A stretch of 49,811 nt of DNA from Salegentibacter sp. (GTDB taxonomy: Bacteria; Bacteroidota; Bacteroidia; Flavobacteriales; Flavobacteriaceae). Where the stretch lies: the NCBI GenBank assembly GCA_024635795.1, contig JAGXIH010000015.1:1-49811 (forward strand), written 5' to 3'. The number at the start of each line of letters is the position of its first letter. Position 1 is the stretch's first letter. Position numbers and translations under genes: made by a program. This document shows positions 1-49,811 of the stretch, piece by piece. The notes beneath the pieces were generated by a model that was given only the letters and a program-made list of their open reading frames with translations, was not told where the DNA came from and ran no database searches.

Positions 1-3000
1 ATTTCATTCCATTTATCATTTAAACCCCAATCGTTTTTTAATTGTGAAGTTATTGCGCCGGTAACCGGAACAATATGTTTTGAGGTCGCTTCCTCTTCAT
101 TTTCTTCTCTAACAAGGTTACTCAACAAACCTTTTATTAATTTACTGATATACCTGCTGTCAGTTAGTTGCCGGTTAATAAAACCTTCCGGGATGTCATC
201 ACTTAGAAGATTTTTTAGTTTGGACCGATTCTTTTTGAAATAATTATTGCAGTGATTTTTATATTCTTCAATAGTAAATAACTTCGCCGTTTTGTTTTCG
301 GTGAGTTCTACAAGTCTCCCTTTTTCTTCAGTAATAAATACAAAAGCTGTTCTATTGTCTTTTAGCTCATTGATTTCACTTTCACAAATAATTTTATTGT
401 TGAGGGAGTTGTCAAAATAGCGGGATTGAGGAATAATATGTTCAATTTGATACTCTGTTGAAAACAGTTTGCTCAAGGGAATGGGTTTGCCGGTATATGG
501 AGAAATATAGCCTTGCTCTAACCATAATTTATATTTGCTGATTTCAGATCTTGAGGGCGAATTATTACTTCTAATTTTTTCTACTTCTTCTATTTTTATA
601 AACTTATACTCTTCCGGAGAATTTTGAAAAACCCCTTCTTCATAAATCTTTAAAATTTCCTGCTGACTTGGTGAGTATGGTTTTACGTCACTTTTTACGT
701 TAATATCATTCTTCAACTCTTGCAATAAAGCTTTGATGCGTTGGTTTGTGTTTTCATTTTCAGAATTCCTTTGAGTTAATTGTTTACGTTTTTCTGCAGG
801 ATTTTTCATTTCCCTGCCCAACTCAATATGAATCTCATTGAAAAAATCTTCACGACCTTCGCCATATAGTTCCCAAATATCTTTAACTACCCGTAAGGTT
901 TCTGTAACAACCTGTTCTACAATAGGATTTCTTAGAGAGTGTTGTTTAAATTCTTCTAAAAATTTTGCAATATCATTGGGTGATTTCCATTTGGTAATTT
1001 CACTAACTTCAGAATGTCTGTTATACACGGCATAACAAGCCTGGTATGTGTTCAATCCGCTAAATGGATTTTCTCTATTTACTATAAAACTCTTTAAAAC
1101 TTGTTTTGGAATGTCATCATCAGTTATGGTATCAATTTTTTCCTTATCAAAATCTATGGTTCCCAACCTTCCAATAATGGATTGAATTCTATTTTTGGTA
1201 GTGTTTTCTATACTTTCCTCATTCCAATATTTTCCCAGGCGCATTAAAGTCAGAAGCTTTTTGATCGCTTTTTCTGAATAAGCGCCATATTCATTTTTAA
1301 AGGGTGGGAATTTTCTGAAATTCTCAACAAAAGATGATTCGTCAATATTTTTTTTAACGGCAAAAGATTTCAATGCAATTTCAAATTCTTTCTTGTCTTT
1401 TACCGAATAAACAATATGCCAAAGTTCATGTTCGGTTTCTTTGGTTAAGAATGTTTCAGGATTTAAGTTGGCAACTTTGCTTAACCTGCTTAAAAATGAA
1501 ACTCTGGTATCGTTACAAGGATATTTTTTATCTTCAACATAATTCCAGCGATGTGTTTTTTCCGATAACTTGAAATGCTTCAACAACTGCTTTTGATCTA
1601 TTTCTTTTTTATCATTCAAAAAATCGAACAATTCAACAATTTCAACTGGAGTTTTTAGAAATTGCTCTGTTACCGGATAATCTATTTCCGGTATGTTATT
1701 TACGGTAATTCCCCGTTGATGAATTTTTAAATTTTTGATAAATTGCCATAATCTAAATTCCTGAAAAATAGGATTTGACCTGGAAATACATTTAATAGGT
1801 TGAACTTCTTTTTTCCCTTCTTTGATGAAGGATCTGGACTCATAAGGACAATTGGATATTGTGGATTTTTTGCTTTTTAGAGGTCTTTGATAAAAAATAA
1901 CGTCTTCTACAAGCAGGTATGTAAAATCATTTTTGATGATGTTGTTTTGATGTGCTTCATTTCTTGGATACAATTCTTCAACACAAGTTTCATAAAGTAA
2001 TTTATCACCTAATTCCGGATGGTGTTTTTTTTGTTCGGTTAGAATAGCGATCAGCTCTTCCTTGTAAAATTTTCGTTCTATGGTTTTAACAAGTTTCCCT
2101 CTTATTTTTTGAGTGGGATTTTGTAGAAGTGTTTCGTAGATGTATTGGCCAACGGTTTTCTTGGAATTAGCAATATCTTGCTCGGTTTTCTTTTTTATGG
2201 CTATCCAATCTTTTTCAGAATCAACTGCTCTAAAACTTCTTTTTACTTCCCCATCTTTGTCTTTCTTCTCTGTTCCATCTTTTTCTAAATTTGTGGTTAC
2301 AATAAACTCTTTTGTTTTACCAAGCCAGTCAAATAATGGAATTTTACTGGAACGTTTATAAATCCAACCATTTTCTAAAATTACATTGTACCAAATGGAA
2401 CCATCTTTCTTTTTGTCGTCAGTCTCTTTAACATCGGCAACTATTAAAGTATAAAATTCTTCATTTTTATCTTGAATTTCTTCTTCTTCACCCCGCAATT
2501 GATAGTAACCCCGCTTTTGATTGAAATTAAGAATAATCCAGGCCAATTCTTCCTTGTTGATTTTTTGAGAGAGTGCTTTTTTTCTTAAATAGTAAAGTGT
2601 CCAGTCTAAAGGAATTTTTGTGCTAAGTCCATTAGTTTCAAATTCCTTTGCCATTTCATCAAAGGAATTCATAAAAATAAACTTATGTTTACCTTGTTCG
2701 TTTTCGCGATAATTGAGTTTTACCTCAACTTCATTTTTAAATTGACCTAAATGCTTATTAAAATCAATCTCTTTTGCATAATGTTCCGGTAGAAAATCCA
2801 TAATGTTTAAAACGCGGTGCAAACGTTCCCTCCTTAACAAATTACGTTGTAACAACCTGCGCACACTTCTATATCCGGTGCGTTCAGCAGTCTGGGATAT
2901 TGTGACTCCGGAATCAAATTTCCCAAGTATGTCCTGACTCATTGGGATAATTCTACTGCCTAAAGCATTAATTTTACCTTCTTTTTTAGCAAAGTCTAAT

Positions 3001-3059
3001 TCTGTTAATGCCCAACCAATGGAATTTGTACCTAAATCCAGTCCTAAAATTTTTTTCAT
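1..3059 (-). CDS. cas9: CRISPR-associated endonuclease Cas9, type II-C (3' part cut by window edge)
   Basis: RNA-guided double-strand DNA nuclease of a type II CRISPR-Cas system. Translating the minus strand from the ATG at 3057-3059 gives an open frame of 1019 residues that leaves the window still open. The N-terminus is the RuvC-I motif MKKILGLDLGTNSIGWAL, with catalytic Asp8. An arginine-rich bridge helix follows (RSVRRLLQRNLLRRERLHR, near residue 60). RuvC-II is IHIELGREMK with Glu746. The HNH domain shows YQIEHIIPQSRYFDNSLNNK with catalytic His874. RuvC-III (HHAxDA) would lie about 60 residues further on and is outside the window, as would cas1, cas2 and the array. The size and motif spacing fit the long Bacteroidota II-C Cas9s. 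No frameshift or stop was seen in the stretches I translated codon by codon (both ends) or in the motif regions. The start codon is only about 24 bp from the anti-repeat of the divergent tracrRNA. Confidence 0.96.
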   Translation of the reverse strand, partial: MKKILGLDLGTNSIGWALTELDFAKKEGKINALGSRIIPMSQDILGKFDSGVTISQTAERTGYRSVRRLLQRNLLRRERLHRVLNIMDFLPEHYAKEIDFNKHLGQFKNEVEVKLNYRENEQGKHKFIFMNSFDEMAKEFETNGLSTKIPLDWTLYYLRKKALSQKINKEELAWIILNFNQKRGYYQLRGEEEEIQDKNEEFYTLIVADVKETDDKKKDGSIWYNVILENGWIYKRSSKIPLFDWLGKTKEFIVTTNLEKDGTEKKDKDGEVKRSFRAVDSEKDWIAIKKKTEQDIANSKKTVGQYIYETLLQNPTQKIRGKLVKTIERKFYKEELIAILTEQKKHHPELGDKLLYETCVEELYPRNEAHQNNIIKNDFTYLLVEDVIFYQRPLKSKKSTISNCPYESRSFIKEGKKEVQPIKCISRSNPIFQEFRLWQFIKNLKIHQRGITVNNIPEIDYPVTEQFLKTPVEIVELFDFLNDKKEIDQKQLLKHFKLSEKTHRWNYVEDKKYPCNDTRVSFLSRLSKVANLNPETFLTKETEHELWHIVYSVKDKKEFEIALKSFAVKKNIDESSFVENFRKFPPFKNEYGAYSEKAIKKLLTLMRLGKYWNEESIENTTKNRIQSIIGRLGTIDFDKEKIDTITDDDIPKQVLKSFIVNRENPFSGLNTYQACYAVYNRHSEVSEITKWKSPNDIAKFLEEFKQHSLRNPIVEQVVTETLRVVKDIWELYGEGREDFFNEIHIELGREMKNPAEKRKQLTQRNSENENTNQRIKALLQELKNDINVKSDVKPYSPSQQEILKIYEEGVFQNSPEEYKFIKIEEVEKIRSNNSPSRSEISKYKLWLEQGYISPYTGKPIPLSKLFSTEYQIEHIIPQSRYFDNSLNNKIICESEINELKDNRTAFVFITEEKGRLVELTENKTAKLFTIEEYKNHCNNYFKKNRSKLKNLLSDDIPEGFINRQLTDSRYISKLIKGLLSNLVREENEEEATSKHIVPVTGAITSQLKNDWGLNDKWNE

Positions 3060-3082
3060 GTTGAATTTATTTATATATTCGT

Positions 3083-3168
3083 TTCACAATTTTGAAAGCA
3101 ATTCACAATAAGGATTATTCCGTTGTGAAAACATTCAAGGAGGTATATTTATATATCTCCTTTTTTTG
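3083..3168 (+). ncRNA. tracrRNA of the type II-C CRISPR-Cas system
   Basis: It lies directly upstream of cas9 on the opposite strand. From 5' to 3' it has an anti-repeat (about 3083-3109, containing TTTTGAAAGCAATTCACAAT), a nexus-type small hairpin (GGATTATTCC, 3112-3121), the segment GTTGTGAAAACATTC, and a terminator hairpin with a seven-T tail. The anti-repeat predicts a CRISPR repeat beginning close to GTTGTGAATTGCTTTCAAAA, which matches what I remember of Bacteroidota II-C repeats. The exact 5' end is uncertain. A weak -7-like TATATTCG sits at 3074-3081. No array is in the window to test the pairing directly. Confidence 0.85.
3139..3167 (+). terminator. Rho-independent terminator of tracrRNA
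   Basis: The stem GGAGGTATA (3139-3147) pairs with TATATCTCC (3152-3160) through nine pairs, one of them G-U, around a four-base loop. Seven T residues follow at 3161-3167. Confidence 0.88.
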
Positions 3169-3510
3169 TGCTAAAATTTTAAACAGAAATGTTTACAAAC
3201 TTTGATCATTCCGAAAAAAGGTAGGGTGTTGTTCGAAAGGATTAACATATTTACTAAAAAATATCTTAAAATGCAATTATACTTTAAGATAAAGTACAAC
3301 CCTAAAGCCCTGCAAGGGTTTTAAAAACGGAACAGAAATCAACAATTTCGGCAAGAATTTCCGGTAGGAAATTAACAAAACAGCAAGATCCACGAACTTT
3401 TGTTGCCGGTATGATCAATTTTAAGCAAGAAAAGAGGATAGCGTAGAGCTTAGGTTATTTGAGCACTTACTTACGCCTGCATTACCTACCGTCATTGTTG
3501 TCGCACGTAT
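3168..3510. other. Intergenic spacer with stacked inverted repeats, no gene seen
   Basis: No convincing coding sequence. TATCTTAAA (3262-3270) is repeated inverted as TTTAAGATA (3283-3291). Just after it AACCCT (3298-3303) pairs with AGGGTT (3315-3320), nested with CCCT-GCA-AGGG. The rest is AT-rich. It separates the CRISPR locus from the methyltransferase and may hold the distal end of a decayed element, but I cannot identify one. Confidence 0.45.
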
Positions 3511-4296
3511 CTAATCCTTTTTTGTTCCTAACAAATAAAACACAACACCTGGCCCGGATTTTACTTTACTGATTTCCCAATCATAGGTTTCCGTACCGTT
3601 CAGATCTTCAACAAGCCTGTTCATTTCTTTAACCGAATAAGTCCGTAACGAAGAAACAATTCCGTCCCACAATACAAATAAGGGGACAACCGGAATTAGA
3701 TAGGTGAAAATAATTCTCCCGATTTTAAAAGGCCTTATAAACGGGGTGGTCAATAAAACGCTTATTGGCGATAAAAGCATTGCTATAATACTTTGCACAC
3801 TTCTTTCCTGACCTTCAAATATTGCAATAGAACTATTGGTGTCAATAGCATTCTGCAAAATGAGTTTAGCGTCTTCGGGCTTAAAATGGTGAAATGTCAA
3901 GAATAATGTTCTTAATCCTTTTAATTCTGTTGGTACATTTCTGGCATCCACAGGCGTTTCTACATATTCAAAATTGTCAGCTTTCTCTTTTGTGAAATTA
4001 AAAGCCGGAATATTCGGATAAAGGTCAGTCAGAATTATTTTCAAGTCCGGGATGTCTTTATTTAATTCAGAATTCAGCCAAATAAGTCCGCCACCTCCAC
4101 CTGAACCAAGGTCAATTATTTGATTTTCCCCACTTCTTTTCACGCCTTTTTTAATTATGGGAATTATAGGTTTGTACATTTTTGTTTTATTGGACAGGAA
4201 CTGCAGAAAGTCGGTTCCGTAATCCCTTAAAAAAGACGGAAACCATTTTTGATCTTCAAATTCAAATAAGTGTATTCTTCCCATTTTGTTGGTCAA
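3511..4296 (-). CDS. Class I SAM-dependent methyltransferase
   Basis: A 261-residue protein with the SAM-binding motif I IIDLGSGGGGG at residues 60-70, followed by an acidic strand end (ILTDLYPN) as expected for ribose-hydroxyl binding. The middle keeps the TLFLTFHHFKPEDA segment typical of small-molecule class I methyltransferases. Residues about 165-215 are unusually hydrophobic (IIAMLLSPISVLL, IIFTYLIPVVPLFVLW), suggesting membrane contact or a lipid-like or quinone-like substrate; this is inference. It lies 15 bp downstream of the unknown gene at 4312-5058 on the same strand, so the two are probably co-transcribed. ATG is the start; Met5 is an alternative. A short relic of a paralogue's 3' end lies at 5275-5340. 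The substrate is unknown. Confidence 0.8.
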   Translation of the reverse strand: MTNKMGRIHLFEFEDQKWFPSFLRDYGTDFLQFLSNKTKMYKPIIPIIKKGVKRSGENQIIDLGSGGGGGLIWLNSELNKDIPDLKIILTDLYPNIPAFNFTKEKADNFEYVETPVDARNVPTELKGLRTLFLTFHHFKPEDAKLILQNAIDTNSSIAIFEGQERSVQSIIAMLLSPISVLLTTPFIRPFKIGRIIFTYLIPVVPLFVLWDGIVSSLRTYSVKEMNRLVEDLNGTETYDWEISKVKSGPGVVFYLLGTKKD

Positions 4297-4311
4297 ATGT
4301 GCTGTAACTTC

Positions 4312-5058
4312 TTATTCCATCTCTAGAATTCCAACCCCAAAATTAGCAACTCCCTTTAAAGGATAAGCTTTTCCGTTTACCATCTCCATTACCCGTAAGC
4401 CTAAAGCAGCAAATTTCCGTGAAGCCTGGTCGGGCAGGGGAGCGGTCGTGAACACCAGTTCTTCTGAGATATCATCAGGGCCCAACAGCACCGGCTCAGC
4501 CATTTCAGCATGAAACTTCAAACTGTCAAAATCAAATCCCAGGCTTCCAAAGCTCAGCTCCAGCCGTTGTTCTTTTTCTCTTAATAAGTTCCCGGGATTA
4601 ACATGGCTAAGCTTCAGTTGCTGCTGAGCCCAGTCTAAACGAGCCTGTGCCCCCAGGCTGTCGGGCAGGGCCAGCTTCGGGTTTACCTGGAAATTTTGGA
4701 TGAGTTTTTTCGCGCCCTCATTTTTAAAAGCTTCAACCAGGTTTCGGTCACCTCTTGCTGAGACTCTGTCTTCATCCTTGATGTTCAGGAAAAGCTTCAT
4801 CATACGGCCGTGCAATTCCGGCTCGCGAAACTCTCCAAACATCTGTTTCAAAGCCTGCAGAAAGGTCTTTTTAGTCTGGGAAACCCTCCCAAACTCCGAG
4901 TTGTTTTCCCGTACCCTCACCATACTGGCCTTGGATTTTATCGACTTTCGGGTAAATCCGCCCCCGGCCTTGCGCACCACTGGTTTTCCTTTGCGCATAT
5001 AAAAGTTAAGTCCCTCCAGACTCCCTTCAATTCTGATGATTCCGCTTTGTTTTGCCAT
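4312..5058 (-). CDS. Conserved hypothetical protein (Flavobacteria type)
   Basis: A 248-residue basic protein without signal peptide or membrane segments. The N-terminus (MAKQSGIIRIEGSLEGLNFY) resembles a Bacteroidota family of unknown function that opens with a short beta-rich segment followed by a Lys/Arg-rich stretch (residues 20-60: KPVVRKAGGGFTRKSIKSKA) and then a helical part. No enzyme motif is visible. It shares a direction with the methyltransferase 15 bp downstream. A (TTCC)6 tract lies 40-63 bp upstream of the ATG, where changes in repeat number could alter promoter spacing. The local GC is higher than that of the cas9 region. The function is not known to me. Confidence 0.7.
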   Translation of the reverse strand: MAKQSGIIRIEGSLEGLNFYMRKGKPVVRKAGGGFTRKSIKSKASMVRVRENNSEFGRVSQTKKTFLQALKQMFGEFREPELHGRMMKLFLNIKDEDRVSARGDRNLVEAFKNEGAKKLIQNFQVNPKLALPDSLGAQARLDWAQQQLKLSHVNPGNLLREKEQRLELSFGSLGFDFDSLKFHAEMAEPVLLGPDDISEELVFTTAPLPDQASRKFAALGLRVMEMVNGKAYPLKGVANFGVGILEME

Positions 5059-5097
5059 AAGCCCCTGTTTTAAAGCAATATATAAATTTTTATTATA

Positions 5098-5121
5098 TTC
5101 CTTCCTTCCTTCCTTCCTTCC
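5098..5121. repeat. Tetranucleotide microsatellite (TTCC)6
   Basis: Six perfect tandem TTCC units (GGAA on the minus strand). They lie 40-63 bp upstream of the minus-strand start at 5058. Between the tract and the start is an AT-rich stretch (TATAATAAAAATTTATATA on the minus strand) that could be a promoter. Confidence 0.9.
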
Positions 5122-5274
5122 GGGCTTCTCCCTGTCTTCTGGCAGGCTACTCCCACTTTATGTCGTCTTTATACCGTATATATGTCGTGTTTATGCCGAC
5201 TATATGCCGCCTCTTCTTCCTGTAAAACCGCTGGCATAGCTTAAGTTGCTTCCTGTAAAAGAGTATTCCGGTAG

Positions 5275-5340
5275 TTAATTCTTTTTCATTCCCAATAAAT
5301 ACAGCACAACTCCCCGCTCTGAGTATTGAAAATTAGCAGA
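5275..5340 (-). pseudogene. Relic of a methyltransferase 3' end
   Basis: On the minus strand this reads GVVLYLLGMKKN-stop, against GVVFYLLGTKKD-stop at the end of the intact methyltransferase at 3511. The DNA matches over about 35 bp as well. Nothing upstream of this tail in the same frame resembles a methyltransferase; the frame there runs antisense to the secreted charged protein. It is best read as the surviving end of a second methyltransferase copy. Confidence 0.6.
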
Positions 5341-5386
5341 CTGCTTGCGGTACAATGATTGTAATACATAATGAAAATATAATGTC

Positions 5387-5935
5387 ATGAAGAATTTGAG
5401 ATTAATTATATGGATAGCGGTGTTCGGGATGTTAAGCACAGCTGTGAACGCCCAGGACAAGTCAAAGAAATGGGAGAACAAAGCCGAAAAGGAAATGGCT
5501 AAGGAGGCCAAAAAAGCCGATAAAGCCAGAGAAAAATATTTCAAAGAACAGGCGAAAGCCGAAGCAGAGTGGCACAGGGAGCGAATGAAGGAGATGAAAG
5601 AATTCGACAAGCAAGATGCTGAGCAAATGCGGGAAATGGCCAAAGCCGAAAGAGAATTCTATCGCAAAAGAGCTAAAGAAGCCGCTGAATATGAACGCGA
5701 GATGAGAAAGTCGGAAAATGAATACTACCGCGAACTAGCCAAAGAAGAAGCCGAATGGTACCGGGAACGCGAGAAAGAAGCTGCTGAACGCGAAAGAGAG
5801 ATGATGAAAGCCGGATTTGAATTCGACAGGGAATATGCCCAAAAAGAAGCCGAATGGCACCGGGAGCGTGCACAAAAAGCCGCTGAACGTGAAAAGAAAT
5901 TCATGAAAACACAAAGAAAGAATCATAAGAAATAA
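5387..5935 (+). CDS. Secreted highly charged coiled-coil repeat protein
   Basis: A 182-residue protein with a clear signal peptide (MKNLRLIIWIAVFGMLSTAVNAQ, cleavage about residue 23). The whole mature part is built from degenerate repeats of about 22 residues rich in Glu, Lys, Arg and Ala, for example EEAEWYREREKEAAERERE and QKEAEWHRERAQKAAEREKK. This predicts a long continuous charged alpha-helix or coiled coil, probably periplasmic. There are no cysteines and no catalytic motif. It is monocistronic, with its own terminator 33 bp downstream. Function unknown; a scaffold or envelope spacer would fit the composition but is only inference. Confidence 0.75.
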   Translation: MKNLRLIIWIAVFGMLSTAVNAQDKSKKWENKAEKEMAKEAKKADKAREKYFKEQAKAEAEWHRERMKEMKEFDKQDAEQMREMAKAEREFYRKRAKEAAEYEREMRKSENEYYRELAKEEAEWYREREKEAAEREREMMKAGFEFDREYAQKEAEWHRERAQKAAEREKKFMKTQRKNHKK

Positions 5936-5967
5936 TCCCCCTTTCAGAATATAGTTTAAATGGAATT

Positions 5968-6001
5968 AACCCTGGAACCCGATTAGGTTTCAGGGTTTTT
6001 T
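5968..6001 (+). terminator. Rho-independent terminator
   Basis: AACCCTGGAACC (5968-5979) pairs with GGTTTCAGGGTT (5986-5997) with one G-U pair and a six-base loop, followed by a T run. It ends the charged-repeat gene. Confidence 0.88.
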
Positions 6002-6065
6002 GTTTTCCGTCTTTCCGAATGATATTTGTCACTTAAAGGGAATCAACCGCTTAGACCTGAAGAAT

Positions 6066-6627
6066 AAAATTTGTGAATATCTATTAGCGGGATTATTCAG
6101 CAGGCCTTTTATTAATTCTATTTTTGGCTCCCTAAAAAAAATGATATGAGCGTAACTTGGTATGAATGTAAGGTGAAATACAAAAAAACACACGAGACAG
6201 GAGAGCAAAAAGTAAGCACCGACACCTATTTGCTTGATGCGGTATCCTTTACAGAGGCAGAGTCAAGGATCACCGAAGAGATGAAAGCTTATACCAGTGA
6301 AGATTTCAGGATCATGAATATAAAGGTCGCCAACTTTTCAGAGGTGCACCCCTTCGAAAACTCCGATCGCTGGTTTAAATCAAAGGTTTCCCTGGTAGCC
6401 CTTGATGAAGAGAGTGGGAAAGAGAAGAAGACCAACATTTATCTAGTGGTACAGGCCAGCGATGTAAAGGAGGCTTTTGAAAATACCACTAAAGCTATGG
6501 AAGATACTATGGGCGATTACAGCATCCCCTCGATCACCGAATCTCCCATCCTGGACGTATTCCCATATTTCACCGGGGAGGAAGAACAATTGGAGAAATT
6601 CAATGTTTTGGAGGATCCTGAAACTAC
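6066..6627. repeat. Duplicated segment, copy 1 (promoter plus DUF4494 gene)
   Basis: Matches 9678-10239 at a constant offset of 3612 bp without indels, from about 80 bp before the start codon to near the end of the conserved domain. Differences are scattered and mostly synonymous in the coding part. Confidence 0.93.
6119..6126 (+). promoter_or_regulatory. Bacteroidota -7 box TATTTTTG
   Basis: An exact match to the TAnnTTTG consensus, 20 bp before the start codon. It is conserved unchanged in the duplicate at 9731-9738. No clean TTTG -33 element is seen at the usual distance. The short distance to the start gives a very short leader. Confidence 0.6.
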
Positions 6628-6706
6628 AGGAGAAGCAGGGGAAGCAGAGCAACCTAAAGTCCCGGAAACCGAGACAACAGAAGTACCCGAAGAGCTGAAA
6701 GTATAG
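6146..6706 (+). CDS. DUF4494 domain-containing protein, copy 1
   Basis: A 186-residue cytoplasmic protein that begins MSVTWYECKVKYKKTHETG and carries the DUF4494 domain over residues 1-155, with signatures such as FTEAESRITEEM, NIKVANFSEVHPF and NIYLVVQA. DUF4494 is a Bacteroidota family of unknown role. The C-terminal tail (from about 156) is acidic, Pro/Thr/Glu-rich and differs from the other copy. The ATG at 6141 is followed in frame by a stop two codons later (ATG-ATA-TGA) and overlaps the true start region, giving a two-codon mini-ORF upstream. It is monocistronic, with a terminator at 6740. The second copy at 9758 is about 95 percent identical over the domain. Confidence 0.85.
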   Translation: MSVTWYECKVKYKKTHETGEQKVSTDTYLLDAVSFTEAESRITEEMKAYTSEDFRIMNIKVANFSEVHPFENSDRWFKSKVSLVALDEESGKEKKTNIYLVVQASDVKEAFENTTKAMEDTMGDYSIPSITESPILDVFPYFTGEEEQLEKFNVLEDPETTGEAGEAEQPKVPETETTEVPEELKV

Positions 6707-6739
6707 GCCTTTAATACATCTTATTTTATAATTTTATTA

Positions 6740-6775
6740 AAAGGGTTTGACTTTAAAAAGTTGAACCCTTTTTTT
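6740..6775 (+). terminator. Rho-independent terminator
   Basis: AAAGGGTTTGACTTT (6740-6754) pairs with AAAGTTGAACCCTTT (6757-6771) with two G-U pairs, then a T run. The innermost pairs must open to form the loop. Confidence 0.82.
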
Positions 6776-6868
6776 ATCTGGTTATCCAGTCAGGTTGATA
6801 CCATGCTAGAAAATTACCTGGCATGGGTTGATAACGTGCTGCGAGCCTGTCGAGTTTAAACCCCGTTT

Positions 6869-6960
6869 GTGTTTTTTTGGCCTTGTTGCCAAAAAAACAC
6901 CTCCACAAAGGGCGCCCTTTTTTGTTTCGTTTTTTGGGCGAGCAAAAAATGAAAGGAGGG
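6869..6960. repeat. Nested inverted-repeat intergenic element
   Basis: Contains a perfect 13-bp inverted repeat (GTGTTTTTTTGGC, 6869-6881, with GCCAAAAAAACAC, 6888-6900), a GGGCGCCC palindrome at about 6910-6917 and a further TTTTTTG/CAAAAAA pair (6930-6936 with 6943-6949). CCTCC near 6901 and GGAGG near 6955 could close the whole block. It lies in a gene-free stretch of about 300 bp between the first DUF4494 gene and the next open frame. It looks like a dispersed structured repeat, but copy number cannot be judged from one window. Confidence 0.55.
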
Positions 6961-7229
6961 ACAACTCCAAATAGGTTTTAAATAAATTTTAAAGGCAATT
7001 AACCTGAAAATAAGTCAATAGTAGCCCTGTTTATGGTCGGCAGGACACTAACCGGAAGGTCGAAGCCCTTTCCCTCTTTATCAATGAAACAACTAACAAA
7101 TCTAATCACGTCATCCCGGATGGGGACAACATCTACGAATTTGATGGATCTGGAGAAACAGATACTGCTTTCCTAAACCAGGATGGAAGTCCAGTAGCGG
7201 AAAGATTTACAGCCTACAAAACTACCTCT

Positions 7230-7583
7230 TTGAAATATTTTTTTCTAATGATTGCTTACCAGGGAATAACAGCCTGGACAAATTTTGAAAACAACCCGGG
7301 ATGGCTTTTGAAATACCGGGATAACGACCTCGGAGCTCCTTCGATGTCTGAACCTGTTTCAAAACCTAAATACGTGACAGCAGAAGAGGGCTTTTCTCGT
7401 ATTGGTTTTGAATCTGGAGTAGAGATTTCCAATCAGGAAATCCTTTGGCTCGTTTTCCATTCTGATGATGGGGATGCCACTTTTGAATATGCTGATGATA
7501 ATGATATTGACCCTCTGGCAGAAGATGAGGATGGAGAATTTGTCAGGGTATCATTTCGACCGAATGAGCTAACCTTCCTTTAA
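7230..7583 (+). CDS. Hypothetical acidic protein, possibly 5'-truncated
   Basis: Reading from the TTG at 7230 gives 117 residues; the first ATG is at 7248. The same frame stays open upstream to 7014 and looks coding (for example VIPDGDNIYEFDGSGETD) but offers no ATG, GTG or TTG before 7230. The gene may therefore start at a weak codon, or be the remaining 3' part of a longer gene whose 5' end was lost near the inverted-repeat element. The C-terminus is rich in Asp and Glu (DDNDIDPLAEDEDGEF). No family recognised. A strong terminator follows at 7605, which supports past or present expression. Confidence 0.5.
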   Translation: MKYFFLMIAYQGITAWTNFENNPGWLLKYRDNDLGAPSMSEPVSKPKYVTAEEGFSRIGFESGVEISNQEILWLVFHSDDGDATFEYADDNDIDPLAEDEDGEFVRVSFRPNELTFL

Positions 7584-7604
7584 GAACAAGCTGTTAAAAA
7601 CAAG

Positions 7605-7636
7605 GAAGCGCAGGATTCCTCCTGTGCTTCTTTTTT
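7605..7636 (+). terminator. Rho-independent terminator
   Basis: GAAGCGCAGGA (7605-7615) pairs with TCCTGTGCTTC (7620-7630) with one wobble pair and loop TTCC, then six T. The complement also has a T-rich tail, so it may serve the convergent gene at 7671 too. Confidence 0.88.
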
Positions 7637-7670
7637 ATGGTTATATAGTTAGGCTGAGTTGTGAAATAAC

Positions 7671-8354
7671 CTATAAAGGGATCTTTGGATAGCTCTGTAC
7701 CTCAATTTCTCCATCCTCTGTGGTTTTGATGACAGAGCTTGGGCGATTCTTCCGGGCCACGATACGGGCTTTTTTCATTGCATCTTCTTCCTTTTCAAAA
7801 CCTTCAATTAACTCATTGTTATGGTCTATAACATGCCATTGTTTTTTTTTAGGTTGCCATTTAATACGGTACTGATGCTCCTTTGTTACATTCTTCCTAT
7901 TCTTTAACAGGTCGAGGATCATTTTTCCATCGCTGTAGGTTCCGTCTGGATAGGGCATGGGAAAAAGGGCGAAAAAAATATAGTAGAGAGAGAAGTATGT
8001 GAACTGATAGGTTAGCATTCCGGCTTCCAGAAATTTATTTTCGACAAGGATGATCACCCCGAGTGTTCCCAGAAAATTAAACAAAGACCCTCCAAAAAAG
8101 ATCAGGATATTAGCGAATTTATTCTTACGCTTGATATTATCGAAGATACACATCCCATACCAGAAGTAGTACTGCCTTATTTCGATCATCCCTAACCTAT
8201 AAACCGGTTTTCCGCTACCCACGGTGACTTTAATGTTCTTCCCACCCATAATCCATGCAAAAAAAACATGGCCGGCCTCATGTATGATGGAGATCAACGG
8301 CAGTACAAGGAAAAAAGCCAGCAGGAATTTTGGGATGTCGCTTATACTAACCAT
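7671..8354 (-). CDS. M50-type (site-2-protease-like) membrane metalloprotein with C-terminal DUF2188-like domain
   Basis: A 227-residue protein. The first membrane helix carries the zinc motif HEAGH (His25, Glu26, His29). Further hydrophobic segments follow at about 80-100 and 112-132. The stretch MPYPDGTYSDGKMILD (about 133-148) sits where M50 proteases have the third zinc ligand Asp. From about residue 156 the protein is soluble: IKWQPKKKQWHVIDHNNELI and the following residues resemble DUF2188, a small domain often found alone. The coding strand is opposite to its neighbours and the gene is monocistronic. It is likely an intramembrane protease or protease-like protein; the substrate is unknown. 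Confidence 0.72.
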   Translation of the reverse strand: MVSISDIPKFLLAFFLVLPLISIIHEAGHVFFAWIMGGKNIKVTVGSGKPVYRLGMIEIRQYYFWYGMCIFDNIKRKNKFANILIFFGGSLFNFLGTLGVIILVENKFLEAGMLTYQFTYFSLYYIFFALFPMPYPDGTYSDGKMILDLLKNRKNVTKEHQYRIKWQPKKKQWHVIDHNNELIEGFEKEEDAMKKARIVARKNRPSSVIKTTEDGEIEVQSYPKIPL

Positions 8355-8562
8355 GGGAAAATTTTATTAAATCATAATTTATGAAATTTAAAAATGATGG
8401 ACTCTTAAACCAATGAAAAAATAATGCTGAAGTGAATTGAGGATTAAATATTTATGAACTACTCCTGAATTGCGTAGACCAATAAAGTAAACAGGAAACC
8501 TTAGCTTGAAAAATGAGTGAAAGAGCCGAAACCATAAAGGATAAACCTTATTAAGAATTTCT

Positions 8563-8570
8563 TAGCTTTG
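8563..8570 (+). promoter_or_regulatory. Bacteroidota -7 box TAGCTTTG
   Basis: An exact TAnnTTTG match, 18 bp before the ATG at 8589. No matching -33 TTTG is obvious. Confidence 0.5.
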
Positions 8571-8588
8571 ATAAAACTCTGAAACGAT

Positions 8589-9437
8589 ATGGAATCTGGC
8601 AACCTGGAAAAGGAAATTGAAAAGTTCATCAATGACTTTAATGCGGAAGCTACTGCCGATTTTAACGGTCTTTCCCCTAAACAGATGCATCAGGTCATTT
8701 ATGATCCCTTTGGAGTTAAAAGTCCTATAAGTTTTCAGAAACTTGAAGAGGAAGATTATGTAAAGATTCCTATGCTCAGTCAGGTAAAGTATCTTACAAA
8801 TCATCTACAGCAAAAAGGAGAACTGAAACTTACCAAAATAGGAAACCTTCCCATTAAAATGGTTTCCGAATTATATCAAAAGGCCTTTATCAGGGAAGAT
8901 CATATTGAAAGAGGAATTTCAAAACTCTATAAGGAAAGCGATTCTATGTCGGTGAGTTTAAGTCGGATCCTGCTGGAAATTTCAGGGTTAACTAAAAAAC
9001 GCCATGGTAAATTAAGTCTTACAAAAGCCGGTAAAAAGATCGTATCTAATGATCAGGAATTACTGGAACTGCTCTTCATTACTTTTGCTCAAAAATTTAA
9101 TTGGTCTTATTTCGACGGCTATGAAGACGAGCACATAGGCCAAATGGCAATGGGTTTTTCTCTCGTGTTGTTAAGCAAATACGGAGATAGACCCCACCAG
9201 GCCAATTTCTATGCTGAAAAATATTTTACGGCATTTCCCAACTTACTTTTAAATATCCAACCTGGATACCGTAGCCGGGAGGAATATGCTGCCGCCTGTT
9301 ACGCCCTGCGTACCTTCGATCGCTTTTTGCAGTATTTTAATTTCATTTCCAAACCCGACTCAGCATTCGATCCCTCCAAAAACACCAGCATCACCAAAAC
9401 TCCTTTATTCGATAAATTTATTCGGGTAACCTCTTGA
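8589..9437 (+). CDS. Conserved hypothetical protein
   Basis: A 282-residue soluble protein with no signal peptide or membrane segments. The N-terminal half is helical, acidic at first (EKEIEKFINDFNAEATADF). The region KGELKLTKIGNLPIKMVSELY (about 78-98) and the later GLTKKRHGKLSLTKAGKKIV (about 134-153) both look like a LTxxG-type winged-helix wing, so two related helix-turn-helix-like units are possible. The C-terminal half (FITFAQKFNWSYFDGYEDEH onwards) is aromatic-rich and uncharacterised. It is monocistronic and preceded by a good -7 box. I do not recognise a named family. Confidence 0.65.
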   Translation: MESGNLEKEIEKFINDFNAEATADFNGLSPKQMHQVIYDPFGVKSPISFQKLEEEDYVKIPMLSQVKYLTNHLQQKGELKLTKIGNLPIKMVSELYQKAFIREDHIERGISKLYKESDSMSVSLSRILLEISGLTKKRHGKLSLTKAGKKIVSNDQELLELLFITFAQKFNWSYFDGYEDEHIGQMAMGFSLVLLSKYGDRPHQANFYAEKYFTAFPNLLLNIQPGYRSREEYAAACYALRTFDRFLQYFNFISKPDSAFDPSKNTSITKTPLFDKFIRVTS

Positions 9438-9676
9438 ACCATAAGAACCGTAAACCTTGTCACTTCGAAGCGCAGCGAGAAGTCCCATCCCGAGGCCAGG
9501 AGGCTAGCCCACCCTCAAAACCATAACCCCAACAAAAAGGAACATTGAACCTTGAACAGGGAAAGTACCGACTAATGTCTAAAAGCTACCGACTATAAAT
9601 CTCCTCTCCACTGAAAGCCTGAACCACATCATCTCCCTTCCGCAGCTCGAAGAAAAATAAGTCTGATACCGGAAAA
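9438..9676. other. Intergenic stretch with a REP-like motif, no gene
   Basis: No coding sequence is apparent. GTCACTTCGAAGCGCAGCGAGAAGTCCC at 9459-9486 (too long to form one simple hairpin) resembles the dispersed GTCATTTCGAnCGnAGTCGAGAAAT-type repeat commonly found between genes in Bacteroidota. Further on, TACCGACTA occurs twice within about 30 bp. Confidence 0.5.
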
Positions 9677-9677
9677 G

Positions 9678-10239
9678 AAAATTTGTGAATATCTATTCGC
9701 AGGATTATTCAGCAAGCCTTTTATTAATTCTATTTTTGGCTCCCTAAAAAAAATGATATGAGCGTAACTTGGTATGAATGTAAGGTGAAATACAAAAAAA
9801 CACACGAAACCGGAGAGCAAAAAGTTAGCACCGACACCTATTTGCTGGATGCGGTGTCTTTTACAGAGGCAGAGTCAAGAATTACTGAAGAGATGACCGC
9901 CTATACCAGCGAAGATTTCAGAATAATGAATATTAAAGTCGCCAACTTTTCAGAAGTCCACCCCTTCGAAAACTCCGATCGCTGGTTCAAATCAAAGGTT
10001 TCTTTGGTAGCACTCGATGAAGAGAGCGGGAAGGAAAAGAAGACCAACATTTATTTACTGGTGCAGGCCAACGATGTAAAAGAGGCTTTTGAGAATACCA
10101 CTAAAGCTATGGAAGATACTATGGGCGATTACACCATCCCGTCTATTACAGAATCTCCAATCCTGGATGTTTTCCCGTATTTCACCGGGGAAGAAGAACA
10201 ACTGGAGAAATTCAATGTCCTGGATGATCCTGAAACTTC
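9678..10239. repeat. Duplicated segment, copy 2 (promoter plus DUF4494 gene)
   Basis: Counterpart of 6066-6627, same direction and offset, including the -7 box TATTTTTG (9731-9738) and the ATGATATG start arrangement. Confidence 0.93.
9731..9738 (+). promoter_or_regulatory. Bacteroidota -7 box TATTTTTG
   Basis: Identical to the box before the first DUF4494 copy and at the same distance from the start codon. Confidence 0.6.
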
Positions 10240-10282
10240 AGAAGAAGAAAAAGTGGAAACAGAGGAATCGGAAACTGCTTAA
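9758..10282 (+). CDS. DUF4494 domain-containing protein, copy 2
   Basis: A 174-residue paralogue of the protein at 6146-6706. Residues 1-150 differ at only a handful of positions (for example MTAYTSED instead of MKAYTSED, LLVQANDV instead of LVVQASDV). The acidic tail after about 155 is shorter and unrelated in sequence (EEEKVETEESETA). Many changes between the copies are synonymous, so both appear to be under selection. It has the same two-codon mini-ORF before the start. It is followed by a strong bidirectional terminator shared with the convergent stress-protein gene. Cytoplasmic, role unknown. Confidence 0.85.
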   Translation: MSVTWYECKVKYKKTHETGEQKVSTDTYLLDAVSFTEAESRITEEMTAYTSEDFRIMNIKVANFSEVHPFENSDRWFKSKVSLVALDEESGKEKKTNIYLLVQANDVKEAFENTTKAMEDTMGDYTIPSITESPILDVFPYFTGEEEQLEKFNVLDDPETSEEEKVETEESETA

Positions 10283-10301
10283 TCCTGAATTTCCTAAAAT
10301 T

Positions 10302-10331
10302 AAAAAACACCTCCGGCAGGAGGTGTTTTTT
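10302..10331. terminator. Bidirectional terminator between convergent genes
   Basis: AAAAAACACCTCC (10302-10314) and GGAGGTGTTTTTT (10319-10331) form a perfect stem around GGCA. A-run and T-run flanks serve the DUF4494 gene (plus) and the stress-protein gene (minus). Confidence 0.93.
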
Positions 10332-10350
10332 AATACCTGTTTTTAGGAGA

Positions 10351-10791
10351 TTAAACTAAAGGCACGGCCAGTAATGGTATCTTCAGTTCATCTACAAGAT
10401 CCTTCTTTTTGTTCGCAGTAAACAGGCTATAGAGAAAATTCTTCTTTCGGTGCCCGGCCACCACCAGGTCGATATGATGTTCCTCTGTAATTTTCCGGAG
10501 AGATTTAATAACCGGGCCTTCAATTAAAAGTCCTTCGGCCTCTACTTCATTTTCTTTTTTAAGGGCTTCCACCCATTCCTGGATAATCGCCGCCTCTTCT
10601 TTGCGTTTTTTAGATCTCTTGTCATAAACATATTGCGGACCGGCTTCCCGCGCGAGAAAATCATCGGGATCAGGTTCGGTTACATGGATGATCCAGAGCT
10701 TCGCTTTGGAAAGCTTTGCGACTTCCACCGCCTTGGCTATTAATTGTTCCGCCTCTTGCTTTCGGTCTATGGCCACTAATATGTTTTTCAT
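10351..10791 (-). CDS. Universal stress protein (UspA family)
   Basis: A 146-residue single USP domain. It starts MKNILVAIDRKQEAEQLIAK, the usual first strand and helix. The middle contains LLIEGPVIKSLRKITEEHHIDLVVAGHRKKN, the typical strand before the nucleotide loop, and it ends with PLLAVPLV. The canonical ATP-binding loop GxxGxxxxxxxxxG(S/T) is not well kept after VVAGHRKKN (no following Gly-Ser), so it may be of the non-ATP-binding UspA type. It is monocistronic and convergent with DUF4494 copy 2. Cytoplasmic; stress-related by family only. Confidence 0.88.
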   Translation of the reverse strand: MKNILVAIDRKQEAEQLIAKAVEVAKLSKAKLWIIHVTEPDPDDFLAREAGPQYVYDKRSKKRKEEAAIIQEWVEALKKENEVEAEGLLIEGPVIKSLRKITEEHHIDLVVAGHRKKNFLYSLFTANKKKDLVDELKIPLLAVPLV

Positions 10792-10907
10792 ATAGATTTG
10801 ATTTTATGAATCTTAAACTTAAGAAAAATAAAACACTTTTCGAATTAACCCCTTTCCAGCAGTTGAGTTTTAGGGCTAATAGATCAGGCTATGAGGACAA
10901 AAAATGA

Positions 10908-10978
10908 GTCAAATGTTCGAAGCAACCGGGAACAGAGAACCCACAGGAACAGAGAACAGATAACCGGGAACATTTGAC
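10908..10978. repeat. 11-bp inverted repeat enclosing GGAACAGAGAAC direct repeats
   Basis: GTCAAATGTTC (10908-10918) is mirrored exactly by GAACATTTGAC (10968-10978). The 49 bp between contain AACCGGGAAC at both ends and two GGAACAGAGAAC copies. It lies in the 340-bp gene-free stretch between the stress-protein gene and the glycosyltransferase gene; nothing else is recognisable there apart from promoters that must drive the two divergent genes. Confidence 0.7.
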
Positions 10979-11134
10979 CATAAAATCGTGGAAAAATTCC
11001 CCAGTTCATTCCGGATAGATAAAAACATAGGCTTCAGGATGAACCTTTTAGTAAGTTGGTACGTGGATTGCTTAGGCTGGCAGGTATCGTGTTGGTGATA
11101 GGAAACCATCAGGATCAGGTAAAAACAAAAAAGA

Positions 11135-12541
11135 ATGAAAACTAATACCATAGCTTCAGATCAAGTAATTTCTTCCGCAGATAAGTCTGCTTTTAATGAA
11201 TTTTCCAAACAGAAAAACAAGGTCAGGGATCTCAGAGGGATAATGGTACGGGCAAGTAGCCTGGCCCTACTTTTTGGTGCCGCATACCTGGTTTATGCCT
11301 TACAAGGTGATTTCAGCCGATATAATCTTGATGGCCTTAATTCAACCTGGGGAATGGCCATTTTTGTGATCACAGGTTTCTTGCTTTTATTCAGAGCCGG
11401 ATTCTTTTTCTATAACCTGTATCTCTACCTGCGCTATAAACCGATTTCCTCAGTAAGCAATGAGAACCTACCCACCTGCACCGTGATAGTGCCTGCCTAC
11501 AATGAAGGAAAGCAGGTATGGGCTACACTGATGAGCCTGGCAAAAAGTGACTATCCTGCCCATAAGCTGGAGTTACTGGCCATTGACGACGGGAGTAAGG
11601 ATGATACCTGGGAATGGATGCTGAAGGCTAAACGTGAACTGGGTGATCGTGTGAGCATCTATCAACAAACTCAAAACAAAGGAAAGCGTCACGCCCTCTA
11701 CCGCGGATTTAACATTGGAACCGGGGAGGTTTTTGTCACTGTAGACAGCGATTCTGAAGTTACCAATGATACCTTGCGCAACCTGGTGAGTCCTTTCATA
11801 GTGAACGAAAAATGTGGAGCGGTAGCGGGGAACATTCGCGTTCTCAACAACGAAAAAAAGTCTATGCTGCCCAAGATGCTGGATGTGAGCTTCGTACTGA
11901 GTTTCGAGTTTGTTCGCTCTGCTGAAAGCAGTTTGGAATCGGTGCTTTGTACTCCGGGTGCTCTGGCTGCCTACAGAAGAAAAGCTGTTTTTGGCTGTCT
12001 TGATGAATGGATCAACCAGACCTTTATGGGGAAAGCTTCAGATATCGGAGAGGATCGTGCTATGACCAACATGATCCTGAAGCAGGGGTATCACGTCCTC
12101 TTTCAGAGAAACGCTTTTGCCTATACCAACGTACCCGAAAAATACACCGGACTCTATAAAATGTTTATCAGATGGGGGAGAAGTAATGTTCGTGAGAATA
12201 TTGCAATGGCAAAATATGTATTCACCGATTTCAGGGAAAGCTCCAAAACAGGATCGCGACTGCTATTCCTTAACCAGGTATTGAAGCTGGTGATGAGCTA
12301 CCCTACAATTTTGATGATGCTTTTCTTCATCTCTATGGATCCTGTCCTGTTCTTAAGTTCAACCCTTCTGAGCATCTTGATCTGGTCGAGCTTCCCGGTG
12401 CTGTTCTATGCGAAGAGATATAATTTATCCGAATCCTTCTGGGCGTATTCCTACAGCATTCTCTATACCTTTGGCCTATTCTGGATCACTCCATACGCTA
12501 TTGCCACCGCGAGTAAAAGGGGATGGCTTACCCGTGGGTAA
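11135..12541 (+). CDS. Processive family 2 glycosyltransferase (hyaluronan/chitin synthase-like), membrane
   Basis: A 468-residue membrane glycosyltransferase that would add sugars from a nucleotide donor to a growing polymer at the inner membrane. Two N-terminal membrane helices lie at about 40-57 and 72-100. The GT2 domain starts at about 112 (TCTVIVPAYNEG). The donor-binding Asp are in AIDDGS (about 150) and TVDSDSE (about 203). The acceptor motif GEDR is at about 305 and the processive-type RWGRS (a Q/RxxRW variant) at about 345. C-terminal membrane helices lie at about 385-460. The order matches NodC/HasA-like synthases. It is monocistronic. A decayed copy of the C-terminal half lies at 15093-15643. 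The polymer made is not deducible. Confidence 0.85.
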   Translation: MKTNTIASDQVISSADKSAFNEFSKQKNKVRDLRGIMVRASSLALLFGAAYLVYALQGDFSRYNLDGLNSTWGMAIFVITGFLLLFRAGFFFYNLYLYLRYKPISSVSNENLPTCTVIVPAYNEGKQVWATLMSLAKSDYPAHKLELLAIDDGSKDDTWEWMLKAKRELGDRVSIYQQTQNKGKRHALYRGFNIGTGEVFVTVDSDSEVTNDTLRNLVSPFIVNEKCGAVAGNIRVLNNEKKSMLPKMLDVSFVLSFEFVRSAESSLESVLCTPGALAAYRRKAVFGCLDEWINQTFMGKASDIGEDRAMTNMILKQGYHVLFQRNAFAYTNVPEKYTGLYKMFIRWGRSNVRENIAMAKYVFTDFRESSKTGSRLLFLNQVLKLVMSYPTILMMLFFISMDPVLFLSSTLLSILIWSSFPVLFYAKRYNLSESFWAYSYSILYTFGLFWITPYAIATASKRGWLTRG

Positions 12542-12639
12542 GTCACAAGAAGTTGATATTAAAAGTTAAAAAGAAGGATTCCTTAGGAGTTTTGAGCTTT
12601 ACTTTGGAGATAATTCTGAACATAGCTGGTTGAAAGAAA

Positions 12640-12670
12640 AAAGCGGGATCCTTATGGATTCCGCTTTGTC
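12640..12670 (+). terminator. Probable terminator of the glycosyltransferase gene
   Basis: AAAGCGGGATCC (12640-12651) pairs with GGATTCCGCTTT (12656-12667) with one wobble pair and a four-base loop. The T tail is weak. Confidence 0.6.
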
Positions 12671-12716
12671 TTCTACATTCCTTCATCGCTCATCATACAT
12701 TTTCTACTTACCAGGC

Positions 12717-12962
12717 TTAGATAAGAGCTTCCCTGATCTTTTTGACAGGACTTTTACGTTTGCGAGAGTCAATACCGAAAAAATAATTCACGGGGCAGAC
12801 TTTGGTAATGGCGCTCTCTGTAAGAAGGCTTCCCACCACTATGGAGGCAAGACCTTCAATTTTTCCTTTATTTCCACCCAACGCCAGGTATCCTACTGCA
12901 ATTAAGGTGGGACCTGCAATGCTGCGGATGAGCTGATCTTGTTTACCTACATTTTCTTTCAT
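12717..12962 (-). CDS. DUF2892 (YgaP-like inner membrane) small protein
   Basis: An 81-residue protein with two hydrophobic segments separated by a short loop (SIAGPTLIAVGYLAL and GLASIVVGSLLTESAI), followed by the diagnostic CPVNYFFGI and a basic tail (SRKRKSPVKKIREALI). This is the DUF2892 pattern; members form small inner-membrane dimers, and in some proteins the domain is fused to rhodanese. It is convergent with the glycosyltransferase and has its own leader. Role unknown. Confidence 0.85.
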   Translation of the reverse strand: MKENVGKQDQLIRSIAGPTLIAVGYLALGGNKGKIEGLASIVVGSLLTESAITKVCPVNYFFGIDSRKRKSPVKKIREALI

Positions 12963-13089
12963 AACATTTGATTTTTTTAACCCTAATTCTGTCTTCTTAA
13001 TTTAAGAAAAATTAGAACGATTTCCAAGGTAATATAGCATCAAAGAATATTTTTGTTAATTAGCTAATACCCGGATCTGATAAATTCGG

Positions 13090-14967
13090 TTACATCTCTT
13101 CATCCTTGAGATATTTGTTCAGAAACTCCAGAATTTGTTTGTAGCCTTTGATCTCATTTTCCTTTTTGATAAACCCATGGCCCTCATCTTCAAAAATCAC
13201 ATATTCTACCGGCACATTGTTCTTTTTCAATTCAGCTACAATTTCATCAGACTCTACCTGTAATACCCGCGGATCATTCGCCCCCTGCAAGACCATTACC
13301 GGGTTCTTCACCTGGTCTGCATGGAATAACGGCGATTTGTTGTAAAGTGCTATGGAATCTTTGGTGGCAGGGTCTCCCATTTCTTCGTACAGGGCTGTTT
13401 TAAAAGCTTCCCAGTAAGGAGGTATAGATTTAAGGGTTCGCAACCAGTTTGTCACCCCAAAGAGGTTGACCCCGACGTCAAATTCTTCAGGAGTAAAAGT
13501 CATGGCTGCCATGGTCATATAACCGCCATAACTGCCGCCTATGATGCCAATATTATTTTTATCAATATAATCCTGCTCCTGAAGCCATTTTTTACCCCAG
13601 ATCACATCCTTAAGATCTTCCTCGCCGTGTTTTTTATCATCCATTTTATAAAATGATTTCCCGTACCCACTGCTTCCCCGGTTGTTAACTGCTAAAACTG
13701 CATACCCGTGGTTGACCAAATACTGAATGAGGGCAGAATATCCTATTCTGGACTGCCCCCCCGGACCGCCATGAACCCATACCAGGGCCGGTACTTTATT
13801 CCTTTCAGATGCCTGCTGTGGTTTGTAGTAAATAGCCGGAATCTCGAGTCCGTCAAAAGATTTATACCGAACAACTTCAGAAGCAACCAGATCTTCAGGG
13901 TCGATCTCCTCATTCAGGGTGTTGGTTAGTTTTTTGATCTCATTGGTTCTGAAATCATAGACATATAGATTATTAGGGGTTTTGGATGTTCCAATGGTGA
14001 GTCTCATCAGGTTTTCACTGTCGGACAGATTTACCGCTTTAATATCTCCATCGGGTACTGCCGGAAGATCTACTGTTTCTCCTGTTTGATTATTTATTAC
14101 GATAAGGCGGTTCTTTCCGTCTTCATTAATGGCAATTACACGATACTTGTCATTTTCGCTGAGGTAACTGTACATGACATCCCAATTAGTTTCGTAGATC
14201 GTGGACCTTTCTCCGGTTTCCAGGTCATATTCTACCAGATAAGAAAATTCCTTTCCCACATCTGTGATGTAATAGAACTTCTTATCATCTTTACTAAACC
14301 CTGAAGCCGAATAACTTCCTTTTTCTTCAGAGATCTCCTTTAGTTGATCCTTTTCCCGATCATAAATAAATAATTTGCTTTCGCTGGTAGTGATAGGTTT
14401 AGAAAGCGCGATCAATTGTTCGTTGTGCGACAGACCCTCTAATTGATAGCCTTCGTCATTTTTATAAAGCATTTGGGGCTCCCACGTATCCACGTCCATT
14501 TTGTAAATATCAAAGAACTTAGGGTCCCGCTTGTTCGAAAAATAATAAAGGGATTCTTTATCATCACTCCAGCCCGCAAAATTGGCTTTTTCATTTTCCC
14601 CAGGGGTTAGGTCCTTAACTTCTCCGTTCTTTTTAAGAAGGTATAAATGGCTTATTTCATTTCCGCCTTTATCTGCTGAATATATTATTTCGCCTGTTCC
14701 GGGGACATAGTCTTCAGCAAAGAAGGAGTCATCTTTAGATTTAGTGACCTGTTTTTTAGAGCCGTCTTTAATGTTGATCTCATAAACATTAAAGATACCC
14801 GATTCATCACTGCTCATAAGGAGCTTTGTTTCATCATTTGAAAATTCACCTCCACCCACGCGGGTATTACCATAAAATTGTTCGATGGTATAATTCTCTA
14901 CGGAAGTTGAATCTTGTGAAAATGCCGTAAATCCGAACAGCATAAAGAGCAAAAAAAGAGATTTCAT
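13090..14967 (-). CDS. S9 family prolyl oligopeptidase, exported
   Basis: A 625-residue serine peptidase. The signal peptide is MKSLFLLFMLFGFTAFSQ, so it acts in the periplasm or outside. Residues 30-360 form the beta-propeller with WD40-like PD40 repeats (LMSSDESGIFNVY, IIYSADKGGNEISHLYL). The alpha/beta-hydrolase domain starts about 370 (PALVWVHGGPGGQS). The catalytic triad reads Ser479 in GGSYGGY, Asp565 in GANDPRV and His597 in DEGHGF. Oxyanion-side residues NNRGSSGYG are present. Length and order fit acylaminoacyl/dipeptidyl peptidases of Bacteroidota. Probably monocistronic. It is inserted between the glycosyltransferase and that gene's broken copy. Confidence 0.92.
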   Translation of the reverse strand: MKSLFLLFMLFGFTAFSQDSTSVENYTIEQFYGNTRVGGGEFSNDETKLLMSSDESGIFNVYEINIKDGSKKQVTKSKDDSFFAEDYVPGTGEIIYSADKGGNEISHLYLLKKNGEVKDLTPGENEKANFAGWSDDKESLYYFSNKRDPKFFDIYKMDVDTWEPQMLYKNDEGYQLEGLSHNEQLIALSKPITTSESKLFIYDREKDQLKEISEEKGSYSASGFSKDDKKFYYITDVGKEFSYLVEYDLETGERSTIYETNWDVMYSYLSENDKYRVIAINEDGKNRLIVINNQTGETVDLPAVPDGDIKAVNLSDSENLMRLTIGTSKTPNNLYVYDFRTNEIKKLTNTLNEEIDPEDLVASEVVRYKSFDGLEIPAIYYKPQQASERNKVPALVWVHGGPGGQSRIGYSALIQYLVNHGYAVLAVNNRGSSGYGKSFYKMDDKKHGEEDLKDVIWGKKWLQEQDYIDKNNIGIIGGSYGGYMTMAAMTFTPEEFDVGVNLFGVTNWLRTLKSIPPYWEAFKTALYEEMGDPATKDSIALYNKSPLFHADQVKNPVMVLQGANDPRVLQVESDEIVAELKKNNVPVEYVIFEDEGHGFIKKENEIKGYKQILEFLNKYLKDEEM

Positions 14968-15092
14968 AATTCTGATTTTGATTAGTAATTGAGCTTAATT
15001 TCAGGTAGGTGGTAAGAAGGGGAATTCTAATATACCAAATAATTATATAATTATAAACAATTGAACATCAAATGATTTTTTATGGTGTGAAT

Positions 15093-15643
15093 GGGTGCGG
15101 GCGCCCTGCTGCCTACAGAAGAAAAGCTGTTTTTAGCTGTCTTGATGATTGGATCAACCAAACCTTTATGGGGAAAACTTCAGATATCGGTGAGGATCGC
15201 GGAATGACCAATATGATCCTGAAGCAGGGGTATCACGTCCTTTTACTAGAAACGCCTTCGCCTATACCAACGTACCCGAAAAATACACAGGACTCTAAGA
15301 TGTCAGGTGGGGAAGAAATAATGTTCGGGAGAATATTGCAATGGCGAAATATGTATTCACAGATTTCAGGGAAAGCTCTAAAACAGGATCGAGACTTCTG
15401 TTTTTTAACCAGGTATTAAAACTGGTGATGAGCTATCCTACAATTTTCCTGATGCTTTTCTTTATCTCTATGGATCCGGTTCTGTGGTCTGGCTTCCCGG
15501 TCTTGTTCTATGCGAAGAGATATAATTTATCTGAATCTTTCTGGGAGTATTCCTATAACATTGTTTACACCTTTGGCTTATTCTGGATTACTCTCTACGC
15601 GATTACCACCGCAAGTAAAAAGGGTTGGCTTACCCGTGGCTAA
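15093..15643 (+). pseudogene. Decayed partial copy of the GT2 glycosyltransferase gene
   Basis: Matches 11955-12541 of the intact gene (last ~195 codons) and the first ~25 bp after its stop. It lacks the 5' two thirds. The frame is broken at about 15240 (one-base loss near CACGTCCTT) and again near 15295-15320, where the stretch that should encode YKMFIRWG is shortened and carries an in-frame stop after GL. About 27 bp are also lost near 15485. Much of the sequence between the breaks is still close to the parent. The residual reading frames are therefore not functional. It sits just upstream of the start of the minus-strand S9 peptidase gene. Confidence 0.9.
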
Positions 15644-15671
15644 CCAGATTGATATTAAAAGTTTAGATGAA

Positions 15672-15697
15672 GGGAACCGGGATTGGTTCTTTTTTTT
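15672..15697 (+). terminator. Terminator behind the glycosyltransferase relic
   Basis: GGAACC (15673-15678) pairs with GGTTCT (15685-15690), with flanking wobble pairs, then a run of eight or more T. It probably belonged to the decayed gene. Confidence 0.65.
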
Positions 15698-15798
15698 ATA
15701 AAATATAAAAGGTTCACACAAACCTATAACTGAAGACTGAATTTCTATTTCCCAAATAAATTCATTTTCGAGTCGGCCCGGTTTTATTATGTGTCTAT

Positions 15799-15969
15799 TT
15801 ATGACTTTTTAATCTGATCGATTTCCTTTAAAACCTCATTTGCTTCAAACATTTTGTCATCACTTTTACTACGATTAGTGGTAGATAGTTTATGTGCTTC
15901 TTCCAGTAGTTTTTTGTATTTCACTTCCAGTTTTTCAACTTTCGATTTTTTCTTAAATAATCCGAACAT
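15799..15969 (-). CDS. Lacal_2735 family small protein
   Basis: A 56-residue protein found by reading the minus strand from the ATG at 15967-15969 to the TAA at 15799-15801. It begins MFGLFKKKSKVEKLEVKYKK and contains AHKLSTTNRSKSD, then ends EIDQIKKS. This charged, helical pattern with the STTNRS motif is that of the Lacal_2735 family, a short conserved protein of Flavobacteria with unknown role. The start is preceded by an AT-rich leader. It is divergent from the UvrA-like gene. Confidence 0.75.
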   Translation of the reverse strand: MFGLFKKKSKVEKLEVKYKKLLEEAHKLSTTNRSKSDDKMFEANEVLKEIDQIKKS

Positions 15970-16161
15970 TTTCTTTTTTACATAAATATATCGTAAAGAA
16001 TACTTTAAACAGGTAAACTAACGTTAATTAACCCTTGTTTTATTCCCCTCGCCCTGATTTTAAGGGAGATGAAGGCTATGCTTTGTTTTACTGAAAAACC
16101 AACTTTAAGCTGTTATAATCTTTCTATATTTATTTTTTCTTAAAAGAAACAACAAGCCTTT

Positions 16162-19100
16162 ATGCACATCATTAATGCCCACCAAAACAATCTCAAAAAT
16201 ATTGATTTAAGCATTCCTGAAAATCAATTGATTGTGGTGACCGGTTTATCGGGTTCCGGGAAATCGTCTCTGGCTATGGACGTTATTGCTAATGAAGGAT
16301 ATCGCTATTTTCTGGAGAGTCTCCCTGCTTATAACCAACAAAATGCGCAGATGATTCCCACTGCTGAAGTGGACGATATAGAAGCCTTACCACCGGTGAT
16401 CAAGGTGGAGCAATCAAAACGCTTCCAGTCTATTAATGCCACTTTCGGTACCCTGTCAGAACTCGCTGCTGTCTTTAGAATTTTATTTGCCCGTTATGCC
16501 GGCACTGAGACCATGAGCAAGTCGCTCTTTTCTTTCAATCACCCAAAAGGGGCTTGTGAGCGCTGCCATGGTATTGGTCAGGCAGAATATATCGATCTTG
16601 AAAAGTTGGTCGGAGATGAAAACAAAACCCTTAGAGAAGGGGCCATCACCACTACCTTACCTAATGGCTATATCGTCTATTCCCAGATCACCGTTGATGA
16701 ATTAAATAAAGTCTGCCAGGCCCATGGTTTTAGTGTAGATATTCCCTGGAAGGAACTCACGGATGAACAAAAAGATGTGGTTTTAAATGGAAGTGATCGC
16801 ATCAAAGTTTTTTATGGAAAACATACTTTGGAGTCCCGGCTAAGATGGGAAGGCTTGAAGGCAAAACCCCGGGAAGAAGGCTTTTATAAAGGCATGCTTC
16901 CCATTATGAAGGATATTCTAAAACGCGATCGCAATCCGAATATCCTGAAGTTTGCCAGTTCCAAAACCTGTCCGGATTGTAAGGGAGCACGGATTAAAGC
17001 TGAACACCTGAAATATAAATGGAGGGGCCTGAACTTTCGGGAATGGATGGATCTTCCCTTAATCGACTTATATGATAGCCTGAAAAGCCTGGAGGTGACA
17101 GCCGGGGAACAAGTATTGGTTGATAAGATTTGTACTCAGTTGTTCGACCTGATAAGACTCGGAATGGAGGAATACCGGTTAAGCACTCCAAGTACTGAAA
17201 TTTCTTCCGGAGACGCACAGCGTATCAAATTGATCAAGCAGGTAAACAGTAGCCTGCAAGGTATTCTTTATGTATTTGATGAACCTTCCATCGGTTTATC
17301 TGAAGACTACCAAAACTATTTACTCCATATTCTTAATCGCTTGATTAGCCGTGGAAATACGGTCATGGTGGTAGAACACGACTTAAATTTTATCGGATCT
17401 GCAGATTGGATAGTGGAATTAGGCCCGGCCGCTGGTGCTTACGGAGGAGAAGTAGTTTTTAACGGTCCGATACAGGAATTTTTAAATGCGAAAGGCCTAT
17501 CGAGCCCCACCTTAGCTGAATTACAAAAAGCAGATTCCAAATCTGATAAAGAACCTAAACGAGAAACAGCAGATTCATTTCAGCCTCAATTAGGGGAATT
17601 GACTGTAGTGGGTAGGAAAACACCTCAAATGTTGCAAAAGCTTTCCCGATATTGTGAACAAGAGGACTTAAAACTGCTTGCGGTATCCGATCAACCCATT
17701 GGCAAAACCCCCAGAAGTAATCCTGCTACTTATACCGGCCTGGCTGACAAAATACGTGACCTATTGGCTAAATCCCCGGAAGCGAAATCCCTGAAATTGG
17801 CTAAAGGAGCCTTTTCTTTTAATAATAAGAGTGGAAGATGTGAAGCCTGTGAAGGGGCGGGTGTGATCACCCTCTCCATGAATGTGATGGGCACTATCAA
17901 CCAGATTTGTCCGAACTGTAATGGTAAGCGTTTTAAGGATGAAGTATTGCAAGTGCATTGGAACAATAAAAATATTGCTGAAATCTATAATCTGAGTATA
18001 ACGGAAGCTTATGATTTCTTTACCGATGAGAAGAAAATCACCAAAATACTATCTTTGATGTTGCAATTGGGCCTGGGGTATATCAAACTTGGCCAACCTT
18101 CCAACACCTTATCAGGGGGGGAAGCGCAACGCATTAAACTCACTAAGCATTTTGCCAAACAATCAAAAAAAACTCTTTTATTGCTGGAAGAACCCAGTAT
18201 TGGATTACATCAGCAAAATGTGAGGCAGCTGCTAAAAGCTTTGCACCAGCTCAAAAATCAAACGGCTGGTATTATTTGCTTTGAGAATCAACCACTTTTT
18301 CAATCTTCCTGCGATACGTGGGTAGATAATGCCATAAAAGCTCCAGTGCTGGAGCTAAAAGAAGCACTAGATCAGCGCAGGGATACGGTCTCCATAAAGG
18401 GGGCTCGAACGCATTATCTCAAAGACCTGGACGTAGAAATACCCAAAAATGAATTATCCGTGGTTACGGGAATTTCTGGTTCAGGTAAATCATCTCTGGT
18501 GATTGACACCCTGCATGGCTACGGGCTTCAGGAAATGACCAAACAATTTTCGAGTTATCAGCTGTCCAGGGTAGGAGTGAATTTTCAGTTTGAAGTAGAT
18601 CATATTGAAGGGCTGAGTCCAACTATTTGCGTTACGCGGAAAGAAAAGAGCTTTACAGACCGCTCCGATATTGCCAAACAAACGGGAATAGATAAGATTT
18701 TACGTTTTGCCTTCTCCAGAAAAGCGCAGTATGAAGGAAAGGAATTATCAGCCAGTCATTTTTCTAATAATCACGAATTGGGAAAATGTGCCGTATGTGA
18801 TGGTATGGGTCAGGAATTGCTCCCTGATCTGGATAAAATAGTGCTCGATGATGAAAAGAGTATCGCTGAAGGAATTTTTGAGCACAACAAATCCCTGGCC
18901 TATTATGGTCAGGCGAGCAGCCAGTATATGGCGATCGTAAAGGAGCTGGGCACCAAATATGGATTTAGCCTGGAAACACCTTTTAAGGAACTGACCGATA
19001 AACAAAAAGACATTTTATTCCATGGGGCGGGTGAAACGGTGTGGAAAGCCCAATGGGTATATAAGACCAAAACCCGGGAAGGAATTCAGGAGGTAAGTAT

Positions 19101-20652
19101 GAAATGGGAAGGGCTCTTTCACTACTTAAAAGAAGAATATTATAAAACCCGGAAAAATAAAAATATAGACAAACTCAAGGCACTTTTCTCTCTTTCGGAA
19201 TGTGGCCATTGTGCGGGAAGTGGATTAAAGCCGGAACGACTGGTCTTTCAAATTGGAGGGAGATCCATTCATGGAATAAGGTTGATGGATTTTAAAGCTT
19301 TGGAAAACTGGCTTTCTGATGATTCTAAACAAGAGGAGATGGATCAAAAACTCATCTCCAATATTCAACCTCATTTGATCAACACCATTAAGCGGGCAAA
19401 GCAGTTGCATATAGATCATCTGCAACTCAACCGCAAATCCACTACGCTTTCCGGTGGAGAAAACCAACGGGTAGCACTTATCAAACAGTTAAACTCACCG
19501 CTCAAAGGCATCACCTATCTGTTAGATGAACCTTCAGCAGGATTATCCAATGACAATATTCTCGATCTGATCAACATTTTAAAAGAACTTATTGCAAAAG
19601 GCAATACGGTCATTGTGATTGAGCACAATAAGGAGATTATTCTGGAGGCTGATCAGTTGCTTAAACTCGGCCCTCAGGCGGGTAAATTGGGAGGTTATAT
19701 TACTTATCAGGGCAGTCCTCAGGATTATTTGAAACAAGCCGATTGTCATCCTTTTTTGAAGGAAGCTTCCAAAGCGATCGAGCTAAAAGGAGCAAAAAAG
19801 GCTATTGCCATCCGGAAACTCTCCAAACACACCTTAGTGAAAGATGCACTGGAAGTGCCTGTTGGAGGAATCACAGCCATTAGTGGTAAATCGGGAATAG
19901 GGAAGACCACCCTGGTTAAAGACATCCTGATTCCGAGCATTGAGACAGGCAAGCCGGTCAATTGTGAAAGTATAGTTTTCCCAAAGAAGTATTTAGGTGC
20001 ACATTATTTTGAGTCTAAAAAACTACGATCCCATGCCAATACCTTGTTAGTTTCTTATTTGGATCTGCTGAAGGAAATAAGCAAGATCTTTGCAAGCGAA
20101 ACAGGACTCAAGGCTCGTGACTTTTCTTATAAAACAAAAACAAGTCAGTGCCCAAACTGCAAAGGCAAAGGCTATTTGGAAACCAGCCTGGATGTAGCCG
20201 CCAATGCGATTGAAAAATGCGAAGTATGTAAAGGGCAACGCTATCAGTCGCATATTTTGGAACATACTGTTGATTCTAAAAATATCGCGGAGGTACTCGG
20301 CTTTAATCTTAACGAATTAAAGGAATGGTTTGAGGAGATGAAGGTTACTGATAAAACCCTTCAATTCTTAAATCAGTTGGAGGAAATCGGGTTAATGCAT
20401 CTTAGCATAGATCAGCCGGTGCAATCCCTTTCTTCGGGGGAGAAGCAGCGATTGTTGTTATTGAACTGGCTGCAGGACCGGGCTACTAATGCACTTTATG
20501 TTTTAGATGAACCCAGCACCGGCTTGCATTATGCTGATATTGATCTCTTGTATGGGATACTAAACAAACTCAGCCAGGCCAATGATATTCTGATTATTGA
20601 TCATAATCCGTATTTGTTGGGAAAAATTGGGGTTGGTGTAGTTTTAGAATGA
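16162..20652 (+). CDS. Tandem UvrA-like ABC ATPase fusion (two UvrA-type units, four NBDs)
   Basis: A 1496-residue soluble protein. Unit 1 is residues 1-735. NBD1 has Walker A GLSGSGKSS (28-36), zinc pairs CERC (about 132) and CPDC (about 271), a degraded signature EISSGDAQR and Walker B VFDEPS. NBD2 lacks any Walker A loop, but keeps the UvrA hallmark IGKTPRSNPATYTG (about 512), zinc pairs CEAC/CPNC, a perfect LSGGEAQR (about 650) and Walker B with Glu for Asp (LLLEEPS). Unit 2 is about 745-1496. NBD3 has GISGSGKSS (about 770), CAVC/CGHC, LSGGENQR and LLDEPS. NBD4 has GKSGIGKTT (about 1242), CPNC/CEVC, LSSGEKQR and LDEPSTGLH. Ordinary UvrA is about 950 residues with two NBDs. I see no clear UvrB-binding domain. 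It may act in DNA damage recognition, drug tolerance or defence; the role is unknown. Monocistronic. Confidence 0.88.
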   Translation: MHIINAHQNNLKNIDLSIPENQLIVVTGLSGSGKSSLAMDVIANEGYRYFLESLPAYNQQNAQMIPTAEVDDIEALPPVIKVEQSKRFQSINATFGTLSELAAVFRILFARYAGTETMSKSLFSFNHPKGACERCHGIGQAEYIDLEKLVGDENKTLREGAITTTLPNGYIVYSQITVDELNKVCQAHGFSVDIPWKELTDEQKDVVLNGSDRIKVFYGKHTLESRLRWEGLKAKPREEGFYKGMLPIMKDILKRDRNPNILKFASSKTCPDCKGARIKAEHLKYKWRGLNFREWMDLPLIDLYDSLKSLEVTAGEQVLVDKICTQLFDLIRLGMEEYRLSTPSTEISSGDAQRIKLIKQVNSSLQGILYVFDEPSIGLSEDYQNYLLHILNRLISRGNTVMVVEHDLNFIGSADWIVELGPAAGAYGGEVVFNGPIQEFLNAKGLSSPTLAELQKADSKSDKEPKRETADSFQPQLGELTVVGRKTPQMLQKLSRYCEQEDLKLLAVSDQPIGKTPRSNPATYTGLADKIRDLLAKSPEAKSLKLAKGAFSFNNKSGRCEACEGAGVITLSMNVMGTINQICPNCNGKRFKDEVLQVHWNNKNIAEIYNLSITEAYDFFTDEKKITKILSLMLQLGLGYIKLGQPSNTLSGGEAQRIKLTKHFAKQSKKTLLLLEEPSIGLHQQNVRQLLKALHQLKNQTAGIICFENQPLFQSSCDTWVDNAIKAPVLELKEALDQRRDTVSIKGARTHYLKDLDVEIPKNELSVVTGISGSGKSSLVIDTLHGYGLQEMTKQFSSYQLSRVGVNFQFEVDHIEGLSPTICVTRKEKSFTDRSDIAKQTGIDKILRFAFSRKAQYEGKELSASHFSNNHELGKCAVCDGMGQELLPDLDKIVLDDEKSIAEGIFEHNKSLAYYGQASSQYMAIVKELGTKYGFSLETPFKELTDKQKDILFHGAGETVWKAQWVYKTKTREGIQEVSMKWEGLFHYLKEEYYKTRKNKNIDKLKALFSLSECGHCAGSGLKPERLVFQIGGRSIHGIRLMDFKALENWLSDDSKQEEMDQKLISNIQPHLINTIKRAKQLHIDHLQLNRKSTTLSGGENQRVALIKQLNSPLKGITYLLDEPSAGLSNDNILDLINILKELIAKGNTVIVIEHNKEIILEADQLLKLGPQAGKLGGYITYQGSPQDYLKQADCHPFLKEASKAIELKGAKKAIAIRKLSKHTLVKDALEVPVGGITAISGKSGIGKTTLVKDILIPSIETGKPVNCESIVFPKKYLGAHYFESKKLRSHANTLLVSYLDLLKEISKIFASETGLKARDFSYKTKTSQCPNCKGKGYLETSLDVAANAIEKCEVCKGQRYQSHILEHTVDSKNIAEVLGFNLNELKEWFEEMKVTDKTLQFLNQLEEIGLMHLSIDQPVQSLSSGEKQRLLLLNWLQDRATNALYVLDEPSTGLHYADIDLLYGILNKLSQANDILIIDHNPYLLGKIGVGVVLE

Positions 20653-20855
20653 TTTCTTTCTTTTAAAAATATCATACCAAATAATTTAAAATTCTTGTTG
20701 TGAAATTTTTAAATGCTAGAATGCAATTTTCAGAATCATTTGCTTTAAAAAATTATTTTAATGGAAGCTATGTTTTTTTAATATCACAAATTTCAAAGAA
20801 GGAACTAACAACCAATCTGAAAAATGAATTAACAGCTTAAGCTTTGGCCATTATT

Positions 20856-20910
20856 ATAAGCTCAGGTGTGAAGATGGCAAAAAGAAAAACATCATCACAC
20901 CTGAGCTTAT
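20856..20910. repeat. 21-bp inverted repeat between convergent genes
   Basis: ATAAGCTCAGGTGTGAAGATG (21 bases; 20856-20876) is mirrored at 20890-20910 with one mismatch, around a 13-base purine-rich loop. It lies 20 bp past the stop of the minus-strand S9 gene and about 200 bp after the UvrA-like gene. There is no T run. It may be a bidirectional terminator or a small palindromic insertion; the other ~200 bp of this gap hold no gene. Confidence 0.75.
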
Positions 20911-20929
20911 AGAAAAATTGAGCTTAAGA

Positions 20930-22813
20930 TTACAAGGTATCCTCCAGCCATTTAAAGAATTCTCTTTGCCAGATTATACCATTCTGGGCGCTCAGGATCC
21001 AGTGGTTCTCCATAGGAAAATATAACAACTTACTTTTTAAACCTTTTAGTTGTGCGGCCTGGAAGGCTTCAAGACCTTGCCCAATTGGCACTCTGAAATC
21101 CTTTCCTCCCTGTATGATCAAAATGGGTGTGTTCCATTTATCTACAAAATTGATAGGATTAAATTCGGTATATGCTTTGGGTGTTGGATCTTGCCAGTAA
21201 GGGCCGCCTAGATCTCTATTTACAAAGAAGAGTTCTTCTGTGGTTCCATACATACTGCGGGTATTAAAGATACCGTCATGAGCAATAAATGTTTTAAACC
21301 GATTGTCGTGATGACCGGCAAGGTAATAAACGGAATACCCGCCGTAGCTTGCCCCAACAGCTCCAAGTCTGTCTTTATCTACAAAGGCTTCTTTGCTTAT
21401 TTCATCTATTGCTGAAAGATAATCCTCCATATTTTGTCCGCCCCAGTCGCCACTTATCTGCTCGTTCCATTCTACTCCATATCCCGGCATCCCTCTTCGG
21501 TTAGGAGCAACAATTATATAACCTTTAGCAGCCATCAGTTGAAAGTTCCATCTGAAGGAATAGAATTGGGACAACGGAGATTGCGGTCCACCCTGTAAGT
21601 AAAGAAGGGTCGGGTAATTTTTATTGGGATCAAAGTCTGGTGGGTAGATCACCCAGGTTAGCATTTCTTTTCCGTCGGTGGTTGGGATCATCCTTTTTTC
21701 CACCTTGCTCAGCTTTATTCCATTATAGAATGAATCATTCGCATGGCTAAGCTGATCCATTTTTCCGCTTTTAAGATCTACTATATAAATCTCTGAAGCA
21801 TGATTCATATCTGTTCTGGTCACCACCATGCTGTTATCTGTCTGACCTACCATGCCGGTAATATCGAACTGGCCTTCGGTGATTTGTTTAACCTCACCTG
21901 AACCCTCTTTTGGAAGATTTACCTCAAATAATTGTTTTGTTCCCATAGTAGGAGCTAAAAAGAAGAGCTTTTTTCCATCCTTACTCCATAGAAAGCTACT
22001 CACAGTCCCATCCCAGTCTTTGGTAAGATTCTGTTTTTGGCCATCTCTCAGAACAATAATGTCATTCTTATCGGCTTCGTATCCGGGTTCATCCATTTGC
22101 AACCAGGCAAGAGTTCCGTCCTTAGAGACTGCAGGGGAAGTATCATAACCTTCATTGTCTTCAGTTAGATTGGTAGTAGTTTTTGAAGTGAGGTCATAGG
22201 AATAGATATCTGAATTTGTGCTTTCTGCATAGTCTTTTCCCTTTAGCTTTTTAGAAACATAAAAAACTTTGCTACCATCACTATTCCAGATATAATCTTC
22301 TGAACCACCAAATGGTTTTAAAGGAGTATCATAGGGCTCTCCTTCCATAATGTCCCATTCTTCTTCCGAAGAAAGATCCTTAATAAATAAATGATTGTAC
22401 TTACCATCTTCCCAGGTATCCCAGTGCCTGTAGTTGAGGTCATCATAAATATAGACATCAGACTTCTCCATCTCTGGATAGAAATCTTCCCCGCTAACCG
22501 GCTCAACTTTAACTTCTTTAGATACTAATTTGTATTGACCTGAAGGAGATACTTTGGCATCAGTGTATATGCTGTCATAGGATTTTATTTGAGTTGGATC
22601 TCCTCCTTTGAGAGGAAGTACAAAGGTTTTAGAGCTGCTGCTGTTGGTACTTATATCATAAGAGCTGGTGGAAAAAATTACCTGCTGCCCGTCATTGGTT
22701 AAACTTATCGGAGAAACCCGTTGAAGTTCCCACAGTTTTTCGGGGGTCATTGTTTGGGCGTTAGCCGAAAGACAAATGCCTGAAAAGATCAGGAAAAAAT
22801 ATAGCTTTTTCAT
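20930..22813 (-). CDS. S9 family prolyl oligopeptidase, exported (second)
   Basis: From the ATG at 22811-22813 this is 627 residues with signal peptide MKKLYFFLIFSGICLSANAQ. An upstream in-frame ATG at 22846 would add 11 residues that spoil the signal peptide. The propeller half carries repeats such as GQQVIFSTSSYDIS and DGKKLFFLAPTMG. The hydrolase half starts about 385 (PTLLYLQGGPQSPLSQFYS). Catalytic Ser489 is in GASYGGY, Asp in GGKDFRV, and His in ENHWIL near the C-terminus. It is only distantly similar to the peptidase at 13090-14967, so it is not a recent duplicate. A -7-like TATCTTTA lies about 35 bp upstream of the start on the minus strand. Confidence 0.9.
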   Translation of the reverse strand: MKKLYFFLIFSGICLSANAQTMTPEKLWELQRVSPISLTNDGQQVIFSTSSYDISTNSSSSKTFVLPLKGGDPTQIKSYDSIYTDAKVSPSGQYKLVSKEVKVEPVSGEDFYPEMEKSDVYIYDDLNYRHWDTWEDGKYNHLFIKDLSSEEEWDIMEGEPYDTPLKPFGGSEDYIWNSDGSKVFYVSKKLKGKDYAESTNSDIYSYDLTSKTTTNLTEDNEGYDTSPAVSKDGTLAWLQMDEPGYEADKNDIIVLRDGQKQNLTKDWDGTVSSFLWSKDGKKLFFLAPTMGTKQLFEVNLPKEGSGEVKQITEGQFDITGMVGQTDNSMVVTRTDMNHASEIYIVDLKSGKMDQLSHANDSFYNGIKLSKVEKRMIPTTDGKEMLTWVIYPPDFDPNKNYPTLLYLQGGPQSPLSQFYSFRWNFQLMAAKGYIIVAPNRRGMPGYGVEWNEQISGDWGGQNMEDYLSAIDEISKEAFVDKDRLGAVGASYGGYSVYYLAGHHDNRFKTFIAHDGIFNTRSMYGTTEELFFVNRDLGGPYWQDPTPKAYTEFNPINFVDKWNTPILIIQGGKDFRVPIGQGLEAFQAAQLKGLKSKLLYFPMENHWILSAQNGIIWQREFFKWLEDTL

Positions 22814-23131
22814 TAGAGTAGAGGATTGGTTTATAAAAACAAACATAAAGATACTCAGGAAGGCCTAAAAACCTTAAAATAACCCAAAAAAATATTCATC
22901 TTATTGCGGATCCTCATTATCTATTTTAACATCATAATGAAGCAGAACTATTTTTTTCAAAGTTCTTATTAGGATAACATTGAAATTAGAAAGAGGTTTC
23001 AGTTTCAGCTTAAACTCAGTTTTACGGTAAAACAAAGAGAATAAGTCTATGTGCATTTTTGTTCCTATTTTTACGCTACTCTTGATCCTTGTTATTAATT
23101 AATTGGAATAGTAAAATCTAAAAGTTATCCC

Positions 23132-24775
23132 TTGAAGCTACTCTCTTTTTTAGGCTTATTCTTTTTTTTACAATGTTGTCTTTCTCTAAATGCTCAGGAA
23201 ATTGAAGAAAGAGTTCTCTCTGCGATTGAAAAAACCGAAGAATACGACGCACAGAAAAAGGCCAGAATTAATGCTTATAGGGAACAATTAAGAGGTCTTG
23301 AAAGAACCGATACCCTTCAGAGATATAATTTAAACCGTGAGCTTTATAATGAGTACCGAATTTTTAAACAGGATTCTGCTTTTCAATATGGATTAAAGCT
23401 CCGGAAACTGGCAATTGATCTCGATAGTTTGCCCTTAATAGCGGCAGCTGCCTTTAATCTTGCCGATATTAGTGTTTCTGCCGGTATGTATAAAGAAGCC
23501 CTGGAATTTATGGAAACTATCCGGGAAGCAGAACTTCCCGTAAACATGCGTTCTCTTTATCATGGATTGTATGGACGTCTATACAATGAAATGGCCGAAT
23601 ATAGTAACCTGAGTTATTATACCGAGGATTATCTCGATAAGGCTACTCAATATCGAAAATCTGCACTGAGTTATACCGAATCCGGAACATTCTTCAATCT
23701 CTTTCTTCAAAGTTTTATTGAGTATAAGCACGGTAGTCTCCATCAAGCCATTAGTGGATTCCGTGAATTGCTTAAAATGAATTTAAGCCTTCGCGACCAG
23801 GCATTGTTGCATTATAGTTTAGGTGATATTTATTCCCAGCTTAACGAGAAGGATAAAGCTTTGTATCATTTTGCCGAAGCTGCAATTGCCGATATACAAA
23901 CCTCAACGAAAGAAACTCTGGCTATGATTAGGCTAGCCGAACTTTATTTCGAAAAAGGCCAAACCAAAACTGCCTCCGTATTAATCCGAAAGGCCAATGA
24001 GGATGCGGCCTTCTATGGAGCTCAGCAGCGAAAATTAAGAGTAGCAGCGATATTACCGATTATCGAGGAACAAATGGTTTCTCAAATAGAAGAACAAAGG
24101 GCGAAATTGTATCAGCGGAATATTATTCTAAGCTTTTTTATTGTTTTTGTCCTGATCCTTGCCATCGTAATCTATTTTCAGGTAATTAAAATGCAGGAAG
24201 CCCGGAAAATTATCGAAAAAGCTCACTCCGATCTTCAGGCTACAAATCAAAAGATCTCTTCTGTGAACGATCAGCTCAATCTTCTAAACGATAAACTCCA
24301 GGAGGCTAATAAGATTAAAGAGGAATATATCGGATTCTTTTTTATCCAGGATGCTAATATTTTTGAAAAATTCCGGGAATTTAAATTATCTATTGAAGCG
24401 GATTTACAGGAAGGTAATATCGAAAAAGTAAAATATAGCATAGACCATCTTGACCTAAAACGTGAAAAAGAAAAGCTTCTTAATAATTTTGATCAGGCAT
24501 TTATTAAACTCTTTCCCAATTTTATAGAAGAGTTCAATTCTTTATTGAAACCGGAAGAGCAAATAACCTTAAAAAAAGGGCAGCTTTTAAACAAGGAACT
24601 GCGAATCTTCGCGCTTATGCGATTAGGAATTAGCCACAACGAGGTTATCGCTAAGATTTTAGGTTATTCTGTAAATTCAATATATGCCTATAAAACTAAG
24701 ATCCGTAAAAAATCCAGAATGGGTAAAAAGGATTTTGATAGAAAACTTATGGAAAATACCACATTGAAGTTTTAA
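23132..24775 (+). CDS. PUL regulator: TPR sensor, one membrane helix, DUF6377-type C-terminus with LuxR-like HTH
   Basis: A 547-residue protein starting at TTG; no in-frame ATG lies upstream, and the signal peptide MKLLSFLGLFFFLQCCLSLNAQ begins right there. Residues 25-300 are TPR-like helices (ALEFMETIREAELP, ALYHFAEAAIADI). A membrane helix is at about 329-351 (NIILSFFIVFVLILAIVIYF), followed by a coiled coil (SDLQATNQKISSVNDQLNLL). The C-terminal part has a helix-turn-helix (IFALMRLGISHNEVIAKILG, then YSVNSIYAYKTKIRKKS). A periplasmic sensor joined through the membrane to a DNA-binding domain, just upstream of susC, suggests it senses released glucan and activates this locus. Family recalled as DUF6377; SusR-like in role by inference. 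Confidence 0.8.
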   Translation: MKLLSFLGLFFFLQCCLSLNAQEIEERVLSAIEKTEEYDAQKKARINAYREQLRGLERTDTLQRYNLNRELYNEYRIFKQDSAFQYGLKLRKLAIDLDSLPLIAAAAFNLADISVSAGMYKEALEFMETIREAELPVNMRSLYHGLYGRLYNEMAEYSNLSYYTEDYLDKATQYRKSALSYTESGTFFNLFLQSFIEYKHGSLHQAISGFRELLKMNLSLRDQALLHYSLGDIYSQLNEKDKALYHFAEAAIADIQTSTKETLAMIRLAELYFEKGQTKTASVLIRKANEDAAFYGAQQRKLRVAAILPIIEEQMVSQIEEQRAKLYQRNIILSFFIVFVLILAIVIYFQVIKMQEARKIIEKAHSDLQATNQKISSVNDQLNLLNDKLQEANKIKEEYIGFFFIQDANIFEKFREFKLSIEADLQEGNIEKVKYSIDHLDLKREKEKLLNNFDQAFIKLFPNFIEEFNSLLKPEEQITLKKGQLLNKELRIFALMRLGISHNEVIAKILGYSVNSIYAYKTKIRKKSRMGKKDFDRKLMENTTLKF

Positions 24776-24862
24776 AACCCTTTAAAACTTTCTATATGTT
24801 TTTACCTACCTATACAGATTTAATATACTGAAAACCAATAAATTAATATTTTTAGTTAACAG

Positions 24863-24913
24863 TATTTTTCGATATGGAGATGATAATCTCTATTTTTCGT
24901 TCTTAATTTTTCG
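24863..24913 (+). promoter_or_regulatory. Candidate control region of the PUL
   Basis: TATTTTTCG occurs at 24863-24871 and 24891-24899, and TAATTTTTCG at 24904-24913. The first two are 28 bp apart and flank a small hairpin GAGAT-GATA-ATCTC (24877-24890). One copy may be the -7 box (TAnnTTTG variant) and the others regulator sites. The region is 60-110 bp before the susC start. Confidence 0.4.
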
Positions 24914-24973
24914 CAAGTTTGAAGTGTTCTTAGAATCAATCAAAAAAATTAAAGGGAACAATAAACTTCAAAC

Positions 24974-27900
24974 ATGTACTACACAAGAAATCTACTTAAA
25001 CAACGCACTGGAGCTTTGCTTTTTATATTGCTTTGGTTCGGTGCTCTTTCAACCGCCTGGTCTCAGGATAATTCGATTACTATTACCGGGACTGTAATTG
25101 ATGACACCGGTCTACCATTACCTGGTGCCACTATACAGGAAATTGGCACAACCAATGGAACAACTACTAATTTTGATGGGGAATTCGAATTAACTGTAAA
25201 TGAAAATTCTCAAATACAGGTTAGTTTTATTGGCTTTACTACGCAAACCTTTGCGGCCACAGGTATGCCAATGAACATTCAACTTTCTACCGATACTGAT
25301 GCTTTAGAAGAGGTTGTGATAATTGGGTATGGTCAATCCCGTCAAAGAGATCTTACCGGGTCTGTTTCGGCAATCGATTTAGACGATATTGAGTCCCAGC
25401 CGGCATCCAACATTGGTGATGCCCTTCAGGGGCGTGCCGCAGGGGTGCAGGTGATTACTTCGGGACAACCCGGAAGTAATCCTACAATCAGGATAAGGGG
25501 TATTGGAACCATCGGAAACAATGATCCTTTAATTGTTGTAGATGGAGTGCCGTTGAACGGAGGCCTTAATCAGGTCAACATGCAGGATGTTGCTTCCATG
25601 CAGGTACTTAAGGATGCATCGGCCACTGCTATTTATGGTTCACGTGGAGCGAACGGGGTGGTAATTATTACGACTAAACGAGGAAAAGCAGGAGTAGGGC
25701 AATTGACTCTTGATATATTCTCAGGCATGCAGGAGCCTACTAATATGATCGACGTCCTGAATGCACAGCAATTTGCACAGCTAAGCAACGAAATGCTGGC
25801 CGCAGGTGGATTTACTACCAATCCGGATTTTGCAGACCCCATCGCCCTTGGGGCAGGGACAGACTGGCTGGATGCGCTTTTCACTACAGGTCATCAAAAT
25901 AATGTCACTCTGGCCTATAGTAATGGAAATGAAAACTCAAATGTATACACCTCGCTGAACGTCTTTGACCAGTCGGGGATAATCATCAACAATAACTACA
26001 AAAGGTATATTTTTCAGTTAAATAGCGATACTGATGTTAACGAGCGCCTTCGGTTTGGAAACTCACTTAAAATAAATCACGATATTAAGGATCAGGGTGA
26101 GATGAACATCACCGGAGCCATACTTTCGCTTCCTACGCAACCTATATACCGTGAGGATGGGGATTTTTCAGGTCCAATTGGTCAGCCAATATATTCCGGA
26201 GATGTTGAGAACCCTATAGGAAAAGCAACTATAGTAGATAACACCACAAAGGGGTATAACCTGCAGGGGAATGTATTTGGAGAACTTGACCTTTTCAGAG
26301 ATTTTACTTTTAAATCCCTATTTGGAGCAGAAGCGAATTTCTGGTATGGAAGAACCTGGAGCCCGGCATACAGCTGGGATTCTGATATAGCGCCTAATGC
26401 TTACCTTTCTGAATCTTCAAATCGAAGCATTACCCTTCTTTGGGATAACACGCTTACTTATAATAAGGAATTTGACAATGGTTCTTCTATAACGGCGGTG
26501 GTTGGAACAAGTGCACAGGAGAATGAATTCAAATTCCTCAGTGGCTCTGTACAAAATTTCCCAAGTGAAGCTACTCAGCAGATCAATAACGGAATTGAAC
26601 TGCCAACCGTGAACGGAAGCGGATCGGAATGGGCTATCTTTTCATACTTCGCCAGGGTTCAGTTTGATTATCTTAATAAGTACTACTTAACCGGAACCGT
26701 TAGAAGAGATGGTTCGTCCAGGTTCGGAGAAGGTAACAAATACGGAACCTTTCCTTCAGCTTCGGCTGCATGGAGAATTGCAGATGAAGACTTTCTTAAA
26801 GACTCCGATAAGATTAACGAGCTTAAATTAAGATTGGGATACGGAATTACCGGAAACCAGGAGATTGGTAATTATGCTTTTGCTTCGGCCTACAACACCA
26901 ACGTGTATAACTTCAACGGTAACTTTGTTACTGCCGCGGTTCCAACTACTTTGCCTAATACTAATGTACAATGGGAATCACAGAAGCAGTACAACATAGG
27001 TATTGATGCTACACTTTTTAACAGGGCTGTAGATCTTAAAGTAGATTTTTACCGAAAGGATACTGAAGACATGCTGGTGCCGCAATCTGTGCCTGTGACT
27101 TCAGGGTACTCAGATATTTATGTGCCTTACATAAATGCGGGAGCGATTAGGAATCAGGGTGTGGAAGCCATAGTCACCACTTACAACTTTGCCAGAGAGG
27201 ATTTCAGCTGGAGCACAGATTACGTGTTCACCTACAATGACAATGAGGTGATCAACATCAACAGTGATACACCGCTTACCACAGGAGGAATTGGGTTAAA
27301 CTACAACCTTGCGCGCATTCAGCCGGGTTATCCGGTAAACGTTTTCTACGGATTTGTTCAGGAGGGAATTTTTCAGAATCAAACTGAAATAGACAATGCT
27401 GCAGTCCAATCTCCGGGAACCAATCCGGCAACGAGTACTGCTCCCGGGGACATCAGATTTAAGGATCTCAATAACGACGGCCGTATTACAGATGATGACC
27501 GTACTTTTATAGGGAACCCAAATCCCGATTTCACTTTCTCTCTCAACAATACCTTCAGATATAAGAATTTTGACCTGAGTGTTTTCTTCCAGGGAGTTTA
27601 TGGTAATGACATCTTTAATGCTAATAGGCTTTACAATGAAAGTATGTCAGTTACCACCAATCAATCTGTGGCTGTGCTTGATCGATGGAAAGGACCAGGA
27701 ACCAGCAATACTATGCCAAGGGCAGTATTTGGTGATCCAAACAACAATACCCGTCCATCTACACGATACATAGAAGATGGTTCTTACCTGAGACTAAGAA
27801 ACGTTAACCTAAGCTATAATTTACCTGTAGAGACCTTTGGAGATAATATGTTCAGTTCTGCAAAGGTTTATCTCGCAGGGCAAAACCTGTTCACGATCTC

Positions 27901-28003
27901 AGACTATTCAGGATTCGATCCTGAAGTAGGACCTAACGGAATTGACAACAACATTTATCCTGTGACCCGCAACTTCACAGTAGGAATTAATCTAGGATTT
28001 TAA
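24974..28003 (+). CDS. susC: SusC/RagA family TonB-linked outer membrane transporter
   Basis: A 1009-residue outer-membrane importer for oligosaccharides. Signal peptide up to about residue 30 (LSTAWSQ). An N-terminal carboxypeptidase-D regulatory-like domain covers about 35-110 (ITGTVIDDTGLPLPGATIQE). The TonB box region EEVVIIGYG is at about 113. The plug domain covers about 120-230 (IGDALQGRAAGVQV, IRIRGIGTIGNNDPLIVVDG, SATAIYGSRGANGVVIITTK). The beta-barrel runs to the C-terminus and ends FTVGINLGF with the terminal Phe. It is the first structural gene of the locus, 9 bp before susD, and works as a SusCD pedal-bin complex with it. Substrate inferred as dextran-type oligosaccharides from the GH66 neighbour. 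Confidence 0.96.
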   Translation: MYYTRNLLKQRTGALLFILLWFGALSTAWSQDNSITITGTVIDDTGLPLPGATIQEIGTTNGTTTNFDGEFELTVNENSQIQVSFIGFTTQTFAATGMPMNIQLSTDTDALEEVVIIGYGQSRQRDLTGSVSAIDLDDIESQPASNIGDALQGRAAGVQVITSGQPGSNPTIRIRGIGTIGNNDPLIVVDGVPLNGGLNQVNMQDVASMQVLKDASATAIYGSRGANGVVIITTKRGKAGVGQLTLDIFSGMQEPTNMIDVLNAQQFAQLSNEMLAAGGFTTNPDFADPIALGAGTDWLDALFTTGHQNNVTLAYSNGNENSNVYTSLNVFDQSGIIINNNYKRYIFQLNSDTDVNERLRFGNSLKINHDIKDQGEMNITGAILSLPTQPIYREDGDFSGPIGQPIYSGDVENPIGKATIVDNTTKGYNLQGNVFGELDLFRDFTFKSLFGAEANFWYGRTWSPAYSWDSDIAPNAYLSESSNRSITLLWDNTLTYNKEFDNGSSITAVVGTSAQENEFKFLSGSVQNFPSEATQQINNGIELPTVNGSGSEWAIFSYFARVQFDYLNKYYLTGTVRRDGSSRFGEGNKYGTFPSASAAWRIADEDFLKDSDKINELKLRLGYGITGNQEIGNYAFASAYNTNVYNFNGNFVTAAVPTTLPNTNVQWESQKQYNIGIDATLFNRAVDLKVDFYRKDTEDMLVPQSVPVTSGYSDIYVPYINAGAIRNQGVEAIVTTYNFAREDFSWSTDYVFTYNDNEVININSDTPLTTGGIGLNYNLARIQPGYPVNVFYGFVQEGIFQNQTEIDNAAVQSPGTNPATSTAPGDIRFKDLNNDGRITDDDRTFIGNPNPDFTFSLNNTFRYKNFDLSVFFQGVYGNDIFNANRLYNESMSVTTNQSVAVLDRWKGPGTSNTMPRAVFGDPNNNTRPSTRYIEDGSYLRLRNVNLSYNLPVETFGDNMFSSAKVYLAGQNLFTISDYSGFDPEVGPNGIDNNIYPVTRNFTVGINLGF

Positions 28004-28012
28004 AATAAAACA

Positions 28013-29488
28013 ATGAAACACTTTAGAATATACCTAATGTCCCTGGTTGCCCTGCTCCTTATGAGCTGTAGTGACAACTTTCTTGACAGGCAGCCCCTGG
28101 ACACCATCAACACTGAAAATTATCCCACAACCGCCGAAGAATTGGTGACTGTGGTTAATGGAGCTTATCAGCCATTACAGTGGCCAAAGCTTTACAATTT
28201 GAGAATGTGGTCTACCGATATTATGGCTGGAAACAGCATAGTAGGTGCCGGGGGAGGATCTGATGGGATTGAAACTCAGGATATGGCCAACTTCGTGACC
28301 TCTACAGATAATGCTGGAGTACTGGATCTCTGGAGAGGACCATGGCCCGGAATCTTGATGACAAATATAGTTCTTGATGCGGCTCCCAAACTTGAAATTA
28401 ACGAGGATATCAGAAACCGAAGCATGGGTGAAGCTCATTTTCTTAGAGCCCATTATTACTTTGTGTTGGCAAGATTCTTTGGAGATATACCTTTGATCAC
28501 TGAACCTCAAAGTGCAGACAGTAATCTTTTCCCGCCACGTGATCCTGTTGCTCAAGTATATGAGCTAATTATCAGTGACCTTAATGCTGCTGCGGAACTT
28601 TTGCCGGAAAAAAGCACTTACGGTTCCGAAAATAAAGGTCGTGCATCAAAAGGAGCTGCTTATGGTTTGCTGGCAAAAGTACACTTAAGCCTTGGAAATT
28701 ATCAGGAAGTAGTCCAGTACACGGAGGAAGTTGAAAGCCTTGGCTATGCTCTGAACGACAATTATGCTGATAATTTTTCTATTACGAATGAAAATTCTGT
28801 AGAATCCCTTTTTGAAGTGCAGTATGCTTCAAACGGAGGCTATGATTTCTGGAGCAATGAAAACCAGGCTTCCTGGGCAAGTCCTTTTATGGGACCAAGA
28901 GGCGCCAATTTTGTGGCCGGTGGTTACGGCTGGAATCAGCCTACAGAAGAATTTGTAAATGCTTATGAAGAAGGAGACGAGCGTAAGGACGCCACCGTAC
29001 TATACGAGGGAGCACCTGAGTTCGACGGAAAGGTTTATGAGAGCCGTTACTCCTTCACCGGTTATAATACGAGAAAGTTTTTAGTCCCATTGAGTCAGGT
29101 TTCTGCCTATGACAACAGCCCTTTGAACTTCCCAATTCTAAGATTTGCCGATGTGCTGCTTATGAAAGCCGAAGCTTTGAATGAGTTGGGACAAACAGAT
29201 CTTGCCGAAAATAACCTGAACCTGGTGCGTAACCGTGCCGGACTTGATGATATCGAAAGTCTGAGTCAGGCCGATTTCAGGAATGCCGTACTGCACGAGC
29301 GCAGAATAGAGCTGGCTTTTGAAGGACAAAGATGGTTTGACCTTATTAGAGTGAACGACGGCGAATACGGCCTTAACTTTCTTAGATCAATTGGCAGGAA
29401 CAATGCTTCCCAAAAGCACTTGTTGTTCCCCATCCCACAGATAGAATTAGACAGGAACCCGAACCTGGTTCAGAATCCCGGTTATTAA
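28013..29488 (+). CDS. susD: SusD/RagB family surface glycan-binding lipoprotein
   Basis: A 491-residue lipoprotein with lipobox LLMSC (Cys19) followed by SDNFLDRQPLDTINTENYP, the usual SusD opening. It has TPR-like helices (MGEAHFLRAHYYFVLARFFGDIPL; KGAAYGLLAKVHLSLGNYQE) and the C-terminal RagB/SusD domain with LRFADVLLMKAEALNELGQ and HERRIELAFEGQRWFDLIR. It ends with the common KHLLFPIPQIELDRNPNLVQNPGY. It caps the SusC barrel and hands over sugar. It follows susC by 9 bp and precedes the SusE-like gene by 3 bp, so translation is likely coupled. Confidence 0.96.
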   Translation: MKHFRIYLMSLVALLLMSCSDNFLDRQPLDTINTENYPTTAEELVTVVNGAYQPLQWPKLYNLRMWSTDIMAGNSIVGAGGGSDGIETQDMANFVTSTDNAGVLDLWRGPWPGILMTNIVLDAAPKLEINEDIRNRSMGEAHFLRAHYYFVLARFFGDIPLITEPQSADSNLFPPRDPVAQVYELIISDLNAAAELLPEKSTYGSENKGRASKGAAYGLLAKVHLSLGNYQEVVQYTEEVESLGYALNDNYADNFSITNENSVESLFEVQYASNGGYDFWSNENQASWASPFMGPRGANFVAGGYGWNQPTEEFVNAYEEGDERKDATVLYEGAPEFDGKVYESRYSFTGYNTRKFLVPLSQVSAYDNSPLNFPILRFADVLLMKAEALNELGQTDLAENNLNLVRNRAGLDDIESLSQADFRNAVLHERRIELAFEGQRWFDLIRVNDGEYGLNFLRSIGRNNASQKHLLFPIPQIELDRNPNLVQNPGY

Positions 29489-29491
29489 AAA

Positions 29492-30973
29492 ATGAGAACT
29501 ATGAATTCAATTTTAAACCTGAAGCGATTTTACGTAATCACGCTCGCCCTGATCCTGGGGATAATGAGCGGCTCCTGTGATACAGACGAGCTGGAAGACC
29601 CTTCCCTCAAAAATGTCGATAATGAACTGGTTCTTGCCGTTTCTGATGAAAATGTGGAGTTGGAAGAACGTTTTATAGGAAACGAACTTGGTTTCACCTG
29701 GTCCAGCGGTACAAACCGCGGCACCGGGGCTGCCATAAAGTATACCCTCGAAATAGATCTTGTGGGTAACGACTTTTCAAATCCTTTACTTACCCTGGTG
29801 GAAGGAGCAAAAAACCAATATCTGGCTTCTATAGATCACGGAACCCTTAATCACAGATTGCTTAATAGCGGACTTGAGGCAGGGAATACCTATGAACTTG
29901 AGGCGAGACTTACTGCAGAAGTGACAGATGACGCTGTAGAAGATCAGGTGGCAAAAAAGACCTTTTCGGTGACTACTTTTAAGCCGGTATCCAGCAGTTT
30001 ATTCATTTTTGGAGATGCAACTCCAAATGGTTGGGATATCTCCAATGCTGTTGAACTCACTGCTGCAAATCAACGCGCCGTGTTTATATATGAAGGAAAA
30101 CTTACTGAAGGTAATTTTAAATTCGCAGTAAACAGAGACGATTGTTTCTGTCAGGATTTCTATAACAAAGATCCTGATAATGACAACGAGATTGTATATA
30201 ACGAAGGCGGAAGCGGGGAAGATATACAGTGGACAATTTCTGAAGAAGGTAAATACAGGTTGAGAGTCGATCTGCTCAACAAAACTATTGAAATTGCCCC
30301 TGTAGAAGACGCGCCTTTCTCAGAATTATTTATTGTAGGAGACGCTACCGAAAGCGGTTGGGATGTTGAAAATCCCGCAGCCTTTACTCAGAGTGAGCTT
30401 GATCCTTTTGTCTTTAATTACGAAGGCAATTTTGCTCCTGGAGAGTTGAAGATATTTGCCGGTCCAATGGGCGACTGGTGTGGCGACTGGTACAGACCAC
30501 AGGTGGATGATAAGGCACTTGAAAATGACGAAGTAGTGCAGGTTGCCGGATGTGAACCCGATAATACCTGGATGGTGACCGAAGAAACTGCGGGTAGATA
30601 TAGAATCAGCCTCAACACAGCTAATAATACCATAAGGTTTACCAAAATTAACCTGCACATTGTTGGTGATGCAGGGCCTAATGGGTGGAATATCAACAAT
30701 CCTGCTCCAATGGATTATGTGAATGGAGATTTCGTGTATGAAGGTCCACTTACAGCAGGAGAACTAAAGTTTTCAAAATACCAGGGAGACTGGTGTGATG
30801 GAGAATGGGTGAATTCTGAAGAGAATGGGCAGGCTATTACAAATACCGAATTCATTACCACTGTAGGTTGTGAAGGACCAGATAATAAATGGATGCTTTC
30901 TGCCGATGATGCCGGGGATTATGAGATCAGGATTAATCTCGATACTGAAACCATGACCATTACCGCCCTCTAA
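29492..30973 (+). CDS. SusE-like surface lipoprotein with three SusE/F glycan-binding modules
   Basis: A 493-residue lipoprotein, lipobox GIMSGSC near residue 29, followed by acidic DTDELED, which fits surface export. Residues 35-170 form the Ig-like SusE N-terminal domain (LGFTWSSGTNRGTGAAIKYTL). Three repeated modules follow, opening FGDATPNGWDI (about 172), VGDATESGWDV (about 286) and VGDAGPNGWNI (about 390). Each contains a GDWCxxxW-like signature or a Cys variant, and closes with an RI-L-T--I strand. Such modules bind alpha-glucan in SusE/SusF. Alternative start: Met4. Co-transcribed with susD (3-bp gap) and the GH66 gene (18-bp gap). Confidence 0.88.
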   Translation: MRTMNSILNLKRFYVITLALILGIMSGSCDTDELEDPSLKNVDNELVLAVSDENVELEERFIGNELGFTWSSGTNRGTGAAIKYTLEIDLVGNDFSNPLLTLVEGAKNQYLASIDHGTLNHRLLNSGLEAGNTYELEARLTAEVTDDAVEDQVAKKTFSVTTFKPVSSSLFIFGDATPNGWDISNAVELTAANQRAVFIYEGKLTEGNFKFAVNRDDCFCQDFYNKDPDNDNEIVYNEGGSGEDIQWTISEEGKYRLRVDLLNKTIEIAPVEDAPFSELFIVGDATESGWDVENPAAFTQSELDPFVFNYEGNFAPGELKIFAGPMGDWCGDWYRPQVDDKALENDEVVQVAGCEPDNTWMVTEETAGRYRISLNTANNTIRFTKINLHIVGDAGPNGWNINNPAPMDYVNGDFVYEGPLTAGELKFSKYQGDWCDGEWVNSEENGQAITNTEFITTVGCEGPDNKWMLSADDAGDYEIRINLDTETMTITAL

Positions 30974-30991
30974 GGCTAAAAAACAAAAAAA

Positions 30992-32737
30992 ATGAAAAGA
31001 AACAGCATATTTTTATTGATGACGCTACTTGTGATGAGCGCCTGTAGCAACGACGATGAAGCACTTCTAAGCCCCATTGACGAAGGGGCGGAAATAAGTT
31101 ACAGCGAGGTCCTTAATTTCAAAAAGGACAAAGCAAAGTACAATCCGGGAGAAGAAGTGAACTTTAGTGTGAATGGAACTCACCAGAATACTACAGTACG
31201 CTATAGCTACCTGGGACAGGTGATAGAAGAGGAGCCTCTTACCGGCACTTCCTGGAGTTGGGAACCACCTTCTGAAGATTTTAGAGGCTACATGGTGGAG
31301 CTTGTGAAAGAAACGAGTGGTGAGGAAACCATAATTGGAACAGTAGCCGTGGATGTGTCTTCAGACTGGACAAAATTCCCGCGCTATGGCTTCCTTTCCA
31401 AATTCGGAAATATTTCCGCTGCTCAAAGGGCCGATGTTCTTAATAATCTAAAGGATTATCACATTAACGGGCTACAGTACTATGACTGGCATTTTGAGCA
31501 TCAAAGACCTCTTCCTCTCGATGAGAATAATGAACCTGCCGAAAGCTGGCTTGATCTTTTTAACAGGGAGATATATTTATCAACTGTTGATGGATATATA
31601 GAGCAGGCGCAGGAGCGCAACATGGCTTCCATGTTTTACAATCTCCTCTTTGGAGCCTGGAAAAAGGATGAAGTGCAGCCGGTACCTTTAGAGTGGTTGA
31701 TGTTTAACGATCGTAACCACAATTCAGTAGATCGTCATATACTTTCCGGTTTTGGAGACATTCAGCTTACAGATCCGGCGAACAAAGAATGGCAGGAGCA
31801 CATTTTTGGAGAAACCGCTACGGTTTATGAGAATCTGGCTTTTGATGGCTGGCACCTTGATCAATTAGGTAACCGCGGTACCGTGTACAACTATGAAGGT
31901 TACAGGATCGACTTAGGAGAGGCATACAAGGATTTCCTTGTTTCTCTTGAAAACCGTTTTCCAGGCAAGAAATTGGCCCTAAATGCGGTTGATCAATATG
32001 AACAGGAGGAGATTCTGGAAGCTCCGGTAGATTTTGCTTACTCAGAGATTTGGAGCAGGTACCAGTATCAGGATCTTGCAAAAGTGATTCTTGAGAATCA
32101 TGAGTATTCCAATGGGGAGCTTAACACGGTCTTGGCGGCTTATATGAACTACAACTCCCAGGATGGAAGCTTCAATACTCCATCTGTTTTAATGACAGAT
32201 GCTGTGATCTTCGCTTTTGGTGGTGCGCATCTCGAACTGGGAGAGCACATGTTATCCAGTGAATATTTCCCTAATGAGAAGTTAGACATGAGCGTAGAAC
32301 TGCGCAGTAATGTGAAAGAGTACTACGATTTCCACACCGCTTACCAGAACCTTTTACGTGACGGCGGAAGCTTCAATTTCCCAGCTGTACAATCTCAGGA
32401 TTCTGATGTAAAACTGAACAACTGGCCTCCGGTTGTTGGACAGGCTGCTGTAGTTGGGAAAGAACTTGAAAACCACCAGGTGCTTCATCTCTTGAATTAT
32501 GATGGTGTTTCTACCCTACAATGGAGGGATGACAGCAAGATCCAAAAGCAGCCTTTGGTAAAAGACAATTTCAGTATCACAATAGAGGCAGCAAGAAGTG
32601 TTTCAAAAGTGTGGTTTGCCTCTCCCGATATTAACGGCGGCGCCTCACAGGAAATCGAATTCAGCCAGGCTGGTAACCAGATCACTCTTGAAGTACCTTA
32701 CCTAAAATTCTGGAGCATGTTAGTGCTCGAATACTAA
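30992..32737 (+). CDS. GH66 glycoside hydrolase (dextranase-type), surface lipoprotein
   Basis: A 581-residue lipoprotein with lipobox LVMSAC followed by SNDDE, typical for outward-facing lipoproteins. An N-terminal Ig-like domain (about 35-130) precedes a (beta/alpha)8 barrel. The barrel contains YGFLSKFGNISAAQRADVL, YHINGLQYYDWHFEHQRP and FDGWHLDQLG with the likely nucleophile Asp290. YSEIWSRY carries the likely acid/base Glu352. In known GH66 enzymes these positions are the Asp/Glu pair about 65 residues apart. A C-terminal beta domain follows (VLHLLNYDG...). GH66 cuts internal alpha-1,6 bonds of dextran; some members make cyclic isomaltooligosaccharides, but the large insert expected for those is not evident. 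It defines the likely substrate of the locus. Confidence 0.9.
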   Translation: MKRNSIFLLMTLLVMSACSNDDEALLSPIDEGAEISYSEVLNFKKDKAKYNPGEEVNFSVNGTHQNTTVRYSYLGQVIEEEPLTGTSWSWEPPSEDFRGYMVELVKETSGEETIIGTVAVDVSSDWTKFPRYGFLSKFGNISAAQRADVLNNLKDYHINGLQYYDWHFEHQRPLPLDENNEPAESWLDLFNREIYLSTVDGYIEQAQERNMASMFYNLLFGAWKKDEVQPVPLEWLMFNDRNHNSVDRHILSGFGDIQLTDPANKEWQEHIFGETATVYENLAFDGWHLDQLGNRGTVYNYEGYRIDLGEAYKDFLVSLENRFPGKKLALNAVDQYEQEEILEAPVDFAYSEIWSRYQYQDLAKVILENHEYSNGELNTVLAAYMNYNSQDGSFNTPSVLMTDAVIFAFGGAHLELGEHMLSSEYFPNEKLDMSVELRSNVKEYYDFHTAYQNLLRDGGSFNFPAVQSQDSDVKLNNWPPVVGQAAVVGKELENHQVLHLLNYDGVSTLQWRDDSKIQKQPLVKDNFSITIEAARSVSKVWFASPDINGGASQEIEFSQAGNQITLEVPYLKFWSMLVLEY

Positions 32738-32755
32738 TCAGGACAAACGAACATC

Positions 32756-34372
32756 ATGAAAAATATCAAAGTCTTATCAACTCTTTTCCTTTTCGTCCTC
32801 GGACTTGCATCCTGCAGTTCTGATGATGATTTCACGGAAGTTTCCCCCGAACCAACAGCCGACTTCTCTTTTGAATCGGTACCCGATAATCCACAACTGG
32901 TAAGCTTTACCAATTCCAGCGTGGATGCCGAAGAATTTGTTTGGAATTTTGGAGATGAATCTGAAGGTTCTACCCAAAAACATCCTACCCATAAATATGA
33001 AGAACCGGGTACTTACAATGTTAATCTTACGGCTGTGAACGGCGATAAGTCTGCAGAAATATCTCAGGAGATCACTGTTTTTGGAATCCCAATGGCAGAT
33101 TTTTCTTATGAGGCCGATGATGAAAATTCCCTGACCATACATTTTGAAAATCTTAGTCAGAATGTAAATACCTTTTCATGGGATTTCGGAGACGGTTCAG
33201 GAACTTCAACCGAGCAGGATCCTACCTACACTTATTCTGAAACTGGAACTTACAGTGTGACTCTTACGGCAACTGGTGATGGAGGTTCTGCTGAAACCAC
33301 TATTCAGGTTGAGGTGACCGATCCTATGCCAGATTATGATAAACTTTACATAGTTGGCGATGCTTCTCCAAGTGGTTGGAACATCAGCTCGCCTGAAGCC
33401 TTCACTCAAAGTGAGGAAGATCCATTTATTTTTACCTATGAAGCTGATCTTAATCCCGGGAATTTCAAAATATCGACTTTTACCGGAGACTGGTGTGATG
33501 GTGAATGGATAAATGCAGCTCAGGCCTCGGCTCCGTTAACTTCTTCAGATTTTATAATCACCCAGGCTTGTGATGGTCCCGATAATCAATGGGTAGTTAC
33601 CGAGGATACGAAAGGAAGATATAAGATAACTGTAGATCTGAACAGCGAAAGCATTTCTTTTGAAGAAGAAGATGTAATCAGCTATTCCAATCTTTATATG
33701 GTGGGAGACGCTACCGAAAGTGGCTGGGATATTGCCACTCCTAAAGCCTTTACCCAAAGTGAGACCGACCCTTCCGTTTTTACTTATGAAGCGAAACTAA
33801 GTCCGGGGAATTTCAAGATATCTACTTATACAGGTGACTGGTGCGATGGTGAATGGCTCAATGCAACTGAAGAAAATCAGGCAATTTCCGGAGCTTCAGA
33901 ATTCATAATTACCCAGGAATGCGATGGTCCCGATAACCAATGGGTGGTAACCGAAGAAACACAGGGACGTTACACTATTACCGTGAATATTGCGGAAAAC
34001 ACTATTTCATTCGAGGAACTAACCCCAGAATTTTCCGAATTATATGCCATTGGAGATGCCAGCCCTAATGGCTGGAACCCGCAGAGCCCTTCGGAAGGTT
34101 TTACTCAAAGTTCAGAAGATCCTTTTGTTTTTACCTATGAGGCTTACCTGAGCCCCGGTGAATTGAAAATATCCACCTTCAAGGGAGAATGGTGTGACGG
34201 GAAGTGGCTTAATGCTTCTGAAGCAGATCAGCCGTTGAGTGATGCGGAATATATCGTGACCACAGCTTGCGACGGTCCCGACAATAAATGGAGAGTAGCC
34301 CCAGAGGCAGAAGGTAATTATCTTATTACGGTAGACCTTTACCATGAAACCATACTTTTCGAAGTTCAGTAA
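32756..34372 (+). CDS. Surface lipoprotein with two PKD domains and three SusE/F modules
   Basis: A 538-residue lipoprotein, lipobox VLGLASC then SSDDDF (acidic surface-export-like signal). Two PKD domains cover about 33-110 (VWNFGDESEGSTQKHPTHKY) and 113-190 (SWDFGDGSGTSTEQDPTYTY). Three SusF-type modules start at about 198 (VGDASPSGWNI), 315 (VGDATESGWDI) and 426 (IGDASPNGWNP). Each has a DWCDGEW- or EWCDGKW-type signature and a CDGPDN(Q/K)W strand. Modules are more alike to each other than to those in the SusE-like protein, suggesting recent internal duplication. It probably binds polymer at the cell surface. Part of the operon, 19 bp after the GH66 gene. Confidence 0.87.
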   Translation: MKNIKVLSTLFLFVLGLASCSSDDDFTEVSPEPTADFSFESVPDNPQLVSFTNSSVDAEEFVWNFGDESEGSTQKHPTHKYEEPGTYNVNLTAVNGDKSAEISQEITVFGIPMADFSYEADDENSLTIHFENLSQNVNTFSWDFGDGSGTSTEQDPTYTYSETGTYSVTLTATGDGGSAETTIQVEVTDPMPDYDKLYIVGDASPSGWNISSPEAFTQSEEDPFIFTYEADLNPGNFKISTFTGDWCDGEWINAAQASAPLTSSDFIITQACDGPDNQWVVTEDTKGRYKITVDLNSESISFEEEDVISYSNLYMVGDATESGWDIATPKAFTQSETDPSVFTYEAKLSPGNFKISTYTGDWCDGEWLNATEENQAISGASEFIITQECDGPDNQWVVTEETQGRYTITVNIAENTISFEELTPEFSELYAIGDASPNGWNPQSPSEGFTQSSEDPFVFTYEAYLSPGELKISTFKGEWCDGKWLNASEADQPLSDAEYIVTTACDGPDNKWRVAPEAEGNYLITVDLYHETILFEVQ

Positions 34373-34393
34373 ATAAAGTGAAATAAAATAATA

Positions 34394-34440
34394 ATTAGCC
34401 TGGGGGCCTTTCAGTGCAAAAAATGAGAGGCCCGGCTAAT
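34394..34440 (+). promoter_or_regulatory. Large intercistronic hairpin
   Basis: ATTAGCC (34394-34400) pairs with GGCTAAT (34434-34440) and GGGCCTTTC with GAGAGGCCC inside, around an A-rich loop. No T run follows. It lies in the 190-bp gap between the PKD/SusF gene and the giant gene, the largest gap in the operon, and could be an attenuator or mRNA-stability element. Confidence 0.55.
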
Positions 34441-34563
34441 CTACTGATGTAATAATGCTAACTAAAACATTCAACTAAAGGTTTTGATAGCTTCCGCTGG
34501 ATTTTCTCAAATAGGATTTTGCTATTGGACTTTTCTTATAAACAACCACCAATACCAATTATT

Positions 34564-37500
34564 ATGAAAGAAAAACTACTCAAAATTTTATTTGTAATTC
34601 TTTGCATAAGCAGTTTTACCAGCCTGCAAGCTCAATCCTACGATTACCTTGCCCTGGTTGGAGACGCGACTTCTGCCGGCTACAACCCTTACGGAACGAT
34701 AGACACGAGAATGGAGGAGACCTCTCCGGGTGTCTGGAAATGGGAAGGCTCCCTGAAAGGTTCCGGTTTGTTTAAGATACACACCGTGGAAGGCGACTGG
34801 TGTGATGGTGAATGGTTAGGACCTGTAAATAACGAAGATGTTCTGCCTGCTACTCCTTACCCCTATAATAATTGGAATGGATGTGATGAAGATCTTAAAT
34901 GGGCAGTTCCGGCAGATGGATTTTATGCCATTACGGTCGACACCAATGCCGGTATGATCATTAGTGAAGAATTGACCCATTACCCGAATTTATACCTTAT
35001 AGGTTCTGCCACTGTGAGCGACTGGGATGCAGGTCAGTCCAGGGAAATGACACAGGAGCCTTCGAATCCTGCCATCTTCACCTGGGAAGGCAACCTGGAC
35101 CAGGACTTTTATAATGGGGGATTCAATGATGCTGAGTTCAAGATTCTAAGCGTACGTACTTCTGAGCCCGGCTGGGATGAGATAAGAGCCACCTCGGCCT
35201 ACGAGGACCCTTTGAGTTCAAATTCTTTTGTAGTGGAAGAAGGAGGAACCGGGAATGACGATCAGTGGCAGATCACCGATGCTAATCGGGGGAGCTACCG
35301 GATCACGTTAAATCTGGATGCTCAGACAATAAATTTTGAAAGACTTAATTATTATCCAAATCTGTATGTAGTAGGAGATGCTACAACAAAAGGTTTTGAT
35401 CCGTGGTCCGAAGACCTGAAATTCACCCAGGATGAAACAGATCCTGAACTTTTTAGCTATAGAGGGGAATTTAATCCTGGCGGTTTTAAGATCCACACTT
35501 ACGTTGGTGACTGGGGTTGGGGAGACTATATTGTCGCAACCGCAGCAGACCAGGATATATCAGCAACCGATTATGAAATTAACAGGCAGGAACAGGGCAA
35601 TGACTATAAGTGGGCTATAACTCAGGCCGGGATGTATACTATTACCCTGGATCAGGCTTCCAATACAATAAATATAATTCTGGATACAGATGGAGATGGC
35701 ACTAAGGACAGCGAAGATGCCTTTCCCGAAGATCCTACAGAAGATACCGACACCGATAACGATGGAATAGGCAATAATGCCGATCCGGATGATGACGGTG
35801 ACGGGCAAACAGATGAAGATGAAATTGCTTGTGGTTCAGATCCATTAGATTCGTCATCAATGTCTCCTGATACTGATGAAGACGGGATACCAGACTGTGT
35901 GGATTCAAATGACGATACTGATACAGATGGGGATGGAATTCCTGATGTAACTGATCCTGATGATGACGGTGACGGGCAAACAGATGAACATGAGATTGAA
36001 TGTGGCTCCGATCCTTTAGACGCTTCTTCAATATCTAATGATACTGATGGCGACGGGATACCTAATTGTGTGGATTCCGATGATGACGGGGATGGAGTAA
36101 TCGATGAAGAAGATGATTTTTCTCTCGATCCAACAGAAGATACTGATACCGATAATGATGGAATAGGCAATAATGCCGATCCTGATGATGACGGGGATGG
36201 GCAATTAGATGAAGATGAGCTCGCTTGTGGTTCAGATCCATTGGATCCACTTTCTATGGCTACTGATACCAATGGTGACGGAACTCCCGATTGTAAGGAA
36301 GAAATTCCATATCAATATCTTGCCTTGGTTGGCGACGGGACTTCTGCAGGCTGGAATCCTTATGGGACCATAGACACAAGAATGGAGATGGTCTCCTCCG
36401 GCGTTTGGAAATGGGAAGGCACCCTTAAAGGTTCCGGAACATTTAAAATACACACCGTCGAAGGTGATTGGTGTGATGGTCAATGGTTAGTCCCTGCAAA
36501 TGACGAAGATATTCTGTCTTCTACTGCATATTCCTATAATGTTTCCTTTGGTTGTGAAGCTAATGACAATAATTGGGCTGTGCCGGAAGATGGATCTTAT
36601 GCTATTACTGTTGACACGAATACCGGTACTATCGTAAGTGAAGAATTGACCCATTTATCCAATTTATATATAATTGGCTCTGCCACTGTGAGCGACTGGA
36701 GTGCAGATCTTGCAAGGGAAATGACACAGGACGCTTCCAATCCTGCCATTTTCACCTGGGAAGGAAATCTTGACCAGAACTATGATGAGGGATTCAATAA
36801 TGGGGAGTTCAAGATCCTCAGCGTGCGTACTTTTGAAGACGGTTGGGATGAAATAAGAGCTACTTCGGCCAACGCAGATCCTTTGAGTTCCAATTCTTTT
36901 GTAGTGGAAGAAGGAGGAACCGGAAATGACTATAAGTGGCAGATCACCGATGCTAATCGTGGTAGCTACCGGATCACCCTAAACCTGGATTCTGAAGAAA
37001 TAAATTTCGAAAGACTTGATTATTATCCAAATCTTTATGTAGTTGGAGATGCTACAGCCAAAGGTTTTTACCCCTGGTCCGAAGACCTGAAATTTACCCA
37101 GAATGAAACCAACCCTGAGTTATTTAGCTATAGAGGTGAATTTACACCTGGCAGCTTCAAGATCCACACTTACATTGGGGACTTTTACTGGGGAGACGAC
37201 ATCGTCCCTTCCGCAGCAGACCAGGATATCTCGGCCAGCGATTATGAAATAAACCGACAGGGACAAGGCAATGATTTTAAGTGGTCTATAACCGAAGCCG
37301 GGATATATACCATCACTTTAGACCAGGCTACCAATACTATAAATATCATTTTGGATACAGATGGCGATGGCACTAAGGACAGCGAAGATGCTTTTCCTGA
37401 AGATCCAACAGAAGATACCGATACCGATGAGGACGGCATAGGAAATAATGAAGATCCCGATGACGACGGTGATGGGCAAACAGATGAAGATGAGCTTGCT

Positions 37501-39360
37501 TGTGGTTCCAATCCTTTAGATCCTTCTTCAATATCTGTTGATACCGATGGCGATGGAATACCGGATTGTTTGGATCCCGATAATGACGGCGATGGTGTTC
37601 CTGATGAAGAAGATGCATTTCCTCTGGATCCAAACGAAGATACCGATACAGATAATGATGGTGTCGGAAATAATGAAGATCCGGATGATGACGGTGACGG
37701 GCAAACAGATGAATACGAAATTGAATGCGGTTCAGATCCTTTAGATGCTACTTCTATTTCTGATGACACTGATAACGATGGAATACCTGACTGTGTAGAT
37801 TCAAATGATGATACAGATACAGATTCAGATGGAACTCCTGATGTATCTGATCCTGATGACGACGGTGATGGACAAACAGATGAACATGAGAATGAATGTG
37901 GTTCAGATCCTTTAGATGCTTCTTCAATATCTGTTGATACTGATGGCGATAGGATACCCGATTGTGTGGATCCCGATGATGACGGTGACGGGCAAACAGA
38001 TGAACATGAGCTTGAATGCGGTTCAGATCCTTTAGATCCTTCTTCAATGTCTGTTGATACTGATGGCGACGGTATACCCGATTGTGTGGATCCCGATAAT
38101 GACGGAGATAGCGTTCCCGATGAGGATGACGCATTTCCACTTGATCCAACGGAAGATACTGATACCGATAATGATGGTTTAGGAAATAATGCTGATCCAG
38201 ATGATGACGGGGATGGCCAAACAGATGAAGATGAAATTGCTTGCGGCTCCGATCCTTTAGAGGCTTCTTCAGTTTCTCCTGACACCGATAACGATGGAAT
38301 ACCCGATTGTGTAGATACCGATGATGACGGGGATGGAGTGATAGATGAAAACGATGCTTTTCCTCTTGATGCTTCGGAAAATACTGATACGGACAATGAT
38401 GGTATAGGTAATAATGAAGACCCGGATGATGACGGTGACGAGCAATCGGATGAAGATGAAATTGCCTGTGGTTCCGATCCTTTAGATGTTTCTTCAGTTT
38501 CAATTGATACTGATAATGATGGGATACCCGATTGTGTGGATCCCGATGATGACGGGGATGGAGTAGAGGATTCTCAGGACGAGTGTCCTAATACAGATCC
38601 CGATGCCGTAGTAGGCTTAAATGGTTGTGAAATTTTCTCCTTACCACTGGATAATTATACGGTTGAATCTACTAACACCACATGTAATGGCAAAACGAAT
38701 GGAAAAATTCGTGTAAGTGCGGCCGCTTCGGGATACAATTACATGGTCAGTATACCAGATCATGATCCTGTCTCCCTGCCCGATACTTATTCTCTTGACT
38801 ATACCTTCACCGGGTTGGCTCCCGGCATTTATCCGGTATGTTTTACCATTGAAGGACAGGAGGATTACAAACAGTGTTTTGAGGTGAAAATTAATGAACC
38901 TGAAGCAGTCATGGCAACTACCGAAATAGACTATAATGCATCAAGGATGAAAATTAGATTAGATGGTCCCGATAAATTTTATGTGTCTGTAAACAATAAA
39001 GTCCGGATACTAACCGCAGGCACATACGAAATAGACCTTAAAAACGGAATGAATGAAATAAGTATAACAGGTGAGCAGGAATGCCAGGGTGAGTATTTTG
39101 AAAGGATCTTTGTTTCTGAAGCTGTGAGGCTTTATCCTAATCCTAGCTCCGGTCCTGTGCAAATATACATACCCGGGCTTGATAACAGTGTTGATATAAG
39201 CGTGCTAAGTCTCAATGGCGCTCAGGTTTGGATAGATAAAGTGCAGGTCAATGATTCCAGGGTTATAGAAATAAATCTTGGGCATCTTGAAGTTGGGACT
39301 TATATACTTAAGATAAACGGCGAAGAAACAAATGATACACTTAAAGTGATTATAAAATGA
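34564..39360 (+). CDS. Giant type IX-secreted glycan-binding protein: 6 SusE/F-like modules, 2 TSP3 tracts, sorting domain
   Basis: From the ATG at 34564 there are 1598 residues with signal peptide MKEKLLKILFVILCISSFTSLQAQ; an upstream in-frame start at 34519 would bury this signal. Residues 26-373 are three SusE/F-like modules (LVGDATSAGYNP, LIGSATVSDWD, VVGDATTKGFDP). About 374-578 is a thrombospondin type 3-like calcium-binding tract (DTDGDGIPDCVD, DPDDDGDGQTDEDE). About 583-929 repeats the three-module block nearly exactly, and 930-1352 is a second, longer TSP3 tract. About 1353-1515 is an uncharacterised beta-rich part. The end (VRLYPNPSSGPVQIYIPG to LKVIIK) is a type A T9SS sorting domain. 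The protein would be exported through T9SS and attached to the surface or released, with Ca2+-stiffened spacers holding the binding modules. No catalytic domain seen. Its stop overlaps the next start (ATGA). Confidence 0.88.
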   Translation: MKEKLLKILFVILCISSFTSLQAQSYDYLALVGDATSAGYNPYGTIDTRMEETSPGVWKWEGSLKGSGLFKIHTVEGDWCDGEWLGPVNNEDVLPATPYPYNNWNGCDEDLKWAVPADGFYAITVDTNAGMIISEELTHYPNLYLIGSATVSDWDAGQSREMTQEPSNPAIFTWEGNLDQDFYNGGFNDAEFKILSVRTSEPGWDEIRATSAYEDPLSSNSFVVEEGGTGNDDQWQITDANRGSYRITLNLDAQTINFERLNYYPNLYVVGDATTKGFDPWSEDLKFTQDETDPELFSYRGEFNPGGFKIHTYVGDWGWGDYIVATAADQDISATDYEINRQEQGNDYKWAITQAGMYTITLDQASNTINIILDTDGDGTKDSEDAFPEDPTEDTDTDNDGIGNNADPDDDGDGQTDEDEIACGSDPLDSSSMSPDTDEDGIPDCVDSNDDTDTDGDGIPDVTDPDDDGDGQTDEHEIECGSDPLDASSISNDTDGDGIPNCVDSDDDGDGVIDEEDDFSLDPTEDTDTDNDGIGNNADPDDDGDGQLDEDELACGSDPLDPLSMATDTNGDGTPDCKEEIPYQYLALVGDGTSAGWNPYGTIDTRMEMVSSGVWKWEGTLKGSGTFKIHTVEGDWCDGQWLVPANDEDILSSTAYSYNVSFGCEANDNNWAVPEDGSYAITVDTNTGTIVSEELTHLSNLYIIGSATVSDWSADLAREMTQDASNPAIFTWEGNLDQNYDEGFNNGEFKILSVRTFEDGWDEIRATSANADPLSSNSFVVEEGGTGNDYKWQITDANRGSYRITLNLDSEEINFERLDYYPNLYVVGDATAKGFYPWSEDLKFTQNETNPELFSYRGEFTPGSFKIHTYIGDFYWGDDIVPSAADQDISASDYEINRQGQGNDFKWSITEAGIYTITLDQATNTINIILDTDGDGTKDSEDAFPEDPTEDTDTDEDGIGNNEDPDDDGDGQTDEDELACGSNPLDPSSISVDTDGDGIPDCLDPDNDGDGVPDEEDAFPLDPNEDTDTDNDGVGNNEDPDDDGDGQTDEYEIECGSDPLDATSISDDTDNDGIPDCVDSNDDTDTDSDGTPDVSDPDDDGDGQTDEHENECGSDPLDASSISVDTDGDRIPDCVDPDDDGDGQTDEHELECGSDPLDPSSMSVDTDGDGIPDCVDPDNDGDSVPDEDDAFPLDPTEDTDTDNDGLGNNADPDDDGDGQTDEDEIACGSDPLEASSVSPDTDNDGIPDCVDTDDDGDGVIDENDAFPLDASENTDTDNDGIGNNEDPDDDGDEQSDEDEIACGSDPLDVSSVSIDTDNDGIPDCVDPDDDGDGVEDSQDECPNTDPDAVVGLNGCEIFSLPLDNYTVESTNTTCNGKTNGKIRVSAAASGYNYMVSIPDHDPVSLPDTYSLDYTFTGLAPGIYPVCFTIEGQEDYKQCFEVKINEPEAVMATTEIDYNASRMKIRLDGPDKFYVSVNNKVRILTAGTYEIDLKNGMNEISITGEQECQGEYFERIFVSEAVRLYPNPSSGPVQIYIPGLDNSVDISVLSLNGAQVWIDKVQVNDSRVIEINLGHLEVGTYILKINGEETNDTLKVIIK
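34639..35684 (+). repeat. Internal duplicated block A (three binding modules)
   Basis: Encodes residues 26-373 of the giant protein. The same order of three distinct modules recurs at 36310-37353 with high protein similarity (for example NSFVVEEGGTGND and ANRGSYRITLNLD in both). Confidence 0.88.
35685..36309 (+). repeat. Thrombospondin type 3 calcium-binding repeat tract 1
   Basis: Tandem acidic repeats in the giant gene with DxDxDG loops and paired cysteines (ACGSDPLD with GIPDCVD). The DNA is repetitive GATGATGACGG-type sequence. Confidence 0.85.
36310..37353 (+). repeat. Internal duplicated block B (three binding modules)
   Basis: Second copy of the block at 34639-35684, in the same frame and order, separated from it by the first TSP3 tract. 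Confidence 0.88.
37354..38620 (+). repeat. Thrombospondin type 3 calcium-binding repeat tract 2
   Basis: Longer tract of the same acidic repeats, about 420 residues, ending DECPNTDPDAVVGLNGCE, the usual closing TSP3 unit. Near-identical DNA units make it prone to length change. Confidence 0.85.
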
Positions 39361-40073
39361 AAAACTTAAACATTATTCTTGGAGTTCTATTCCTTATCGC
39401 AATAATTTCCTGCGATAAGGATGATGATAATATTATCGAAGAAGAAGCAAAGGTTCCGGGAGATGTTCTCCTGATTGCTCCATTGAAAAATCAAACCTGT
39501 GAAGAAGGTGTTGATGTATCAGATGATCTGAGCAAAATCACATTTGAATGGAATGGATCTGAAAATACCGAAACTTATGATCTGATTATTACAGATTCTG
39601 AGAGCGGTAACGAAGTAGTTTCATTTCTGAACCTAACCTCTCCTACAAGAAAGGTGGACCTTGCGAAAGATAAGTCTTATAGCTGGGAGGTAATTGCCGA
39701 AAATTCGGAAACTACAGAAACCGGCACCAGTGAAATCTGGAACTTTTATCTGGTAGGTGATCCTCAGAGTAATTATGCTCCATTCCCGGCTGAAATTAGA
39801 ACACCCGAACAATCTGCCTCAGTAGAACTTTCAGATGGTAAAGTTGTACTTGAATGGCAAGGAGCCGATCCGGATGAGAATGATGAATTGACCTACACAG
39901 TTTATATCGATAAAGTTGATGGAGAGCAGGAACCACCGGAAGATTTACAAAATATCACCGGGACATCTGTGGAGATTGAATTAGATGAAAATGAAACTTA
40001 TTTCTGGAGGATAAAATCCTCCGACGGACAGAATAGTAGTTTCAGTCCGGTACATTATTTTAAAACACAATAA
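39357..40073 (+). CDS. Small lipoprotein with two Ig/FnIII-like domains
   Basis: A 238-residue lipoprotein: MKNLNIILGVLFLIAIISC (lipobox AIISC) followed by DKDDDN, an acidic patch right after the Cys that suggests surface exposure. Two similar beta-sandwich domains are visible, about 40-130 (ITFEWNGSENTETYDLIITD ... YSWEVIAENSE) and about 145-238 (VVLEWQGADPDENDELTYTV ... TYFWRIKSSDGQ). They follow the FnIII-like pattern used in SusE-type N-terminal domains and glycan-binding proteins. The start overlaps the stop of the giant gene (ATGA), so translation is coupled. The stop at 40073 directly abuts the GH31 start at 40074. No enzymatic motif; probably a binding or docking protein. Confidence 0.75.
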   Translation: MKNLNIILGVLFLIAIISCDKDDDNIIEEEAKVPGDVLLIAPLKNQTCEEGVDVSDDLSKITFEWNGSENTETYDLIITDSESGNEVVSFLNLTSPTRKVDLAKDKSYSWEVIAENSETTETGTSEIWNFYLVGDPQSNYAPFPAEIRTPEQSASVELSDGKVVLEWQGADPDENDELTYTVYIDKVDGEQEPPEDLQNITGTSVEIELDENETYFWRIKSSDGQNSSFSPVHYFKTQ

Positions 40074-44745
<4,672 letters not shown>

Positions 44746-44765
44746 CAATAAATTTCCCAAAGCTT

Positions 44766-44803
44766 AAAATCCCTTACCGAAGTTCGGTAAGGGATTTTTT
44801 TTT
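44766..44803 (+). terminator. Rho-independent terminator of the PUL operon
   Basis: AAATCCCTTACCGAA and TTCGGTAAGGGATTT form a near-perfect stem of about 13 pairs followed by nine T. It marks the 3' end of the susC to GH97 operon, 20 bp after the GH97 stop. Confidence 0.95.
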
Positions 44804-44950
44804 AATCCTTAAAGGTATTTGATATGATCTGTATATTTTTAAATCTTGGTCTATTTTCCTGACACTTAGTCGAATATCTGCTTTGTAAAGTGAAAATCAG
44901 TCATTTTTTCCACTATATTGAGAGTACTATTCATGTAAACCTTCTTAAAA

Positions 44951-45919
44951 GTGAAAAAATCCATTCTTTTAATTATTGCGGTTGTATGGTTCTCTCTTCC
45001 AACTTTTAGTCAGTTCAGGGTAAAACCTGTGGAGAAAAAAGAACTTCACTCAGAGGACCTAAGCGAAGAAGCCATAGAAAAATTAAGGAATTCCCAGACT
45101 GTATTCTTTTATCGTGCAGATGATGATCTTGCTGAATTACGCCAGGCTCTTGAAGATGTCTGGACCATCTCCGAGCTTTTACTTATACCTTATGCTGAAG
45201 CCGGTAAAACAGATCTTAGAGGAAAATCATTTTTTATTATCGAGGGATTAAGAACAGTCACCACGAAGTACACTACGGTTGATAACTCCTATGTATTTTT
45301 ACATTTATATATGGACCTTACAGATAAAAAAGGAAAAGATTTTAAGCAAACTTATGCAAGGCTGGATCTTTTCCCTACTGAAGAAGCAATGAAGGAGATG
45401 TCATTGAAGGATGAAGGGGAAATATTTGATTATCTGTATGGCAATGCCGAAATAAATAACTGGACTCCCGGCTTTTTACGAAATTATTTTAGGAATATAA
45501 ATGACCTTCTGGAAACAGGGCAGGGTAAAGGGCTTTACGAAGGTAAAGATGAAGTTCCCGCCATTTCCGGTATGGCCAATAAAACTCTTTATGTCCCGAA
45601 ATACGTCCTGGAAAAAAAGAGCAAAATGTATGGTCTTGTAGCCGGTTCACATGATCCTGACCAGCTGATGAAGAATTATCCCTATCCCTACGAATTTAAA
45701 AGCGCCTTAGAGATAAGTGAATCGATTACTGCAGGTGAGGATTTTTATTACCTCGTGTTCACGAGAAGTTCATCAGAAAAGTATTTTACCGTTTACCATA
45801 GCACCAGCGGAGAGATTGTCTTTAATCGGTATAAACCTATGTCCTATGATCTAAAGAATTCAGATTTAAAGGATATAGCAAAGTCTGTAAAGAAGATGCA
45901 AAAGAGAGCCGGGAGGTAA
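44951..45919 (+). CDS. Secreted hypothetical protein
   Basis: A 322-residue protein. The start is GTG; no in-frame ATG lies between it and the upstream stop, and the signal peptide (MKKSILLIIAVVWFSLPTFSQ) begins at this codon. The mature part is mixed alpha/beta and charged (EELHSEDLSEEAIEKLRNSQ-like opening, then FFYRADDDLAELRQALEDVW). The middle has SFFIIEGLRTVTTKYTTVDN and the end is rich in Lys (LKDIAKSVKKMQKRAGR). No catalytic or binding motif recognised. It is separated from the PUL by a terminator and about 150 bp, so it is not clearly part of that system. Probably periplasmic. Confidence 0.68.
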   Translation: MKKSILLIIAVVWFSLPTFSQFRVKPVEKKELHSEDLSEEAIEKLRNSQTVFFYRADDDLAELRQALEDVWTISELLLIPYAEAGKTDLRGKSFFIIEGLRTVTTKYTTVDNSYVFLHLYMDLTDKKGKDFKQTYARLDLFPTEEAMKEMSLKDEGEIFDYLYGNAEINNWTPGFLRNYFRNINDLLETGQGKGLYEGKDEVPAISGMANKTLYVPKYVLEKKSKMYGLVAGSHDPDQLMKNYPYPYEFKSALEISESITAGEDFYYLVFTRSSSEKYFTVYHSTSGEIVFNRYKPMSYDLKNSDLKDIAKSVKKMQKRAGR

Positions 45920-46405
45920 CTGATCTTTACTTTCCAATACATCTTTTTACTTTTCCCATTACATGCGGTGTGACGTATGAAGGTACAAAAAGATACAAAA
46001 AAGTGATAGGAGAATTCGCATATAAAAATCAACCAAAATTAGAAGATGTTCTCGCTAGTTTTCTCTCATAATAGTTTGGGTAAAAATACTATGTCTTTGG
46101 AGTTTTTTGGTCGCAGGAAGTTGAAGGTGGTATTCTGAATTTTATGGCATATTAAAGCGAGTTATTTGTTAATTTTATCAAAATCTGTAGGGGGTCTCTT
46201 TCGAATTTTTATTTTAAATAATGGCCAATTTAACCTATAGGAAATTATTCGGACTATCACCCAGAAAATACTTCAGGATTTTTTGTATATTATATGCTAT
46301 AATGAGTGATTAAAAAGGTTTGTTTAGGCAATTTTGAGAAGAATGCTTTCCATTTAGATCCTTTTTACATCTTGTAGATATGTGACATTTAAAATTCTTA
46401 GGATC
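45920..46405. other. Gene-free AT-rich stretch
   Basis: Nearly 490 bp without a convincing coding frame, hairpin with T run, or RNA gene. It may hold promoter elements of the DUF2141 gene, but no clean TAnnTTTG box was found. Confidence 0.5.
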
Positions 46406-46912
46406 ATGAATAATTTACTTTTCAAATCGTTTTTTCAAAGAATCTGCCCCTGTGAATCGTCCCGGATTTTCCAAAAATTGCTTTTTTGGTTTGCTCTGAG
46501 CTTCTTGTTGGTACCATCAAATGGATTTGCTCAGGAGGAATGTCCTGCCATTAACGTAAAAATTCAAAACATTGGTAACAATACCGGAGTTATCGCCTGT
46601 GCGATTTTTGAAACCTCTGAAGGCTTCCCCGATAAATTCCTGAGATTCGCATCCAAGGTCATGATAACACAAATAAAAGGAAAAGATGCGAGTTTTGAGT
46701 TTTCAGATATCAAACCCGGAAAATACGCCATTGCCGTAATCCATGATGAAAACTACGACGGCGAACTAGAAACCAATTGGTTGGGTATACCTAAAGAAGG
46801 CTATGGCTTTTCCAGTGGTGCCGAAGCTTCATTGAGTGCTCCTTCGTTTTTTGACGCTGAATTCACATATGATGGAGGAGATCTGCAAATGAGTAATGAC
46901 CTGAAGTATTAA
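46406..46912 (+). CDS. DUF2141 domain-containing exported protein
   Basis: 168 residues from the ATG at 46406; a GTG 24 bp upstream (46382) is in frame but unlikely. A long basic n-region precedes the hydrophobic core LLFWFALSFLLVPSNGFAQ, so a signal peptide is cleaved near residue 45. The mature part is one DUF2141 domain: INVKIQNIGNNTGVIACAIF, FEFSDIKPGKYAIAVIHDEN, GELETNWLGIPKEGYGFS. The domain resembles a transthyretin-like beta-sandwich and is common in Bacteroidota and Proteobacteria; its role is unknown. Monocistronic. Confidence 0.8.
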   Translation: MNNLLFKSFFQRICPCESSRIFQKLLFWFALSFLLVPSNGFAQEECPAINVKIQNIGNNTGVIACAIFETSEGFPDKFLRFASKVMITQIKGKDASFEFSDIKPGKYAIAVIHDENYDGELETNWLGIPKEGYGFSSGAEASLSAPSFFDAEFTYDGGDLQMSNDLKY

Positions 46913-47324
46913 AAAATTTGGTTTCAAAAATAGTTCTCCGGCTAACATCTTCTATTTGAGTTGCGAAGATCGTTGGAAAAGTTTAAGTAAAGGGAGAATA
47001 AAAAACCTGTTGCCCTAAAAGGTAAGAGGGTGCAAACAATAATATCAGTCAAAAGGGATGCGATAATAAAATTTGGTAGTACGATATAGCTTGTCCGCTT
47101 TCTACGAATGTTATAAAAACATCACCATCCTCCCCTTTTATATTGATCTTTTGAATATTAATATTTAGGCTGCAAAAAATTTGAAGTCTTAATATATTTA
47201 TTCTAATTTTAATACCTGCTTAAAATTTATCGTGAATTTCTCCCCCTATATTTAAATATATTTTATACTCTACATCGGAAGGATGTGACAAGATAGAAAG
47301 TGTAACTCAATAAATCTTTATGAC
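46913..47324. other. Gene-free AT-rich stretch
   Basis: About 410 bp with no coding frame, RNA gene or strong hairpin. The desaturase promoter must lie near its right end. ATG-ACA-TGA at 47320-47328 overlaps the desaturase start as a two-codon mini-ORF, as in the DUF4494 genes. Confidence 0.5.
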
Positions 47325-48428
47325 ATGAAAAATCCCAATTATGTCAGATTCTCCCGAATCGATTCAACAAAATTTTTCAGGACCCTCAACAAGCGTGTAA
47401 ATTCTTATTTTAAGGACAACAATATCTCTAAAACAGGAAACTGGAAATTATACCTTAAAACTGTGGTAATGTTCAGCCTGTTTCTGGCTCCCTATTTTCT
47501 TATTCTAAGCCTGGATATTTCGCAATGGTGGATGCTGGCATTAACTATAGTTATGGGCGTTGGTATGGCTGGTGTTGGAATGAACGTTATGCACGATGGA
47601 AACCACGAAGCTTATTCCTCCAAAAACTGGATCAATAAATTTATGGGGGGTACGATTTATATTTTAGCCGGAAATGTATATAACTGGCAGGTACAACATA
47701 ATGTCTTGCACCACACTTATACAAATATCCATGGTCACGATGAAGATCTTGATGCCGGAAGGATCATTCGTTTTACCGAACACGCCAAATGGTCCAGGTT
47801 TCACCGGTTTCAGCATTACTATGCCGTTTTCTTATATGGGCTTATGACTTTCAACTGGGCGCTTACCACAGATTTTAAGCAAACCAAAAGATATCTTTCC
47901 AAAGAGCTTTCTTACGGTAAATTACCAAACGCAGGGAGGCAATGGAGCATTATAGCGATAACAAAACTGATCTATCTTGCCATCTGGATAGGAATTCCGA
48001 TGTTTTTTATTTCTATCGCCTGGTGGAAAGTTCTGATTGGATTTTTTGTGATGCATTATACCGCAGGACTTATTTTGAGCATAGTTTTTCAACTGGCTCA
48101 TGTTGTGAAGCAAACCGAAATGCCTTTACCGGATGAAACCGGATCTATGAAAAACACCTGGGCCATTCATCAACTTTATACCACGGCTAATTTTGCTACG
48201 AATAACAAACTGGTTAACTGGTTCACCGGAGGATTGAATCACCAGGTAGAACATCATATTTTCCCGAATATCAGCCATATTCATTACAGTAAAATAGCAG
48301 AAATAGTAAAACAAACTGCCAGGGAATGCAATTTGCCATATAATGAATATGAAACGATGATGGCAGCCATACAAGCTCATTTTCAGCATTTGAAGGCTAT
48401 GGGTAAAAAACCTGCGTTTTCAGAATAA
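47325..48428 (+). CDS. Membrane fatty acid desaturase (front-end/acyl-lipid type)
   Basis: A 367-residue integral membrane di-iron enzyme. Histidine boxes are HDGNH (His90, His94), HNVLHH (His125, His129, His130) and HQVEHH (His306, His310, His311). The last box in the form xxVEHHIFP is typical of delta-5/delta-6 type desaturases, but there is no N-terminal cytochrome b5 domain. Hydrophobic spans lie at about 47-70, 72-88, 165-180 and 212-260. It introduces a double bond into membrane or CoA-linked fatty acids using O2, with the electron donor encoded elsewhere. Monocistronic; likely cold or membrane-fluidity adaptation by family. Confidence 0.9.
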   Translation: MKNPNYVRFSRIDSTKFFRTLNKRVNSYFKDNNISKTGNWKLYLKTVVMFSLFLAPYFLILSLDISQWWMLALTIVMGVGMAGVGMNVMHDGNHEAYSSKNWINKFMGGTIYILAGNVYNWQVQHNVLHHTYTNIHGHDEDLDAGRIIRFTEHAKWSRFHRFQHYYAVFLYGLMTFNWALTTDFKQTKRYLSKELSYGKLPNAGRQWSIIAITKLIYLAIWIGIPMFFISIAWWKVLIGFFVMHYTAGLILSIVFQLAHVVKQTEMPLPDETGSMKNTWAIHQLYTTANFATNNKLVNWFTGGLNHQVEHHIFPNISHIHYSKIAEIVKQTARECNLPYNEYETMMAAIQAHFQHLKAMGKKPAFSE

Positions 48429-48455
48429 ATCCTAATTTTAATTAACCACCAATCG

Positions 48456-48593
48456 TTAGTTCTCACCAAGCCTGCGTCCCATATTTCTGAAAATTAAGAT
48501 GATTTCCATAGCAACTGTGGCGGAAACCAAACCGGCCAAACACAGGGACAATAGAAGGGCACTGTTTTTTAGCAAAGTTTTGATGAAAGCCTT
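48456..48593 (-). other. Possible small hydrophobic protein or gene relic
   Basis: On the minus strand an open stretch of 45 codons reads LLKNSALLLSLCLAGLVSA, then TVAMEIILIFRNMGRRLGEN before a stop. The pattern (basic start, hydrophobic helix, basic end) looks like a small membrane protein. There is no ATG; a TTG at 48575 could start it. It lies about 60 bp downstream of the BrkB-type gene, same strand. It may be a real small protein or a remnant. Confidence 0.3.
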
Positions 48594-48653
48594 TTAGGTA
48601 TCTAAACTTCATTAGAGCGTAATATGTAAATAAGAACAGATTATAATTTCTAT

Positions 48654-49634
48654 TCACCGCCTTTTATTATTTTCCTTATTTTCACCTGCAACATGATCGG
48701 CATGATAGCCGCCACGCTGTCCCATGGGTTTATCTTCACCGGGTGTAATATCCCGTCTCGTTTGATGTTCCATTTCAGAATTAATTTCTGCACCGAGGAG
48801 GATAATAAATGCCGTAAGAAAGAACCACAGCATAAGGATAATTACTGCTGCAAAGCTCCCATAGGTCTCATCAAAGCTGCCAAAGTTATTTACATAAAGG
48901 GTGAAAAGCAGCGATCCTGCAAGCCAGAATATTGTAGCTATAATAGCTCCCCAGCTAATCCATTTAAATGCAGGAATTTTACGATGGGGTGCAACTTTAT
49001 ATACTGCTGCCAAAGCAAACATGACTATTACTGCCAGTATAGGCCATCGTAATAATTGAATAATTGTTTCTAATGTTGAAGGTAAACCAATCTTATCTAT
49101 AAGTGCGGGAAAAGCTACAACCATTGCAATAGCAATAAAACCGATAATAATGCCGCCTATTGTAAAAATTAGGGTAATGCCATTTATTTTAAAAAAGCCA
49201 CGTTCATCTATCTCATTATATGTAATATTTACTCCTTCAAAAACTGACTTTATACCTTTATTGGCACTCAAGAGACTGATGATTATACCCAAAACTAAAC
49301 TCCAGCCCAAGGATGATCCTGGCTTTTCGGATTGCTGTTTTAAAACATTGCTAATCATTTGGTGGGCCTGCTCAGGAAGAACATTTGCTATCTGGTTCAT
49401 CTGCTGCTCTACCTGTACCGGCTCCATTAGCAGTCCATATATGGATAAAGCAGCTGCAATAGCGGGAAAAATTGCAAGAAAAAAATAAAATGCAATTCCT
49501 GCTGAAACGATAGATACATGATCCTTTGTCAGCCGGTCTTTTACTCGTAAAGCAATATCTTTCCAGCCTTTCTTTGGTATTTGTTGCGGTTTTTCGGCGT
49601 TGTGACCTCTGTCGCCTGTTGAAGTAGTGCCCAT
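48654..49634 (-). CDS. YihY/virulence factor BrkB family membrane protein
   Basis: A 326-residue protein with a soluble basic N-terminus (residues 1-38) and about six membrane helices, for example SIVSAGIAFYFFLAIFPAIAA (about 41-61), LGWSLVLGIIISLLSA, FTIGGIIIGFIAIAMVVAFP, LAVIVMFALAAVYKVAP, GAIIATIFWLAGSLLFTLYV and AVIILMLWFFLTAFIILLGAEINSE. The signature FYFFLAIFPA, the NYxSFAA-like stretch TYGSFAAVIILM and the closing LGAEIN are those of the BrkB/YihY family (formerly annotated as ribonuclease BN). The soluble C-terminus is charged. The transport or envelope role is unproven. Only 177 bp of upstream sequence lie in the window. Confidence 0.9.
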   Translation of the reverse strand: MGTTSTGDRGHNAEKPQQIPKKGWKDIALRVKDRLTKDHVSIVSAGIAFYFFLAIFPAIAAALSIYGLLMEPVQVEQQMNQIANVLPEQAHQMISNVLKQQSEKPGSSLGWSLVLGIIISLLSANKGIKSVFEGVNITYNEIDERGFFKINGITLIFTIGGIIIGFIAIAMVVAFPALIDKIGLPSTLETIIQLLRWPILAVIVMFALAAVYKVAPHRKIPAFKWISWGAIIATIFWLAGSLLFTLYVNNFGSFDETYGSFAAVIILMLWFFLTAFIILLGAEINSEMEHQTRRDITPGEDKPMGQRGGYHADHVAGENKENNKRR

Positions 49635-49811
49635 AATAATATATTTTCTAAAATTAATTACTATATAAGATCATTACTGTCCAGTTAAAATAGACTGAGT
49701 GACAGTTGGTTATAATCAAGTTCTTTGACATTACTATATTCTATATTTATAAAAAGCTCATTTATAGGGGTTTTATCTAATAATGAGATGCCCAGGACCT
49801 GTAATATTTCG

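Follow-up and report, generated by a model that had tools for sequence, protein, structure and literature searches.

The window analysed here, a stretch of 49,811 nucleotides from Salegentibacter sp. (contig JAGXIH010000015.1), encodes an ATPase in which two UvrA-like units lie head to tail in one uninterrupted 1496-residue frame, joined by a linker of about 20 residues, and in which motif loss falls on one composite ATP site, the distal one in unit 1 (Table 1). At least 84 distinct full-length tandems were found in Bacteroidota (window included), each of them a single frame with four nucleotide-binding domains (NBDs). These bear out the fusion of two UvrA-like units claimed in an earlier note on this DNA, and they rule out the sequencing join of two adjacent genes that the same note had considered. 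The sample comprises 71 distinct close tandems (1493-1529 aa, window included; 77 loci, six of them duplicates) and 13 distant tandems (1537-1638 aa). Relatives of insertion domain 1 were taken as the best 80 of 272 in a scan of the collection, and all distant homologues except one, G348, were located by patterns or a profile of this domain, which biases them toward a conserved insertion domain 1. The earlier note had called for a homologue survey of chain length and P-loop loss. Lengths in the close set stay near 1496, and the glycine loop of NBD2 is absent across all 71. Each of 16 zinc cysteines is retained in 71/71 close tandems, and whole-gene dN/dS was 0.085-0.137 in five of the nine pairs tried (dS was saturated in the other four), indicating purifying selection.

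The distal site of UvrA is formed by ATP-binding half II and signature I, and the proximal site by ATP-binding half I and signature II, according to PMC6486640 and PMC10192343. Since the deleted glycine loop of NBD2, the ISSGD signature, the missing arginine, the altered Walker B aspartate and the lost switch histidine all map to the distal site of unit 1, decay is concentrated in that one composite site. Signature I reads ISSGD in place of LSGGE, and the arginine five residues upstream (-5) is kept in 0/71 close tandems. The Walker B of NBD2 is LLLLEEPS (66 close tandems with EEPS, two with DEPS, three with other forms); its Glu-Glu is an aspartate-to-glutamate change, the second glutamate being the normal catalytic residue. 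Downstream, the switch histidine is replaced (FEN) and is absent in 77/77 rows, six of them duplicates. NBD2 retains PIGKTPRSNPATYTG (residues 512-526), its Cys pairs and LSGGEAQR, and the zinc module, LSGGEAQR and Glu-Glu Walker B described earlier were all confirmed in the sequence. The earlier statement that NBD2 has no P-loop holds for the glycine loop, which is deleted; the strand and helix persist, together with a conserved Lys-Thr/Ser remnant. In the AlphaFold2 model this region forms a strand (480-483), a turn (484-487) and a helix (488-500). The turn has the form [RK]-K-[TS], with Lys486 and Thr/Ser487 each present in 70/71 distinct close tandems (window included). A cryptic P-loop in NBD2, which the earlier note named as a refuting observation, was rejected, with partial support at most: the Lys-Thr/Ser remnant was all that was found. 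These motif losses support the asymmetric, probably non-hydrolysing site suggested earlier. The remnant, for its part, is conserved too strongly for a dead pocket without a role, and it counts against a dead-site reading. Distant homologues form a graded series of distal-site states, from intact to dead. The -5 arginine is absent in both lineages that lack the P-loop lysine (the close clade and one distant tandem, L115) and present in the remaining distant tandems (12 of 13). This series suggests that hydrolysis was lost first and ATP binding later. The degenerate signature I had been missed in the earlier note; it is part of the same composite site as the ATP-binding half of NBD2.

The proximal site of unit 1 is intact, and the switch histidine of NBD1 is retained in 71/71 close tandems. 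Unit 2 carries both P-loops and both signatures. Decay nevertheless spreads somewhat beyond the one site, as signature 4 in the proximal site of unit 2 is changed too, and the TPRSNPATYTG motif retained by NBD2 is missing from NBD4.

Table 1. Features of the tandem UvrA-like gene; positions are those of the window, and fractions refer to the 71 distinct close tandems.
Feature	Positions	Strand	Details
Tandem UvrA-like ATPase, whole gene	16162..20652	+	single frame, ATG to stop, 1496 aa
Unit 1 (NBD1, insertion domain 1, NBD2)	16162..18366	+	residues 1-735
NBD1 Walker A GLSGSGKSS, proximal site of unit 1, intact	16243..16269	+	residues 28-36; identical in 71/71
Insertion (DNA-contact) domain 1, core	16582..16965	+	residues 141-268; between Cys pairs of zinc module 2; PF17755 match at residues 145-218
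Signature I ISSGDAQR, distal site of unit 1, degenerate	17200..17223	+	ISSGD in 69/71
NBD1 Walker B LYVFDEPSIGL, intact	17266..17298	+	FDEPSIGL in 71/71
NBD2 P-loop remnant LTVVGRKT	17599..17622	+	residues 480-487; glycine loop deleted, strand and helix retained
NBD2 motif PIGKTPRSNPATYTGL, retained	17695..17742	+	TPRSNP[AS]TY in 70/71
Signature II TLSGGEAQRI, proximal site of unit 1, intact	18106..18135	+	LSGGEAQR 71/71; Gln at -5 71/71
NBD2 Walker B with Glu-Glu, LLLLEEPSIGLH	18175..18210	+	EEPS in 66/71
Unit 2 (NBD3, insertion domain 2, NBD4)	18367..20649	+	residues 736-1496
NBD3 Walker A GISGSGKSSL	18469..18498	+	P-loop in 71/71; GISGSGKSS is residues 770-778
Insertion domain 2, core	18814..19197	+	residues 885-1012; PF17755 match; faster evolving
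NBD3 signature TLSGGENQRV, distal site of unit 2	19444..19473	+	LSGGE 71/71; Arg at -5 71/71
NBD3 Walker B TYLLDEPSAGL	19513..19545	+	DEP[ST]AGL in 71/71
NBD4 Walker A GKSGIGKTTL	19885..19914	+	P-loop in 71/71; GKSGIGKTT is residues 1242-1250
NBD4 stretch at expected place of TPRSNPATYTG, motif lost	19975..20058	+	
NBD4 signature SLSSGEKQRL, proximal site of unit 2, mild change	20425..20454	+	LSSGE 70/71, LSGGE 1/71; Gln at -5 71/71
NBD4 Walker B LYVLDEPSTGL	20494..20526	+	LDEP[ST] in 71/71

In comparison with the distant G348, insertion domain 1 is 64% identical; the NBD and signature regions of unit 1 reach 40-46%, and insertion domain 2 reaches 36%. Identities to G348 and further distant tandems were 64-67% and 28-36% for insertion domains 1 and 2, respectively. 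Among distant homologues insertion domain 1 is the part most conserved, in a sample that favours its conservation. Median net charge revealed no difference between the two insertion domains. The UvrB-binding domain (UvrA_inter, PF17760) was not found in unit 1 or unit 2 at E <= 1e-8, whereas the two canonical UvrAs of this genome carry it. For Ecm16, PMC10192343 reports that the insertion domain is required for DNA binding and determines specificity, and that resistance is independent of UvrB.

Each unit was modelled separately with AlphaFold2. The models of units 1 and 2 (mean pLDDT 86.5 and 88.2) matched Ecm16 (7sh1_B) in Foldseek with TMt 0.82 at rmsd 2.8 and TMt 0.79 at rmsd 4.2, respectively. 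Like class II UvrA and Ecm16-DrrC (PDB 7sh1), the protein has zinc modules 2 and 3 and an insertion domain, lacks the UvrB-binding domain and is a stand-alone ATPase. According to PMC10192343, Ecm16 forms homodimers from two-NBD chains and carries ADP at four sites; the window protein, in contrast, holds two diverged units and four NBDs in a single chain, with one distal site decayed. It shares with canonical UvrA of nucleotide excision repair (TIGR00630) the domain order, zinc modules 2 and 3, TPRSNPATYTG in NBD2, and the proximal-Gln/distal-Arg rule at three of four sites. It differs in being fused, in the UvrA_inter domain that was not found, and in unit 1, whose distal site is degenerate where canonical UvrA has two intact composite sites per unit. 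The units score 598.2 and 500.2 individually, below the curated TIGR00630 cut-off of 729.8, and the whole-chain score of 1087.9 passes it by adding both units. The chlamydial double-length UvrA NF001885/PRK00635 (1809 model positions) likewise has two UvrA units per chain, as its model length also indicates. Compared through this profile, the window protein scored 676.5 bits, below the curated cut-off of 3054, and skipped model positions 116-256, which canonical UvrAs fill. ABC heterodimers of the TAP and CFTR type carry one degenerate ATP site, and there too the two halves of a composite site have degenerated jointly, leaving another site intact; those are transporters, whereas the present protein is of the DNA-binding UvrA type. 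No description of a fused, tandem or asymmetric UvrA was found in the open-licence PMC literature, the part that was searched.

Over the 77 loci, with as many as six frames compared to either side, no neighbour family or operon was conserved; the widest family occurred, scattered, at 11 of them. This agrees with the earlier view of the gene as solitary and leaves the remark that it lies near other accessory genes without weight. Monophyly was rejected for all three host genera tested (Salegentibacter, Marivirga and Mesonia), and in the same tree five genera with two or more rows stayed together. Because no neighbour family is conserved and host genera are rejected as clades, the gene probably moves between hosts; the tree conflict could alternatively stem from old paralogues and loss, or from misnamed records. 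Viral spread was considered and rejected: 103 stretches matched a pattern in a scan of viral contigs, and none encodes a relative of insertion domain 1. Among 50,697 phage records, 43 matched the protein at E <= 1e-30, all below 60% identity among the matches listed (10 of 43).

We consider it plausible, at slightly less than even confidence, that the protein is an asymmetric double unit working in the Ecm16/DrrC manner, a UvrB-independent sensor of DNA lesions or DNA ligands. A specialised role in DNA protection seems likelier than ordinary repair, an impression given by a fused design with a decayed pocket that is common to many Bacteroidota. The protein would be an ATPase with the UvrA fold that scans DNA on its own, with units 1 and 2 probably standing in for the two protomers of the dimer that UvrA forms; the units would pair within the chain, or two chains may pair instead. 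Unit 1 would be the reader, by means of the conserved insertion domain together with the intact face of signature II (TPRSNPATYTG, zinc hairpin), and its target may be altered DNA of one fixed kind, most likely with a small molecule bound or attached to it. The distal pocket of unit 1 would no longer bind or hydrolyse ATP, leaving cycling to the proximal site, and unit 2, with both ATP sites kept, may power release or displacement. As the UvrB-binding domain is absent from both units, there would be no hand-over to UvrB. The gene would travel among Bacteroidota as a stand-alone unit. More tentatively, we suggest an obligate hetero-pseudo-dimer in one chain, whose reader unit, being committed to one DNA target, gave up the lesion-discriminating distal ATP site, whose second unit provides the power stroke, and which serves as a UvrB-independent protection machine transferred between marine Bacteroidota.

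An accessory sensor that still serves excision repair in the host is unlikely; it might, for instance, bind lesions and contact UvrB via its signature II face, or assist a canonical UvrA. The two canonical UvrAs with their UvrB-binding domain in the same genome would suit such a role, and UvrA contacts UvrB also through signature domain II, as stated in PMC6486640. Neither unit yielded the UvrB-binding domain, however, and the 77 loci share no neighbour family, repair or other; that no UvrB scored above cut-off has little weight, as the genome is 61.6% complete. The conservation of Lys486 and Thr/Ser487 despite the loss of the loop speaks for a homodimer of tandem chains with eight NBDs, or for a regulatory pocket in which Lys-Thr/Ser holds another ligand. 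We regard this as rather unlikely, the model having just a short strand-helix turn at the remnant.

An anti-phage or anti-plasmid protein that senses invading or modified DNA is improbable, even though a patchy spread, tree conflict with hosts and a stand-alone gene would fit it. The loci lack conserved neighbours of any kind, and the viral contigs held no relative of insertion domain 1, though defence genes need not be viral. The strongest PADLOC match, mad3 of MADS (270.1 bits), is non-specific: the canonical UvrAs of the same genome score higher (312.7 and 313.8), so it fails to set the protein apart from an ordinary UvrA, and the defence role entertained earlier gained no support. A UvrA duplicate with no specific role, degenerating or selfish, might account for the decayed ATP site, the motif lost from NBD4 and one homologue (L092) without a long frame; purifying selection, a length near 1496 and the invariant zinc cysteines make it very improbable.

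How lesion finding, discrimination and release are shared among the four UvrA sites has been studied with point mutants of homodimers, each of which alters the two protomers alike. With this family nature offers an experiment in which the sites of a single chain can be addressed one by one, and its living homologues range from four intact ATP sites to three. The family is also a widespread addition to the UvrA proteins that lack the UvrB-binding domain, and its strikingly fixed recognition domain points directly to some DNA-targeting compound or lesion that these bacteria encounter.

In trees that took in no Ecm16 sequence, unit 1 grouped with canonical UvrA, or with canonical and long single UvrAs, apart from short class II singles. 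Units 1 and 2 were not sisters in two trees; forcing them together was not rejected (p-AU 0.308), so they may have arisen by internal duplication. Upstream of the gene, the full Bacteroidetes-type promoter pattern occurred in one of 68 stretches, and its -7 part in 21.

The tandem protein, in which two UvrA-like units are joined in a single chain, matched the NCBIfam UvrA model TIGR00630 in five stretches, and its two halves aligned with 31% identity over 762 columns. Unit 1 (residues 1-735; nucleotide-binding domains NBD1 and NBD2 with insertion domain ins1) and unit 2 (residues 736-1496; NBD3 and NBD4 with ins2) had good predicted folds (mean pLDDT 86.5 and 88.2, respectively), and both folds matched UvrA chains in the PDB. 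Ecm16, a class II UvrA self-resistance protein (7sh1_B), gave a TMt of 0.82 with unit 1 and 0.79 with unit 2. The UvrB-binding domain (PF17760) was found in neither unit at E <= 1e-8, unlike in both canonical UvrAs encoded elsewhere in the same genome.

Positions of the tandem gene and of neighbouring features
Feature	Position	Strand	Description
Tandem UvrA-like gene	16162-20652	+	open frame from ATG to stop, 1496 aa
Near-identical gene pair	6146-6706 / 9758-10282		3.6 kb apart; DUF4494 match in the second
Family 2 glycosyltransferase gene	11135-12541
Broken partial glycosyltransferase copy	15072-15643		copy of the 3' part, 3.1 kb on
SusC/SusD-type polysaccharide locus	23132-44745		DUF6377 protein and TonB receptor first
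Repeat protein	34519-39360		1613 aa

Excerpts of PMC6486640 assign ATP-binding domain I and signature II to the proximal ATP site of UvrA, and ATP-binding domain II and signature I to the distal site; they give the residue five positions before the signature as Arg at the distal site of every UvrA ortholog and as Gln at the proximal site. We compared 71 distinct close tandems (window counted) and 13 distant ones. In the 71 close tandems NBD2 lacked the glycine loop, signature I read ISSGD in 69, the preceding Arg was replaced by Thr in 65 and by Ser in 6, and the NBD2 Walker B was EEPS in 66. The NBD2 switch His was absent from all 77 rows, six of which are duplicates. The proximal site of unit 1 retained its P-loop, Walker B, signature II and Gln in 71/71. 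Arg preceded signature 3 and Gln preceded signature 4 in every close tandem, so the distal-Arg/proximal-Gln rule is kept in unit 2. Two changes lay outside the distal site of unit 1: signature 4 read LSSGE in 70/71, and TPRSNPATYTG was lost from NBD4. In Bacteroidota, single UvrAs about 840 aa long had signature I LS[PA]GE and two intact P-loops in all 12 rows seen (L032-L034, L036-L038, L125, L128-L131, L141).

Intermediate states of decay were seen among the 13 distant tandems.

States of the unit 1 distal site in distant tandems
State	Loci	Number
Intact	L116, L118, L172	3
Signature I alone changed, unit 2 decayed instead	L113	1
P-loop present, signature I LRxSE, neither Walker B Asp nor switch His	L117, L120, L168, L169, L171, L119	6
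P-loop GKAS, signature LT[RN]GE, switch His retained	L111, L112	2
No P-loop Lys, Arg-5, Walker B Asp or switch His	L115	1

The P-loop of L119 was GKAS. These states suggest that hydrolysis was lost first and ATP binding afterwards. In the trees, L115 clustered with L117, L119 and L120, apart from the close clade; complete loss therefore occurred at least twice, with Arg lost each time. L113 (Perlabentimonas gracilis) is a mirror image, with the decay in unit 2 rather than unit 1 (NBD4 GSIGSGKTQ, signature 3 LSSGELKW, Walker B 4 DSP).

Between the window protein and the distant tandem G348, identity was 64% in ins1, 45% in NBD1 and 36% in ins2; the remaining parts of unit 1 shared 40-46%, except the linker (4%). 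This comparison is free of ins1 bias because G348 came from a whole-protein search. Further distant tandems, found through ins1, shared 64-67% in ins1 and 28-36% in ins2. Among close tandems, conversely, the conservation of ins1 (0.86) did not exceed that of the ATP-binding part of NBD1 (0.87). Five pairs within Salegentibacter gave a usable dS, and in each of them ins1 had a lower dN/dS (0.035-0.053) than the whole gene (0.085-0.137); dS was saturated in another four, which involved other genera.

The gene was present in 13 of 14 other Salegentibacter genomes (1495-1498 aa, 74-93% identity); in the exception, G010, the surrounding DNA was also unmatched. A tandem-size frame occurred in 12 of the 299 genomes of the family sample, own genome counted (11 close and G348). 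In the phylum sample (395 genomes, two candidates scored per genome) it occurred, among the matches listed, only in the own genome and G704. The ins1 profile A1 found 272 relatives in the named genome collection, 80 of which comprised 75 full-length tandems, four cut by contig ends and one, in the complete genome record of Lacinutrix neustonica, without a long frame. In the class sample A1 matched 7/395 genomes at E <= 1e-25, the own genome among them; the matching frame was 1581-1625 aa long in five others (of these, L170 is identical to L119) and 399 aa in the remaining one. None of the seven matches lay in a frame of single-UvrA size. By record name, hosts belonged to Flavobacteriaceae, Crocinitomicaceae, Cyclobacteriaceae, Marivirgaceae, Saprospiraceae, Tenuifilaceae and unplaced bacteria.

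All unit 1 rows were split from the rest of the tree by a single branch, and so were all unit 2 rows (16 of each; SH-aLRT 100); the same held in a second tree (17 of each; bootstrap 98 and 100), which favours one origin of the sampled fusions. Unit 1 grouped, apart from unit 2, with canonical and long single UvrAs in the first tree and with canonical UvrA in the second; a common clade of both units was compatible with the data of the first tree (p-AU 0.308). In a quick tree of 49 hand-chosen tandem rows, three genera failed the monophyly test (Salegentibacter, p-AU 7e-45; Marivirga, 8e-7; Mesonia, 2e-65), and five held together (Brumimicrobium, Zunongwangia, Echinicola, Sinomicrobium and Robertkochia). 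The tandem of Salegentibacter sp. R32 was nested in a Mesonia clade, through transfer or a misnamed record. In 11 of 13 Salegentibacter genomes the main DNA match covered the gene and up to about 100 bases upstream, with little downstream; flanking DNA was shared in parts, with some Salegentibacter species only. No neighbour family was conserved over 77 loci, the widest reaching 11/77 at scattered positions.

Overall, the findings are consistent with a transferable DNA-protection protein that stands alone and would work independently of UvrB, like Ecm16. Class II single UvrA genes occur on plasmids; one of Streptomyces globisporus C-1027 lies two genes from a tryptophan halogenase. By analogy this context may offer a lead for the tandem, not evidence on the tandem itself. 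Passages of PMC7835731 and PMC6486640 link the distal site of UvrA to distinguishing damaged from native DNA, and report that DNA-stimulated ATPase at the proximal site is kept in a distal Walker A mutant. A reading unit without its distal site would cycle at one site and leave discrimination to ins1 or unit 2; this is the weakest link of the proposal.

Upstream of the UvrA gene, blocks of the partial glycosyltransferase copy were 86-94% identical to the full gene. In the polysaccharide locus the TonB receptor is followed by what we take, from their translations, to be SusD-like, SusE/F-like and glycoside hydrolase genes. By eye, the 1613-aa protein carries SusE-like stretches that recur and long Asp-rich repeats of the calcium type.
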